From contig JACQWO010000058.1 in NCBI GenBank assembly GCA_016209225.1, forward strand, positions 1 through 64,000: DNA of 64,000 nucleotides, written 5' to 3'. Positions within the stretch are counted from its first letter, which is position 1; each line of letters opens with the position of its first letter. Shown here piece after piece: positions 1 through 64,000 of the stretch. The DNA comes from Desulfobacterales bacterium (lineage in GTDB: Bacteria > Desulfobacterota > UBA8473). Below the pieces are notes generated by a model that saw only the letters and a list, made by a program, of their open reading frames with translations, had not been told where the DNA came from and made no database searches. The position numbers and the translations under genes are program-made.

Positions 1-146
1 ACTTGTAGTTAGATGTAATTTGTGATCATTCTAATAAAACTGCAATAAGCATTGTTTTTATGGTCTTTTGGTAAGGTGATTCTTGTAGAATCAAATAGTT
101 ACAGTTTTCATAATACTTTTTTTCGGAACAGTCTCTAATAGGTTAG

Positions 147-704
147 TTAGTTCGTTTTGAGTTCAAAGAACGAGATTAGAGTTGTGCCATATCTTCTTTG
201 ATCGGTCAAGATTAGCCTCTCTATTTCCCCTTCTATCGTTTCCGAAGAAGAGTGCTCAGCTATAACCAAAGAGGTATCTTTTAAAATATCTGATCGGGAT
301 ATCTTCACCAGTGCGTCTTTTAAAATACCCCTTCTATAAGGCGGATCCAAAAATATAAAATCGAATCTATTTCTCCACCTCTCCAGAATCTTTATTCCCT
401 TATCTACGGTAGTCCCTATTATTTGGCTAATATCAGTGAACCCACAGTTCCTAAGGTTCTTTTCTAATACAGGCAAGACATACCGACTACTCTCGATAAA
501 GACTGCTTTCAATGCCTCCCGACTTAATGCTTCTATTCCTAAATTCCCAGTACCTGCAAATAAATCCAAAACCTCCTTATCTTTGAAATCACGAGGTAGT
601 ATATTAAAGATCGATTCTTTGACCTTGTCAGCCGTGGGACGTGTATTTAAGCCTTTGTCAGAGAACAGCTTCCTTCCCTTGGCTTTACCACCGATAACTC
701 TCAA
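147..704 (-). CDS. rsmD: 16S rRNA (guanine(966)-N(2))-methyltransferase RsmD
   Basis: MRVIGGKAKGRKL...RPTADKVKESIFNIL...LDLFAGTGNLGIEALSR...FDFIFLDPPY methyltransferase motifs. Confidence 0.93.
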   Translation of the reverse strand: MRVIGGKAKGRKLFSDKGLNTRPTADKVKESIFNILPRDFKDKEVLDLFAGTGNLGIEALSREALKAVFIESSRYVLPVLEKNLRNCGFTDISQIIGTTVDKGIKILERWRNRFDFIFLDPPYRRGILKDALVKISRSDILKDTSLVIAEHSSSETIEGEIERLILTDQRRYGTTLISFFELKTN

Positions 705-859
705 TGATTTATCACTACATTAAAATTTATTGATTTTTAAGTATGAAGTGGGCAGAATCTTAACATATAACTAATGTTTGTCAAGAGCTTTTAAGAAGGT
801 CAGGATAACGCAAAAAATCAGCGTGGCGTATTACGCATCCGCTACATGTTGTTAGAAAT

Positions 860-1264
860 TTATATTTTATTTGGTTTATAAATTACCGCTGCAATTATGC
901 CGCAAATGATGAATTCGATCATCCCGAAAATGAACCATTGCAGACATAATGAAAAAGGAAGAGGATACATCGCATATGAGTAAAATCCATAAGGAATATT
1001 TGCAAAAAGCCCGATGATTACACCATAACGAGCTCCTTCCGTTATACCCTTATTTTCGTAACCTTTGATAAATATGTAGGTAAATAAGAAAGCTAAAATT
1101 AGAGAACCTATATGTATTATCCACATTTTTGACATCATATCCGGTCTCCAAAGATTCATGCTTTCATATGTTTTGCCTAAAATTACCGTATGGACGATTG
1201 CGTCGATAATCTCGAAACCTAAAAACACCACCAGACTTGCTATAATGAATCGTTTTGCGTTCAT
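860..1264 (-). CDS. Small multi-pass membrane protein, uncharacterized
   Basis: 134-aa ORF with several hydrophobic helices; no firm family. Confidence 0.6.
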   Translation of the reverse strand: MNAKRFIIASLVVFLGFEIIDAIVHTVILGKTYESMNLWRPDMMSKMWIIHIGSLILAFLFTYIFIKGYENKGITEGARYGVIIGLFANIPYGFYSYAMYPLPFSLCLQWFIFGMIEFIICGIIAAVIYKPNKI

Positions 1265-1363
1265 GTTAGCCCTCCTTTTTATTTTTTCAGGTTGTTAATT
1301 TGATTCAGGGGATGCTCAAAGTTGCCGGGTAGGATTTTCTTGAGCAACCGATTAGACAACGGT

Positions 1364-1984
1364 TCACTGATTTTTCTTTAGGTTTTCAATTAATTGGCTT
1401 AGAAGCCTGAGCTGTTCCTGTTGGATTGAAATAAGTTCACTCCATTGCTTCTCCCTAAGCAAGTCTATTTTCTCATGAAGCGCCATTATTTCAAGCTCCG
1501 CCTTCAGGTTGACTTCGTAATCATGTTCCGCAGTCAGACGATCCTTATGGGCCTGTCGGTTTTGAGACATCAAGATTACCGGAGCTTGAATAGCGGCAAG
1601 CATGGATAAAAACAGATTCAGCAGAATGTACGGATATGGATCGAATGATTCACGGTACTTGATTAGAATAAACGAATTCAGGAGAACCCAAATAACCAGG
1701 ACAACCCCAAAGATTGATATAAAGGTCCAGGAGCCGCCAAAGGCAGCGACTTTGTCAGCCAGCCTCTGGCCAAAAGTCAGTTGCTCAGAAAAGTCTTTAG
1801 CAACATTTCTCGCAATGTGGGTTCTCGCGGCGAGATGATTAGCAACTTTCTTTTCTCGCTTACCAAGTTGCTCATATTTCGTGCGAAAATGCTTTTCTGA
1901 TATTTCGTCTACTTTCTTATTCATCGTGTTGTCCTTTGGATTGTGGGCTAACGCCCGCGAATGAGCCGCGAGCCTCTGTGACAC
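1364..1984 (-). CDS. DUF1003-like membrane protein
   Basis: FGQRLADKVAAFGGSWTFISIFGVVLVIWVLLN...YPYILLNLFLSMLAAIQAPVILMSQNRQ is typical of DUF1003. Confidence 0.85.
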   Translation of the reverse strand: MSQRLAAHSRALAHNPKDNTMNKKVDEISEKHFRTKYEQLGKREKKVANHLAARTHIARNVAKDFSEQLTFGQRLADKVAAFGGSWTFISIFGVVLVIWVLLNSFILIKYRESFDPYPYILLNLFLSMLAAIQAPVILMSQNRQAHKDRLTAEHDYEVNLKAELEIMALHEKIDLLREKQWSELISIQQEQLRLLSQLIENLKKNQ

Positions 1985-2023
1985 ACCTCACGAGACGAAT
2001 GGCACGACGGCTCCATTCGCTTG

Positions 2024-2515
2024 TTAGTCCTCTTCAGCCAGTTGCTTCATGTTACGTTCCACCGCTTCATGTATGATCCCATGCCGCGCTGCCCAGCCGA
2101 CCACGATGGAGTCGAAGTACTCGTCGAGTTCGTTTAGCTTGTCCGAGAGCTCGTCGAGCTCAGCGATCATTGTGACACGGCCGGTGGGGGTCACGAACAC
2201 AGCTGCTCTATCCCAGAAATAATGGTGAACCAGCCAGTTTCTCAGCTGTTGCGCTTCGCGAAGTCGCGGCTCGAAATCCGCTGGTAACGTAGTCGATTGC
2301 CGAAGGCGCGTCACGAGACTGCCGAAGGTCTTGCCAAATAACTCATCGAGTAGTTCGTCGTAACCAGTCCTCGTGATCTTGTCGGGTCCAGTGCCGTACT
2401 CGGTGGCCAGAGCCATTGCAAGTTGCCGCTCAAGACACTGAAGGACGTACATCGTCAAGCCGAACTTGGCGTACACGTCTCGAATTTGCGCAGATTCGTC
2501 GTCGATTTGTTCCAT
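2024..2515 (-). CDS. Hypothetical protein
   Basis: 163-aa ORF in a stretch noticeably more GC-rich than its flanks. Confidence 0.5.
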   Translation of the reverse strand: MEQIDDESAQIRDVYAKFGLTMYVLQCLERQLAMALATEYGTGPDKITRTGYDELLDELFGKTFGSLVTRLRQSTTLPADFEPRLREAQQLRNWLVHHYFWDRAAVFVTPTGRVTMIAELDELSDKLNELDEYFDSIVVGWAARHGIIHEAVERNMKQLAEED

Positions 2516-2781
2516 CGTTCCTCGAAGAGACCTAACAAGTTATTCTATAGTTAGTTCCTTAATAACTCCGCGCCTCAAGGGGTTCCTTCAGGCTCCATGC
2601 ATTAATAAGTTATGTTGTCTATCCAACCCATGATCCCCTGCCCTCTCAGATACCCCTTCATTATAAAATAATATATAATCTCTTGACAGATTTTTTGCAA
2701 CAATATATTTTTGGGTCATCTCCCAAAGAGTTGGTCGACGAAAAGGATTCAAGGGGTCAAGGATTCGAGGATTCGAGCGAG

Positions 2782-3153
2782 ATGCTTAAAAATTACAAAG
2801 AATTTAAGGTTTGGCAAAAGCCCTATCAGCAATGTTTAGAGATTTACAAAATAACTATAAAATTCCCAAAGGATGACAAGTTCGGTTTGACATAACAGAT
2901 CAGGCGGGCTGTTGTGTCCATTCCTTCCAACATTGCAGAAGGTTATGGACGCAAGACAACAGCAGATTATATCAAGTCTTTATATATTGCCTATGGATCA
3001 AACTGTGAACTGGAAACGCAGATAATGCTAGGCGGAGACTTAGGTTACATTGACAGTGATATACTTGAGAGTATCAAGGATGACATTCATGAGGTTGAAA
3101 GGATGCTCAAAGCATTGATAAAATCATTAGAAAACAAACACTTGAATCCTTGA
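2782..3153 (+). pseudogene. Four-helix-bundle (S23/IVP family) protein interrupted by an in-frame TAA
   Basis: KNYKEFKVWQKPYQQCLEIYKITIKFPKDDKFGLT*QIRRAVVSIPSNIAEGYGRKT...; both halves are in the same frame, with the stop at 2893-2895. Confidence 0.85.
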
Positions 3154-3294
3154 CTCCTCGAATCCTGTACCACTTTCTCCTAACTAATTGGGAGAAGAAC
3201 CATATTTTTATGTAGAAATAGGAGAACCCTGTATGCTGGTTATCACTTCCGCATTACAGGCACAATTTGAACAGCGTCAATAAGGAGGGGGACT

Positions 3295-4068
3295 ATGAAG
3301 AAAAAGATTGCCTTGTATCTATTGGTGTTACTTACTTTAAATCTCTATTTTATAAACACCCTGGCACAGGCAGAGGAAGGAACAGATGTGGAGACCATAG
3401 AGGTTACAGTAAGCGGTATGGGAGCAATTACTGAAGAAGGGATTGCTGACGCAAGAAAGGCTGCCATTAATGATGCCCTTAAATTAGCTGTAGAACAGGC
3501 TAGAGGGGTAATGGTTTCATCAAATACTGAAGTAAACAATTTTGTCATTGTAAAGGATGATGTTCTGTCAAAATGCAGGGGTTATGTTAAAAACTATAGG
3601 ATACTTGATGAAAACAAGCTGGATAAAGATAAGGCTTATAGGGTTTCTATAGTTGCCAATGTAGCCTTAAGGGATCCAAAGCTTAAAGCTCAGATAACCT
3701 TCGATGAAAAAACCGCTAAGCAGAAAATGCCGGCAATATTTGACGAGATCCGTGCCCTGAGTAATAAAACAAACCAACTGGCAGAGTTGATTGATTCAAA
3801 GGATACGCAGAATCTCAGAGAAAGTGGGTTTGAGGGGCTACTCCCAAGATACAAGACCTTGATTCAAGTATTGAGCGCTGTCCAGTTGCCAGAGGAGAGA
3901 ATGAAGCGATTTTTAATATTCAAAAAGGGTGTTCTCCTAAAGGCAAGCGCGACATTAACCTTTAAGGAGTTTCTTAAGACACGTGACTCAAAGGTTTTTC
4001 AAAATGCTGTTAGGTTAAACAGAAAAGGCAACATAATTCTGTCTATAATTATGAAAGGTTCTGGCTAA
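3295..4068 (+). CDS. Secreted protein, FlgT/LPP20-like N-terminal region
   Basis: Signal peptide, then GMGAITEEGIADARKAAINDALKLAVEQARGVMVSS. Confidence 0.6.
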   Translation: MKKKIALYLLVLLTLNLYFINTLAQAEEGTDVETIEVTVSGMGAITEEGIADARKAAINDALKLAVEQARGVMVSSNTEVNNFVIVKDDVLSKCRGYVKNYRILDENKLDKDKAYRVSIVANVALRDPKLKAQITFDEKTAKQKMPAIFDEIRALSNKTNQLAELIDSKDTQNLRESGFEGLLPRYKTLIQVLSAVQLPEERMKRFLIFKKGVLLKASATLTFKEFLKTRDSKVFQNAVRLNRKGNIILSIIMKGSG

Positions 4069-4148
4069 GAAGGTCAGGATATAAGAAGACAACCTCCAAA
4101 AGATAAGACTTAAAGGGATGAGATTTTAACTCCAGCAAAAGCAATCTA

Positions 4149-5048
4149 CTATAGTCTTCCCATCTCTTTTAATGCCTTTCTTAGCTTCTCTCTATTCTCT
4201 GGTCGTAACTCTACCAAAGGCAACCTTAGCCTCCCGGCTGGCAGCCCCATCATGCTCAATGCCTCTTTTACCGGTGCCGGGTTCGATTCTATAAATAGGG
4301 CATTAACTAAAGGGAGCGTCCGGTAGTGTATATTCCTTGCCTTTTCATATTCCCCTGCTTTGATCAATTTACACATCTCGGTATATTCCTTCCCGATAAC
4401 ATTCCCCACAGCACATATTACACCATCTCCCCCCAGGCACATCATGGGGTATGTCAGGGCATCTTCACCTGAGAGGACAAAGAACTTTTTGGAACTGTTC
4501 TTGGTGGCTCTTATTATCTCCATGGTCTGCATTAGATTCCCATTTGCATCTTTAAGCCCTATTATATTATCGATCTTTGAAAGTTCAATTATAGTTTGGG
4601 GCTCTATATTTCTGCCGGTTCTAGTGGGTACATTGTATATAAAATGAGGTATTTTGGTATTTTTAGCGATAGCCTCAAAGTGACGCATAAGCCCATCCTG
4701 GGTTGGCCTGTTATAGTAAGGGCCCACCTGAAGACTGGCATCAGCACCCACATCCTCAGCGTGTTTTGTCATATTAATAGCCTCCTGGGTACTATTAGAC
4801 CCGGTTCCTGCAATTACGGGTACCCTGCCGTTAACCTCTTTTACAACTATCTCAATTATTTGATTGTGTTCTTTGTGAGACAGGGTAGGTGATTCTCCTG
4901 TAGTTCCGCAGGGGACTATACCGTCCACCCCCTCCTCTTCAATAAGATAATTTACCAGCTTTATTAACCCTCCCTCATCTATTGAACAGTCATCCTTAAA
5001 GGGAGTAATTATGGGGATATGACAGCCAGTAAAGTCTTTTTGGTGCAT
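4149..5048 (-). CDS. dapA: 4-hydroxy-tetrahydrodipicolinate synthase
   Basis: GCHIPIITPFKDD...GTTGESPTLSHKEH...YYNRPTQDGL...YNVPTRTG. Confidence 0.96.
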   Translation of the reverse strand: MHQKDFTGCHIPIITPFKDDCSIDEGGLIKLVNYLIEEEGVDGIVPCGTTGESPTLSHKEHNQIIEIVVKEVNGRVPVIAGTGSNSTQEAINMTKHAEDVGADASLQVGPYYNRPTQDGLMRHFEAIAKNTKIPHFIYNVPTRTGRNIEPQTIIELSKIDNIIGLKDANGNLMQTMEIIRATKNSSKKFFVLSGEDALTYPMMCLGGDGVICAVGNVIGKEYTEMCKLIKAGEYEKARNIHYRTLPLVNALFIESNPAPVKEALSMMGLPAGRLRLPLVELRPENREKLRKALKEMGRL

Positions 5049-5068
5049 GGTTGTTACCTCCTCTTTAT

Positions 5069-5770
5069 TTATAAAAGCTCTTTAAATTTTTCCTCGGCCT
5101 CTGAGGGACGCACATAGAAAGGCGTAAATGTATTTAAATCCAAAGTGTTATTCTTTTTAAATTGATCTAAACTCAATTTTGCAATATTTGCCGCACGGGG
5201 AAGTCTCAAATTTAGTGGGGCAAAGAATGCCATATCTCTAAGTACCTCTTTTATGAGTGTATGATAGACCTTTATAGCATCACCTAGAAAAACAACCTTT
5301 TCTTGAATCTTTTTTAGTAGCTCTCTTGGGTCTATTACCAAATCAGGTGTGAGTTTTCTCAGCCTGTTTTTTGTGTCTCTATTATACAATGCTGTATAGA
5401 CTTGTTTTTTTCTGGCATCTAATATTGGACAGGTAAGGTAGTCTGTAAAGGAAATATTTTCGGCTAAAGCATCCAGGGTTGAAATGCCAACAACAGGTTT
5501 GTTAGTTGCATAGGCAAGTCCCTTAATTGTACTTACGCCTATTCGGAGTCCTGTAAATGAGCCAGGGCCTATAGATACAGCGAATCCATCGACTTTATCT
5601 ATGGAAATCTTTGAATCTCGTGTTACACAATCGATGGCCAAAAGCAGCCTTTCGGAATGGGTGATGTCGATATTCAGCAGATACTCAGATACAAGTTCAT
5701 CGCCATCTACTAAGGCTACACTTCCAGCCATGGTTGAAGTTTCTATTGCCAATACCTTCAAAGGAGGCAC
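5069..5770 (-). CDS. tsaB: tRNA threonylcarbamoyladenosine biosynthesis protein TsaB
   Basis: LAIETSTMAGSVAL...HSERLL...GFAVSIGPGSFTGLRIGVSTIKGLA. Confidence 0.95.
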   Translation of the reverse strand: MPPLKVLAIETSTMAGSVALVDGDELVSEYLLNIDITHSERLLLAIDCVTRDSKISIDKVDGFAVSIGPGSFTGLRIGVSTIKGLAYATNKPVVGISTLDALAENISFTDYLTCPILDARKKQVYTALYNRDTKNRLRKLTPDLVIDPRELLKKIQEKVVFLGDAIKVYHTLIKEVLRDMAFFAPLNLRLPRAANIAKLSLDQFKKNNTLDLNTFTPFYVRPSEAEEKFKELL

Positions 5771-5837
5771 CTTTCCGAGAGAAGCCAGGAGTCAGGAGTC
5801 AGAATGCAAAAGTTTTTTCTATTCTGACTCCTCGGTA

Positions 5838-6905
5838 TTATTTAGCAAATATCCGGCTCAAGTCATTGTAAAATACAAAGATTATCAACAGGACTATGAT
5901 AACCAGGCCAACTTGCTGGGCAGCCTCCCTCTTCTTGACACTGAGTGGTTTCCCCATGATAGCCTCCAGGAGGAAGAAGAATAAATGACCACCATCGAGG
6001 ATAGGGATAGGAAAGAGGTTTACTATGCCCAGATTGATACTTATTATTGCCATAAAGAAAAGAAAATTCGAAATTCCTGCCTGGGCCTGTTTCCCAGCCA
6101 TCTGTATTATTAGGATAGGACCACCCAGGGTATTTGCAGGCACCGTTCTTTCAATGAGTTTTATGATGGTTATTCCCATCAATTTAACAAGAAACCATGT
6201 CTGTTGAGATCCCTTTACAATAGCCATAAAAGGATTATATCTCTCGGTAATAAATTTATCTGATACGCTTATACCGATCTTGTAAATCTTTACATCTTCC
6301 CCAAAGATATTTTTGTCAGTAAAGAGCGTTGGCATGAGTTTGGTCTCATAGTAACTGTCATCTTTTTTTAACTTAATGGCCAGTTCCTCTCCGTTACTAT
6401 GCTGGATAATCTTTGTTAAGTCTTCCCAACGTGAGACTTCCTTTCCATTTATGGCAACAATTTGGTCGCCTTTTTTAATTCCGGCCTCATAAGCAGGAGA
6501 CCTGTCTACAACATCGCCTATCTGGGTTGTCAGGACTGGAACTCCCAGCATGTAAATTACGGAAAGGACAAATACAGCAAATATTATGTTAAATAAAGGT
6601 CCGGCGAACACAATCCCTGCCCTTTTTAGTACGGATTTGTGGGAGAAGGATTTGTCTAGGTCATCTTCTGATACTTTTTCTTCCTCCCCGGGCTCCTCTC
6701 CAATCATCTTTACATATCCCCCTAGGGGGATAGCAGAAAGAAGGTATTCGGTTTCTCCAATTTTCTTACTCAGTATTTTGGGACCGAAACCAAGGGAGAA
6801 CTTGAGTACCCCAACACCGCTTATCTTTGCAACGATAAAATGTCCCAATTCATGAACAAAGATTAGTACCCCCAGTAGAACTATCGCAGAAATTGCAGTT
6901 ACCAT
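5838..6905 (-). CDS. rseP: RIP site-2 metalloprotease RseP
   Basis: FVHELGHFIVAK (HExxH), PDZ region, LFPIPILDGGHL. Confidence 0.96.
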   Translation of the reverse strand: MVTAISAIVLLGVLIFVHELGHFIVAKISGVGVLKFSLGFGPKILSKKIGETEYLLSAIPLGGYVKMIGEEPGEEEKVSEDDLDKSFSHKSVLKRAGIVFAGPLFNIIFAVFVLSVIYMLGVPVLTTQIGDVVDRSPAYEAGIKKGDQIVAINGKEVSRWEDLTKIIQHSNGEELAIKLKKDDSYYETKLMPTLFTDKNIFGEDVKIYKIGISVSDKFITERYNPFMAIVKGSQQTWFLVKLMGITIIKLIERTVPANTLGGPILIIQMAGKQAQAGISNFLFFMAIISINLGIVNLFPIPILDGGHLFFFLLEAIMGKPLSVKKREAAQQVGLVIIVLLIIFVFYNDLSRIFAK

Positions 6906-6926
6906 TCAACACTCCTTGTAATTTAG

Positions 6927-7961
6927 CTAGACAAGCACCTTTGCCTTCATCCGAGCCCAACTATCGGCTTCCAATGCATCTTGTATTGTGTTTATTTCTT
7001 TTACCTTATAAGAATTCATGGTCTGTTCTATAATATTGGGTATCCCTGTGAACCCTATTTTATTGTTTAAAAACGCCTCCACTGCTATCTCATTGGCGGC
7101 ATTGAGGACAGCAGGCATTGTTCCTCCCTCCTCAACTGCCCTGTATGCCAATCTGAGAGCAGGAAATCTTTTCTCGTCCGGGAGGTCAAAGGTGAGTTTG
7201 TCAATCTCAAGGAGGTTTAAGGAAGGAAGTTCCGTTGGAAGACGTTCAGGATATGCAAGGGCATAAGATATCGGTCCCCGCATATCTGGCAACCCCATTT
7301 GGGCAACAACCGAGCCATCAATATATTCTACCATTGAGTGAACTATACTCTGGGGGTGAATATGGACGTCGATCTTTTCATGAGGAATATCGAATAACCA
7401 TCTGGCTTCAATTACCTCCAATCCTTTGTTCATTAGAGATGCTGAATCGATGGTGATCTTCTTTCCCATCTCCCAGATAGGGTGGTTTAGGGCTTCCTGA
7501 ATTGTGACATTTGCGAGTTCTTCCTGGGAACAGTTTAGAAACGGCCCCCCGGAAGCCGTTAAAATTATCCTTTTTACGTCCTTCTTTTGATGCCCCAGCA
7601 GGGATTGGAAAATAGCGCTATGCTCGCTGTCAATGGGGAAGATAGTGACGCCGTTCTCTTTCGCCTCTTTCATTACTATCTTTCCTGCCATAACCAGTGT
7701 TTCCTTGTTATTAGTTCCTTCAATACCATAGAGGATTTCTATGTCTAGCGGGGCTAATTCTTCTTTCAGCCTCTTGGCAAGAGGTTTATTCAATACGGAT
7801 ACCACTTTTGGTTTAAATTTGGTAATCTGCTCTTTTAGTAATTGGATATTAGACCCAGCCGAAAGGGCTACTATTTCGTATTTATCCCTGAACCTTTCGA
7901 TTATATCTAACGTGTTGACACCGATTGAACCTGTGGAACCCAAAATAGCCAGTTTCTTCAC
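6927..7961 (-). CDS. dxr: 1-deoxy-D-xylulose 5-phosphate reductoisomerase with an apparent internal in-frame deletion
   Basis: KKLAILGSTGSIGVNTLDII; NKETLVMAG; PIDSEHSAIFQSL; but the VSAIVGAAGLLPTL-type block expected before NKE is missing (344 aa). Confidence 0.93.
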   Translation of the reverse strand: MKKLAILGSTGSIGVNTLDIIERFRDKYEIVALSAGSNIQLLKEQITKFKPKVVSVLNKPLAKRLKEELAPLDIEILYGIEGTNNKETLVMAGKIVMKEAKENGVTIFPIDSEHSAIFQSLLGHQKKDVKRIILTASGGPFLNCSQEELANVTIQEALNHPIWEMGKKITIDSASLMNKGLEVIEARWLFDIPHEKIDVHIHPQSIVHSMVEYIDGSVVAQMGLPDMRGPISYALAYPERLPTELPSLNLLEIDKLTFDLPDEKRFPALRLAYRAVEEGGTMPAVLNAANEIAVEAFLNNKIGFTGIPNIIEQTMNSYKVKEINTIQDALEADSWARMKAKVLV

Positions 7962-8002
7962 CTAGTACTCCAAGTCATATCTGTTCTAAAGAATGAACAT
8001 GC

Positions 8003-8091
8003 GTAACTACTCAGGTTCAAAGTTCCAAGGTTCACGGTTCAAGGTTAGAGCAACCAACCGTGAACTGTGAACCTGACAACCTGAATAGTTC
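8003..8091. repeat. Palindromic intergenic element, GGTTCAC-word type
   Basis: GTAACTACTCAGGTTCAAAGTTCCAAGGTTCACGG...CCGTGAACTGTGAACCTGACAACCTGAATAGTTC. Confidence 0.8.
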
Positions 8092-8146
8092 TGAGATGAT
8101 TATCTAGCCTTTACTGTCCACTCACGACACGGCTACTTATCTCTTT

Positions 8147-8947
8147 CTACAGAACTATAATGGCGTAATAATAAAGAAAGGGCGCCGAAAAGAGGATGCT
8201 GTCAATCCGATCTAATATGCCCCCATGTCCGGGCAGCAAACTGCCAGAGTCTTTTACCCCAGAGCTTCTCTTTATCATTGATTCACACAGATCCCCCACC
8301 TGTCCCATTATCCCCAGACCTACGGCCAAAATTAGGCAGTGATAAATCTCCAGTTGATCTAGAAAGTATTCTCTGAAGATTAAAGCGCCTCCTATATTTC
8401 CTGCGAATCCCCACAGTGATCCCTCTATAGTTTTGCCCGGACTAATCCTTGAATACAGTTTATGCCTTCCAAGGTAACTGCCCCCATAATAAGAGGCGGT
8501 ATCCCCCATAAAGGTTACTGCCAGGGTGAAGAAAACCCATTGTTTACCAAGGGGTAATTCCCTGATTAAAGTAAGATGCGGTAAGAGGAGTCCTATGTAA
8601 AAGATTCCAATTAGAAGTTTCCCAAGGCTGGGGACTACCGAGCTTAAATCTTCAACATTTATCAGAAAGAAAATAAGCAAAAAAACAATAATAAAAGTGG
8701 AAACACCTAATATGAAATGGTCATCTCCCCTGTAAATACCATATGCTGAAAGCGATCCCAAAAGGATCCCTAATATCTTTTCTTTCCTGTGAGTTCTGGG
8801 TAAAACCAAAGTATAAAACTCATGAGTCGCCAGTATTATTGTAACTAAAAGGACACAAAAAAAGACCTGTTCTGAACCGTAACCTACCACAAGAATAAGG
8901 AGTGGTATAAGGAATAATGCCGTTAGCCATCTCTTTAATTCCATCAT
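8147..8947 (-). CDS. cdsA: Phosphatidate cytidylyltransferase
   Basis: SRISPGKTIEGSLWGFAGN...GDLCESMIKRSSGVKDSGSLLPGHGGILDRIDS. Confidence 0.96.
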   Translation of the reverse strand: MMELKRWLTALFLIPLLILVVGYGSEQVFFCVLLVTIILATHEFYTLVLPRTHRKEKILGILLGSLSAYGIYRGDDHFILGVSTFIIVFLLIFFLINVEDLSSVVPSLGKLLIGIFYIGLLLPHLTLIRELPLGKQWVFFTLAVTFMGDTASYYGGSYLGRHKLYSRISPGKTIEGSLWGFAGNIGGALIFREYFLDQLEIYHCLILAVGLGIMGQVGDLCESMIKRSSGVKDSGSLLPGHGGILDRIDSILFSAPFLYYYAIIVL

Positions 8948-9696
8948 ACCCCTTTCTTCTTCCTGCCCTTTATCTGAGTGCTCGTTAGGCCAAACCTTCT
9001 TTCTCTAGACTGAAAGTCCAGTATAGCTTCAATTAAATCTTCTTTTTTAAAATCGGGCCATAGGGTGTCGGTAATGTATATTTCCGTATAAGCCATTTGC
9101 CAGAGCAGGAAGTTGCTAATTCGATGTTCACCACTGGTCCTAATTAAGAGATCTGGATCTGGGATTCCAGCAGTAAATAGATAGTTAGAAAAGAGTTCCT
9201 CTGTAATATTCTCAGGTTTTATTTTTTTAGCCTCACAATCACTGATGATCTTTCTAACCGCATGGATAATATCGTCTCTGCCTCCATAACTTAATGCCAG
9301 ATTTAGGATCATCCCTTTGCATGCTTTGGTTTTTTCAATGGTATCTGTCAAAACCTTATATACCTTATTGGGCAGATTCTCGAGGTCGCCAATTGCGTTA
9401 AGTCGTATATTGTTCTCCAGCATCTCGTCCAGTTCCTCAAAAAGATATCTTTTAAGAAGGTGCATCAATGCATTTACTTCACCCTTTGGACGATTCCAAT
9501 TCTCCATAGAAAAGGCATAAAGGGTCAGCACCTCAATGCCCAGTTCTCTACAGGTCTTTACTGCTTCTCTTACTGCTTCTGCTCCCTTTTGATGTCCAGA
9601 TACTCTATTGAGAATCCTTTTCTTTGCCCAACGGCCGTTGCCATCCATAATAATTGCAATATGTCTCGGAAGTTTATCTTTATTCAGCTTCTCCAT
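8944..9696 (-). CDS. uppS: Isoprenyl transferase (undecaprenyl diphosphate synthase)
   Basis: PRHIAIIMDGNGRWAKKR...LTLYAFSMENWNRP...DLLIRTSGEHRISNFLLWQMAYTE. Confidence 0.97.
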   Translation of the reverse strand: MEKLNKDKLPRHIAIIMDGNGRWAKKRILNRVSGHQKGAEAVREAVKTCRELGIEVLTLYAFSMENWNRPKGEVNALMHLLKRYLFEELDEMLENNIRLNAIGDLENLPNKVYKVLTDTIEKTKACKGMILNLALSYGGRDDIIHAVRKIISDCEAKKIKPENITEELFSNYLFTAGIPDPDLLIRTSGEHRISNFLLWQMAYTEIYITDTLWPDFKKEDLIEAILDFQSRERRFGLTSTQIKGRKKKGV

Positions 9697-9978
9697 AATT
9701 ATTTGCCAAGCTAATGTTTTTAAAACTGGTTATTTTAAGCTAAAAGCGAGGAGCTAAGGGCAAGAAAATGTTTTACTATCACCTTTATCCCCTTACCCTT
9801 CGCCTAATAAAAATGTTTACCTATAGGTTAGAGCTAAAATTAGCATAAGTAATATGATTTTTCAAGTAAAGATTATAGGCAGGTTAAATGTTCCTTTCAG
9901 ATGGATTAAAAGGATACTTTAAGAGTGAGAAGGGATGAGACCGAAAAGTGACGGGGGAAGTCTAGAAACTTTTAATAT

Positions 9979-10149
9979 TTATTCCTGAATTATTGCTTCT
10001 GTTGGACATACGTCTACACAAGTACCACACTCTGTGCATTCGTCTTGGTTAATTACGTATATATCGTCATCTTCTTCAATAGCTTGAGAAGGGCACTCTT
10101 CTGTACAGGTTCCGCACGATACACAGTCATCAGTAATTTTATAGGGCAC
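9979..10149 (-). CDS. Small 2x[4Fe-4S] ferredoxin (not in the supplied ORF track)
   Basis: Reverse strand from GTG reads VPYKITDDCVSCGTCTEECPSQAIEEDDDIYVINQDECTECGTCVDVCPTEAIIQE*; GGAGG ribosome-binding site upstream. Confidence 0.9.
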   Translation of the reverse strand: MPYKITDDCVSCGTCTEECPSQAIEEDDDIYVINQDECTECGTCVDVCPTEAIIQE

Positions 10150-10178
10150 AGATTTTAACCTCCGTAAACTAGTTGGAA

Positions 10179-10736
10179 CTAGATTTCCAGCACCTCTTTC
10201 TCCTTAGCTGCTAAAGTCTCGTCCGATTTTTCCACATATTTGTCTGTGATTTTCTGAACTTCACCTTGAAGTTTAAACAGCTCATCTTCAGAGATTTCTT
10301 TTTCTTTCTTCATCTCTTTGAGCATATTATTGGTTTCCCTTCGGGCATTCCTGATGGATACTTTACAATCTTCGGCCATCCCTCTAACCACTTTAATCAG
10401 TTCCTGCCTTCGCTCTTCTGTTAAATTGGGTATTGAGATACGAATGAGCTTCCCATCATTAATTGGGGTGAGGCCCAAGCCGGATTTTTGTATAGCCTTT
10501 TCGATTTCTCCTATAATCTTAGTATCCCATGGTTGAATTGTAATTAATCTAGCCTCCGGAACAGATAGAGTAGCAATCTGATTGAGTGGCGTAAGTTCTC
10601 CATAGTATTGGACTTTAATTCCATCGAGTAAAGATAAAGATGCCCTTCCTGTTCTTACCTTGCTAAATTCTCTCCTAAGGCTTTCAATGGCATCTTCCAT
10701 ACTATTTTCAAGTTCTTCAATAACCTCTTCTTTCAT
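10179..10736 (-). CDS. frr: Ribosome recycling factor
   Basis: [47 protein letters not shown]. Confidence 0.97.
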
Positions 10737-11470
10737 GTCTCACCCGTAATCCTAGTTCCTATTCTTTCGCCTAAAATGGCTTTTTTAATATTACCTGGAA
10801 CCATTAGGTTGAAAATGATTATTGGTAAATTATTGTCCCTGCATAAAGATACGGCCGTAGAGTCTATCACCTTGAGGTTTTTGTTCAATACTTCAGTATA
10901 GCTTAATGCCTCAAATTTTTTAGCATCTCTATCTATTGTGGGGTCACTGGTGTAGACACCATCAACCTTTGTTGCCTTCAGCATTACATCGGCGTTGATT
11001 TCTTTTCCCCTCAAAGCAGTTGCAGTATCGGTAGTAAAATAGGGATTACCTGTTCCTGCAGCAAATATTACAGCCCTTTTCTTCTCCAGGTGTCGTATGG
11101 CCTGTCTAGATATATATGGTTCTGCTATTTGCCGCATCTCTATGGCAGATAAAACCCTGGTGGGTACTCCAAGTTTTTCCAGCCCATCCTGCAGAGCCAG
11201 GCTATTAATCACAGTGGCCAACATTCCTATATAGTCGGCTGAAGAGCGGTCCATCCCTTGGGCAGTGGCCTTTATCCCACGGAAAATATTCCCGCCGCCT
11301 ATAACAATTGCTATCTCTATGCCTAGTTCAAGGACATCCTTAATCTCGGATGAAATGCTGTTTATAACAGCAGGGCTGATTCCATATTCCTCATCGCCCA
11401 TCAGTGCCTCTCCACTCAGTTTAAGGACAACCCTTCTAAAATTAGGCTTTTTCATTATCCAGATTTTCAC
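10733..11470 (-). CDS. pyrH: UMP kinase
   Basis: [19 protein letters not shown]...IGGGNIFRG...[16 protein letters not shown]; real start may be the internal MKKPNFRR. Confidence 0.97.
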
Positions 11471-12056
11471 TCAATTGGTAACGGGAAAAACGTCTTATGG
11501 ATATATTCTCCCCCATCTTGGCTATTAATGTATCGACTAATTCCTTAACAGAGAGTTCGGGTTCTTTAACATAGGGCTGTTCCAGTAAGCAGACATCACA
11601 AAAGTACTTTTCTATTTTTCCATCGACGATTCTATCAATTATCTTTTCAGGTTTCCCTGAGTTTAATGCCTGACCCTTATATATCTCCCTTTCTTTTTCT
11701 ATAACCTCTTCCGGAATAAATTCTCTTTTCAAATAAAGGGGATTTGAGGCAGCTATGTGCATAGCTATATTTTTTACAAATTCCATAAAATCCGCTGCCT
11801 TAGCTACGAAATCAGTTTCACAATTAACCTCTACAAGTACCCCCAGCTTTCCCCCAGGGTGGATATAAGCCTCTATAATTCCTTCTTTAGAAATCCTACC
11901 TGTCTTCTTAGCTGCTGCCGCCAGCCCTTTTTTTCTCAAGTAATCTATGGCCTTATCAATGTCACCTCTGGTTTCCTCCAGGGCCTTTTTGCAATCCATA
12001 ATTCCAGCACTGGTTTTCTCACGCAGACTCTTAACAACAGATGATTTAATCTCCAT
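11442..12056 (-). CDS. tsf: Translation elongation factor Ts
   Basis: [37 protein letters not shown]...[11 protein letters not shown]. Confidence 0.97.
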
Positions 12057-12122
12057 AACCCTTTTTAATTACCTCGTTTGCTAAATTTTCTATTACTTAT
12101 CAAGCTAACAACCTCAGTTGTA

Positions 12123-12902
12123 TTATACCTCCACCCGATTTTGAACCACTTCTTCCTCACTATCTTTAATTTCAAGGGACATCTCTTCTTCTCTAGCTTC
12201 GGCTTCTATCTTTTCCTCAAGTTTCTTTCGTCCTTCCAGACAAGCATCTGCAGTCTTTGAAGCAAATAACCGTATAGCTCTAATAGCATCGTCATTTCCT
12301 GGTACGACATAAGTTATATCATCAGGATCACAGTTTGTATCTACTAAGGCAATACTGGGGATACCAAGTTTCTTTGCTTCAGCAACGGATATCCTCTCCT
12401 TTCTAGGATCGATAATCAAAATGGCACCCGGAAGTTTGCCCATATCTTTGATCCCGCCAAGATTCTTCTCCAATTTTTCTCTCTCCTTCTCGATCCTTAG
12501 TACCTCTTTCTTTGTAAGACTACCAATAGTGCCATCGGTTTTCATAGCCTCAATCTTTTTTAATCTATCTATGCTCTGCTTGATAGTTTGAAAATTCGTT
12601 AATGTTCCTCCAAGCCATCTGTTGGTAATATAAAACATATTACATCTCTTGGCTTCTTCCTCAACGGCATCCTGAGCCTGTTTTTTTGTTCCTACAAATA
12701 GAACTGATTCTCCTTTGGCTACTGTTTCAACTACGAAACTATAAGCCTCCCTGAATAATTGAACAGTCTTTTGCAGATTGATTATGTAAATCCCATTTCT
12801 TGCCCCAAAAATATACTCTTTCATTTTTGGGTTCCATCGCTTTGTCTGATGTCCAAAATGAACACCAGCCTCTAGCAATTGTTTCATTGTAATATTCAGC
12901 AT
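12123..12902 (-). CDS. rpsB: 30S ribosomal protein S2
   Basis: [41 protein letters not shown]. Confidence 0.98.
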
Positions 12903-13015
12903 CCATTAACCTCCTCGGTTGGTCCCCACATTCCTTCTATCTCCCTATTGCTGGATATGTTTTATGTGTTAAATCCTATTAATCAGCCTCTGCAATTCAG
13001 ACACTAGACTTTTCT

Positions 13016-13144
13016 GTAACCGTTCACGGTTCTCAGTTTACAGTTCACGGTAATTACAACAGCAGGCTTAAGCCCGCTGTTTATATAAAGCTTGAAGCAT
13101 TTTTGCCAACTGTTAACTGCAAACCATAAACTGTGAACGGATAC
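13016..13144. repeat. Palindromic intergenic element (pair with 26085-26213, opposite orientation)
   Basis: GTAACCGTTCACGGTTCTCAG...AACAGCAGGCTTAAGCCCGCTGTT...AACTGTGAACGGATAC. Confidence 0.85.
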
Positions 13145-13328
13145 CCTTTATCTTTGTGTAATCTCTGGCCACTTTCTCCCCTTCAGTCTAATGTCTGATG
13201 TCTATGGTCTACTGTCTGAATCACAGAACTAGTCTTACGTCGTCCTACAAATCTGAGGATACAAAATTTATTTAGATAGCACATCGTGTTTTATATTGCA
13301 AGGAAAAATTTTTCTCAACCTTTTTATT

Positions 13329-14516
13329 TTAGGTTCTATAGTTAGCATTTATAGTTACATATTCCGGAGACAAGTCAGTGGTAAAGACCCTGGCTTCACT
13401 TGAGCCACTGTTCAAATCTATTACAACCTTAAATTCTTCTTTCTGGAGTACTTTGGATGCCCTTTCTTCCTGTTGAATTCCTGTACCGACTCCGTTTTTA
13501 ACCACCATTATATCTTCAAAAGATATGTTGATCTTCTCTGGATGAATATCGACGCCTGATGCTCCAATGGCAGAAACGATTCTTCCCCAATTGCAATCTT
13601 CTCCGAAAAAAGCTGTCTTTACCAGGTTTGAATTTGCAACACCGAAGGCTACTTTGGCTGCATCATGGTACTCTTTTGAATTTATAACGCTGATCTCAAC
13701 AAATTTTGTGGCCCCCTCCCCGTCCTTAACGATCATACTGGACAACGTTATTAGAACATCTACCAATAGGTTTCTAAAAAGCTCAAGATCCTGAGAACGT
13801 CCGGTTATAGTTGGATTTTTAGCCTTTCCGTTGGCTAGAACCATGGCCATATCATTAGTGCTGGTTCCACCGTCTATACTTATACTGTTAAAAGAACATC
13901 TGATGCTCTCTTTAAAGACCTTTTCTAAGGTTTCAGCTTCAATAGCTGCATCTGTCAGGATGAACGAAAGCATAGTAGCCATATTGGGCATTATCATCCC
14001 TGCCCCTTTCGCTACGCCGCATATAGTAATCTCTTTAGCGCCGATTGTTTCTTTTTTCCACACCACCTTGGGGTGTGTATCAGTGGTCAATATTGCCTCT
14101 GCTGCGGAAAGGATTCCATCAGGGGTTAGTCCCTCTACAAGTTGAGGAATATTTTTGGAGATTATTTCTATGGGAAGTCTTTTTCCAATCACCCCTGTTG
14201 AAGCAACCAAAACCAGGGCTTCGTCTATCTTCAGCTTCTGTGCAGCGAGTCTAGACATTAATTGGGCATCTTCTAAACCTGCCTCTCCAGTGCATGCGTT
14301 AGCATTACCGCTGTTTACAACAATCGCCTGACATAAATGCTTTTTTGCCTTTTCTATGCTTACCAAAATCGGTGCAGCCTTAACCCTATTTTGAGTAAAA
14401 ACTGCTGCTGTGGCAGCCGGTGTCTCTGAATAGATTAGGGCTAAGTCTTTTGCTTTATTCCGTTTGATTCCTGCCGAGATTCCACTGGCTAAAAACCCTG
14501 GCACAATAAATCTCAT
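13329..14516 (-). CDS. argJ: Bifunctional glutamate N-acetyltransferase/amino-acid acetyltransferase ArgJ
   Basis: AAVFTQNRVKAAPI...VVNSGNANACTGEAG...KGAGMIMPNMATMLSFILTDA. Confidence 0.97.
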   Translation of the reverse strand: MRFIVPGFLASGISAGIKRNKAKDLALIYSETPAATAAVFTQNRVKAAPILVSIEKAKKHLCQAIVVNSGNANACTGEAGLEDAQLMSRLAAQKLKIDEALVLVASTGVIGKRLPIEIISKNIPQLVEGLTPDGILSAAEAILTTDTHPKVVWKKETIGAKEITICGVAKGAGMIMPNMATMLSFILTDAAIEAETLEKVFKESIRCSFNSISIDGGTSTNDMAMVLANGKAKNPTITGRSQDLELFRNLLVDVLITLSSMIVKDGEGATKFVEISVINSKEYHDAAKVAFGVANSNLVKTAFFGEDCNWGRIVSAIGASGVDIHPEKINISFEDIMVVKNGVGTGIQQEERASKVLQKEEFKVVIDLNSGSSEARVFTTDLSPEYVTINANYRT

Positions 14517-14560
14517 ATGGTTATCCCCTTTTTTGAATTAAGTCCTTCCATACCTGATTA

Positions 14561-14689
14561 GTAACTATTTAGGTAGGCACAAAGGCACAGAGCACCAAAG
14601 GCACAAAGTTAGGAAAAAACAACGAAACGACCCTGCTCCGCTCTGCTTTGTGCCTATGTGCCTTTGCCACTTTGTGCCTGAGTAGTTAC
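14561..14689. repeat. Palindromic intergenic element, GGCACAAA-word type
   Basis: GTAACTATTTAGGTAGGCACAAAGGCACAGAGC...GTGCCTATGTGCCTTTGCCACTTTGTGCCTGAGTAGTTAC. Confidence 0.9.
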
Positions 14690-14701
14690 CCTGATTTTAA
14701 C

Positions 14702-17374
14702 TTAGGCATTTCCCACTTGACCCCTTTGAAGACAGCACTTCTTGTATTTTTTCCCACTACCACAAGGGCAGGGCTCATTTCTACCCGTCTTGTTGTCTCC
14801 CCTTTTAACAGGTTGCTGCTTCTCAGTTTGCGATTCCTCTTCGCCCCTGGATAGAAAAAAACGTTGTTGTCTTGTCGGAACCACTGATGAAAAATCTTCC
14901 TCCCTGGCTAGTTGAACCCTGTATAATTTCTCTAAAGCGTCTTCTTTAATCCGGTTAATCATATCCATGAACATTCCATAACCTTCTCTTTGGTATTCAT
15001 GAAGGGGGTTCTTCTGACCATATCCTCTGAGTCCAATGCCTTCTCTTAGGTGATCCATAGCCAGAAGATGATCCTTCCAGAGGCTGTCAATAGTCTGGAG
15101 ATAGATAATCTTCTCCAAATAGCGCATTGCGGGTTCACCTAACTCTGTCTCTTTTCTATTATAGAATTCTCTGCTCTGAGAGCTTATCAATTCAATTAGC
15201 TTTTCTTGGCTCAAACTATCAACATGGGTATGGTCGAAATCTACCCGGAAAGAGAACTGTTTGTGAATGGCTTCATTTAAACCTCTAATATCCCACTCAT
15301 CTGGATAGGGTTTTTCGTCAACATAAACCCCGGTGATCTCTTCAGCCACTTCCTCTGTGATTTCTTCGATACTCCCTTTTAAGTTTTCACTGCTCAATAC
15401 TTCTCTACGTTCTTTATAGATTACTTCTCGTTGTTTATTCATAACATCATCATATTCCAGCAGATGTTTACGTATGTCGAAATTATGACCCTCCACCTTA
15501 CGCTGCGCATTCTCTATTGCCTTACTGACTAATCCATGTTCGATAGGTTGACCCTCTTCCATCCCTAATTTATCCATGATGGTAGATATTCTTTCTGACC
15601 CAAATATCCTTAGTAAATCATCTTCCAAAGAGAGGTAAAATCTGGAGGAGCCGGGATCGCCCTGTCTGCCTGACCTTCCTCTCAACTGGTTGTCAATACG
15701 ACGGCTCTCATGCCTTTCTGTGCCCAGGATATGCAATCCCCCCAGGGCTATAACCTCCTCTTTTTCTCTACGGCATATCTGCATCATTTGGTCCAGTATC
15801 TCTTGGTATTTTTCTGAATGAATATCTTTCTCTGCCTTTTCTGCAGCCAAAAACTCCGGATTTCCACCCAGAATAATGTCGGTTCCTCTCCCAGCCATGT
15901 TTGTCGAAATTGTTACAGCATGCTTTCTGCCTGCCTGGGCTACGATTTCGGCCTCTCTCTGATGGTGTTTGGCGTTTAAGACATGGTGTTTGATCCCTTG
16001 CTTTTTCAGCATTTTACTTAACTGTTCAGACTTCTCTATGGAGATGGTTCCCACCAATACAGGGCGTCCTATCTTGTTTAACTCTTTTATTTCGTTAATA
16101 GCAGCATTGAACTTCTCTCTTTCTGTTTTATATATAATATCTGGATTGTCTCTTCTTATCATAGGCATATTGGTTGGCATGACCATGACATCCAGATTAT
16201 ATATCTTCTTGAATTCTGCTGCTTCCGTATCGGCAGTTCCGGTCATCCCTGCCAATTTCTCATACATCCTGAAGTAATTTTGAAAGGTAATAGAAGCCAG
16301 GGTTTGATTTTCGTTTTCAATCCTGACATTCTCCTTTGCTTCCAATGCCTGATGCAGACCGTCACTGTATCTTCTCCCCGGCATTAACCTTCCGGTAAAC
16401 TCGTCAACTATTAATACTTCGTTATCTTTAACCACATAGTCGATGTCTTTCTTAAACAAGGTATGTGCTTTCAATCCTTGATTTACATGGTGCAGGATTT
16501 CAATATTCCTTGGATCATAGAGGTTTTCAATGTGAAGTAATTTTTCAACTTCACCAACCCCTTTTTCTGTTAGGGCAACCGTTCTTGTCTTCTCCTCAAT
16601 AGTATAGTCGTTCTCATTTTTAAGCCGTGGGATGATTCTGTTGATTTGATAGTATTTGTCAGTGGATTCCTCAGTAGGGCCTGATATAATAAGAGGCGTT
16701 CTGGCTTCATCTATTAATATACTATCTACCTCATCTACAATTGCATAATGAAGCTTGCGTTGTACATAGTCATCCAGGCTGAATTTCATATTATCTCTTA
16801 GATAGTCAAAACCAAACTCATTGTTTGTACCATAGGTGACATCAGAATTATATGATTTCCTCCTACTTTCATCATCCATATCGTGTACAATTACACCTAC
16901 GGACAAACCCAAAAATCTATATATTGTTCCCATCCATTCGCTGTCTCTCTTCGCCAGATAGTCGTTTACTGTAACTATATGAACCCCTTTTCCTTTCAAG
17001 GCATTGATATAAGCGGGGAGCGTAGAAGCCAGGGTTTTACCTTCACCGGTCTTCATCTCTGCAATCTTCCCTTTATGGAGAACTATGCCCCCTATCAATT
17101 GGGCATCGAAATGACGTTCCCCTAAAACCCGTCTTGATGTCTCTCTGACCACCGCAAAGGCCTCCGGTAAAATTTCATCCAGTGGTTCTCCCCTTTCAAT
17201 TTTTTCTTTAAACTCAGGAGTTTTAGCCTGTAATTGGTGGTCTTTTAACTTATTAATATCTGGTTCTAAGTCGTTAATGGAAACAACCAAAGGCTGTAGT
17301 TTTTTCAGTTCTCGCTCATTTTTACTTCCGATTACCTTCTTTAATACAGTTCCAATCACTTCCCAGTCTCCCAA
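14702..17374 (-). CDS. secA: Preprotein translocase ATPase SecA with C-terminal SEC-C zinc motif
   Basis: [39 protein letters not shown]; ends [18 protein letters not shown]. Confidence 0.98.
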
Positions 17375-17661
17375 TAAGATGAAAAGATAATTAAATGATT
17401 ACTTTATGGTTGCAGTTTGATAAATACTCGAACATAAACTTTCAGTTTATACTACTACAAAAAACAAAAACACACAAGACAGTTATAGCTATGGAAATGT
17501 AATGGAAACACACGTTGAGATTGTTATAAGTCTCAACAACATATAATGTAATATTCTCCCGATCCTATCGGTGATTATATCAAGAACCTTTGGGCGTCTG
17601 TTGCCGCTTGAAGAAAAAGCTGGAAGGGCAGGTTTGAAAGGCCAAGCCGTTTTATATTAAA

Positions 17662-17786
17662 AACTCAGGAGCCAGGTTTCCTTTTCATTCTGACTCCCTG
17701 TCTGCCGCCTGCCTGTGCGTGTCAGCACGCATACAGGTGCCGGCACAGGCAGGCTGAATTTTGGTTCCTGGCTCATGAGTAGTTAC
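17662..17786. repeat. Palindromic intergenic element with nested GCCTGCCTGTGC/GCACAGGCAGGC palindrome
   Basis: AACTCAGGAGCCAGG...GCCTGCCTGTGC...GCACAGGCAGGC...CCTGGCTCATGAGTAGTTAC. Confidence 0.8.
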
Positions 17787-17796
17787 TATATTTTTT

Positions 17797-19029
17797 CTAT
17801 TTGGAAACCTTCCATCCAGTCACAGGGACAAACTTTCCACTGCTCGGATCAGCCTTAAAGACCTTTACCGAATTCAGCCCCTTATGATTACTGGAACTAA
17901 AGTTTACTGGACCGGAGAGCCCTTTCATGTCAAAATCCTTTATACTTTCCAAAGCCGTTACCAGCCGCTCTCCATCTATGTCCCTACCGGCCCTCAAAAG
18001 TCCTTCCTTCAATACTGTCGTATATGTCCAAAGCCCTGAGTAGTACTTACCCCGATATGGTTTTTCTGTACCAGGTGCGTATTGGAGGGTTACCTTCCTC
18101 ATGAAAGCCACACCTTCACCCTCGTCATACCAGGAGGCCCAACAAGCTACTCCATAGAATTTCTCTGCTGCCGATCCTGCCACATGTATAACCTCGTCAC
18201 CCACTGCCGCTATGTTCCCAAAGACATGTACATCCATACCAAACTTCTTTAATTCCCTCAAAAGTAGACTGGTAGGTTGGAGAAGAAAACCGCACAATAC
18301 TATGTTGTTTACATTATGCCTTTTCATACTCATTACCTGGGATGTGGCATCGAGGGAACCAGGGTTTAATACCTCTTTTGTTACCGGAGTCAGTTTGTGG
18401 AATTTTAGCCTCTCAATTGCAGGTCCGAGGTCAAGTTTTCCTGTCTCGTTATCAGGGTAAACCAGGGCAACCCTAGGATCCTGAGGCTTAAGGTCCATCA
18501 TATAATCGATTATGGCCCTCATTCCATTGGGGTAGATTTCAAATACACCAAAGATATATCTTTTTACAGGTGAGATGGTTTTTTCATTGGGCGGTACCGC
18601 TATGGTTGGTATCTTTTCCTTTTCTATGTGTCGAAAGAGGATGTTGGTTGCCCCTGAAGATGTAGGACCGATCAGTGCTAAAATCTTATCCCTGTAAAGG
18701 AGTTTTTTGAAAGCGGCTATGGCCGGGGGGATTGCATATCTGTCATCCTCAACTATAAATTTTACCTTCCTGCCGTTGATCCCACCATGTTCATTGGCAT
18801 ATCTGAAGATGTTTCTTGCAGCGTGGGTTGCGGGTGCAATACCATCGGCTGCAGGACCGGTTTGATCCAGTATACTCCCGATCGTTAATGTATCACTGGT
18901 TACCCCTCTTCGGTCATCAGCATATCCCTTGCTCATAAGAGTAAAGATACAGATCAGAACTCCACAAATGGCACAAAACAATTTGGATTTCATTTTCATT
19001 GCACCGCCTCCTTTGTTTAATAAGTTCAT
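17797..19029 (-). CDS. LivK-type ABC transporter substrate-binding protein (copy 1)
   Basis: Signal peptide; SDTLTIGSILDQTGPAADGIAPATHAARNIFRYANEHGGINGRKVKFIVEDD. Confidence 0.9.
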   Translation of the reverse strand: MNLLNKGGGAMKMKSKLFCAICGVLICIFTLMSKGYADDRRGVTSDTLTIGSILDQTGPAADGIAPATHAARNIFRYANEHGGINGRKVKFIVEDDRYAIPPAIAAFKKLLYRDKILALIGPTSSGATNILFRHIEKEKIPTIAVPPNEKTISPVKRYIFGVFEIYPNGMRAIIDYMMDLKPQDPRVALVYPDNETGKLDLGPAIERLKFHKLTPVTKEVLNPGSLDATSQVMSMKRHNVNNIVLCGFLLQPTSLLLRELKKFGMDVHVFGNIAAVGDEVIHVAGSAAEKFYGVACWASWYDEGEGVAFMRKVTLQYAPGTEKPYRGKYYSGLWTYTTVLKEGLLRAGRDIDGERLVTALESIKDFDMKGLSGPVNFSSSNHKGLNSVKVFKADPSSGKFVPVTGWKVSK

Positions 19030-19104
19030 ACTGAAAAACAGTAAAAGATAAACCTATTCGCTATTTATATGGTTAAATATAGGGCATTTAGAATATATTT
19101 TTTT

Positions 19105-20310
19105 CTATTTGGAAACCTTCCATCCTGTCACAGGGACAAACTTTCCAGTACCTGGGTCAGCCTTAAAGACCCTTGCCGAATTTATCCCCTTGTGATTACT
19201 GGAACTAAAGTTTACTGGACCGGAGAGCCCTTTCATGTCAAAATCCTTTATGCTTTCCAGAGCCGTTACCAGCCGCTCTCCGTCTACATCCCTGCCTGCC
19301 CTTAACAGCCCTTCATTCAATACCACACCAATTGACCAGATGAATGTGTGTGTCTTCCCCCGATATGGCTTTTCTGTACCAGGTGCATATTTGAGGATTA
19401 CCTTCCTCATGAAAGCTACACCTTCACCATCGTCATACCATGAGGCAAAAGGGCTTGCTGCATAGTATTTTTTTGCTGCTTCCTTGGCAACATGTATAGC
19501 CTGTTCGTCGGCTGCCGCTGTGTTTCCAAAGACATGTACATCCATACCTAACTTTTTTAACTCCCTCAAAAGTATACCGGTAGGTTGGGTAAGAAAACCG
19601 CACAATACTATGTTGTTCACCTGATACCTTTTCATACTCATTACCTGAGATGTGGCATCAAGAGAACCAGGGTTTAAAACCTCTTTTGTTACGGGAGTCA
19701 GTTTATGGAATTTCAGCCTCTCAATTGCAGATTCGAGGTCCAGTTTTCCTGTCTCATTATCAGGGTAAACCAGGGCAACCCTGGGATTCTGAGGCTTCAG
19801 ATCATCTATCATGTAATCAATGATAGTCTTCATTGTATTGGGATAGGTTTCAAATACAGCAAAGATATATCTTTTAAAAGGTGATACGTTCTTATCATTA
19901 GGTGGTATCGCCATGGTTGGGATCTTTTCCTTTTCTATATGTCGAAAGAGGGTTACAGTTGCCCCTGAAGATGTAGGCCCGATCAGCGCTAATATCTTAT
20001 CCCTGTAAAGGAGTTTTTTGAAAGAGGCTATGGCTTGGGGGATTGCATATCTATCATCCTCAACTATGAGTTTTACCTTCCTGCCGTTAATCCCACCCTG
20101 TTCGTTGACATATCTGAAGATGCTTCTTAAGGCGTTGGTTCCGGGTAGAGTCAGATCGGCTGCAGGACCGGTTTGGTCGAGTATAACCCCGATCGTTAAT
20201 GTGTCACTGGTTACCCCTCTTGGCTCATCAGCATATCCCTTGCTCATAAAAGTAAAGACATATGTCAGAACGCCACAAATGGCACAAAACAATTTGAAGT
20301 TCATTTTCAT
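19105..20310 (-). CDS. LivK-type ABC transporter substrate-binding protein (copy 2, close paralog)
   Basis: Near-colinear with the upstream ORF, e.g. the shared ESIKDFDMKGLSGPVNFSSSNHKG block. Confidence 0.9.
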   Translation of the reverse strand: MKMNFKLFCAICGVLTYVFTFMSKGYADEPRGVTSDTLTIGVILDQTGPAADLTLPGTNALRSIFRYVNEQGGINGRKVKLIVEDDRYAIPQAIASFKKLLYRDKILALIGPTSSGATVTLFRHIEKEKIPTMAIPPNDKNVSPFKRYIFAVFETYPNTMKTIIDYMIDDLKPQNPRVALVYPDNETGKLDLESAIERLKFHKLTPVTKEVLNPGSLDATSQVMSMKRYQVNNIVLCGFLTQPTGILLRELKKLGMDVHVFGNTAAADEQAIHVAKEAAKKYYAASPFASWYDDGEGVAFMRKVILKYAPGTEKPYRGKTHTFIWSIGVVLNEGLLRAGRDVDGERLVTALESIKDFDMKGLSGPVNFSSSNHKGINSARVFKADPGTGKFVPVTGWKVSK

Positions 20311-20602
20311 TACACTGCCTCCTTTTTAATGGTTTCTGAATTCGCACTGAAAAACAGAAAAAGGTAAACCTATTCCCTATTTATATAGTTAAATATAGGG
20401 CAGATGTCAATCGAAATTTTCTACTGGCATTAGATACCCTCGTAGTTCTTTTTTCTAACATGATAAGTAGGCAAGCCTTTAGCAGATAAGCATTTTTTTT
20501 CTTCCAATTTAAAATAAATCATGTTATGTATTCCTATCTTACTATTTTCCCTGATCTGTATCCTGCTTGCAATTTTATAATCAGTTAACAAAGGAGTGAA
20601 GT

Positions 20603-20905
20603 ATGTTTCATATTGCCGACAAAGCCAAAGATAAGCTGAACCATTTACTAACGGAGGAAGGAAACAAAGGTAAATTATTTAGACTGGATATGAAAGGGAT
20701 GGGGTGATCTGGCCCTAAGTTCGACCTGGTTCTGGATGAACCAAAGGAAAATGACAGTATAGTCCGAGAAGATGGGATTGACTTCTTGCTTTCCCCAGAA
20801 ACTGCCCTTAGGATTAAGATTTTCAAGGATATAAAAATAGACTATTCAGATGGGGTTTATACCGGTGGCTTTAAAGTTAAAGCTGGCTTCCTTTCAGGCT
20901 GTTAA
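20603..20905 (+). CDS. HesB/IscA-like selenoprotein with in-frame UGA at 20705-20707
   Basis: MFHIADKAKDKLNHLLTEEGNKGKLFRLDMKGMG-U-SGPKFDLVLDEPKENDSIVREDGIDFLLSPETALRIKIFKDIKIDYSDGVYTGGFKVKAGFLSGC*; AAGGAG ribosome-binding site; frame continuous across the TGA. Confidence 0.85.
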
Positions 20906-21050
20906 ACCCTATCATCTCCCAGCAAGTATTTTTTGAGAATAGGATTGACGATACCCTCCCTCGCCTGCCTTTTATACCTTTTGTTTCAACCTATGATTAT
21001 TCAAATTAACCTCTCTTTCTTTTCCATCTACCTTTAAAATATCCATTTAT

Positions 21051-21189
21051 TGATAGGCTCGTAAAAAGTCTGAAAACCCCATATTCTGTCATTCCCGTTA
21101 AAACGGGAATCAAGTTTTTTCAAGTAGTTACATGCTCTATGGATTCCGGATTCCGCCGTAATGACGACTTTTACGAAGCCGTCATTTAT
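21051..21189. repeat. Intergenic repeat with MITE-like outer arms and TCATTCCCGTTAAAACGGGAAT inner hairpin
   Basis: GGCTCGTAAAAAGTC...GACTTTTACGAAGCCGTCAT outer inverted repeat. Confidence 0.7.
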
Positions 21190-21492
21190 TGATTCAAGCA
21201 TTTATTATCAATACCCAGTAGAAGTTCCTTGACAAAAAATCAATCTATAAGGTAAAAATAATGTAACTATTCAGGCACAAAGAGACAAAGGCACAGAGGC
21301 ACAAAGAATAAGAAAAAAGCAAAAAACAACACCTGCCTGCCGGTAGGTAGGGAGACAACCGTATCGCTCGACAAAAATTTACCTTCTTTCGTGTTTAAGT
21401 TGAAAGCCTTGGGTTGAGTAGTCCACAATGCTGATGAATCTTGAGTAGGAAATAGTGGATATTCTTATAACCATAGGCCATGCGGGATAACT

Positions 21493-22617
21493 GTGGTGCA
21501 TTCAATTGATAGTATGGAGAGGTTGAGGGATGAGTTAAACTCATTTCCTCAGAATGAATCCATAAAGAAATGGAAGAATCAGGGGAAAAAGGTAATTGGG
21601 TGGGTATGCAACTATGTCCCTGAAGAGATTATTTACGCTGCCGGTTTCCTCCCCATCAGGATTATGGGGCATGAAGGTGTCATAAGCAGAGGGGATGATT
21701 ATCTGCAAAGCAATATGTGTCCTTACATTAGGGGGTGTTTAAGCCAGGGCTTAGAAAAAAAGTATGACTTTCTGGATGGTATTATCTTTGCCCACACCTG
21801 TGATGCCGTTTGCAGACTCTTTGATAATTGGCGGATATATGTAGGGGCACCTTACTCTTACCTGCTGGACCATCCTCATAAAATTTCCGATTCTTCTCAA
21901 CAGTATCATTATCGGCAATTGGAAAAGCTAAAAAAATCTCTGGAGGATTTATCGGGTCAAGAGATTACGAACTCATCTCTGAAGGAGGCCATTGATATAT
22001 ACAATGAAAACCGCATGCTGTTAAAGCAGATCCATCGCCTTATGGCAGGAGATAATCCCCCACTATCCGGGGTGGAGGTATCTGATATCATTCGATCGAG
22101 CATGATAATGCCTAAAGATCAAAACAACTTACTCCTAAAAGGGCTTTTGGCTGAACTTGTGGCGAGAAAGAGTCCTTCCGCCCCTGGTCCCAGGTTAATG
22201 ATCAGCGGCAGCATAATGGACAATGCAGCATTTATTCGATTGGTAGAGGAGTGTGGAGCTGAGGTAGTTACCGATGATCTATGTTCAGGAACAAGGTATT
22301 TCTGGGATAGTGTCGAAAATAATCAAAACCCGCTGGCTGCTATTGGACTTCGATACCTTAATATGGTCCCCTGTGCCTGTATAGAACCCCCTTTCCCCAG
22401 ATTTGAATACGTGTTTAATATGATAGAAGAATATAGGGTTGATGGTGTAATTCTCTATGGACTCATGTTCTGTGATACCTTTCAATATGACTTCGTAGGT
22501 CAAAGGAAAAGGTTAGAGGAGAAGAATATCCCGGTATTGGAGGTTGAACTGGAACACCCATCATTGGGGTTAGGTCAGCTAAAGACAAGAATTCAGGCAT
22601 TTTTGGAGATGTTATGA
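21493..22617 (+). CDS. 2-hydroxyacyl-CoA dehydratase / benzoyl-CoA reductase (HgdB/BcrC-like) family protein
   Basis: GWVCNYVPEEIIYAAGFLPIRIMG...CPYIRGCLSQGLE...AHTCDAVCRLFDNW. Confidence 0.87.
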   Translation: MVHSIDSMERLRDELNSFPQNESIKKWKNQGKKVIGWVCNYVPEEIIYAAGFLPIRIMGHEGVISRGDDYLQSNMCPYIRGCLSQGLEKKYDFLDGIIFAHTCDAVCRLFDNWRIYVGAPYSYLLDHPHKISDSSQQYHYRQLEKLKKSLEDLSGQEITNSSLKEAIDIYNENRMLLKQIHRLMAGDNPPLSGVEVSDIIRSSMIMPKDQNNLLLKGLLAELVARKSPSAPGPRLMISGSIMDNAAFIRLVEECGAEVVTDDLCSGTRYFWDSVENNQNPLAAIGLRYLNMVPCACIEPPFPRFEYVFNMIEEYRVDGVILYGLMFCDTFQYDFVGQRKRLEEKNIPVLEVELEHPSLGLGQLKTRIQAFLEML

Positions 22618-23255
22618 TTATCGATCTGCATATTCATACGAAGCCGACTTCAAGGTGCAGTGATTTGGATCCGGTGGAATTGATAGAAGAGGCAAAGAGG
22701 ATAGGACTGGATGGCGTCTGTCTTACAGAACATGATAAGATCTGGGCTCTAGATGCAATCCATAAGCTGAGGGAAAAACATAACTTTTTAGTACTGGGGG
22801 GTGTAGAAGTAACCTCTATGGATGGGGATATTCTGGTCTTTGGGCTTGAGAAAGAGATTGCAGGTATTGTCTCTGTCGGGGAATTGAGAAGATTGGTAGA
22901 TGGGGTTGAAGGGGTAATGATCGCATCTCATCCTTTTCGGGGGGCATTCATAGAGGGGAAAGAGTTTTTCATACCGGGTCTGACACTGAGCGTTGAAGAA
23001 GCATGTAAAAAACCGTTCTTGAAATTTATGGACACCATCGAGTCTCTCAATGGACAAAACAGCGATCTTGAAAATGAATTCACTGTGAAGGTCTGCCAGA
23101 AGCTCAATCTGAAGGGTACCGGAGGAAGTGATGCCCATTCTCATATAGAGGTAGGACGATCTGTTACCATATTTGAAAACAGGATCGAGGATGAAAAAGA
23201 CCTTATTAGAGAACTGAAGGCAGGAAGGTTTAGTGCGGAGATGTTTCGTCAGTAA
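22614..23255 (+). CDS. PHP-domain metal-dependent phosphoesterase-like protein
   Basis: MIIDLHIHTKPTSRCSDLDP...GVCLTEHDKIWAL...GGSDAHSHIEVGRSVT. Confidence 0.9.
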   Translation: MIIDLHIHTKPTSRCSDLDPVELIEEAKRIGLDGVCLTEHDKIWALDAIHKLREKHNFLVLGGVEVTSMDGDILVFGLEKEIAGIVSVGELRRLVDGVEGVMIASHPFRGAFIEGKEFFIPGLTLSVEEACKKPFLKFMDTIESLNGQNSDLENEFTVKVCQKLNLKGTGGSDAHSHIEVGRSVTIFENRIEDEKDLIRELKAGRFSAEMFRQ

Positions 23256-23290
23256 AAAGGCTAATCTCAAACTCAAATGGAGGAATTGGA

Positions 23291-24760
23291 ATGGAAGAGA
23301 AATTTGAAGGGTTGGAGAGGGCATTTAATCCAAGGTCTGTCGTTGTAATTGGAGACAAAAGGCAAAACAATAATTACTCATTTCTGAGAGCACTGGCTAC
23401 CTTTTGTGGAAATGTTTATTCTGTCAATGTCGATCCGGGAGAGTTTCCTGGCATCGAAGCCCTGGGTGTTAAGAACTATACAAGCCTTTTAGATGTTCCC
23501 GATCCTATTGATTACGCCATCGTTGCTGTCCCTAGACAGATAGCCCCGATAATATTGAAGGACTGCATTCATAAAAGAGTAGGGGGAGTAAGCCTGTTTA
23601 CCTCTGGTTTTGCAGAGACCAGAACCAGGGAAGGGATGGAGCTGGCAGATACGATTACAAAGATGGCAAAAAAAGGGGGGCTCAACCTCATTGGACCTAA
23701 TTGCATGGGTATATTCAATCCCAAAATCGGTCTGAGAAATACACCGGATCAATACGCAGGAAATGGGGGTTCGGTAGGTTTTATATCACAGAGTGGAGGG
23801 CATGCGATAAACTTCAGTATAGTAGGGCACAATAATGGGATAGAGATAAGCAAACTGGTAAGTTATGGTAACGGCTATGTCCTGGACAGCACGGATTATT
23901 GTGAATATCTATTGAGAGACGAGGAGACAAAGATTATAGCCCTTTACATAGAGGGCATCAAGGATGGGAGGCGTTTCTTCAATCTGCTTAGGGAAGGAAC
24001 GAAGGTAAAACCAATCCTCATCTGGAAAGGTGGTCAGACAAGGGAAGGTTCAATGGCTACTGCTTCCCATAGTGGGTCCATGGCAGAATCGAGCCTTATG
24101 TGGGAGACAGTCATCAAACAGTGTGGTGCCATCAAAACAGACAACCTGGAAGAGTTGGTTGATACGGTTATGATGTTACTCTATGCACCTGCTGTCAAGA
24201 AGAACAGGGTTGGCCTGGTCTCTCTTAGCGGAGGACAGTGTGTCAATATGACCGATGTCTTTACGAAGCAAGACTTTACAGTCCCATTGCTCACAGAGAG
24301 ATCATACAAGGAGCTTTCTTCCATCTTTGCCATTGTGGGTGCGAGCTATAGAAATCCCATTGATCTGGGAGGAAACCTGTCACTGTCTGAAAGTACTCGC
24401 CGGGCTTTGTTGGGGAGAGATGACATCCCCAGCAGGGAAAGGCTCCTGGATATAACCCTGAATATTTTGGACAATGATGAGAATATTGATTCTGTTGTTA
24501 TTGAGATGTCTGCACATCTGATGGAATGGTTTAAAGAGGCATTCCCTGATTTTGCTGAATACTTTTACACCACGCTGGCAAATTTCAGGAAGAAGTCGGG
24601 GAAACCTATCATAGTTATTATCCCCCCTTCAAAGGTCGAGATAGGGGCAATCGAGATGAAACAAAATCTCTTAAAACATGGTATCGTCAGCTTTCCCAGC
24701 TTTTCAAGAGGGGCCGAGGCATTGGGGAAGGTAATTGGACATTACCGACAAAACCGCTAA
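23291..24760 (+). CDS. NDP-forming acyl-CoA synthetase family protein (CoA-binding plus succinyl-CoA ligase-like domains)
   Basis: FNPRSVVVIGDKR...NLIGPNCMGIFNP...GFISQSGGHA...WKGGQTREGSMATASHSGSMA. Confidence 0.88.
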   Translation: MEEKFEGLERAFNPRSVVVIGDKRQNNNYSFLRALATFCGNVYSVNVDPGEFPGIEALGVKNYTSLLDVPDPIDYAIVAVPRQIAPIILKDCIHKRVGGVSLFTSGFAETRTREGMELADTITKMAKKGGLNLIGPNCMGIFNPKIGLRNTPDQYAGNGGSVGFISQSGGHAINFSIVGHNNGIEISKLVSYGNGYVLDSTDYCEYLLRDEETKIIALYIEGIKDGRRFFNLLREGTKVKPILIWKGGQTREGSMATASHSGSMAESSLMWETVIKQCGAIKTDNLEELVDTVMMLLYAPAVKKNRVGLVSLSGGQCVNMTDVFTKQDFTVPLLTERSYKELSSIFAIVGASYRNPIDLGGNLSLSESTRRALLGRDDIPSRERLLDITLNILDNDENIDSVVIEMSAHLMEWFKEAFPDFAEYFYTTLANFRKKSGKPIIVIIPPSKVEIGAIEMKQNLLKHGIVSFPSFSRGAEALGKVIGHYRQNR

Positions 24761-24838
24761 AAAACAGTGAAGTAAGCTGCCCCATCCCCTTAATCCCCCA
24801 CCAGGGGAGAGGAGACGTCAAACCAGTTAATCAGGCTC

Positions 24839-26089
24839 ATGTTTATTAAGGGAGAAGAAATGAGTTCAGAAAGTTTGAGTAGCTCAAAGAAACAACTGAG
24901 GACGGCAAGGTTGGTGTGGCCCCTGGCAAAGGACTATTATGCCAAGGCAAGACAGGCTAAGATAGATAAGAAGCTGGTTGTTTGGACCATACTTATGGCA
25001 CCATTCGAGCTATTGCATGCGATGGATGTGGTTCCCATGATGACCGAACATTTCTCGTCTCTTTTGGCAATAAAACAGAAGATTGTGCCTTACCTTGAAT
25101 TAGCCGAGGGTATGGGATACACAAGGAATTCATGCTCTTTTCACAGGGCTGTAATTGGATTCGCTTTATCTGGAGAAGAATTGATGATACCAGAACCGGA
25201 TTTTTTTGTAAGCGCAACCAATGCATGTGATGGGGGTGTCAAAGTCCATATACCTGTAACAGAACGATTTGGGATTCCATATTATATTATAGATTCTCCC
25301 TATAATACCTCCGAAGGTGGGATGTCTGTTATTGAGGAAGAAAAGGTAGAATACTACAGGTACCAACTCCAGGAGTTGATCTCCATCATTGAGGAGTTGA
25401 CACACAAACCCCTTAATGAAGACAGGCTTAAGGAGACCATTGGATTTGCCAAACAGGCCAATGATCTATGGCTTGAGATAAATGAACTGCGAAAATCTGT
25501 GCCCTGCCCCATGAGTGTGGCTGAAGAGGCAACAACCATATATCCGCTGATGCAGTTGTTGGGGACCAGGGAGGCTGTTGGTTTTTATCAAATGTTATTG
25601 AATGAAGTTAAAGAACGGGTGAAGGAAGGAAAGGGGATTGTGGAGAATGAAAAGCACAGACTACTCTGGCTTGGACCTATTATTAACTATGATACAAGTC
25701 TATTGAATTACTTTGAGGAGTTCGGGGCAGTACTGGTTAAGTCAGATATGGATTACATATACCTTGGTGATCTGGACCCGGAAGACCCATTGGATAGCCT
25801 GGCGAGAAAATATGTTTCAAATTTTTTCAATGGTATTATTGAAAATCGGATCCGCATCACCAAAGAGATGGTCAGGGATTACAAGATAGATGGGATGATT
25901 ATCTATTCTCATCGTGGATGCAGGCTATTCTGTGGTGGTCAGAGGTCGGTAATGGACGCAATCTCTGAGGAGTTTGGGGTCCCTTCCCTCCTGATAGGCG
26001 GCGATCTCTCTGACGTAAGGGATTATAACAGGGATCAGGTTAGGAATCAGATAGAAAACTTCATGGACATGCTGGATAGTAAACGTTAA
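24839..26089 (+). CDS. 2-hydroxyacyl-CoA dehydratase / benzoyl-CoA reductase (HgdB-like) family protein, second subunit
   Basis: TILMAPFELLHAMDVVPMMTEHF...GYTRNSCSFHRAVIG...YSHRGCRLFCGGQRSVMDAISEEFGVPSLLIGGDLSD. Confidence 0.85.
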   Translation: MFIKGEEMSSESLSSSKKQLRTARLVWPLAKDYYAKARQAKIDKKLVVWTILMAPFELLHAMDVVPMMTEHFSSLLAIKQKIVPYLELAEGMGYTRNSCSFHRAVIGFALSGEELMIPEPDFFVSATNACDGGVKVHIPVTERFGIPYYIIDSPYNTSEGGMSVIEEEKVEYYRYQLQELISIIEELTHKPLNEDRLKETIGFAKQANDLWLEINELRKSVPCPMSVAEEATTIYPLMQLLGTREAVGFYQMLLNEVKERVKEGKGIVENEKHRLLWLGPIINYDTSLLNYFEEFGAVLVKSDMDYIYLGDLDPEDPLDSLARKYVSNFFNGIIENRIRITKEMVRDYKIDGMIIYSHRGCRLFCGGQRSVMDAISEEFGVPSLLIGGDLSDVRDYNRDQVRNQIENFMDMLDSKR

Positions 26090-26213
26090 CAGTTCACAGT
26101 TGGCAGTTAACGGTTGATAAAAATCAAAAATGCTTCAAGCTTTATATAACAGTGGGCTTAAGCCTGTTGTTGTAATTACCGTGAACCGTGAACTGAGAAC
26201 CGTGAACAGTTAC
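26085..26213. repeat. Palindromic intergenic element (inverted copy of 13016-13144)
   Basis: Reverse complement shares GTAACTGTTCACGGTTCTCAG...GTAATTACAACAACAGGCTTAAGCCCACTGTTATATAAAGCTTGAAGCATTTTTG. Confidence 0.88.
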
Positions 26214-26238
26214 AATCATTGAAAGGGGGATAAAGGAT

Positions 26239-26841
26239 TTGATGAAGGTAATTGGACTTACAGGTGGGATTGCTACTGGTAAGAGTACAGTCTCAGGGAT
26301 TCTTTCAAGGCTGGGTGCTGAAATTATAGATGCCGATAAGATCGGTCATCAGATATATCTCCCAAATACCGAGGCATGGAAGGATATTATTGCTGCCTTT
26401 GGAGAGGATATTCTTCTCCCGGATAAGACTGTAAATAGACCCAAACTGGGTGGTATAGTGTTCAATGATAAGGCAGCCTTAAAAAAACTGAATCAGATTG
26501 TACATCCCAGGATGTACAAGGAGTTTGAAGAAGAGATAAAGATAAAAAGGAAAAAAAACAAAAACAAAGGTGTGGTAGTATTGGATGCAGCAATATTGAT
26601 CGAGGCAAACTGGCTGCCTTTAGTAGATCAGGTATGGGTAGTGGTTGCAGACCAGGATACTGTGATAGATCGTCTATGCTCAAGGAATGGATTCACTAAA
26701 GAACATGCCCGGTCCAGGATATCATCTCAACTCTCAGATGAAGAGAGGAGAAAGTATGCTGATGTAGTTATTGAAAACAATGGTACTATGGCAGGGGTCG
26801 AACAACACGTACATGAAGCATGGAAGAGAATCTGTCTATAG
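26239..26841 (+). CDS. coaE: Dephospho-CoA kinase
   Basis: KVIGLTGGIATGKSTVSGILSRLGAEIIDADKIGHQIY. Confidence 0.96.
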   Translation: MMKVIGLTGGIATGKSTVSGILSRLGAEIIDADKIGHQIYLPNTEAWKDIIAAFGEDILLPDKTVNRPKLGGIVFNDKAALKKLNQIVHPRMYKEFEEEIKIKRKKNKNKGVVVLDAAILIEANWLPLVDQVWVVVADQDTVIDRLCSRNGFTKEHARSRISSQLSDEERRKYADVVIENNGTMAGVEQHVHEAWKRICL

Positions 26842-26856
26842 AAAAGGAGGGGGGCA

Positions 26857-27267
26857 GTGAAAAAGGGATTATATCTTATTGCGTTTTTAACAGGATTTCT
26901 TTTAATTACAGGTATGGGAGGGCTGGGAGGAACACCCTCTGGCAAGATTCCAACCCCGGAAAAGGATTTTTCTGCTACTCTTATCGACAAGCAAGATGTA
27001 GTTACTAAATGCAAACAGATCAGCAGGGATGGGGATGTTTTCTTCTTGGGTAAAAAGGGTAGAGGAACAGTTACCATTCCCTTCGAAAAGGTTAAAACAG
27101 CAGAGTTTCAAAACGGAAAGGGCTTAGTGATTGCCGTGCTTAAACTGATAGACGGACAGACTATAGAGATTGAGGTGGATAAGAGTCAGAGATTCTATGG
27201 GAATGTAAATTTTGGTACTTTCCAGATAGAAATAACCGATCTTAAGAAGATTACATTTACCCATTAA
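26857..27267 (+). CDS. Secreted hypothetical protein
   Basis: Signal peptide-like N-terminus; no firm family. Confidence 0.6.
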   Translation: MKKGLYLIAFLTGFLLITGMGGLGGTPSGKIPTPEKDFSATLIDKQDVVTKCKQISRDGDVFFLGKKGRGTVTIPFEKVKTAEFQNGKGLVIAVLKLIDGQTIEIEVDKSQRFYGNVNFGTFQIEITDLKKITFTH

Positions 27268-27307
27268 CTTGCCAGGGTGCTAATAGTCAAAAAATCTGGG
27301 ATAAAGG

Positions 27308-27955
27308 ATGAATGTCAAATTTAGAACCTCCCTTTTTCTGTCTATATCGGTTATTCTAGTAGCGCTGTGTTCCTGCGCGGCACCTAAATACCGCTATTAT
27401 CCGAAGCCGTCGGAGAGGGAAGTGGAGGTAGGGGTAGCCTCATGGTATGGGTCGGATTTTCATGGCAAACCAACGTCCAGTGGAGAGAGATATAATATGT
27501 ATGATCTGACAGCCGCCCATAAACTCCTGCCTCTTGGCACCTATGCAATGGTTACAAACCTGGATAATAGGAGGTCGGTAGAGGTAAAGATAAATGATCG
27601 AGGTCCATTTGTAGGAGGAAGGATCATTGACCTTTCTTTTGGTGCAGCAAAAGCCTTAGATATGGTAGATTGTGGAATTGCTATGGTTAGAGTGGAGGTG
27701 ACAAAGAGGGTGAAGTTCTATGACATACCATATACCCTCCAGGTAGCTTCCTTTAAAGAGGAGAGCAATGCTTTAGTTTTAAAGAAAGAATTGGACAAAA
27801 AATATAAGGATGTCTATATTGTAGCTACCACAATCTCGAATATGGAATACTATAGGGTTAGGTTGGGATACTTTAAATCAGAGGAGTCTGCCAAAAAGGA
27901 AGCTCAAAGACTTATTGAGGACAATTATACTGTCTTTATCACAAGGAGAGATTAA
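27308..27955 (+). CDS. RlpA-like septal ring lytic transglycosylase with SPOR domain
   Basis: Lipoprotein signal; EVGVASWYGSDFHGKPTSSGERYNMYDLTAAHKLLPLGT...VKINDRGPF; C-terminal SPOR-like YTLQVASFKEESNA. Confidence 0.93.
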   Translation: MNVKFRTSLFLSISVILVALCSCAAPKYRYYPKPSEREVEVGVASWYGSDFHGKPTSSGERYNMYDLTAAHKLLPLGTYAMVTNLDNRRSVEVKINDRGPFVGGRIIDLSFGAAKALDMVDCGIAMVRVEVTKRVKFYDIPYTLQVASFKEESNALVLKKELDKKYKDVYIVATTISNMEYYRVRLGYFKSEESAKKEAQRLIEDNYTVFITRRD

Positions 27956-27973
27956 GGAGCGTATACAAGAGAT

Positions 27974-28130
27974 TTGATGACGTCGTAAAAAGTCAAAAAT
28001 CAGACGGCACAGTAAAAAGCTTCAGATGCAAGGCGCGCAAATCCGAAGGAATGAGGCGTACTTACTTGTACGCTGCAATGACTGAGGATGCAGCGGAACG
28101 CCGCAGATGGACTTTTTACGAAGCCGTCAA
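27974..28130. repeat. MITE-like ~157-bp repeat, copy 1
   Basis: TTGATGACGTCGTAAAAAGTC...AGATGCAAGGCGCGCAAATCC...GCCGCAGATGGACTTTTTACGAAGCCGTCAA. Confidence 0.9.
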
Positions 28131-28159
28131 GGATTTGAATTAACAAAAGGATATACCCG

Positions 28160-28618
28160 ATGATAAGTATAAATACAGACCTTAGAAGAAAAATACTGGA
28201 AAATAATGAGGACATAAAAAAATGCTATCAGTGTTCTACCTGTAGTGCCAGTTGCCCTGTGTTAAAATATGATCCGGACTTTAACCCTCGAATCCTCATT
28301 ATAAAGGCTCTATATGGCTCGGAAGATACCCTTAAGTCAAAGGAGTTTTGGAAGTGCCTTTCCTGCGATAGGTGTAATGAAAGGTGTCCCCAGGGCGTTA
28401 ATCCATATAATGTTTTGCTTAAGCTTAAGAATTTTTTATTCTCACAAAACCTGGCGCCAAAAGAGAGGATAGATGCCAGAGAGCTAATTATAACCAGTGG
28501 CTTTTCTTATCCTATTTCATCAGCAGTAAACAGAAAAAGAGAGAGCATAGAGTTGGAGGCATTGGAGTCTATAGGTGAAGAATTAAAGAAAATAGTAGGA
28601 ACAGAGGGGGCAGAATGA
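28160..28618 (+). CDS. HdrC-like 4Fe-4S protein
   Basis: CYQCSTCSASCPV and CLSCDRCNERCPQGVNP. Confidence 0.88.
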   Translation: MISINTDLRRKILENNEDIKKCYQCSTCSASCPVLKYDPDFNPRILIIKALYGSEDTLKSKEFWKCLSCDRCNERCPQGVNPYNVLLKLKNFLFSQNLAPKERIDARELIITSGFSYPISSAVNRKRESIELEALESIGEELKKIVGTEGAE

Positions 28619-29511
28619 AGCAATACGCTTTATTTGCGGGATGTACAATAAAAGCTGCACTTCCTCATATAGAGATGGTAGCCAGGAAGGTTTTACCCTT
28701 GCTGGATATAGAGCTTAAAGAGTTGGCATTTGCCTGCTGTCCTAATGCCGATTTCAGATCTACGGACGAGTATTCCTGGTTGGTAGTCGCTGCAAGGAAC
28801 CTTGCTTTAGCTGAAAAGGAGGGTTTAGAGATACTGAGTCTATGCCCAGGCTGTACCCAGACCCTTAAAGAGGCAAATATGATATTAAAAGATGATGACT
28901 CCTTGAGGGCAAGAATCAATAAAAGGTTGGAAAAGATCGGCCTCATATTTAAGGGAACCACAGAAGCCAATCATCATTTGGTCATTCTCCACCAGCAGAT
29001 TGACATACTTCTCCAAAGGGTTACTATACCACTTTACGGTATAAAACTGGCAGTCCATACAGGCTGTCACCTGCTCATGCCAAGTCGGATAATGCAATTT
29101 GATAGCTCCGAACAGCCAAAAAAACTGGAGGAACTTGTAAAAATGCTGGGGGGTACTATCATAGATTATCCAGAGAAAACCCTTTGTTGTGGATTTGGTT
29201 TGTTCGGCTCACATAAAGGGACCGCATCGAGGATTATTAGAGACAAAGTTGAATCTGCTTTTTTGGCTGGAGCTGAAGCCTTTGTCGTTCCATGTCCAAG
29301 CTGCTTTCAACAGCTTGACAGGAATCAATTGGTTGCAAAGAGGGAACTGAAATTTGAATATCAGCTCCCTGTATTTTATTATCTTCAGTTGGTAGGGTTG
29401 GCTATGGGATTTGACCTGGATGAAGTTGGGTACTACCATGGGAGGGTGAGATCGCCCGAATTGGAGGAGAAGATTAAATCGCTGGTGAAAAAAGCAGTGG
29501 TTAATATTTGA
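28615..29511 (+). CDS. HdrB-like CCG-domain protein
   Basis: YALFAGCTIKAALPHIE...CLCPGCTQTLKEAN-type and HTGCHLL...LCCGFG...CPSCFQQLD motifs. Confidence 0.88.
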   Translation: MKQYALFAGCTIKAALPHIEMVARKVLPLLDIELKELAFACCPNADFRSTDEYSWLVVAARNLALAEKEGLEILSLCPGCTQTLKEANMILKDDDSLRARINKRLEKIGLIFKGTTEANHHLVILHQQIDILLQRVTIPLYGIKLAVHTGCHLLMPSRIMQFDSSEQPKKLEELVKMLGGTIIDYPEKTLCCGFGLFGSHKGTASRIIRDKVESAFLAGAEAFVVPCPSCFQQLDRNQLVAKRELKFEYQLPVFYYLQLVGLAMGFDLDEVGYYHGRVRSPELEEKIKSLVKKAVVNI

Positions 29512-29549
29512 GATTTCTGAATCGAGATGTTTGAGAAAGGAGATTAGTT

Positions 29550-31229
29550 ATGAGTAGTAAAGAAAAAATTAAATCAACGAGGCGGTTTGATGTTTGTCCG
29601 GTTACAGAAACCTCGGCCGGCATCCCCTTAAAGGAGGTTTATGGTCCTCAGGATTTGGAGAATGTCGATTATAAGAATGAAATTGCAAATCCTGGAGAAT
29701 ATCCTTTCACAAGGGGTATCTGGAACAATATGTATCGTGGTAAATTATGGACGAGAAGGGTATTTACCGGCCTGGGTTCTACAGCGGACACTAATGCGAG
29801 GTATAAGTACTTATTGGGAAAGGGGGCCTCAGGCCTGTACTGTTTCGGGGATACCATAACCCATCAGGGGATTGATCCGGACCATCCGCTAGCCCAGGGA
29901 TATGCAGGGGTCAGTGGGGTTTCCATAGTTTGTTTGCAGGACATGTACGATCTCTTCGACGGCATATCACTGGAAGACGTGAGTGTCTCTTTCAACAATC
30001 CATGTATGGCAGCCACGGTGGTATATTCTGCCTTTGTTGCGTATGCAGAGGACATGGGATACGATCTTAAGAAGATCAGCGGCTCCATTCTGAATGAACC
30101 GATTCATCTGGTCTATAGTATGTTTGAGACCAATGCCAAGCCATTGGACCTTGCAGCAAAATTGGCCACTGATGTGATAGAGTATTCTATAAAAAATACC
30201 CCAAGATGGCACCCCATAGCCCCCAATGCTTATGACATGCATGAAAAAGGGGCCAATGCCATCCAGGAAATGGCATTTACCATTGCCATTATGGAGGAAT
30301 ATATTCAGAGGATGATAAAGAGGGGGTATGATATAGATGAATTTGCTTCCAGGGTAAATGTGTTTGGATGTGCCTGTGATATAGATTTCTTTGAGGAGAT
30401 ATGCAAATTCAGGGCTGCCAGAAGGGTGTGGGCCAAATTGATGAAAGAAAAATACGGCGCAAAGAAACCTGAATCTTGTAGACTGTACTTATCGGTTCAC
30501 ACATCAGGTAATTCTCTGACGGTGCAGCAACCAGTGAATAATGTAGCAAGGGTTACCCTGGAATCACTGGCATGTGTCCTGGGTGGTCTTCAATCCTTTG
30601 ATCCGGCAGGATACGATGAAGGCTATTATATCCTCACCGAGCATTCGGCTTTAACATCTTTGAATATCCACAACATACTTGCCTATGAATCAAGGGTGGC
30701 AAGTGTAGCCGACCCATTGGCAGGTTCCTATTTCATTGAGTCCCTCACAAACAAGATGGAAGATGAGATGTTTAAGGTCATAAATAAGATAAATGATATG
30801 GGTGGTGCTATTAAGGCTACAGAGTCAGGGTGGATCGGTTCGGAGATGGACAAAGAACTCATCAAAGAACAAAAGGAGATAGAAGAAAAGAAGAGAATTA
30901 TAGTAGGGATGAACGAGTTTATTGTTTCAAAGGAGGAAGAGGTGCCAATAGAGGTTGGCAGAGATAGGCCTCTAGAAGAACAGATGGCCACCTCCAAGAA
31001 AAGGGAAGATAAGATCAAGAAACTTAGGGAGACAAGAGATAAAAGGAAAACAAAAGATGCATTGGAAAACTTGAGGGAGGTCGCCGGTAAGGGTGAGGGA
31101 CACAATCTGGTGCCGTTAATGATGGAATCATTAAGGGCAAAAGCAACCCTGGGGGAAATATTAGGGGTGATTCGTGAAGCGAATGGTGCGAGCTACGATC
31201 CTTATAAGATTTTGCAGTACTCTCTTTAA
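29550..31229 (+). CDS. B12-dependent acyl-CoA mutase, large (catalytic) subunit; divergent methylmalonyl-CoA mutase family
   Basis: YPFTRGIWNNMYRGKLWTRRVFTGLGSTADTNARYKYLL...GIDPDHP...MHEKGANAIQEMAFTIA...AYESRVASVADPLAGSYFIE. Confidence 0.88.
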   Translation: MSSKEKIKSTRRFDVCPVTETSAGIPLKEVYGPQDLENVDYKNEIANPGEYPFTRGIWNNMYRGKLWTRRVFTGLGSTADTNARYKYLLGKGASGLYCFGDTITHQGIDPDHPLAQGYAGVSGVSIVCLQDMYDLFDGISLEDVSVSFNNPCMAATVVYSAFVAYAEDMGYDLKKISGSILNEPIHLVYSMFETNAKPLDLAAKLATDVIEYSIKNTPRWHPIAPNAYDMHEKGANAIQEMAFTIAIMEEYIQRMIKRGYDIDEFASRVNVFGCACDIDFFEEICKFRAARRVWAKLMKEKYGAKKPESCRLYLSVHTSGNSLTVQQPVNNVARVTLESLACVLGGLQSFDPAGYDEGYYILTEHSALTSLNIHNILAYESRVASVADPLAGSYFIESLTNKMEDEMFKVINKINDMGGAIKATESGWIGSEMDKELIKEQKEIEEKKRIIVGMNEFIVSKEEEVPIEVGRDRPLEEQMATSKKREDKIKKLRETRDKRKTKDALENLREVAGKGEGHNLVPLMMESLRAKATLGEILGVIREANGASYDPYKILQYSL

Positions 31230-31272
31230 TGTTAAAAAGGGGGCGAGGATTCAAGGATTCGAGGGTTCAAGT

Positions 31273-31429
31273 TTGATGGACTCATAAAAAGTCAAAACTG
31301 GGATGGCAAAGTAAAAAGCTCCAGATGCAAGGCGCGCAAATCCTGAGGAGTGAGGCGTACTTAGGGGTACGCTGCAACGACGAAGGATGCAGCGCAACGC
31401 CGCAGATGGACTTTTTGCGAAGCCATCAA
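31273..31429. repeat. MITE-like ~157-bp repeat, copy 2
   Basis: TTGATGGACTCATAAAAAGTC...AGATGCAAGGCGCGCAAATCC...GCCGCAGATGGACTTTTTGCGAAGCCATCAA. Confidence 0.9.
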
Positions 31430-31472
31430 GTTTATCAACCAGATACTATCTAACTAAAAGAGGAGTAATTAA

Positions 31473-31898
31473 GTGATGAAAGGTTCCGACAGAAAGATAA
31501 AAGTAGTAGTGGCTATGCCTGGATTGGACTGCCACGATAGAGGGATCATATATTTGAGCCATGTGCTTAAAGAAGCAGGCATGGAAGTGGTTTATCTGGG
31601 GAAGTTCAATACACCTGAATACATAGTCAATACAGCGATGGAAGAAGATGCCGATGTCATTGCCCTGAGTTACTTAAATGATCATCTGTATATGATATTT
31701 TTCCCAAGGGTTATAGAATTGCTTAAAGAGAAAGGATGCAGCGATATATGTGTAATGGCCGGAGGCAGGATCATAGAGGAAGATAGACCTAAACTTCTGG
31801 AATTGGGAATAACAGGATTCTTTGGACAGAGTACCCCTACCAAGGATATGATTCAACATATAGAAGATAGGGTAAAAAGAGAGAGGTGGAAACAATAA
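31473..31898 (+). CDS. B12-binding small subunit of acyl-CoA mutase
   Basis: KVVVAMPGLDCHDRGIIYLSHVLKEAGMEVVYLG (DxHxxG variant of the B12-binding motif: D-C-H-D-R-G). Confidence 0.9.
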   Translation: MMKGSDRKIKVVVAMPGLDCHDRGIIYLSHVLKEAGMEVVYLGKFNTPEYIVNTAMEEDADVIALSYLNDHLYMIFFPRVIELLKEKGCSDICVMAGGRIIEEDRPKLLELGITGFFGQSTPTKDMIQHIEDRVKRERWKQ

Positions 31899-32016
31899 TA
31901 TCTTGACACCCCAAGAAACCAATGTTATAAGAAGGCGTTGGTGAAGTTATTCACTCATAGAATGTCCTTGTTACCTGGGGTCAGTAACAAGGACAAAAAA
32001 GAAGGAGAGAAGTAAA

Positions 32017-33207
32017 ATGATTAAACCGTTTGGATCTGATAAACTCAATCCGTTGTATGTAGCTGATGATGCGAAACGAAAAGCACTAATTAAAGAGGCC
32101 GAAGGCCTGCCCTCCGTGGTCATATCTTCCGCGGCAGCGGGAAATGCTGTCATGTTAGGCTCTGGTTACTTCAACCCACTTAAAGGGTACATGAACGTAG
32201 CCGATGCTGTAAGTGTGGCTGAGAAAATGCAAACAACTTCCGGCTTATTCTGGCCCACGCCTGTTTTGAACGTACTCAAGGACGCTTCTGCCATTAAAGG
32301 CGCTAAACGCATTGCACTTCGCGACCCCAATGTTGAAGGGAACCCGGTGTTGGCGATCCAGGAGGTTGAAGCAATCGAAGAGATAAGTGCAGATAAGATG
32401 AAATTAATGACAGAGAAGGTTTTCCGCACCACGGATATGAAGCATCCAGGGGTTAACGCCTTCAACTCAGTGGGTAACATCGCGGTCTCTGGTCCTATTC
32501 AGGTATTAGGCTATTCCTATTTTGAAAAAGAGTTTCCCGAAACCTTTCGTACCGCTACCCAGCTTCGGGACGTAATTGCAAAAAGGGGCTGGAAAGAGGT
32601 AGTTGCCTTCCAGACCCGTAACCCAATGCACCTAGCCCATGAAGAGCTGGTTAAGATGGCTATGAAAGAGTACAATGCAGATGGCGCTGTTATTCATATG
32701 CTGTTGGGCAAATTGAAGGCAGGTGATATCCCCGCCGATGTTCGCGATGCATCTATACGTAAAATGGTAGAGCTCTACTTTGAACCCAATTCAGTTGAAA
32801 TAGCGGGTTATGGTTTTGATATGTTATATGCAGGTCCTCGTGAAGCTGTATTGCATGCCATATTCCGTCAGAATATGGGCGCTACTGTCCTGATCGTTGG
32901 CCGTGACCATGCCGGAGTGGGCGACTATTATGGTGGTTTTGATGCACAGACTATCTTTGATGATGTTCCTAAGGGAGCCATGGACATTAAGATTTTCAGG
33001 GGTGATCACACTGTATGGTGCAAGAAGTGCGATAAGGTAGTCATGATGCGTGACTGCCCCCACGGTAAGGACGATTACATAATGCTTTCCGGTACAAAAG
33101 TTCGTGACATGTTAGCCGCCGGTGAAGATTTGCCACGTGAGTTTTCCCGTCCGGAAGTAGCCAGGATACTGATGGCTTACTACAAGAGCGAAGCTGGAAA
33201 AGCGTAA
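32017..33207 (+). CDS. sat: Sulfate adenylyltransferase (ATP sulfurylase)
   Basis: FQTRNPMHLAHEELVKMA...GRDHAGVGDYYGGFDAQTIFDDVP...LSGTKVRDMLAAGEDLPREFSRPEVARIL. Confidence 0.96.
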   Translation: MIKPFGSDKLNPLYVADDAKRKALIKEAEGLPSVVISSAAAGNAVMLGSGYFNPLKGYMNVADAVSVAEKMQTTSGLFWPTPVLNVLKDASAIKGAKRIALRDPNVEGNPVLAIQEVEAIEEISADKMKLMTEKVFRTTDMKHPGVNAFNSVGNIAVSGPIQVLGYSYFEKEFPETFRTATQLRDVIAKRGWKEVVAFQTRNPMHLAHEELVKMAMKEYNADGAVIHMLLGKLKAGDIPADVRDASIRKMVELYFEPNSVEIAGYGFDMLYAGPREAVLHAIFRQNMGATVLIVGRDHAGVGDYYGGFDAQTIFDDVPKGAMDIKIFRGDHTVWCKKCDKVVMMRDCPHGKDDYIMLSGTKVRDMLAAGEDLPREFSRPEVARILMAYYKSEAGKA

Positions 33208-33230
33208 AAAATACCACTACCTGAAAAGCA

Positions 33231-33275
33231 AAACGCCCTGAGAATGCTTAGTAGACATCCTCAGGGCGTTTTTTA
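33231..33275 (+). terminator. Rho-independent terminator after sat
   Basis: AAACGCCCTGAG-N-CTCAGGGCGTTTTTT hairpin with T-tract. Confidence 0.85.
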
Positions 33276-33346
33276 TGGTTCTTTTAAATATTTCCCCCGA
33301 GTGCCTAATCCCTATACCAGAGCAAGCGTTAATGGCCCTGGGGTTC

Positions 33347-34366
33347 TTAGACTTCAGCAAGGTTATAACCCATTTCAGCGAACACCGGCGATAATTTTTT
33401 TATAGAAAATTTCTCGTGCTGTTTTACAGCCCTTTGAAATCGAAACCACTTTGTTTCTTCTTTAATGATACCTTCCTTCCAGTAGTGCTTGTCTTGAAAC
33501 AATGTAAAATGAGCCATAATACCATCGTGAGTATCCCTTAGACCTCTTGTCTCAGTTTCTATAGCTTCATCAAACCATTCTAGCTCATCAAAATCAGTAA
33601 GCCAGTCAATCTTATCTTTATACCCTTTAGAGCGTTCTCGTTCGCAATAGTTTAAATTCCCGGTATAGGTTCTGCCTTGCAAAGCAATAATTTCTTTTTC
33701 AAGAGCATGCCATTTATTGAAATTATTGTTATTCCCCAAACCCTGCTGGTAGTCACAGTATTTTCTGAAAAGCTCTTTTGCGGCCGAAAGAAAACGGTGC
33801 AGATTATTGGTTTCCGCTTCTACCAATCTGGTGTCCACCCACAAATGGCTCACCCAGTCAGGGTGATGCTCCGCATCAGCGTGTCCAATATCCGGTTTTA
33901 CATTTAGACCAATGTTGTTAAAGTAATCGTACCAGCCAACAAAGTTTTGATGTGCCCATGTATCAACATAACTGTGTGATGCAATGCCTATCCTGAAAAG
34001 CCTTGTTTGTTCGTCTGCCTTGAATGCATCATCAATTATTTCGTTTGCATTTTTGCTATTAGGCGTTGTATTTAGTATATGCCTTTTCCCGTCTCGACGT
34101 CTGGCTGACCATGCTTCAGGTTCCCCTGGTATGAAATGGAAGATAGGGTATATTCTCATGAGTTCGTTTTTAGGCTTAAGAATATCCATAGTTTGACTAA
34201 TATAATTGCAATATTTTTCACCTTTTGATCTATCTTCAATCTCAAGACAGAGATCATTCTCGTCCACATACTGTGAGGCATATGCGATTATCCTGGCATC
34301 ATCTGTGCCAAATCCTGCCTTATGTGCAATAAGCCCAGTCAGAAAGTAATGAAACTCAATATCCAT
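33347..34366 (-). CDS. DUF6765-like conserved hypothetical protein
   Basis: MDIEFHYFLTGLIAHKAGFGTDDARIIAYASQYVDEN. Confidence 0.7.
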   Translation of the reverse strand: MDIEFHYFLTGLIAHKAGFGTDDARIIAYASQYVDENDLCLEIEDRSKGEKYCNYISQTMDILKPKNELMRIYPIFHFIPGEPEAWSARRRDGKRHILNTTPNSKNANEIIDDAFKADEQTRLFRIGIASHSYVDTWAHQNFVGWYDYFNNIGLNVKPDIGHADAEHHPDWVSHLWVDTRLVEAETNNLHRFLSAAKELFRKYCDYQQGLGNNNNFNKWHALEKEIIALQGRTYTGNLNYCERERSKGYKDKIDWLTDFDELEWFDEAIETETRGLRDTHDGIMAHFTLFQDKHYWKEGIIKEETKWFRFQRAVKQHEKFSIKKLSPVFAEMGYNLAEV

Positions 34367-34418
34367 GGTAATCGTTCTCCGTTATCAGATTAACCCTTAA
34401 TTCTAGGCTAATAGCCTT

Positions 34419-36992
34419 TTAATTTTCCCAAGTTATAAAAAGAGGGGTAAAAGGATGGACAAGATCAGGATGTTTTGGGACTGCCCTTGCTGTAAAGCCA
34501 TATCTTCCACTAACAGGGAGGGAGATTTCTGTTTGATACAGGTATTCACCCCCTGTATTTTCAATAGGTTTCATATCAACTACTTGTCCATCTATAATCT
34601 GATCATAAGTGTCCAGTAATCCATAGTAAATCTGGACAGTTACATCATCCTGGGTAAGTTCACCCAGACGTGCCATAACCCTTATAGGATATTTATCCCC
34701 AGCATATATGTCTTTCTCTGAGACTATGTTATCTGTATGCAAGTGTATTTGAGGCCATCTTTCTTTTATCTTTTTCCGCCATTCTGCCAGGTTTTTAGCT
34801 TTTAATGCAGAATCTTTTAAAAGATTCTGTCCTCCTCTACCTGCAGATAGATAAAACTTCTCCGTATATTCAATTAACATCCTATGGGTATTAAATACCG
34901 CCCCTAATTTTTTTATCGAACTTTTCATTTTTGCTATCCACTGCCTGGGCAAACCAACCCTGTCTATTTTATAATAAAGAGGTATTACCTCTTTTTCTAA
35001 AAGATTATAGAGAGATTCACTTTCAATGCAGTCTTGCTCCTCAGGGTTTGCATAAATTTCTCCACTCCCAATTGCCCATCCTGTATCCTGCTGATACCCT
35101 TCACACCACCAACCATCAAGGACGCTTAGATTTATTGCTCCATTTACCGCTGCTTTCATTCCACTTGTTCCAGATGCCTCAAATGACCTTCTTGGAGTAT
35201 TAAGCCATACATCTACCCCTTGCACCAGGTAACGAGCCACATTTATATCATAATCTTCCAAAAAAACTATATGGTTCCTTAAATTATTATCCTGTATAAA
35301 ATGAATAATAGATTTTATTAAGTTTTTACCGTCATTATCTTGTGGATGGGCTTTTCCAGAGTAGATTATTTGCACAGGCATTTCAGGATTGGTCAAAATT
35401 TGAATTAATCGACAGGGGTTTTTAAAGAGAAGATGCGCCCTTTTATAAGTAGCAAATCGACGGGCAAACCCTATCGTGAGTGCCTGAGGATTTAAAACTT
35501 CTTGAGCAGTCTCTGCTTCTGTGAAACTTGCACCACGGTTTAAGAGTTGTTTTTTAAGGAGATTTCTTGCGAAGAAAACCATCCTCTCCTTTCTTATTTG
35601 ATGGATTTTCCACAATTCTCCATCAGGAATTCGATCAACCCCTTCCCAGGTTTCGAAATCTTGAGGTCTTTCAACAGATCGTGGACCCAGGTAGCGGTCA
35701 AAAAGGTCTCCTAGATCATGGCTTATCCATGATCTAGGATGGATACCATTTGTTATGGAGGCAATTGGAACCTCTTTTGCAGGAAGTGCAGGCCATAGCT
35801 TTTCCCACATATTCCTTGAGATTTCGCCATGTAGTTTACTCACACCATTGCAAAAGGCAGCAAGATTAAGGGCAAGCACTGTCATGCAAAACGTTGGGGA
35901 CTTGCCAGGTTCCTCCTGACCAAAGGATAAAAATCTATTCCAGCTTAACCCAAGATCAGATGCGAATTTATTAAAATACTTTTTCACTAAATTTGGATCG
36001 AAGTGCTCGTTACCTGCTGGAACCGGAGTATGTGTGGAAAATACATTGGATGCCCAAACAATCTCTCCGGCTTCAAAAAATCTAAGGTTATATTTTACCA
36101 TAAGGCTGCGAATTCGTTCCAAGGCTAAAAAAGCTGAGTGTCCTTCATTCATATGATAGACAGTGGGTTTAATGCCAAGGGCTTCCAGTGCCCTAACCCC
36201 ACCTACTCCCAGAAGGATTTCCTGTCTTATCCTGATGTCTCTGTCTCCACTGTATAACTGGCTTGTAATCATACGATGATTGGGAGAATTTTCAGGAATA
36301 TTGGTGTCAAGAAGGTACAGGTTGACCCTTCCAACTTCTACCCTCCAGATTTGAGCCTTAACGGGGGTATTTTCATAATCTATACTGATGAATATTGGTT
36401 TCCCGCTTTTGTCTCTTTCAAGGATTACTGGCATATTATACCAATCATTTTTTGGGTAACATTCCTGCTGCCAACCATCCAGATTAAGATACTGTTTAAA
36501 ATATCCTTCCTGATAGAGAATACCCACACCCACCAGTGGGATGCCAAGGTCACTTGCCGCCTTTAGGTGATCACCAGACAGAATTCCAAGCCCTCCGGAA
36601 TAGATGGTCAGCCCTTCGTCAATACCATATTCACTGGAAAAATAAGCGGCCAAGAAATCCTTATCTTTACCGTATTTTTCCTTAAACCAGGTTGGCGCCT
36701 TTAAATAGTCGGAAAATTTTTCATAAACATCCTCAAGGTTTGCCAAAAAACTTTCATCTTTGCTTGCCTGGTCCAGAATATCTTGAGGAAGACGGCCCAA
36801 CATCAAGATGGGATTTTGATAAGAGTCTTCCCAGAAGTTTCCCTGATGTCCAAGTTGAGGGACAAATCCAAGTCTCATAAATAAATAAACTGCTTCCCAA
36901 TTCCAACAGAACCAGTAATTCATAGCAAGTTTACGGAGTTTTTCAAGATTCTTAGGTAATTTTGGGATAGCATAGACTGTCTTAATCTTCAT
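34419..36992 (-). CDS. glgP: Alpha-glucan phosphorylase (GT35)
   Basis: [44 protein letters not shown]-type region; [36 protein letters not shown]. Confidence 0.95.
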   Translation of the reverse strand: [857 protein letters not shown]

Positions 36993-37220
36993 AATACCCC
37001 CTGTTCTTGATATTCTTATATCTATTCTTTTTGCTATGTAAATTTCCTTATTTATCCCTTAGAAAGATTAAATATATAATATAATGCTAAACATATCAAG
37101 GAATTTTGCCTGTTTTTTATAATCGCTAATTTATTGAGTAGGAACTTTCTTTGAGATTGTTTCCCCTTCGCTTTGCTCCAAGGATACTTGGGGCGATTAC
37201 GCTTCCTCTCGGGGAAGACC

Positions 37221-37448
37221 GTTTCAATCCTCGCTCCCGCACGGGGTGCGACCTGGGATATCAAGGTGAAGATGAGGGTTCCTAGTTTCAATCCACGCTC
37301 CCGCACGGGGAGCGACAAGTGAACTGAGGGCTCTGGCGAGCGAACTCGAGGAGTTTCAATCCACGCTCCCGCACGGGGAGCGACCCATGACTGAGTCGGC
37401 CAGACATCTGATTTACGTTTCAATCCACGCTCCCGCACGGGGAGCGAC
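37221..37448 (-). CRISPR. Short CRISPR array: 4 repeats of 32 nt, 3 spacers (32, 36, 32 nt), type I-C-like repeat
   Basis: Plus-strand repeat GTTTCAATCCACGCTCCCGCACGGGGAGCGAC at 37285, 37353 and 37417; degenerate copy at 37221 (two substitutions). Minus-strand form GTCGCTCCCCGTGCGGGAGCGTGGATTGAAAC. Confidence 0.96.
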
Positions 37449-37633
37449 TGTATTCCTGTAACCTTTTAAAATTCAACCAATTTTTACTATATTTTTGCGG
37501 ACTACACTTTTTCGCCCGTAAAATTGTCTGCTCTTGGCTCCATAGCCTCTAAATACATTAGTAATTTAAGCATGTTATCCTCATTGCGAATCCCCCGGCA
37601 AAACTGGGTGACCTTCGGGTTCGCAGACCACTT

Positions 37634-37924
37634 TTAAATAATTAACGGTCCCTCCTGATCAAAGGCCTTCTTAGCGCCTATATGCTCAACCCGTCTTTTC
37701 CAATTTGAACCGAGAAAATAAAACCTCAGACTATCATCCTCCGGATCAATTTCATCAATTAGCCTTTGGCGAAGAAATGCCCATTGCGCCGGATCTACAA
37801 TACACTCAAAAACCGAAAACTGAACTCTTTGCCCATAATCCTCGCAGGCCTTTGCTACCCGATGCAAACGCCTTGATCCGCCAGGTTTAGAGGTAGCCAC
37901 ATCGTAGGTCACCAGCACAAACAT
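37634..37924 (-). CDS. cas2: CRISPR-associated endoribonuclease Cas2
   Basis: MFVLVTYDVATSKPGGSRRLHRVAKACEDYGQRVQFSVFECIVDPAQW. Confidence 0.96.
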   Translation of the reverse strand: MFVLVTYDVATSKPGGSRRLHRVAKACEDYGQRVQFSVFECIVDPAQWAFLRQRLIDEIDPEDDSLRFYFLGSNWKRRVEHIGAKKAFDQEGPLII

Positions 37925-37937
37925 AGCTCACTTCTCC

Positions 37938-38969
37938 TCATTTCCAGATAAATGGGGGGTATCCATCCATGTCTCCCCGCAGATAACGGGCAAATAACAT
38001 GGCCTGAATGTGAAACAACAATCCAATCGTTATCTTCTCTTCGATAAAAGGATGCATGATCTCTTCCTGCTTCCGGTTCTGATAAGAAACCAGAACTTCC
38101 TTCCGCGTTTCATCGGACATTGTTACGGCACCGGTATCTGCTTTCTTGAAACCTTTTTTCTGTACCTGTTTCAGGTTAATCAATGAAAGGGTTAACCTGT
38201 CGGCAATAAACGGCCTCAACTCCTCCATCATATCCAGCGCCAGACCTGGCCGACCGGGACGATCACGGTGAAGGAAACCCACTGCCGGATCCAATCCCAC
38301 AGTTTCAAGAGCCGAACGAACATCGTGCATGACCATCGTATAGAGGAAGGAAAGCAGACAATTCACATTATCGAGCGGCGGTCTGCGATTTCTCTCTTCA
38401 AACAGGAAATCTTCCTTTTGAGCGGTAATGAGATGGTTGAAGACACTGAAATAAATGTGCGCCATATCGCCTTCCATTCCCCGCAGCACATCAAGATTCG
38501 CTTCGGACTTGATGCGGTTTAACGTATTGCTCAATCGCTGCGATGCCCGGCTTATCGCTTCTGTATCAATCTTGTCAGAATGATCTCTGAGCGCTCTTTG
38601 TAATACCGTGCGGCAGTTAGCCAGCTTTCCGGTTAGTAACGCTCTTGCGACATCCGCTGAGGCTTTCAAATCATCAGCTCGCCGGTACTGTTCCCTGCGC
38701 AATAAAACATTCCCTGACACCGGTCCTTGCACCCTTGCCATGAATCGCCCATACTCTGACAAAAAGCTGATACCCACACCGTTTTCAGCACAAAATCCCA
38801 TGAGAAAAGGGCTGCAGGATACATTGCCAAAGCAGACAATCCCGCCTATCGTATGGACAGGAATGCGCAGCTTAACTTCCTTTTCCACCTTGACAACTAC
38901 AGTCTCTCCTTCTTTCGCAAGGTAGGCTCCCTGGGTAGTCACAAAAAGCGTATTAAGATGTCTTTTCAT
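37938..38969 (-). CDS. cas1: CRISPR-associated endonuclease Cas1 (type I-C-like)
   Basis: MKRHLNTLFVTTQGAYLAKEGETVVVKVE...LRGMEGDMAHIYFSVF...GLDPAVGFLHRDRPGRPGLALDMMEELRP. Confidence 0.96.
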   Translation of the reverse strand: MKRHLNTLFVTTQGAYLAKEGETVVVKVEKEVKLRIPVHTIGGIVCFGNVSCSPFLMGFCAENGVGISFLSEYGRFMARVQGPVSGNVLLRREQYRRADDLKASADVARALLTGKLANCRTVLQRALRDHSDKIDTEAISRASQRLSNTLNRIKSEANLDVLRGMEGDMAHIYFSVFNHLITAQKEDFLFEERNRRPPLDNVNCLLSFLYTMVMHDVRSALETVGLDPAVGFLHRDRPGRPGLALDMMEELRPFIADRLTLSLINLKQVQKKGFKKADTGAVTMSDETRKEVLVSYQNRKQEEIMHPFIEEKITIGLLFHIQAMLFARYLRGDMDGYPPFIWK

Positions 38970-39519
38970 ACTCCCTCACCATGCTGCCTAAATAACGTTT
39001 TACTGAACTCCTTTTCCCAATAGCCTTTGGCAGGCAAAGCTGAAAAAGGGAACAGTTATCACATTTCGGCTTATAAACCGGCCTGGGGGTTTGTCCGGAC
39101 GAGATCAGCTCGTGAACCCGTTTTGCTGTTTCCTCAGTTTCCCGCCTCAATCTTTCATCAAAGACGACCTCATGGCGGCGGTGGGTTTTTCCATAATATA
39201 GAGCACCGCTCGGAACCTCAATCCCCAGCATTTCTTCCAGACATAAAGCCTGAGCGCACAGTTGCACCGCATCGCAGCTATCCTGCTTCGGTTTTCCCCG
39301 CTTGTACTCCACCGGAAATGGCTGCCATTTATTTTCGCCAGGCACTCGATGAAACTCAATGACATCAGCAACCCCGGTTAATCCCATCCGAAGCGAGCGG
39401 AGAGCAACCCCGCGCTCAATCCGCACCTCACCCCGGCTTTCCGAATCCTGCTCATGAACCCGCTCATGGAGTATACGTCCTTCCGCCGTGAGGCGATTCT
39501 CCTCCCAGACTTGCTCAGA
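38953..39519 (-). pseudogene. cas4: 5'-truncated cas4
   Basis: Frame reads SEQVWEENRLTAEGRILHERVHEQDSESRGEVRIERGVALRSLRMGLTGVADVIEFHR...YKPKCDNCSLFQLCLPK; TGA at 39520-39522 replaces the N-terminal segment that should hold the first Fe-S cysteine. Confidence 0.8.
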
Positions 39520-39555
39520 TCATCTTCATTATAAGTCTTATAAGTCATATATGAC

Positions 39556-40128
39556 CTATTTCCCGCTTTTGCGCATTTGAGATCGAGTACGATAGAGCCT
39601 TTCTGTAAAACCACCTTCTTTTAAAAACTCTTTTTCCAGAACACGAAGTTGTTGATCGAGGAGGTAATTTGCCTGGTGAATGACACAGATCATGGTGTTG
39701 GCTGCAATTTCGGGAGAACTGGTTTCGATATAAGGCTTATAAGTCATATAAGACCTATTCTTTCTGTAACAAAGCCCCCGAACCTCTTTCGCTTTCGAAT
39801 GCTCCTTGCCCCAAAGAGGCAGCTCTTTTTGACGCAGATAGTCCTGAAAATCCAGCAGCAACTCCTCCAGGCTCGCCCGTGCCACGCCGATGAGCTTGAG
39901 TTCGAATTTTTTGGAAGTACCTGAGGCCATGCTCCCTTCAGCAATGTTTTGCTTGCCGCTGCGGGCTGCCTGTACCATCTGGTCATGGGTGCGGGAGCGG
40001 CGGTCAATGAAGCGGTTGCAAAACACTACCGTGGCATCATAAACAATTTCGGCCATCTGATAGGATTGTAGCTCCCGGTAGCCGCCATGGGGTGGGATGA
40101 GTTTGGGAGGTTCTTTTTGGTTAGTCAT
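39556..40128 (-). CDS. Four-helix-bundle protein with suffix domain (S23/IVP-related)
   Basis: GGYRELQSYQMAEIVYDATVVFCNRFIDRRSRTHDQMVQAARSGKQNIAEGSMASGTSKKFELKLIGVARASLEELL...CVIHQANYLLDQQLRVLEKEFLKEGGFTERLYRTRSQMRK. Confidence 0.85.
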   Translation of the reverse strand: MTNQKEPPKLIPPHGGYRELQSYQMAEIVYDATVVFCNRFIDRRSRTHDQMVQAARSGKQNIAEGSMASGTSKKFELKLIGVARASLEELLLDFQDYLRQKELPLWGKEHSKAKEVRGLCYRKNRSYMTYKPYIETSSPEIAANTMICVIHQANYLLDQQLRVLEKEFLKEGGFTERLYRTRSQMRKSGK

Positions 40129-40215
40129 GGTATATTACCTCAAAATATAATTTCTTCCGGCCACTGTTTAATTTCAATTAATGGATTCTTCTTATCATCA
40201 GATGGAAGATTATCC

Positions 40216-40371
40216 GTAACTATTCAGGTAGATAGACTGAAGGCGGTAGGCTTTTAGGAATAAATCATGCGTGGTCACACAAAACTTCGGGGCATTGAGG
40301 GAACTGCTTTATCAATATGTTTGAAAGATACTTCAGCCTTCAGTCTTCAGCCTAAACACCTGAGTAGTTAC
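40216..40371. repeat. Palindromic intergenic element, GGCTGAAGGC-word type
   Basis: GTAACTATTCAGGTAGATAGACTGAAGGCGGTAGGC...TTCAGCCTTCAGTCTTCAGCCTAAACACCTGAGTAGTTAC. Confidence 0.85.
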
Positions 40372-40508
40372 GTGTGGATTAATCTATGTATTTTAAAATC
40401 TAACAGGTTATCCGTGAATTTTCAATTAAAATATAATCCCTGTTTGTAAAATGCCCTTAGATTGGCATAATTGTCAATAAGACTCGGTTTTTCCAGATAA
40501 TCTTATTT

Positions 40509-41273
40509 GTGGTTTATAATTTTTTTTGTTATAGTAGATCAATAATTATGATACTTAGAGAATGGAGATTTAAAACTTTGGAAAAGATAAAGAGGTTGCA
40601 ATGTATATATAAAGCCATAACAATCACTATGGTTATTTTGTTTTTAACTTACGCTTCTGCCGTTGCCGGCGATAAAAACGTAATAGTGATAGACAAATTT
40701 TCAGGACAAACGGATGAAAATGGAGTGCCTTTGGGATGGGAATTAGAGGAGAAAGAAGGGAAGGCAGATATCAGGAGCGAACATGTAAGAGATAATTTCT
40801 ATCTTCATTTTGTGAGCCGAGGGTCCTCCTTTGGGGTTAAAAAAAAGGTCGAATTCAGGATTCAGGATTTCCCCATCTTAAACTGGAAATGGAAGGCAGG
40901 TAAACTCCCGAAAGGCGGAGACGTCAGGGAAAAGAGCAGCGACGATCAGGCAGCTCAGGTTTATATAGCGTTCCCAAAATTTCCAGCCAAGGTAAATACC
41001 CAAATAATCGGTTATATATGGGATAATGAAGCACCCAGGGGGAGCATAGTTACCAGTAAATACTGGTCTAAATTGAAGTATATTGTATTACGGAACAAAA
41101 CGGATAAACTGAATCAATGGTTTAAAGAACGGCGTAATGTATATGAGGATTATAAAATGCTCTTTGGAGAAGAACCCCCTGAGGTAGGTGGAATATCCCT
41201 GTACATCAACTCCCAGCATACCAAAAGCTCTGCTGAAAGCTACTTTGATGACGTCTATTTTACAAAAAGATAG
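40509..41273 (+). CDS. DUF3047-like secreted protein
   Basis: IDKFSGQTDENGVPLGWELEEKEGKAD...LNWKWKAGKLPKGGDVREKSSDDQAAQVYIAFP. Confidence 0.8.
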   Translation: MVYNFFCYSRSIIMILREWRFKTLEKIKRLQCIYKAITITMVILFLTYASAVAGDKNVIVIDKFSGQTDENGVPLGWELEEKEGKADIRSEHVRDNFYLHFVSRGSSFGVKKKVEFRIQDFPILNWKWKAGKLPKGGDVREKSSDDQAAQVYIAFPKFPAKVNTQIIGYIWDNEAPRGSIVTSKYWSKLKYIVLRNKTDKLNQWFKERRNVYEDYKMLFGEEPPEVGGISLYINSQHTKSSAESYFDDVYFTKR

Positions 41274-41295
41274 ACTCCGGTTTTTCCATCAACCC

Positions 41296-41454
41296 CTGAT
41301 GGAATTGTAAAAAGTCAAAATTGGGATGGCAAAGTAAAAAGCTCCAGATGCAAGGCGCGCAAATCCTGAGGAGTGAAGCGTACTTTTAGGGGTACGCTGC
41401 AACGACGAAGGATGCAGTGCAACGCCGCAGATGGACTTTTTAAGAAGCCATCAA
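41296..41454. repeat. MITE-like ~157-bp repeat, copy 3
   Basis: CTGATGGAATTGTAAAAAGTC...AGATGCAAGGCGCGCAAATCC...GCCGCAGATGGACTTTTTAAGAAGCCATCAA. Confidence 0.9.
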
Positions 41455-42758
41455 CCCTCAATATCTTTCCAATAGCTTTTGTAGTCGATAGACAGGACAT
41501 TTAGCCCTTCTTTTTTATCCACGCTTACCTTACCCTTCTCTATAATCTCCTCAATCTGACCCGGTTCGTTCAACCTTTGATGGAAGTCTGTCTTTAGGTT
41601 CCAAAGGGGGTATCCCTTGAATATAACATTCCATAAAGCGCCAGGAATACATTCAGCATTAATCTTTTCTTCTTTCTGTATTCTACTGTTTATGTTAACT
41701 AAGAGATGGAAGAGATTGGGGTTTACCCTGGTATCTTCGGTGAGGTGCATCTTTTTGCCTGTTCCACCGTAACTAAGGGGGATGAGTACCCCCAGCCCGT
41801 ATTTGAACTGAACCTGATCGATTTTGTTGAGATAATTATCCTTAAAGCCATTCCAATCTGTTGAAAGACCTTCTCTTTCAGCATACCTTCTAAAGCCGTC
41901 ATTTATCATACCTGCATAAAAATCAAAGGTCAAATGAGGTTTTTTTCCAATCTTAGAGAATGCCATCATATAGCCCATCAAACGCCAATCCAGATGCTTT
42001 CTGGACTTCTCCCTCAATCCCTTTATTATCTCGCCGAGATCACCACTTTTTGCAAATATCTGTCCCATCTCCTGCCTTATCACAAGGTAGTTGTCTATCA
42101 TATTTGGAGAGATATCATTTGTATGGTAGCCCCAGACATCTATCATTGTAAAAAGGGTCAGAGCATCTACAAAGAGTTTTATGGACGGGTTGTCCTTAAG
42201 TATGGTCTGGAATTCCTCATCTTTTAGAAGGGGCTCAAAGCACATATAGGAGGATTCTCCAGTATACAGAGTGCCTATCAGCAGATGATACTGGACCACC
42301 TTCCGTATTAAAATTGCTTCTTTTTCTGATAGCCCCTTATCGTTTAATAGATAGAATTCTGAGATCATCTCAGCACTCTTTTCGTTGTGCCTTCTCTTAT
42401 CCTCAAGTCTGCCAATATCATGTAGCCACAGGATTGTCGGCATCATTATAGGTGAGGATGAAGATATGGAGCGGGCCAGGTCATAAACCTCTCTGATGGC
42501 GGTTCTATCCAATCCACTCTCGGGGAAATCCCCGGAACAAATTCTGTTATACGCGGCTTGAGTCTGAAATGTGTGAATCAAAGTCCTCGTGAATTCATGA
42601 GGGTCTTCCTCAAGCCCTTTCCGAAATATCTCATCAAGAGGAGGAAATAAATGAATTAGGTTGTTAAACTCTGCGGTATTATCAATTTGTTCTCTATTAT
42701 GGTTTAGCCAGTCAAAAGAGATACCTTCTGAAAATTTGAGTAGTTTATTAAAACCCAT
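41451..42758 (-). CDS. HD-domain protein
   Basis: LWLHDIGRLEDKRRHNEKSAEM; start MGFNKLLKF at 42758 preceded by GGAGG fits better than the longer track ORF. Confidence 0.75.
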   Translation of the reverse strand: MGFNKLLKFSEGISFDWLNHNREQIDNTAEFNNLIHLFPPLDEIFRKGLEEDPHEFTRTLIHTFQTQAAYNRICSGDFPESGLDRTAIREVYDLARSISSSSPIMMPTILWLHDIGRLEDKRRHNEKSAEMISEFYLLNDKGLSEKEAILIRKVVQYHLLIGTLYTGESSYMCFEPLLKDEEFQTILKDNPSIKLFVDALTLFTMIDVWGYHTNDISPNMIDNYLVIRQEMGQIFAKSGDLGEIIKGLREKSRKHLDWRLMGYMMAFSKIGKKPHLTFDFYAGMINDGFRRYAEREGLSTDWNGFKDNYLNKIDQVQFKYGLGVLIPLSYGGTGKKMHLTEDTRVNPNLFHLLVNINSRIQKEEKINAECIPGALWNVIFKGYPLWNLKTDFHQRLNEPGQIEEIIEKGKVSVDKKEGLNVLSIDYKSYWKDIEG

Positions 42759-42792
42759 ATCATATTTCCTCCGATCATTTATTGCCCCGTTC

Positions 42793-43827
42793 TTAATCAT
42801 CATTCTCTTCTGGTCCGCCTGAGGCGGATTGTACATTAGTGTCCTTATAAATGTATCTTTCAAACAACCTGTGATATCCGGTCCATTTGGAGTTATTGCC
42901 CTTTTCCTTTTCAATGAATTCTTGAAAACCCCTGATCTTTGAATCCATATCATCGAGGTAGTACAGAATTATGGCCTCTTGTGTTTTTGGTCTTTTAGGA
43001 GAGCCAAACTCATAATAACCATGATGACTCAGGATGAGATGTTTTAACAGCATGGCTAAATCATTCGGAAAATCTGTAATCTCTGCAATCTTATCCGTAA
43101 TCATTCCAACCCCAATGGTAATATGGCCCAAAAGCCTTCCTTCATCAGTATAATCAAAAGACCCTTCGTAGGAAAGTTCATGGATCTTGCCAATGTCGTG
43201 CAGTATTCCCCCTGTTAAGAGAAGGTCAGCATTTATACCCTTGTAATGCTTTACCACGCCTAAAATCAGTTTTCCAATTGTAAGCGTGTGTTCCAATAGC
43301 CCCCCTATATAGACATGGTGTAATCCTTTGGCTGCCGGAGCAATCTTGAACAGTCTTGTGAATTCCTCTTCTTCAAAGAAAAGGTCCAAAAGCTCTTTCA
43401 AGTATATGTTCTTTACTTCTTTGGATATCTCGGCTAACTCTCCAAACATCATCTCGATATTCTTATCGGTTCTCGGTAAGAAGTCATTGATAAATATCTC
43501 TTCTTTAGGACACTTCTCCAGATCAAAGATTACCAATTGGAGGTCGTTTTGATATCTGGTTACCCTGGATTTTACCCTGATAAAATCGTCTTTTTCAAAT
43601 AGGGCAGAGAGATGTTTTGCATTCTCCCAAACCCTTGCCTCTATATCTCCTGTTTTATCTCCTAGCTTTAGGTTAAGATAAGGCTTTCCATTCTTCGATG
43701 TACCCAGATTTTTCCCTTTTACCAGGAATGTACTATCGATCTTATCGTTTTCCGTTATATCTTCAATAAATATCTTGTTCATCTCAAAATACCCCTTTGG
43801 CAGCCGAGACGGCTGTCCTACCTGCAA
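42793..43827 (-). CDS. 3'-5' exoribonuclease YhaM-like (OB-fold plus HD domain)
   Basis: FLVKGKNLGTSKNGKPYLNLKLGDKTGDIEARVWENA...GLLEHTLTIGKLI...GGILHDIGKIHEL. Confidence 0.87.
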   Translation of the reverse strand: MQVGQPSRLPKGYFEMNKIFIEDITENDKIDSTFLVKGKNLGTSKNGKPYLNLKLGDKTGDIEARVWENAKHLSALFEKDDFIRVKSRVTRYQNDLQLVIFDLEKCPKEEIFINDFLPRTDKNIEMMFGELAEISKEVKNIYLKELLDLFFEEEEFTRLFKIAPAAKGLHHVYIGGLLEHTLTIGKLILGVVKHYKGINADLLLTGGILHDIGKIHELSYEGSFDYTDEGRLLGHITIGVGMITDKIAEITDFPNDLAMLLKHLILSHHGYYEFGSPKRPKTQEAIILYYLDDMDSKIRGFQEFIEKEKGNNSKWTGYHRLFERYIYKDTNVQSASGGPEENDD

Positions 43828-44040
43828 TTTTCATCATTCTTTGTGAGCCAATGGCTCATGAATGTTTATTTTGTGATTATCTCTTGGATGGAAAAACTTG
43901 CTCAGATTTACTTTGAACAGTCAACTGCAAACTCAGTTCATATTGTTGCGGGTCTAAACCCAAATCATAGTGAGACCATTCTTACACAATGGATATTGAA
44001 AGTCAAGGGAGGAAGGGTAGAGGGACAAAAGAAACAGCAT

Positions 44041-44081
44041 CAAAGTAAAAATGCCCCTTAATAAGGGGCATTTTTACTTTG
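44041..44081. terminator. Bidirectional terminator-like perfect palindrome
   Basis: CAAAGTAAAAATGCCCCTTA-A-TAAGGGGCATTTTTACTTTG. Confidence 0.85.
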
Positions 44082-44173
44082 AAAAGGCATTAACATTTTT
44101 CAGGGTTTTACCCAATCGGTAATAGGTGCCAATCTATATTTAGTTTCGTCAGGTATAAATATTTTGAAAGGAA

Positions 44174-45217
44174 CTAATATGTAAACGGCCACGACTTATA
44201 GTATATTTTGGTTTTGATCCAGCGTCCGTATATACCGGTAGGTTCAAAGATAAGAAAGAGGATTATTGCCAGTCCGAATGCCATTACCTTTACCTCAAAG
44301 AACCTGTCTACCAGAACAGGGTAACTAGTGCCAAATACGTCCGCTGCTATTCTTATTCCTTCAGGGAGCATGGTTACAAACATTGCCCCAAAAACAGAAC
44401 CCAGGATTGACCCCATCCCTCCGATGATGATCATGGCAAGGTAGTCTATGGATAGGGTAATGGGAAAATGTTCCGGACTGATATCCGTTATATAATAAGC
44501 ATATAAACCACCTGCCAGCCCCGCATAGAATGAACTGACAAAGAATGACGTTACCTTGTACCTTGCCAGATTTACCCCCATTACCTCAGCCGATATGTCC
44601 CTGTCCCTTATGGCGACCCAGGCTCGGCCTACCTTGGTTCTGATAAGATTTCTGGCAAAGAGCATAGCCATGACGACTATTGGCATAATCAGGAAGTAAA
44701 ATGCCCTGTCGTTATCGATTGCATGACCAAAAAACTTTGGCGACGGTACACCCATACCTGTGGAACCTCTTGTCAGACCCTCCCATTTTATTATTACATA
44801 CTGAACAATAAAACTGAATGCAAGGGTGCTCATTACCAGATAAAGCCCCTTAAGTCGGAGTGATGGTACCCCAACTATCAATCCGGAGGTTGCCGTAATC
44901 AGAGCCGCGACCGGTAGTGCAAGCCAGAAAGGGAAGCCTGCGTCAGCGGTAAGGATGGCAGTGGAGTATGCCCCTATGGCAATAAATGCCCCGTGTCCCA
45001 GAGATATCTGACCGGTAAACCCTGTTAATATATTAAGCCCCAGGGCACCAATGGTAGCTATTGCTGCCAGGTTTACAACATAGGTTAAATATGGACCTGC
45101 CCAGAATGGGAAAAAAATCATAAAGACAACAAGTCCTGCCATCCACAACTTTATCCAGATGGTCTGAAATATTGCCGTATCTGCCTTATAGCTTGTTTTG
45201 AAATCTCCACTGGTCAT
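44174..45217 (-). CDS. livM: Branched-chain amino acid/aromatic acid-type ABC transporter permease LivM
   Basis: LTGFTGQISLGHGAFIAIGAYSTAIL...IIIGGMGSILGSVFGA. Confidence 0.92.
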   Translation of the reverse strand: MTSGDFKTSYKADTAIFQTIWIKLWMAGLVVFMIFFPFWAGPYLTYVVNLAAIATIGALGLNILTGFTGQISLGHGAFIAIGAYSTAILTADAGFPFWLALPVAALITATSGLIVGVPSLRLKGLYLVMSTLAFSFIVQYVIIKWEGLTRGSTGMGVPSPKFFGHAIDNDRAFYFLIMPIVVMAMLFARNLIRTKVGRAWVAIRDRDISAEVMGVNLARYKVTSFFVSSFYAGLAGGLYAYYITDISPEHFPITLSIDYLAMIIIGGMGSILGSVFGAMFVTMLPEGIRIAADVFGTSYPVLVDRFFEVKVMAFGLAIILFLIFEPTGIYGRWIKTKIYYKSWPFTY

Positions 45218-45303
45218 CTATGAGGTACTCCTTTCTTTTCGTAAATCGTAAGTCGTAAATCGTGATTTTTCACTCTTCATTCTTCACTCTTCATTTTTCA
45301 CTC

Positions 45304-46203
45304 CTACACACGTTCTATCTCTTTGGTACCGAAAAGACCGTAAGGTCTTATCATCATAATCAGGAGGAGAATTATAAAAGCAGCCACCTCTTTAACCCCT
45401 CCACCGAATAGGTGATCCAGGTACCCCCCGGCCAGGTTCTCCAATACCCCTATTAGTACTCCTCCAATCATTGCGCCTGCGATACTGTCCAAGCCTCCCA
45501 TAACGGCGGCAGGTAAAGCCTTTAATCCTATAAAATAGAGATTTAGATTTAGAAGATTTATATTTGCCAGGAAGATACCGGCTATCGAAGATACCACCGT
45601 TGCTATCAACCATGACACAGCCACTACCTTCTTTACACTTATACCCATCAGGAAGGCTATATCCTGATCATCGGCCGTTGCCCTCATGCCGATACCCATC
45701 GTAGTGAATTTAAAGAACGCCAGGAATACTATCATAACTGTAATAGCCATTATCATTGCCCATAGATGTACATGGGAGACTGCTATAGTCCCAAGCATAA
45801 GCGGTTCTTCTGAAAAAGGACCTGGAAATACATAGTTTAAAGGCCCCCATATCATCCCTATTATACTTCTGAATACCGTACCCAGACCGATCGTTATCAT
45901 TACTATAGCAAGTATAGGTTCACCTATCATAGGTCTTAGGATGACGCGTTCCAGCAGGATACCCAGGATAGCTGAGAAGACGAGGGTAATCAGGAATGCC
46001 GGGATATAAGGGATCTTGTATGTAGTGATAAGGTTAAAACAGAAATAGGCCCCAAGCATCATCAACTCACCTATTGCCAGATTTAGTACATCTGTTGCCT
46101 TGTAAATGAGGACAAATCCTAAGGCAATTAAGGAATAAACACTCCCTACTGTAATCCCGCTTACTACTAATTGAGCCAGAAAATGTAACTGATCACTAAA
46201 CAT
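45304..46203 (-). CDS. livH: ABC transporter permease LivH
   Basis: VSGITVGSVYSLIALGFVLIYKATDVLNLAIGELMMLGAY...AVMGGLDSIAGAMIGGVLIG. Confidence 0.93.
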   Translation of the reverse strand: MFSDQLHFLAQLVVSGITVGSVYSLIALGFVLIYKATDVLNLAIGELMMLGAYFCFNLITTYKIPYIPAFLITLVFSAILGILLERVILRPMIGEPILAIVMITIGLGTVFRSIIGMIWGPLNYVFPGPFSEEPLMLGTIAVSHVHLWAMIMAITVMIVFLAFFKFTTMGIGMRATADDQDIAFLMGISVKKVVAVSWLIATVVSSIAGIFLANINLLNLNLYFIGLKALPAAVMGGLDSIAGAMIGGVLIGVLENLAGGYLDHLFGGGVKEVAAFIILLLIMMIRPYGLFGTKEIERV

Positions 46204-46238
46204 CTCTCCTCCTCGTGTTTTTTCTTTAATTAATTTCT

Positions 46239-48080
46239 TTACACATCATGCCCTGTCTCGTGTATCTCCTCAATAATATCCCTATACATCTCACGAACAG
46301 CTGCCCTTCGTACTTTCTGTGTAGCCGTCATTTCATCCTCATCGTGATCCAGCTCTTTGGAGAGTAACGTAAACTTTTTGATCTGCCTGTCGTGGGCAAG
46401 GGTCTTATTTACCTTCCTTATCTCCTCCGCAATCAGTTCATATACTTCGGGTCTCATGGAGAGGTTTTTGAATGTAGTATAGGGTATCTTTTGATTCATT
46501 GCCCATTTACCCACATACGGGTAGTCTATCTGAACAAGAGCAGCCAGATACTCCTTGCCTTCGCCAACTACTATTGCTTCCATTATAAGCGGACTGAACT
46601 TCAGCTTATTCTCTATCTCATCAGGGGCTATCATTTTACCATCGGAAGAGATGAATATATCCTGCCTCCTGCCCAGAACGTGGAGATAGCCTTCATCATC
46701 CATGTAAACCAGGTCGTTGGTACGCATCCAACCGTCTCCTTTGGTTTCCTCTGTTGCCTTTGGGTTTTTATAATAACCCTTAAACATAGCTGGAGTTTTG
46801 CATATAAATTCCCCTTCCTCGGTTATCTTGTATTCAATACCGGGTAATACCTTACCCGCGGTTCCAATCTTAAATCCCCTTCCCTGATGGGTAGTGGCGA
46901 TGCCGATTTCGGTCATTCCATAGAGCTCTCTCAGTTTGATACCGATGGCATAAAAGAATCTGTTCATCTCCGGAGCAACGGCGGCACCGCCGGTATACAT
47001 CAACCTGGTTCTTAAGAAACCCATATGATCCTGAAGTGCCCTGAAACATAGGAGATATGCAAGGAAATTCAAAACCCTCCAGTAGAAAGGTATCTTTTCT
47101 CCTTTCTGATCAAAAGCGCATATCCTGTAACCAATGGGCATTGCAATCTTATAACACAGCCTTTTTACCCAGGTGGCATCCTGCATCTTTATCTGTATGG
47201 CAGAGGAGAGCCTTTCATATATCCTGGGAACTGCTAAAAAGAAGGTGGGTGATATCTCCCTGATATTCTGTTCTACTGTAGAAGTATCCTCAGCGAAGTT
47301 CACTGTGCATCCTATATGGACAGGTATGATCACAGACATAAGCCTTTCTATGGCATGATTCAAGGGGAGAAAGGAAAGAACAGTGTCGTTTTCATATACT
47401 GGATTTGCCTGGGTTAACCCTGACAACAGATGTTTGATAGTGCTATGTGTGTACATCACCCCTTTGGGTTTTCCGGTTGTACCCGAGGTATAGAGCATCA
47501 TATTCACGTCATCTGGGTCGATTTCATCCATCCGTTTATCAAAGAAGGAAGGATCTTTTCTGTCTAACTCCTTGCCCATCTCTAGTACATCGTAAAAGTC
47601 GATGATAAAAGGATCATTATAGTTTCGAAGCCCCTTCATGTCCATTACAATGCATTTCAAAAGATGGGGTTGTCGATCCCTGAACTCCAGGACTTTATCT
47701 GTCTGTTCCTGATCCTCTGCAACGATGAACTTGGCCTGGCAGTTGTCCACGATATACCTGACGCCTTCAGCGTAGTCGACTGAATAAATTCCTACTGTAA
47801 CGCCTCCTGCTGCCTGTATAGCTATATCAGCATAGACCCATTCTTTACAGTTCTCGCCAATAACGCATACATTGTCTCCTTTTTCAAGACCAAGGGCGAT
47901 CAATCCCAGGGCAAAGTTTCTGACATGTTCTCCATATTCTTTCCATGTTATCTCCTGCCAGATACCAAATTCCTTTTCCCTCAGTGCAACCCTTCTATCC
48001 CCATACTTTTTTACCTGCTCAAAAAACTTATGAGGAAAAGTATCCTTTGTCATAGAAGTCCTCCTTTTAATCTTCTTCAA
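46239..48080 (-). CDS. Long-chain acyl-CoA synthetase (AMP-binding)
   Basis: MLYTSGTTGKPKGVMYTHSTIKH; LYGMTEIGIATTHQ; LHVLGRRQDIFISSDGKMIAPDEIENKLK. Confidence 0.93.
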   Translation of the reverse strand: MKKIKRRTSMTKDTFPHKFFEQVKKYGDRRVALREKEFGIWQEITWKEYGEHVRNFALGLIALGLEKGDNVCVIGENCKEWVYADIAIQAAGGVTVGIYSVDYAEGVRYIVDNCQAKFIVAEDQEQTDKVLEFRDRQPHLLKCIVMDMKGLRNYNDPFIIDFYDVLEMGKELDRKDPSFFDKRMDEIDPDDVNMMLYTSGTTGKPKGVMYTHSTIKHLLSGLTQANPVYENDTVLSFLPLNHAIERLMSVIIPVHIGCTVNFAEDTSTVEQNIREISPTFFLAVPRIYERLSSAIQIKMQDATWVKRLCYKIAMPIGYRICAFDQKGEKIPFYWRVLNFLAYLLCFRALQDHMGFLRTRLMYTGGAAVAPEMNRFFYAIGIKLRELYGMTEIGIATTHQGRGFKIGTAGKVLPGIEYKITEEGEFICKTPAMFKGYYKNPKATEETKGDGWMRTNDLVYMDDEGYLHVLGRRQDIFISSDGKMIAPDEIENKLKFSPLIMEAIVVGEGKEYLAALVQIDYPYVGKWAMNQKIPYTTFKNLSMRPEVYELIAEEIRKVNKTLAHDRQIKKFTLLSKELDHDEDEMTATQKVRRAAVREMYRDIIEEIHETGHDV

Positions 48081-48885
48081 CCCGTCTGCCGACTACTAAA
48101 TCCTCTGAACCCAGATAGGCTTTAATTACCTCAGTATCTTTCTGTATCTCACCGGCAGTGCCTTCAGCTATCTTTTCTCCGAAGTCTATAGCAGCCACCC
48201 TGTCGGAAATATCCATTACTACACCCATATCATGTTCAACAATTATACAGGTTATTCCCAGTTCTTCATTTATATCCAGGATAAACCTGGCGATGTCTTC
48301 AGTCTCTTCCAGATTCATTCCTGAGACCGGCTCATCCAGTAGGATGAGCTTAGGATCCATTGCCAGTGCCCTTCCCAGTTCTACCCGTTTCTGGGTTCCA
48401 AAGGGCAGGTTTCTGACCACCTGTTTTCTTACTGCTTCCATTTCAAGGAAATCTATTATCCATTCTGCCCTTTTTCTATGTTCGATTTCCAGACGCTGTG
48501 CCTTTCCCAAATAGATACCCCCTGCTATTACACCGCAATTTATGATATGATGCCTGCCCAGCATAAGATTATCAAGAACAGTCATGTTTTTGAAGAGTTC
48601 CACATTCTGAAATGTTCGGGCGATCCCCAGCCCTGATACCTGGTGGGCTTTGAGTTTCAGGATATTATGGCCTTCAAAGGTAATCTCCCCCCTTTGGGGT
48701 GTATAAACCCTGCTTATGCAGTTGAAGACCGTTGTCTTCCCTGCACCATTAGGGCCTATAATAGAGAATATCTCCCCCTTTTTAATCCCTAAGCTCACAT
48801 TATCCAATGCCACTATCCCACCAAACCTCATAGACAGGTTTTTTATCTCTAACTGATATCCATTTGACTGCTGATGCATAACCAA
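48067..48885 (-). CDS. livG: ABC transporter ATP-binding protein LivG
   Basis: FSIIGPNGAGKTTVFNCISRVYTPQRGEI; ILLDEPVSGMNLEE. Confidence 0.94.
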   Translation of the reverse strand: MVMHQQSNGYQLEIKNLSMRFGGIVALDNVSLGIKKGEIFSIIGPNGAGKTTVFNCISRVYTPQRGEITFEGHNILKLKAHQVSGLGIARTFQNVELFKNMTVLDNLMLGRHHIINCGVIAGGIYLGKAQRLEIEHRKRAEWIIDFLEMEAVRKQVVRNLPFGTQKRVELGRALAMDPKLILLDEPVSGMNLEETEDIARFILDINEELGITCIIVEHDMGVVMDISDRVAAIDFGEKIAEGTAGEIQKDTEVIKAYLGSEDLVVGRRVEED

Positions 48886-48928
48886 CTCCTTTTAAACCTT
48901 TAATATCCTTTTTTAAACCTTAACCTCA

Positions 48929-49720
48929 TTAACTCAACCACCTTTTCCTCCTCTTGTAATGCTTTACATCCTTGTAGCTCTTCTTTTGAGCATCCCCAGT
49001 CAAACCCAGGTAAAATGTCTTTACGTCTTCATTCTCTATTAATTTCTCGCTCTTGTCATCCATTACGATCTTGCCATTTTCCATAATATACCCATAGGTT
49101 GCGTGAAGGAGGGCGACGTTTGCATTCTGTTCCACAAGGAGGATACCCGTCCCTTCCTCCTGGTTAATACGCATAATAACGTTGAATATCTCTTTAACAA
49201 CCAGTGGAGCCAACCCGAGAGAGGGTTCATCCAGCATCATAAGTTTAGGCTTCGACATCATGCCCCTGCCAATAGCCAGCATCTGCTGTTCCCCTCCACT
49301 GAGATAACCAGCCAGTTGATTTTTTCTCTCTTTCAGGAGGGGGAATAAATCCATCACGAAATCGTAGTCTCTATTTATATTTTTGTCTTTACGGGTAAAT
49401 GCGCCTACTCTAATGTTTTCATCAACTGTAAGATCATCGAATACCCTTCTCCCCTCAGGAACCTGGCATATCCCCATCTTGACTACCTGTTCAGGACTTT
49501 TTTCATTTAATCTTACCCCGTTGAATTCTATAGATCCATCCTCTATCTCCCCATCCTGAGACTTTAGGATACCTGATATTGCTTTAAGGGTAGTACTCTT
49601 TCCAGCACCGTTAGACCCTAAGAGGGCAACGATAGCCGTATCCGGGACTTCAAAAGAAATGCCCCTCACAGCTGCGATGACATCATTGTAAACAACCTCA
49701 ACATTGTTTAAGGTCAACAT
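48929..49720 (-). CDS. livF: ABC transporter ATP-binding protein LivF
   Basis: LLGSNGAGKSTTLKAISG...YLSGGEQQMLAIGRGMMSKPKLMMLDEPSLGLAPL. Confidence 0.95.
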   Translation of the reverse strand: MLTLNNVEVVYNDVIAAVRGISFEVPDTAIVALLGSNGAGKSTTLKAISGILKSQDGEIEDGSIEFNGVRLNEKSPEQVVKMGICQVPEGRRVFDDLTVDENIRVGAFTRKDKNINRDYDFVMDLFPLLKERKNQLAGYLSGGEQQMLAIGRGMMSKPKLMMLDEPSLGLAPLVVKEIFNVIMRINQEEGTGILLVEQNANVALLHATYGYIMENGKIVMDDKSEKLIENEDVKTFYLGLTGDAQKKSYKDVKHYKRRKRWLS

Positions 49721-50141
49721 AAGATTTTAATTCCCCCCTTCTAAAATCCTTATTTTCTCCCTTTAACAGGAGACATATAATACATTTGTTAAAATTTACT
49801 CTTGATTATGAAAAAACGTATTATAAAGTAAAGATGAAAGTAATGTAGTGCTTGTTAAAGATAAAAGAGATAGTCTCTCAAAGCCCTCAAATTGATTGAG
49901 TTCAGAGCAGCTTCTTCAGATGTACAGGAGATAGGGTGATTGGACAGTAGACAGGATGTTAGAAGTGTAAAAACAAGATCAGCGCTCAATTGAAAAGGTC
50001 TACCCCATCTTTTTAATTTTGACTAGGTAACGACGCAACAGCACAACAGAACCTTTCGGCTTTAAAAATAAAAAGGTCTGTTTAACTAATATAAAAACAT
50101 GTGATATGTCAAGAAGAATCTTAATCCCAAAAAACCTTTTC

Positions 50142-51428
50142 TTAAACCTTCCTTCTATCGTCCACCAGTGGGGCATCTTCAGGGAGTGTCCCTTTTTTAA
50201 CCAATTCAAGCTGGGGGGTTACACGAATGGCAACTTTTAAATCATTTACCAATCTTTCTTTTATACCTTCTAAGTTAAGGGGTTCTTTGTATTCAATCTT
50301 TATAGTAAGTTCATCGCGAAGCTTTGGTCTTTCTACAATTATTTGATATTTACCCAATTCCGGATAATTATCGAGGACGTTGTCTATCTGTCTGGGAGAA
50401 ATAAACATCCCCTTTATTCTTGGTATATCTCCCACACGGCCTAAGATTCGTTTTAGCCTCGGTGTAGTCCTACCACAGGAACATGGCTCCAGATTTAAAC
50501 CTTCAGTAATATCCCCTGTCCTATAGCGGATAATAGGCATAGCCTTTCTGCTAAAGTCACAGCCGCATATCTCCCCACTTTCTCCCCAGGTTACAGACTG
50601 TCCTGTCTGAGGGTCCAATATCTCTACAAGGACATCTGGATCAAGGTGCATGCCACCGCCTTCTGGGCACTCAGCGGCAACTATCCCAAGGTCTGCTGTA
50701 CCATACAGTTCCCGGACCTTTGCCCCAAATGTTTCTCCTAATGCCTTTTTGCCAGCTTCTGTCCTCACTTCACCAAAGACTTGGACAAGCCTGATAGAGA
50801 GGTCTTTATTTGGATCAAGCCCCATCTCCATTGCTGTCTCTGCCAGCTGTTGACAGAAAGTGGGAAATCCAAAAAGGATAGTGCAGTTGGTCAGCTTCAT
50901 CACTTCTATATGTGTTCTGGTCATGCCAACCCCCCCCGGAAGTACTGCAGTACCAGCCCTTTTCATAGCATCATCCAGGAGTTTACCTGCAATTACCCAA
51001 TTATAGTTAACTGTACAGTCCACTATATCGTCTTTGCGGGCACCCATGGTGAAGAGCGCTCTCGCTGCACCCTCCACTACGTAAACCCAATCTTCCTGTG
51101 TAAATGGATAGATGATTGGGCCAGGGGCGTAAAACAGCTGGTTGAGTTCCTCTGGGTCGACTGCTAATAAGTCTCCAAAGGGTGGATTTTGAGCTTGAAT
51201 TTCCATTATTTTGGACTTTGAGATGAAAGGTATGCCCTTTTGATAGTCCTCAAAGGACTTAATATCCTCTGGTTTCACTCCAGCCTCGTTAAAACTCTTC
51301 TTGTAATAAGGAGAGTTTTTATAAGCGTATTTTAACTGTTTCTTTGCTCTATCTAATTGATGCTCTTTCAATCTTTCCTGAGGCATGGTTTCCAGTTCTT
51401 TGCTCCAATATTTATTCTTCCCTGCCAT
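50142..51428 (-). CDS. Phenylacetate-CoA ligase-like (PaaK family) enzyme
   Basis: NSPYYKKSFNEAGVKPEDIKSFEDYQKGIPFISK...ELYGTADLGIVAAEC...RLKRILGRVGDIPRIKGMFISPRQID. Confidence 0.92.
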   Translation of the reverse strand: MAGKNKYWSKELETMPQERLKEHQLDRAKKQLKYAYKNSPYYKKSFNEAGVKPEDIKSFEDYQKGIPFISKSKIMEIQAQNPPFGDLLAVDPEELNQLFYAPGPIIYPFTQEDWVYVVEGAARALFTMGARKDDIVDCTVNYNWVIAGKLLDDAMKRAGTAVLPGGVGMTRTHIEVMKLTNCTILFGFPTFCQQLAETAMEMGLDPNKDLSIRLVQVFGEVRTEAGKKALGETFGAKVRELYGTADLGIVAAECPEGGGMHLDPDVLVEILDPQTGQSVTWGESGEICGCDFSRKAMPIIRYRTGDITEGLNLEPCSCGRTTPRLKRILGRVGDIPRIKGMFISPRQIDNVLDNYPELGKYQIIVERPKLRDELTIKIEYKEPLNLEGIKERLVNDLKVAIRVTPQLELVKKGTLPEDAPLVDDRRKV

Positions 51429-51505
51429 TAATTGCCTCCTTTTATTTTGAATAAAGGCCCTCGATTTGTACTTGCTTGTTTTTCATGAGTTGAGCTACTT
51501 TATAA

Positions 51506-51626
51506 GTAACTATTCAGGTAGGCACAGAGCACCAAAGGCACAAAGTAGGAAAAAAACAACGAAACGACCCTGCTCCGCTCTGCTTTGTGCCTATGTGTTT
51601 TTGCCACTTTGTGCCTGAGTAGTTAC
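51506..51626. repeat. Palindromic intergenic element, near-identical to 14561-14689
   Basis: GTAACTATTCAGGTAGGCACAGAGCACCAAAGGCACAAAGTAGGAAAAAAACAACGAAACGACCCTGCTCCGCTCTGC...CTGAGTAGTTAC. Confidence 0.92.
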
Positions 51627-51776
51627 CTTTATAATAATATTTACATTTTCAGTCAAGGGAAAAATTAAGTTTGCGTTCACTTAGTAGTTCGTCTTGATGG
51701 TTACTTATTTTCCGTCTTGACTTACTTCTTTTGATAAAGATATAATTGCCAAGTCAACAGATTAGAAGAGGGTTTT

Positions 51777-53321
51777 ATGCCTTTTTTTTCATTCTCTCAT
51801 AAAAATGAGTGGAGTCTTAAGACTAAATTCTATCTTATCTCCGGTTTTTTGATCCTAATGGTTATCATTATGGTGGCTTTTTCCATTTACAGAGAGTGCT
51901 GTTTAACAAGGGAGATCCTGGAACGGGGAAAGAAAGAGCTGGTAGGAGTGTTTGCGGTTTCTATTTCTGATGCCGTAATGAATGAGAAACCAGAGATGGG
52001 GAAGAAATGGGAGTTGTTAGATAACTATATTGGCCGGATTATGGCTAACGAAAACTTGAATATAGGGTATGTTGTTGTTGCCGATACCTCGGGCCGGATA
52101 ATAAGAGATCGTTATAATGAACGTTTCGAGGGATACAGAGAGATTCATCTTGGGCAAACTACTTTGCAAGATACTCTCCCTGGTAATACCCTAATTCGAA
52201 GATATAAAGCTGACCAGGAAATGTTGGAAATTTCCACCCCTCTTATCTATGGCTCTAGGAAAGTGGGTTATTTAAGAATTGGATTTTATTTGCAGAATTT
52301 GCAAGACAATTTGCTCAAACGATATTTGGTTAAACCTTACAATGAAATAATTCTTTTAGCTGTCGGGCTTATAGCCCTCACGTTCATTATCGTCTATGTC
52401 TTAATATTAAAGATTATCCAGCCTGTTCTGAAACTGACAGACGATCTGAGGGAAGTTAGCAGGGGGAATTTGTCCATCCGATCTTCTATCAGCCACAAGG
52501 ATGAAATAGGGTTTCTGAGTCAGGCTTTTAACTCCATGATGGATAACCTCAATCAAGCGAGAAGGGAACTTAGGCGCACCCATGCTCACATGATTCAGAC
52601 TGAGAAGATGGCAGCTATGGGGAAACTGGCAGCGGGTTTGGCCCATGAGATCAATAATCCCTTAGGGGGTGTTCTAACCTGTCTTGAAACTCTCAGGCAA
52701 GACTCACAAGATGAGGAGTTGAGGGCCAAGTACTTTAACCTGATCCAAACGGGTCTGGAACGAATACGCAAGACAGTTAAACAACTCTTAAATTTTGGCA
52801 AGCAAAGGAATTTTCAGCCCGAACCAACTGATATTAATATGTTGATGAACCGGACGTTGGAGATGACCTCCCATCACTTTTCTTCAAATCGTATTACCGT
52901 CCAAAAAGAATTTTATGAAGATATTCCAAAGATATTAGCAGATCCTCATCAGTTGATTCAGGTTTTTGTGAACCTTATATTGAATGCCATCCAAGCTATG
53001 CCAGAAGGGGGAGACCTTTGGATCAAGACCTGTCAAGAGGATGCAAATGTGAGTATAATAATAAGGGATAGGGGATGCGGGATTCCAAAGGAAAACCTGG
53101 ATAGGATTTTCGATCCTTTTTTCAGCACAAAGGAACACGAACAAGGAACAGGGCTTGGTCTTTCTGTCAGTTACGCAATTATTCAGGACCATGCTGGGGA
53201 AATTGAGGTGGAAAGCGAAGAAGGCTTTGGAAGTCAATTCATGATCCTTTTGCCTATCAATCATCATAAAGAGAAAACCCACAAATCGTTTTTAAGGGGG
53301 CTCCAGGATGGAGAGAGGTAA
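51777..53321 (+). CDS. HAMP-domain sensor histidine kinase
   Basis: Two TM segments, [28 protein letters not shown]-box [27 protein letters not shown]. Confidence 0.95.
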
Positions 53322-54681
53322 GGTTTTACTTATAGATGATGAGCCTATCTTACTGGTGACAGTCTCCGATGCTTTAGCCAAAGCCGGATATACGGTGGAG
53401 ATGGCTGAAAATGGCCAAAAAGGGCTTATGATGTTCCAAGAGGGGTCATTTGATATAGTACTGTTAGACATGGTCATGCCTGATATATCCGGTATGGATA
53501 TTCTTAGAGAAATGAAGGGTCTGTATCCCCAAACAATTGTAGTCATGATTACAGCACATGGCACAATTGAAAAGGCTGTGGAGGCAATGAAATTAGGTGT
53601 CCACGATTTTATTGCAAAGCCTTTTTCTCTCGATGAACTGATTTTGAAACTCCAAAATATCAGCTCTTTTCAGTGTTTAAAAGAAGAGAATGTCTATCTT
53701 CGTCAGCAACTGGAGAAAAAATACCACTTTGGTAATCTGATAGGAAAATCCCATAAGATGCAGGAGATTTACGAACTTATAAAAACCGTTTCACAAACAG
53801 ATTCAACGGTTCTTATTCAAGGTGAGAGCGGAACTGGAAAAGAATTGGTTGCCAATGCCATCCATTTTAATAGCCGTCGCAAAAATGATCCTTTCATTAA
53901 GGTGAGCTGTGCTGCCCTGTCTGAGACGATTCTGGAATCGGAACTGTTTGGTCATGAAAAAGGTGCATTTACAGGTGCAATTCAAAGAAAGCTTGGCCGA
54001 TTTGAATTGGCAAATAAAGGGACGCTCTTTTTGGATGAAATCGGCGATATATCACCTACAGTTCAGGTCAAATTACTGCGCGTTCTTCAAGAAAGAGAAT
54101 TCGAGAGAGTAGGTGGTACTAAAACTGTCCATGTAGATGTTAGGATAATCAGTGCTACAAAATACGATATGGATGAGATAAAGACCGAACGCCTTCGGGA
54201 GGACCTGTACTACCGTTTAAACACGATTACTATTCAGCTTCCATGCTTGCTTGAACGTAAGGAAGACATCCCTCTTCTGGCTAAATATTTCTTTAATGAG
54301 TTTAGAGGGAGGACTTCCAAAAGCATACTTGGATTTACAGAGGGGGCATTGGACCTATTGGAACAATACGAATGGCCTGGGAATATTCGAGAGCTGAAAA
54401 ATGTTGTGGAAAGGGCGGTAGCCATCTGCCGCACAGAGAAATTGCAAATTGCTGATCTCCCCCAGGAGATACGAGAGATTCGCTTGAAAAAGAAGCTTAT
54501 CCAGCACGAGATTGAAACCTTGAATAACGTATTAAAGGCTGTGGAAAAAGAATACCTCCAAAAAATCCTTCGAATAACACAGGGGCGGAAGGCTGAAGCT
54601 GCTGATCTTCTGGGCATAAGCCGCAAGACCCTGTGGGAAAAAATTAAAGAACACCAGATGTCTGATAAGTCTCCTTCATAG
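53308..54681 (+). CDS. Sigma-54-dependent response regulator (NtrC/AtoC family)
   Basis: Receiver VLLDMVMPD; GESGTGKELVANAIH; ESELFGHEKGAFTGA; C-terminal Fis-type HTH. Confidence 0.96.
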   Translation: MERGKVLLIDDEPILLVTVSDALAKAGYTVEMAENGQKGLMMFQEGSFDIVLLDMVMPDISGMDILREMKGLYPQTIVVMITAHGTIEKAVEAMKLGVHDFIAKPFSLDELILKLQNISSFQCLKEENVYLRQQLEKKYHFGNLIGKSHKMQEIYELIKTVSQTDSTVLIQGESGTGKELVANAIHFNSRRKNDPFIKVSCAALSETILESELFGHEKGAFTGAIQRKLGRFELANKGTLFLDEIGDISPTVQVKLLRVLQEREFERVGGTKTVHVDVRIISATKYDMDEIKTERLREDLYYRLNTITIQLPCLLERKEDIPLLAKYFFNEFRGRTSKSILGFTEGALDLLEQYEWPGNIRELKNVVERAVAICRTEKLQIADLPQEIREIRLKKKLIQHEIETLNNVLKAVEKEYLQKILRITQGRKAEAADLLGISRKTLWEKIKEHQMSDKSPS

Positions 54682-54967
54682 ACACCAAGACACCTTCTTT
54701 GCAAAGCCCCTTCGTTACTTTTTCGTAACATGGTTTGAATTTGAAATAACTTCTTGAAAGCAAAGGAAAATTCTATTTTTAAAGAAAAACGCTCATTGAA
54801 AAATGTTACATTTCCTTCCCCTTTGGGCTATCCGTTTATGAGTTCACTATTTTCCAGAAGATAGCCTGACGTGAATATATTCAGCTTTTCAGTAGTCCCT
54901 AACTATATGTTATTAAGGATATTTAACGCTGCGATCTAATCCCATATCATAGTCAGGATATTCTTCA

Positions 54968-54983
54968 TGGCATGCTTTTTGCG
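54968..54983 (+). promoter_or_regulatory. Candidate sigma-54 promoter
   Basis: TGGCATGCTTTTTGCG against consensus TGGCAC-N5-TTGCW; GG and GC dinucleotides correctly spaced. Confidence 0.6.
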
Positions 54984-55016
54984 ATTCTTTTCATTTATTA
55001 ATAATTCCAGAGAGTA

Positions 55017-55259
55017 ATGAGTATTGCCTCTATGTTTCGGATTCTAATAGATGAAGAAAAGTGTAATTGTTGTGGATTGTGCGTGGACGTTTGCCCCAAT
55101 GAGATACTGATTAAGAGAAAATATGGTTGTGCCCCTCTGATAACTGAGGGAGAATGCTTTGGATGTGAGAACTGTATAGTAGTATGCGAGACAGGAGCAT
55201 TGAGCATTGTTGGGGAGGGTGCTGAATTTTCAAGAGATGTGGATCCTTTGATTGATTGA
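55017..55259 (+). CDS. 4Fe-4S ferredoxin
   Basis: CNCCGLCVDVCPNEILI...CFGCENCIVVCETGAL. Confidence 0.9.
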   Translation: MSIASMFRILIDEEKCNCCGLCVDVCPNEILIKRKYGCAPLITEGECFGCENCIVVCETGALSIVGEGAEFSRDVDPLID

Positions 55260-55341
55260 TAGAAATGTAGGGGCGGGTTTCAAACCTGCCCCACTAAAGA
55301 TGTGCCAATGTTTACTAATAAGGGAATAAGGAGGTGCCTAT

Positions 55342-55665
55342 ATGGCAGATTATTACATTAATATCTTTTTGGATAATGAAAAATTCAAGAAGATTGAAGA
55401 TGCTGGGTTAGCAGATCAGGTTAAGGAGATAAGTGGTAAAAAGGCGATTCAGGTTGGTCTCTCCCAGAAGGAGCATAAGAAGATTTGCAAGAGTTTCCCG
55501 AACGTAACCACAGACCCTTCCAATGCCTGTGTGCTTCCAGAGGAGGCTGAGAATACCCTTATGGGTTTTGTGGTAAATATGAGGACTCTGGATGTTATGA
55601 AGGCTGCTATAATGAAGCTTTATAATCCTCTTGCGGGCAAGGAGATCCGTTCAAAATTACACTGA
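55342..55665 (+). CDS. Conserved-looking hypothetical protein
   Basis: 107-aa ORF with GAATAAGGAGGTG ribosome-binding site. Confidence 0.65.
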   Translation: MADYYINIFLDNEKFKKIEDAGLADQVKEISGKKAIQVGLSQKEHKKICKSFPNVTTDPSNACVLPEEAENTLMGFVVNMRTLDVMKAAIMKLYNPLAGKEIRSKLH

Positions 55666-55734
55666 TAATGTTTCTACTAAAGATCCCATTCAAAAGGAAT
55701 TATTAGGTTTCCGGACGCTCTTACAAAAAAGTAA

Positions 55735-55763
55735 TTGACTTTTTGAAGGTGCAGTGGTATCTT
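55735..55763 (+). promoter_or_regulatory. Candidate sigma-70-type promoter
   Basis: TTGACT-17 nt-TATCTT upstream of the 55838 gene. Confidence 0.5.
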
Positions 55764-55774
55764 GCAAAAGTTTG

Positions 55775-55792
55775 TGAATGAGTATTCATTCA
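55775..55792. promoter_or_regulatory. Candidate TetR/FadR-type operator
   Basis: Perfect inverted repeat TGAATGA-GTAT-TCATTCA placed about 12 nt downstream of the predicted -10. Confidence 0.6.
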
Positions 55793-55837
55793 ATTTAATT
55801 TTATCACTACGAAGATGAAATAATTGGGATATTTAAG

Positions 55838-56179
55838 ATGGGTAGACTTGCCTCTGAAGAGGAGAAGAGGAAGAAGGCAATCTTCGAGGGCATGTCCGCC
55901 AGGAGCAAGAAAAGAATCCTGGATAAGGGATACGATAACTGGGATCCTTTTTTGCAGCCGAATGACCCAATCGATATCAGGGTGGACCAAGGAAGACATA
56001 CTGCATGGGAACTAGCAAAGAACTTTCTTCAAACACGCAGTCACGAAGAGTACAGCAATGATTATGGCCAAGGGGTATGGGAGATCTGCACAGGAATTAT
56101 TAGCGATAAAGACCGATACAGGGCGATGTATGAGTTTTCATGTTGGTATCGAGACCTCTTAAAGAATGGTGAGCAATGA
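55838..56179 (+). CDS. Hypothetical protein
   Basis: 113-aa ORF overlapping the start of the TPR gene (ATGAG overlap). Confidence 0.7.
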   Translation: MGRLASEEEKRKKAIFEGMSARSKKRILDKGYDNWDPFLQPNDPIDIRVDQGRHTAWELAKNFLQTRSHEEYSNDYGQGVWEICTGIISDKDRYRAMYEFSCWYRDLLKNGEQ

Positions 56180-56799
56180 GTGAAGAGTTGCCCATAGAAG
56201 AGTATATCAGGGATCTCAGGCATAGATTGAAGGAGAACCCGGGTTGTGCACTTACCCATTACAACTTAGGGATTGCGCTTGTAAAGCAGCACAAATGGGA
56301 TGAAGCGATATCCGAATTTGAAGAGGCTATAGATGAGAGCCCTAGCATGGTAGAGGCACACATCAACCTGAGTGGGATATATTTCCAAAAGGGAGAAATT
56401 GAGAAGGGTATCGATCTCTGTAAGAGAGTTATAGAATTAAGGTCTGATTTTGCCATTCCCTATGGGAATTTAGGGTTTGCCTATTTAGAACAGGGGGAAG
56501 TAGGGAAGGCAATTGATATGCTCCATGTAGCAGTTAAGAAAGACCCAAAATTTGTTCAGGCTCTGAGTACCCTTGGAAGCGCCTATCTCAGACAGGGGAA
56601 GGTCGAAGATAGTATTAAGTTTGGTAAGAAGGCTATTGATATTGCCCCGAACTTTGCAGTCGCACATAATAACCTGGCCATTGCCTACTTCGAAAAAGGA
56701 GAATTCAAAAAGGCAATGGAACATTGTGATAAGGCGGCAGAGTTTGGTTTTGATGTACACCCGGATCTCTTGAAGGAATTGGAAGCTTATCGTTCTTAA
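56176..56799 (+). CDS. TPR-repeat protein
   Basis: Repeated HYNLGIALVKQHKWDEAISEFEEAI / PYGNLGFAYLEQGEVGKAIDMLHVAV units. Confidence 0.92.
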   Translation: MSEELPIEEYIRDLRHRLKENPGCALTHYNLGIALVKQHKWDEAISEFEEAIDESPSMVEAHINLSGIYFQKGEIEKGIDLCKRVIELRSDFAIPYGNLGFAYLEQGEVGKAIDMLHVAVKKDPKFVQALSTLGSAYLRQGKVEDSIKFGKKAIDIAPNFAVAHNNLAIAYFEKGEFKKAMEHCDKAAEFGFDVHPDLLKELEAYRS

Positions 56800-57045
56800 A
56801 TATTTTAATTAATGGCAGGATAACTTGATTGCATAGGAATTTCCACATTTTTAAATAACTTTAGGCACTTTAAACTTTAGCTCACTTTAGGCACTTAACT
56901 TGATATAGTTCTAAATTGTTATCCCTTGCCTTGATCAGAGGGTTTGAACATAATTGCCGATGTTCTTTGGGAGGGGGTGAGTAGATACACAATTCATATT
57001 AATTAAGAAGTAGTTTAAATTTAACTTAGGAATGGAGGTATTTTG

Positions 57046-58353
57046 ATGGCAAAACATAAGACTCCTATGCTCGATGAGCTAGAGAAGGGAAAGTGGCCAA
57101 GCTTCGTCTCTGATATTAAGCAGGAGGCAGAAAACAGGGAGAAAACCAATGTCGATTTGCAGGCTCCAAAGGATGCCTGTAGTGACCTCCTTGGCCTTCT
57201 TGAACTTACTTATGTAGACAAAGTGGTCCACTGGAAACACGGTGGAATTGTTGGTGTCTTTGGATACGGCGGTGGTGTCATAGGCAGGTATTGCGACCAG
57301 CCTGACCAATTTCCCGGTGTGAGAGATTTTCATACAATCCGTGTCAACCAACCTTCAAGTAAGTTTTATTCCACTGAATTTTTGAAGCAACTGTGTGATT
57401 TGTGGGAGAGACGCGGTAGTGGACTTACCAACATGCACGGTTCTACCGGTGATATCATATTGCTCGGTACTACCACACCGCAGATAGAAGAGATCTTTTG
57501 GGAGCTTACCCATAACCTTGATCAGGACCTTGGTGGTTCGGGTTCCAACCTTAGAACTCCGTCCGACTGTATAGGAATGGGTCGCTGTGAATACGCCTGC
57601 TACGATACTATGGCTTTGTGTTACAACCTCACTATGGAGTATCAAGACGAGTTGCACAGGCCTGCATTTCCGTATAAATTCAAGTTTAAGTTTGACGGCT
57701 GTCCCAACGGTTGTGTGGCCTCTATAGCTAGAGCTGACATGTCGGTTATCGGTACATGGCGGGATGACATCCGCATCGATCAGGAGGCTGTCAAAGGATA
57801 TGTAGGTGGTGAGTTCAAGCCCAATGCAGGCGCCCATTCCGGACGTGACTGGGGAACCTTCGATATCCAAAAAGAGGTGATTGGTCTCTGCCCGACCCAC
57901 TGTATGGAGTGGGATGGAAAGAAGCTTAAGATTGATAATAAAGAATGTACCCGCTGTATGCATTGTATCAATGTAATGCCCAGGGCACTGAGGATTGGGC
58001 AGGACACCGGAGCCTCTATACTCTTTGGTGCTAAAGCCCCGATCTTAGAGGGTGCACAGATGTCTACATTGACCGTACCGTTTATGAAGATTGAAGATCC
58101 CTATGATGAACTCAACGGTTTGATTGAAAAAGTCTGGGATTATTGGTCTGAAGAAGGTAAAAATCGAGAGCGCCTCGGTGAGATGATCCAGCGAGTGGGG
58201 TTTCAGAAGTTTATAGAGGTCTGTGAACTTGAGCCGGACCCTCGAATGATCCAGGAGCCCCGATCGAACCCTTACATCTTCTGGAAGGAAGAAGATGTTC
58301 CAGGTGGATGGGATCGGGATGTTAAAGAATTTAGAAAAAAACACCAGAGATAG
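57046..58353 (+). CDS. dsrA: Dissimilatory sulfite reductase alpha subunit
   Basis: WERRGSGLTNMHGSTGDIILLGT; CIGMGRCEYACYDT; FDGCPNGCVASIARADMSVIGTWRDDI; ferredoxin domain CTRCMHCINVMP. Confidence 0.97.
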   Translation: MAKHKTPMLDELEKGKWPSFVSDIKQEAENREKTNVDLQAPKDACSDLLGLLELTYVDKVVHWKHGGIVGVFGYGGGVIGRYCDQPDQFPGVRDFHTIRVNQPSSKFYSTEFLKQLCDLWERRGSGLTNMHGSTGDIILLGTTTPQIEEIFWELTHNLDQDLGGSGSNLRTPSDCIGMGRCEYACYDTMALCYNLTMEYQDELHRPAFPYKFKFKFDGCPNGCVASIARADMSVIGTWRDDIRIDQEAVKGYVGGEFKPNAGAHSGRDWGTFDIQKEVIGLCPTHCMEWDGKKLKIDNKECTRCMHCINVMPRALRIGQDTGASILFGAKAPILEGAQMSTLTVPFMKIEDPYDELNGLIEKVWDYWSEEGKNRERLGEMIQRVGFQKFIEVCELEPDPRMIQEPRSNPYIFWKEEDVPGGWDRDVKEFRKKHQR

Positions 58354-58365
58354 GAGGTTATGTGA

Positions 58366-59481
58366 ATGGGCTACGATCCAAAAGATCCTTTAAAGGATAG
58401 AATAACCGATATAGGTCCGCGAAATTATGAAGATTTTTTGCCCCCTGTAATTAAGGAGAATTATGGGAAATGGTTGTACCATGATATTCTTGAACCGGGC
58501 GTGCTTGTGCATGTTTCCGAAACAGGTGCAAAGGTTTACACTGTGAGGGTAGGTGGCTGCCGGCTTATGAGTGTGACGCATATTAGAGAGATATGCGAGA
58601 TTGCTGATAAACACTGTGGCGGACATCTAAGATTCACTACACGCAATAACATTGAGTTTATGGTAGACGATGAGTCAAAGTTGAAACCGCTTATGGAAGA
58701 TCTTGAAAGCAGAGAATTTGCAGGTGGATCAAAGAAGTTTCCAAAGGGTGGTACCGGTGCCGGTCTCACCAACATAGTTCATACCCAGGGGTGGATTCAC
58801 TGCCATACCCCTGCAATAGATGCCTCGGGTATAGTAAAGGCTGTGATGGATGAGTTGTTTGATGATTTTAAGGATATGAGATTCCCCGCACATGTTCGCA
58901 TTTCCCTTGCCTGCTGCCTCAATATGTGCGGTGCAGTACACTGCTCTGACATTGCTATTCTCGGCATTCATCGCATGCCGCCCATGCTCGACCACGAGCA
59001 TCTTGGCAATATGTGTGAGATCCCCCTGGCCATCGCTGCATGTCCTACCGGAGCTATCAAACCGGCCACAGTGGATGGCAAAAAGAGCGTTGCGGTTAAC
59101 AATGAGAGATGTATGTTCTGTGGTAATTGTTATACCATGTGTCCCAGCATGCCCTTAGCTGATGAAGTGGGCAGTGGCGTTGCCCTTCTGGTGGGTGGTA
59201 AGATATCAAACAGGATAAGTGAACCCAAGTTTTCCAAGGTTGTGGTTCCCTTCATTCCTAATGAACCCCCCCGTTGGCCCTCAACAGTAGATGCGATCAA
59301 GAAGATACTGTATGCCTATGTGGAAGACGCAAAGAAATATGAGCGCCTGGGTGATTGGGCAGAAAGGATCGGCTGGGAGAGGTTCTTTGAGAAGACAGGT
59401 TTGCCTTTTACAGGGCATCTTATAGATGATTACCGCTTCGCGTATACGACATGGCGGCAGAGCACACAATTTAAATTTTAG
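58366..59481 (+). CDS. dsrB: Dissimilatory sulfite reductase beta subunit
   Basis: [79 protein letters not shown]. Confidence 0.97.
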
Positions 59482-59490
59482 AGAAAAGAG

Positions 59491-59580
59491 CTAACTGCCC
59501 AGGTGGATAGCCTGTAGGCAGTTGGCCTGTAGGCAGTGACTAATAGCCTTCGGCCTACAGCCTAAACAACCTGAGTAGTA
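59491..59580. repeat. Palindromic intergenic element between dsrB and dsrD
   Basis: CTAACTGCCCAGGTGGATAGCCTGTAGGCAGTTGGCCTGTAGGC...GGCCTACAGCCTAAACAACCTGAGTAGTA. Confidence 0.85.
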
Positions 59581-59597
59581 AAGAAAAGAGGTGCTAA

Positions 59598-59837
59598 ATG
59601 GGTATCGAAGAGGATAAGCAGCTTATACTCGATACGTTGAAGTCAAAAAAAGGCAAGACGAAGTTCTATTTGAAAGACTTCAATGGTATGTTTCCAGACA
59701 GAAAGCCAAGGGACGTAAAGAAGCTAGTGAACCAAATGGTGACTGAGGGGCTCCTTGAGTATTGGTCGAGTGGTAGTACTACACTCATCGGACTCAAGGG
59801 TGCCGGCAAGCAACACGATGCTGAGGATGAGGAGTAG
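59598..59837 (+). CDS. dsrD: DsrD winged-helix protein
   Basis: KKGKTKFYLKDFNGMFPDRKPRDVKKLVNQMVTEGLLEYWSSGSTTLIGLKG, immediately downstream of dsrAB. Confidence 0.93.
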   Translation: MGIEEDKQLILDTLKSKKGKTKFYLKDFNGMFPDRKPRDVKKLVNQMVTEGLLEYWSSGSTTLIGLKGAGKQHDAEDEE

Positions 59838-61332
59838 AAAAAGTAAAGAAATGGTCGTAAACTGTTCAAGGATAGCCTTCTCTGCCCTGCGAGGAAACTC
59901 AGGCAAGACTCTCCTGACGGTAGGGATAGCAGCCTGTCTTCGCAAGGAGGGGAAGACGATTTCTCCTTTCAAAAAGGGTCCTGATTATATAGATGCAGCC
60001 TGGCTTGGATTGGCAGCTGGTCGGCATTGTTACAATCTGGATGCCTTCTTGATGGGAAGAGAGGGTATCTTTTCTTCCTTTTCAGTCCATACTAACCTAA
60101 CCCATGGTGCCCTGGTGGAGGGCAATAGAGGCCTTTTCGATGGTATGGATCCGCAGGGGAGTTATAGCACCGCCGAGCTTACAAAGATGCTTCAGATCCC
60201 AGTGATTCTGGTAGTCGATTGTAGTATGACAACACGTACTGTTGCCGCCATGATACTTGGCTGTCAACATTTTGATCCTGAAGTTGCTATAAAAGGAGTT
60301 GTCCTAAATCGGATTTCAGGGAACCGTCACGAATCCATTGTGCGTACTGCGATAGAAGAGAAATGTGGAGTTCCTGTATTAGGGGCTATTCCCAAAATAA
60401 AGGGTGGGGCTTTTCCAGAGAGGCATATGGGATTAGTTCCGCCCCAGGAACACCCGGAGGCCAGTAAAGCTGTAGATGAAGCTGCCAGGATTGTTGAACT
60501 ATATATAGACATAGAGAGAATATGGAAGATTGCAGTTGATGCCCCTTTTTTGAGTTATAATGATCCGATTGAAGATGTGAAAGAAAAGGGATTGCCTGTA
60601 AATCCATCAACAAGGCCACGGATTGGAGTAATTAAGGATTCAGCTTTCTGGTTCTACTATCCTGATAACCTGGAAGCCCTGGAAAAGCTTGGGGCGAAAA
60701 TAGTGGAGTGCAATGCCCTTGTTCAGAATGAGCTCCCTCCCATAGATGCCCTCTACATAGGGGGAGGTTTTCCTGAGACCCATGCCGAGAAGTTAGCATC
60801 CAATCAAGATTTAAAAAGGTCTCTGCGTCAGGCTGTGGAAAGAGGGCTTCCCGTTTATGCTGAGTGTGGAGGGCTGATGTATTTGGGGAAACAACTGATC
60901 GTTGAAAAGAAGACATTTCCAATGGTGGGAATTTTCCCCCTGACCTTTGCTTTGCAAGGAAGACCTGAGGGTCACGGGTACACTATCCTGGAGGTAGATC
61001 AACCCAATCCTTATTTTGGGGTAGGAGAAACCTTGTGTGGCCATGAATTTCACTATTCGAAAATCCTCGATTGGGGAAAAGATCGGCTTGCCTCTGTATT
61101 TAGGGTCAAGCGAGGATATGGTATTGATGGGAGAAGGGATGGCCTCTGCTATAAGAATGTCCTGGCTACATACTCTCATTTGCATGCTTTAGGAACAGAT
61201 AAGTGGGCCAGAGGCTTATTTGATCAGGCCGCTTTTTATAGCCGGAAACATGATAAAAATAGAGAAGATGCGTCTTTCTGTGGAAGACGGCTCCCCGTTG
61301 CTCTGAATTTCCAGGAAGAGAGATATTGGTAG
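59827..61332 (+). CDS. dsrN: DsrN / CbiA-like cobyrinate (siroheme) a,c-diamide synthase
   Basis: IAFSALRGNSGKTLLTVGI...FKKGPDYIDAAWLGLAAGRHCYNLD...YIGGGFPETHAEKLA...YAECGGLMYLGKQL; start at 59827 or 59851 rather than track 59755. Confidence 0.9.
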   Translation: MRSRKSKEMVVNCSRIAFSALRGNSGKTLLTVGIAACLRKEGKTISPFKKGPDYIDAAWLGLAAGRHCYNLDAFLMGREGIFSSFSVHTNLTHGALVEGNRGLFDGMDPQGSYSTAELTKMLQIPVILVVDCSMTTRTVAAMILGCQHFDPEVAIKGVVLNRISGNRHESIVRTAIEEKCGVPVLGAIPKIKGGAFPERHMGLVPPQEHPEASKAVDEAARIVELYIDIERIWKIAVDAPFLSYNDPIEDVKEKGLPVNPSTRPRIGVIKDSAFWFYYPDNLEALEKLGAKIVECNALVQNELPPIDALYIGGGFPETHAEKLASNQDLKRSLRQAVERGLPVYAECGGLMYLGKQLIVEKKTFPMVGIFPLTFALQGRPEGHGYTILEVDQPNPYFGVGETLCGHEFHYSKILDWGKDRLASVFRVKRGYGIDGRRDGLCYKNVLATYSHLHALGTDKWARGLFDQAAFYSRKHDKNREDASFCGRRLPVALNFQEERYW

Positions 61333-61336
61333 TAGG

Positions 61337-62158
61337 ATGGAAGATGTACGAGTTGCTGCGGTGATGATGTGCTCAGTTGTGGGAAAAACGTCTGATAACC
61401 TTTTGCGAATTGAATCGTTTGTCAGGGAGGCTGCTGATAAAGGGGTTCATGTGATCTGCTTTCCTGAGGCGAGTATAACCGGTTACAGTGTCCAGGAGAC
61501 AATCAGCTCCTACGCTGAGCCTATTCCAGGTCCTAGCAGTGATGCCTTAGTTAGCATTTCTAAATCTACCGGGTTAACAATATTGAGTGGTCTGATAGAA
61601 AGAGGGGATGGAGATAGCCTTTTTATCAGTCATATTGTGACCTCACCCCATGGACTGGGTAATGTCTACAGGAAACTCCACCTTGCTCCCAATGAGGGGA
61701 ATATATACAGCCATGGCAATGATTTTCCCACTTATAGACATGCCAAAATGATCTTTGGCATTGAACTCTGTTATGACACGCATTTTCCTGAATTGACCAC
61801 TATCCTGGCGTTACGAGGGGCGGAGGTTCTTTTTCTGCCTTATGCCTCTCCACGAGAGACATCCGTGGAAAAGGGGGAACGATGGTTACGATATCTGTCT
61901 GCACGTGCTTATGATAACAGCATTTTTGTGGTGGCATGCAATCAGGTAGGCAACTATGATGAAGGTGGTGCGTTTCCCGGAGTGGCACTGGTATTGGACC
62001 CAAAAGGTCATATAATAGTAGATGCCTATGGCGAAGAGGAGAAGATCGTCATAGCTGATTTGAGGGCGAGTGATCTGATAAAGGTACGAGAGAGTAAAAT
62101 GGGTTTCTTTTTGAACCGTCGTCGCCCTGAGATATATGGTGAACTTTCGGTTTCATGA
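61337..62158 (+). CDS. Carbon-nitrogen hydrolase (nitrilase superfamily)
   Basis: VICFPEASITGYS (Glu), YRKLHLAPNEGNIY (Lys), FGIELCYDTHFPEL (Cys). Confidence 0.93.
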   Translation: MEDVRVAAVMMCSVVGKTSDNLLRIESFVREAADKGVHVICFPEASITGYSVQETISSYAEPIPGPSSDALVSISKSTGLTILSGLIERGDGDSLFISHIVTSPHGLGNVYRKLHLAPNEGNIYSHGNDFPTYRHAKMIFGIELCYDTHFPELTTILALRGAEVLFLPYASPRETSVEKGERWLRYLSARAYDNSIFVVACNQVGNYDEGGAFPGVALVLDPKGHIIVDAYGEEEKIVIADLRASDLIKVRESKMGFFLNRRRPEIYGELSVS

Positions 62159-62247
62159 GTTGACCCTACAATTCTGAATTCAGATACATTAGATTTTAGT
62201 TGAGGTTACATATAACGATCAAAAAACAACAAAAGGAGGTAAGAAAT

Positions 62248-62568
62248 ATGCCACAAATTGAAATTGGAGGAAAGACCTACGAAGTTGATGAAGATGGTTT
62301 CCTTCAGGAACTTGACAAATGGAGTAAAGAATTTGCGCAGGGTTATGCAGCAGTGGAAGGTATTGAAGGAGAACTTACGGAAGACCATTGGAAGCTTATC
62401 AATTATATAAGGGATTACTATACCCAGTATGGTATTGCCCCAATGATCAGAAAGCTCTGCAAGGATTGTGACTTTAAACTGAAGTATATATACGAAATGT
62501 TTCCATCAGGACCGGCAAAAGGGGCTTGCAAACTGGCAGGACTTTCTAAGCCTACCGGGTGTGTATAA
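62248..62568 (+). CDS. dsrC: DsrC sulfur-carrier protein
   Basis: MPQIEIGGKTYEVDEDGFLQELDKWSKEFAQGYAAVEGIEGELTEDHW...FPSGPAKGACKLAGLSKPTGCV, with both C-terminal cysteines; AAAGGAGG ribosome-binding site. Confidence 0.97.
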   Translation: MPQIEIGGKTYEVDEDGFLQELDKWSKEFAQGYAAVEGIEGELTEDHWKLINYIRDYYTQYGIAPMIRKLCKDCDFKLKYIYEMFPSGPAKGACKLAGLSKPTGCV

Positions 62569-62697
62569 TTTGTAATAGTTCACCGTCTACCGTTTTCCGT
62601 TCTCCGATACCCCTCTTCATGGGCACAGGCAAAGAGTTAAACAAGGTCAACAGAGAAACGGATAACGGTCAACAGACAACAAATTTAACGGGAAGTT

Positions 62698-63090
62698 ATG
62701 GACCTCGTCAATATCAAGCATGAAGGTGGGCTCTGTTTTTCGGTCAATGTACGGGATCATCGATTTCTGGTGGACATGGCAAAAGATGAAGGTGGGTCTG
62801 ATAAGGGTATTTCGCCAGCCGAATTGTTGATTGCGGCCCTGGGATCGTGTGTTGGCGCTCACATCGCCAGGTATTGTCAAACAGCCAATATCTCCCACGA
62901 GGGGATGGAGATTAACTTGACGTTCCAGATTGCTGCAGAAGGGAACGAGCGGAGAATTTCTGGTATCGTGGGGGATATATCTCTCCCACAGGACCCAGGC
63001 TCCCGCTCTAAGGCTATCTTAAGAGCAGGGAAAAACTGTATTATCAGAAATACATTAACCAAGGGACCTGAAATCGATTTGGAGTTATAG
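62698..63090 (+). CDS. OsmC-family protein
   Basis: DKGISPAELLIAALGSCVGAHIARYCQTANIS. Confidence 0.88.
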   Translation: MDLVNIKHEGGLCFSVNVRDHRFLVDMAKDEGGSDKGISPAELLIAALGSCVGAHIARYCQTANISHEGMEINLTFQIAAEGNERRISGIVGDISLPQDPGSRSKAILRAGKNCIIRNTLTKGPEIDLEL

Positions 63091-63095
63091 CTTTT

Positions 63096-63197
63096 GTAAC
63101 TGCTCAGGTGGATAGGCTGTAGGCAGTTAGCCTGTAGGAGGAAATTATGTGCGACTAACAGCCTTCAGCCTATAGCCTGAACAACCTGAGTAGTAAC
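63096..63197. repeat. Palindromic intergenic element between the OsmC-like and RsbRD_N-like genes
   Basis: GTAACTGCTCAGGTGGATAGGCTGTAGGCAGTTAGCCTGTAGG...CAGCCTATAGCCTGAACAACCTGAGTAGTAAC. Confidence 0.85.
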
Positions 63198-63213
63198 TAG
63201 CTTTTAATCCTTT

Positions 63214-63783
63214 GTGAGTGACTATTCTACAATGTTGGAAAATTTTTTGAGACAAAAGAGGGCCACCATTCTGAAAAGGTGGTTTGACATGATACTGGAG
63301 ACTTACCCCCCTGATGCTTCAAGTTTTTTGAAGCAGGAGAAGAACCAGTTCGCTAATCCGGTGGGAAATACTATATTACAGGAGATAGAGGATATATATG
63401 AAGAGCTTCTCCATGGGAGAGACTCTGAGAAACTCTCCGACTTTCTCGACAGGATTATCAAAATCAGGGCGATTCAGGATTTTTCTCCCGCCCAGGCCGT
63501 GGCATTTATCTTTCATTTAAAGAATGCGGTAAGGGAGGAATTGGGAGGTGAAATTCGTAACGATCAGCTCTTTGAGGAGTTATTGGAATTTGAGCACCGA
63601 ATAGACAAACTCGCCCTTATCGCCTTCAACACGTATATGAAATGCCGGGAGAAGGTTTACGAGATCAGGGTAGCTGAGGTGAAAAACAGGGTCTTCAGCT
63701 TGCTTAAGAGGGCAGATATGATAGGTGAGATTTCAGAACAGGAACTGGATATCAGAGAGGAAAACATTGATAGCGTAGTATAG
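63214..63783 (+). CDS. RsbRD_N-like regulatory domain protein
   Basis: LENFLRQKRATILKRWFDMILETYPPDASSFLKQEKNQFANPVGNTILQEIEDIYEELL, resembling the gene that often precedes dsrMKJOP. Confidence 0.8.
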   Translation: MSDYSTMLENFLRQKRATILKRWFDMILETYPPDASSFLKQEKNQFANPVGNTILQEIEDIYEELLHGRDSEKLSDFLDRIIKIRAIQDFSPAQAVAFIFHLKNAVREELGGEIRNDQLFEELLEFEHRIDKLALIAFNTYMKCREKVYEIRVAEVKNRVFSLLKRADMIGEISEQELDIREENIDSVV

Positions 63784-64000
63784 GAATTTCCTTTTTGAAC
63801 GGAGATGAACACAGTCGTTTTGTTGGTTTGATTAGTTTCATTGGTTCAACGTTAATCAGAACTAACCGAACCGGTTTAGACTGTTAGGCTGTAGGCTGAA
63901 GCTAATAGCCTATAGTCTACAGCCTAAAGTCTATAATTATCTGCGGGTATCGGCGAAAATCTGCGTCCTAATTAATTTGAAATAATGAGGTGGTAGCAAA

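Follow-up and report, generated by a model that had tools for sequence, protein, structure and literature searches.

The window analysed here (a stretch of 64,000 nucleotides, with all features given on the forward strand) contains short intergenic elements in which quasi-tandem words are followed by their reverse complement between near-constant ends. This architecture, described in a first-pass annotation for at least eight segments, is real. The terminal inverted repeat said to be shared by the eight listed was found in six of them (8003, 14561, 40216, 51506, 59491 and 63096), which are complete elements of the IS66 type; the segment at 21263 has a left end only, and that at 17662 is not a member of the family.

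The element at 14561–14689 is read as an IS66-type MITE with an interior of GGCACAAAG words, flanked by a target duplication (CCTGATTA and CCTGATTT, at 14553–14560 and 14690–14697) matching at 7 of 8 positions. The same words fill the element at 51506–51626, flanked by an exact 8-bp duplication, CTTTATAA (8/8), and the truncated copy at 21263–21375, which agrees with the left part of two full copies (L067 and L083), diverges beyond and has no right end. The remaining complete elements have heptad interiors and are likewise assigned to the IS66-type MITEs. At 8003–8092 the heptad is GGTTCAC, of the S23p kind described below; the right end is degenerate and no target duplication is clear. At 40216–40371 the heptad is GGCTGAAG and 8-bp direct repeats are absent; positions 40263–40290 include ATGCGTGGTCACACAAAACTTCGG, which resembles the first codons of the S23p gene (MRDHTKLR) at the locus L045. 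The elements at 59491–59582, with diverged ends, and at 63096–63197 both contain GGCTGTAG heptads and have exact duplications, GAAAAGAG and TAGCTTTT, respectively (8/8 each). The latter also contains a short S23p gene scar at 63140–63159, recognised by comparison with L048. The segment listed as 17662 is a word hairpin (GAGCCAGG, 17664–17779) without IS66 ends and outside the family; its apparent right end is a coincidence, because the orthologous hairpin reads GAGTTTTTACTG in species G039 and GAGTAGTTAC in G000.

Other features of the window lack these ends. An S23p (PF05635) cassette at 2713–3201 has arms of GGATTCAA words, a gene broken by one stop, and a second kind of ends, GGGTCATCTCCCAAAGAGTTGG and CTAACTAATTGGGAGAAGAACC, with an exact 8-bp duplication, ATATTTTT, at 2705–2712 and 3202–3209; G108 has the same ends at the matching site and lacks the gene. 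At 12998–13222, two hairpins without IS66 ends are nested, with ACAGTTC heptads (13017–13140) inside CAGACACT-type arms, which suggests that hairpins land inside other hairpins. A further heptad-word hairpin without IS66 ends lies at 26087–26212. Both hairpins of the nested pair have different words and are multi-copy in the genus, and at L070 (518–660) a GGCACAAAG element was observed to hold a second word hairpin, AGGCTAATAGCCTGTAGCC, in its loop. A palindromic repeat, TCATTCCCGTTAAAACGGGAATC, at 21086–21111 and onward has no relation to the elements studied. Read by eye, an IscA/HesB-like ORF at 20604–20905 has a TGA in frame (context GMG-TGA-SGPKF) that resembles the selenocysteine position of a HesB-like selenoprotein. 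An Rfam scan of the whole window gave no match of any kind.

The ends of the elements are 13 bp long and highly enriched. With at most one mismatch, GTAACTAYTCAGG occurs at 292 sites in the 3.1-Mb genome (145 forward and 147 reverse), against 7 (6 and 1) for the reversed pattern; exact matches number 72 and 77, against 0. The genome-wide enrichment for which the first-pass annotation had proposed a check is thus borne out. Among 297 genomes of the phylum, 52 carry the exact motif, representing 39 of 198 genera. Exact 8-bp direct repeats were found at the junctions of 20 of the 63 complete elements extracted; a 7-bp repeat was found in one, and repeats of 5, 6, 9 or 10 bp in none. A flank match of at least 7/8 was seen in 24 of the 63, against a mean of 0.6 (maximum 3) for shuffled flanks, and the duplication is missing in about 60% of copies. 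Empty sites in close relatives, also proposed as a check, were found: the 14561 element is missing from the orthologous site in three congeners (G075, G108 and G039), and the empty site in G108 carries the target CCTGATTT once. The spacer of the 8003 copy contains another element in each of G137, G108 and G039.

Duplications of 8 bp are known for the published IS66 elements ISPpa5a and ISPpa7 (PMC3281130). In the relative G072, an IS66 transposase gene (NF033517, 5.9e-92) lies between perfect GTAACTACTCAGG and CCTGAGTAGTTAC ends in a 1689-bp element (L125), and L124, an IS66 element of 3333 bp whose second gene is DruA-like, is bounded by GTAACTATTCAGG ends. The genome under study has an IS66 of its own (contig C7) with the related ends GTAACTTCTCACG; because these differ at two positions, the exact-end partner is found only in a relative. 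The DruA-like protein (PF14236) is encoded at 897–1769 of L124, within the GTAACTATTCAGG ends. Judged by their sequence, the elements are IS66-type MITEs. The 8-bp duplications and the cognate IS66 with identical ends make it very likely that the boundaries are recognised by an ordinary DDE transposase of the IS66 family, supplied in trans, which would also move the elements. A RAYT/TnpA-REP transposase, named in the first-pass annotation as one candidate to search for, is not supported. The genome has 13 Y1_Tnp matches, and the elements are hairpins, as REP/BIME-type palindromes moved by a Y1 transposase would be; however, GTAACT ends were found at 0 of the 10 Y1 loci examined, 8-bp target duplications are not expected from Y1 transposition, and an IS66 with identical ends exists. 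This origin is therefore given hardly any weight.

What do these ends enclose? A first clue came from the long copies, one of which (L018) holds ATGAAGATTAAACGGTTTGAAGATATTGAGGC, the start of a four-helix-bundle gene. A search of the genome for PF05635 revealed an intact 121-aa TIGR02436/PF05635 gene situated exactly between two of these ends in a 472-bp element (L045, C37:22794-23265), and a shortened PF05635 gene in another such element (L046). With tblastn, S23p remnants were detected in L018, L023, L028 and L054 (E 1e-7 to 2e-11), and L075 holds part of a PF13366 gene (1.5e-6); matches with E above about 1e-6 were dropped, because the control with reversed sequences returned 7 hits at E up to 0.05. 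In G072, the same ends enclose an equivalent cassette, which has GGTTCAC words (L199). The genes are of two families: S23p/IVP (PF05635), a four-helix bundle known as the protein that 23S rRNA intervening sequences encode, and GxxExxY (PF13366, TIGR04256, PDDEXK_3). The genes at L041 and L045 belong to the former (PF05635/TIGR02436), for which 2GSC (Xcc0516) was matched at 6.2e-33.

The fills therefore fall into discrete kinds that differ in their words and, where copies are longer, in the gene remnant they carry, and we read them as decayed remnants of different one-gene cassettes; the GGCACAAAG fills, with words of 8–9 nt, are tentatively placed with the GxxExxY kind. The earlier description of constant ends with differing interiors in a non-autonomous element holds; the fills are not unrelated filler, since longer copies carry PF05635 or PF13366 pieces. 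Its suggestion that the interior evolves by slippage does not hold, the fill coming from several separate gene cassettes with their own words. A single non-autonomous element with an interior drifting by slippage and template switching would account for the varying number of words, seen from copy to copy and, at one site, from species to species. However, it would leave unexplained that the kinds of fill are tied to different genes and word lengths, that the same word-and-gene cassettes are found without IS66-type ends, and that intact gene-bearing cassettes already exist for the GGCTGAAG (L045) and GGTTCAC (L199) fills, and it is regarded as very improbable. Going by the copies that lack them, the cassette layout exists independently of IS66-type ends. 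The first-pass annotation had proposed an undescribed system, unless the copies traced to one ordinary IS/MITE family; by that measure the element ends are ordinary, and the undescribed part is the cassette.

The arms of the cassettes were quantified by aligning the upstream flank of each gene with the reverse complement of its downstream flank, with windows of the same loci as controls. For 74 PF05635 loci of the phylum, the median arm score was 18.0, against 7.5 in 3289 control windows, and 63 of the 74 genes exceeded the control 99th percentile. For 79 named PF05635 loci from across phyla (Bacteroidota, Proteobacteria, Nitrospirota, Acidobacteria, Verrucomicrobia, Firmicutes, Planctomycetota, an archaeon and others), the median was 17.5 against 8.0, with 57 of 79 above the 99th percentile. 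PF13366 genes had arms at 19 of 29 loci. At a common cut-off of 14, arms were scored for 77% and 73% of S23p genes and 55% of PF13366 genes, against 6% of neighbouring ORFs; the window ORFs gave 1 of 51 and the Y1 transposases 0 of 10. Arms lie on either side of the genes, their median distance from the protein domain being about 35 nt. This bracketing, compared with only 6% among neighbouring ORFs, argues against the idea that the host uses word hairpins as regulatory or terminator elements, which S23p and GxxExxY genes adjoin by chance, as does a gene scar found inside a solo form (the L205 site, below). That many hairpins stand alone, and that paired heptamer/octamer repeats in Geobacter are annotated as regulator sites (PMC2700814), speaks for the idea, which on balance is considered improbable.

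The word length is specific to the gene family: 7 nt for S23p and 9–10 nt for GxxExxY. In two independent sets, S23p arms showed a self-identity of 0.65 at lag 7 and 0.64–0.67 at lag 14, whereas the remaining lags in the range 4–15 gave 0.20–0.33; PF13366 arms gave 0.40 and 0.38 at lags 9–10, indicative of a period of 9–10 nt. The 7-nt period is not a coding pattern, because seven is not a multiple of three. S23p words themselves vary widely and, when phase-aligned, are C-poor with a loose G-T-R-A core. Their sequence tracks protein relatedness only where the proteins share more than about 55% identity: the correlation of word with protein sequence is weak in the phylum set (r 0.15, 2/500 permutations) and missing in the cross-phylum set, and deep co-inheritance of words with the protein is accordingly not claimed. 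Longer PF05635-like proteins (about 190–220 aa), encoded at 39859–40068 of the window and at L051, have short repeats of words (TATAAGTC, TCTGACAAG) within their own genes.

The agreement of word length with protein family is the reason for reading the arms as recognition arrays. The encoded protein may bind its own arms, the word array being a putative recognition array; this is the least certain part of the proposal, held tentatively and at slightly under even odds, and the lack of a deep word–protein correlation counts against strict sequence recognition. The main rival for the origin of the arms is a self-primed or template-switching polymerase, for example in the reverse transcription of a fold-back transcript, which would use one arm as the template for the other and extend in fixed steps of 7 nt, with S23p as an RNA/RT cofactor like its relative Avd. 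Period and arm complementarity do persist despite widely differing words, S23p weakly matches the Avd model and its relation to Avd has been published (PMC10053308), and the genome has two reverse transcriptase matches. However, no reverse transcriptase was seen linked to the cassettes, and GxxExxY cassettes are armed without any Avd-like protein, so that fold-back copying is thought unlikely, less remote all the same than the other alternatives weighed here.

Comparison between species shows the cassettes changing at fixed sites. The L041 cassette is missing from the matching site in G039, G108 and G137, with one junction shared, and lies at the same site in reverse orientation in G075. The short form contains TCGTGAGTCGTACTTACGAG (G039, G137), which is similar to the cassette words, and the outgroup G164 is without it. 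Either the cassette entered a word-like target or, since the short form already contains word-like sequence, that form represents an old remnant rather than a virgin site. In G075, the L205 site holds the gene within the loop of an AGTCAGA hairpin; four species keep gene-less hairpins with differing numbers of words, and the solo hairpin of G000 retains ATGAAAAGGG, the gene's first codons. One shared site is occupied by an S23p cassette in G055 and by a GxxExxY cassette in G017. We infer that the cassettes are themselves mobile; no integration protein for the cassette itself was identified.

Overall, the data are best read as two nested layers, an IS66-type MITE outside and decayed one-gene cassettes inside, to which we assign a probability of roughly 0.8. 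At the sequence level, this reading draws on the ends, duplications, empty sites and cognate IS66 for the outer layer, and on the arms, word period, remnants and scars, and cassette replacement and inversion for the inner one. An IS66 transposase would recognise the GTAACTAYTCAGG ends in trans and insert the element with an 8-bp duplication. The cassette consists of a single small ORF (S23p/IVP or GxxExxY) between two arms of degenerate tandem words; because the arms are inverted, the whole could form one long hairpin whose loop contains the gene. Such cassettes occur alone in intergenic DNA, inside at least two kinds of transposon ends and, very probably, as the intervening sequences of 23S rRNA, and internal deletion would leave a solo word hairpin. 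Whether this extends to a class of minimal mobile cassettes found kingdom-wide (a single small gene, drawn from two or more unrelated families, in a hairpin whose word arrays are family-specific, with a spreading mechanism of its own) is evenly balanced in our estimation; the best-known or decayed members of such a class would be the intervening sequences of rRNA and the orphan heptameric repeats seen in Xanthomonas, Geobacter and possibly cyanobacteria.

How do these elements compare with known systems? With IS66-family MITEs they share short ends beginning GTAA, an 8-bp duplication, the absence of a transposase inside and a cognate IS66 with identical ends; unlike those, they carry several kinds of decayed foreign gene cassettes and not a deleted transposase gene. 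Integron cassettes differ in that the present cassettes have arms on both sides of the ORF. Diversity-generating retroelements are related through Avd, a distant homologue of S23p (PMC10053308), but no linked reverse transcriptase was noticed around the cassettes, the genome having two such matches. The Xanthomonas GGGAATC repeats are described, in the passages of one paper that were searched, as 7-nt tandem words forming 70–75 inverted pairs per genome, with no general mobile-element association and no mention of S23p genes (PMC4692102); an S23p gene of X. vasicola (L273) was found here to be flanked by GGGAATC words. The paired repeats of Geobacter metallireducens (PMC2700814) look similar to the present arms.

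The closest parallel is the 23S rRNA intervening sequence of Coxiella burnetii, which has tandem GACAGAT heptamers upstream of an S23p ORF and complementary ends that form a long stem (PMC4990558); in open-access PMC text, this was the only case found of an S23p gene with flanking repeats. The S23p/IVP ORF and the complementary ends with tandem heptamers are also found here. However, the present cassettes lie outside rRNA, in intergenic DNA or transposon ends, their words differ, and the layout is shared by another gene family, unrelated to S23p. Because the window has no Rfam match and its copies lie between protein-coding ORFs, and not in a 23S rRNA gene, these copies are IVS-like and not IVSs. 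As far as could be found, the hairpin-armed layout was known before from this one special case, the S23p-coding rRNA intervening sequence, and has not been described as a general class around both orphan families across many bacterial phyla. S23p/IVP and GxxExxY are common protein families without a known function, and rRNA intervening sequences have had no explained origin; the signature they share, inverted arms in which word length is fixed, gives the two families a testable job, links several unexplained repeat families and accounts for many of the intergenic hairpins of this genome.
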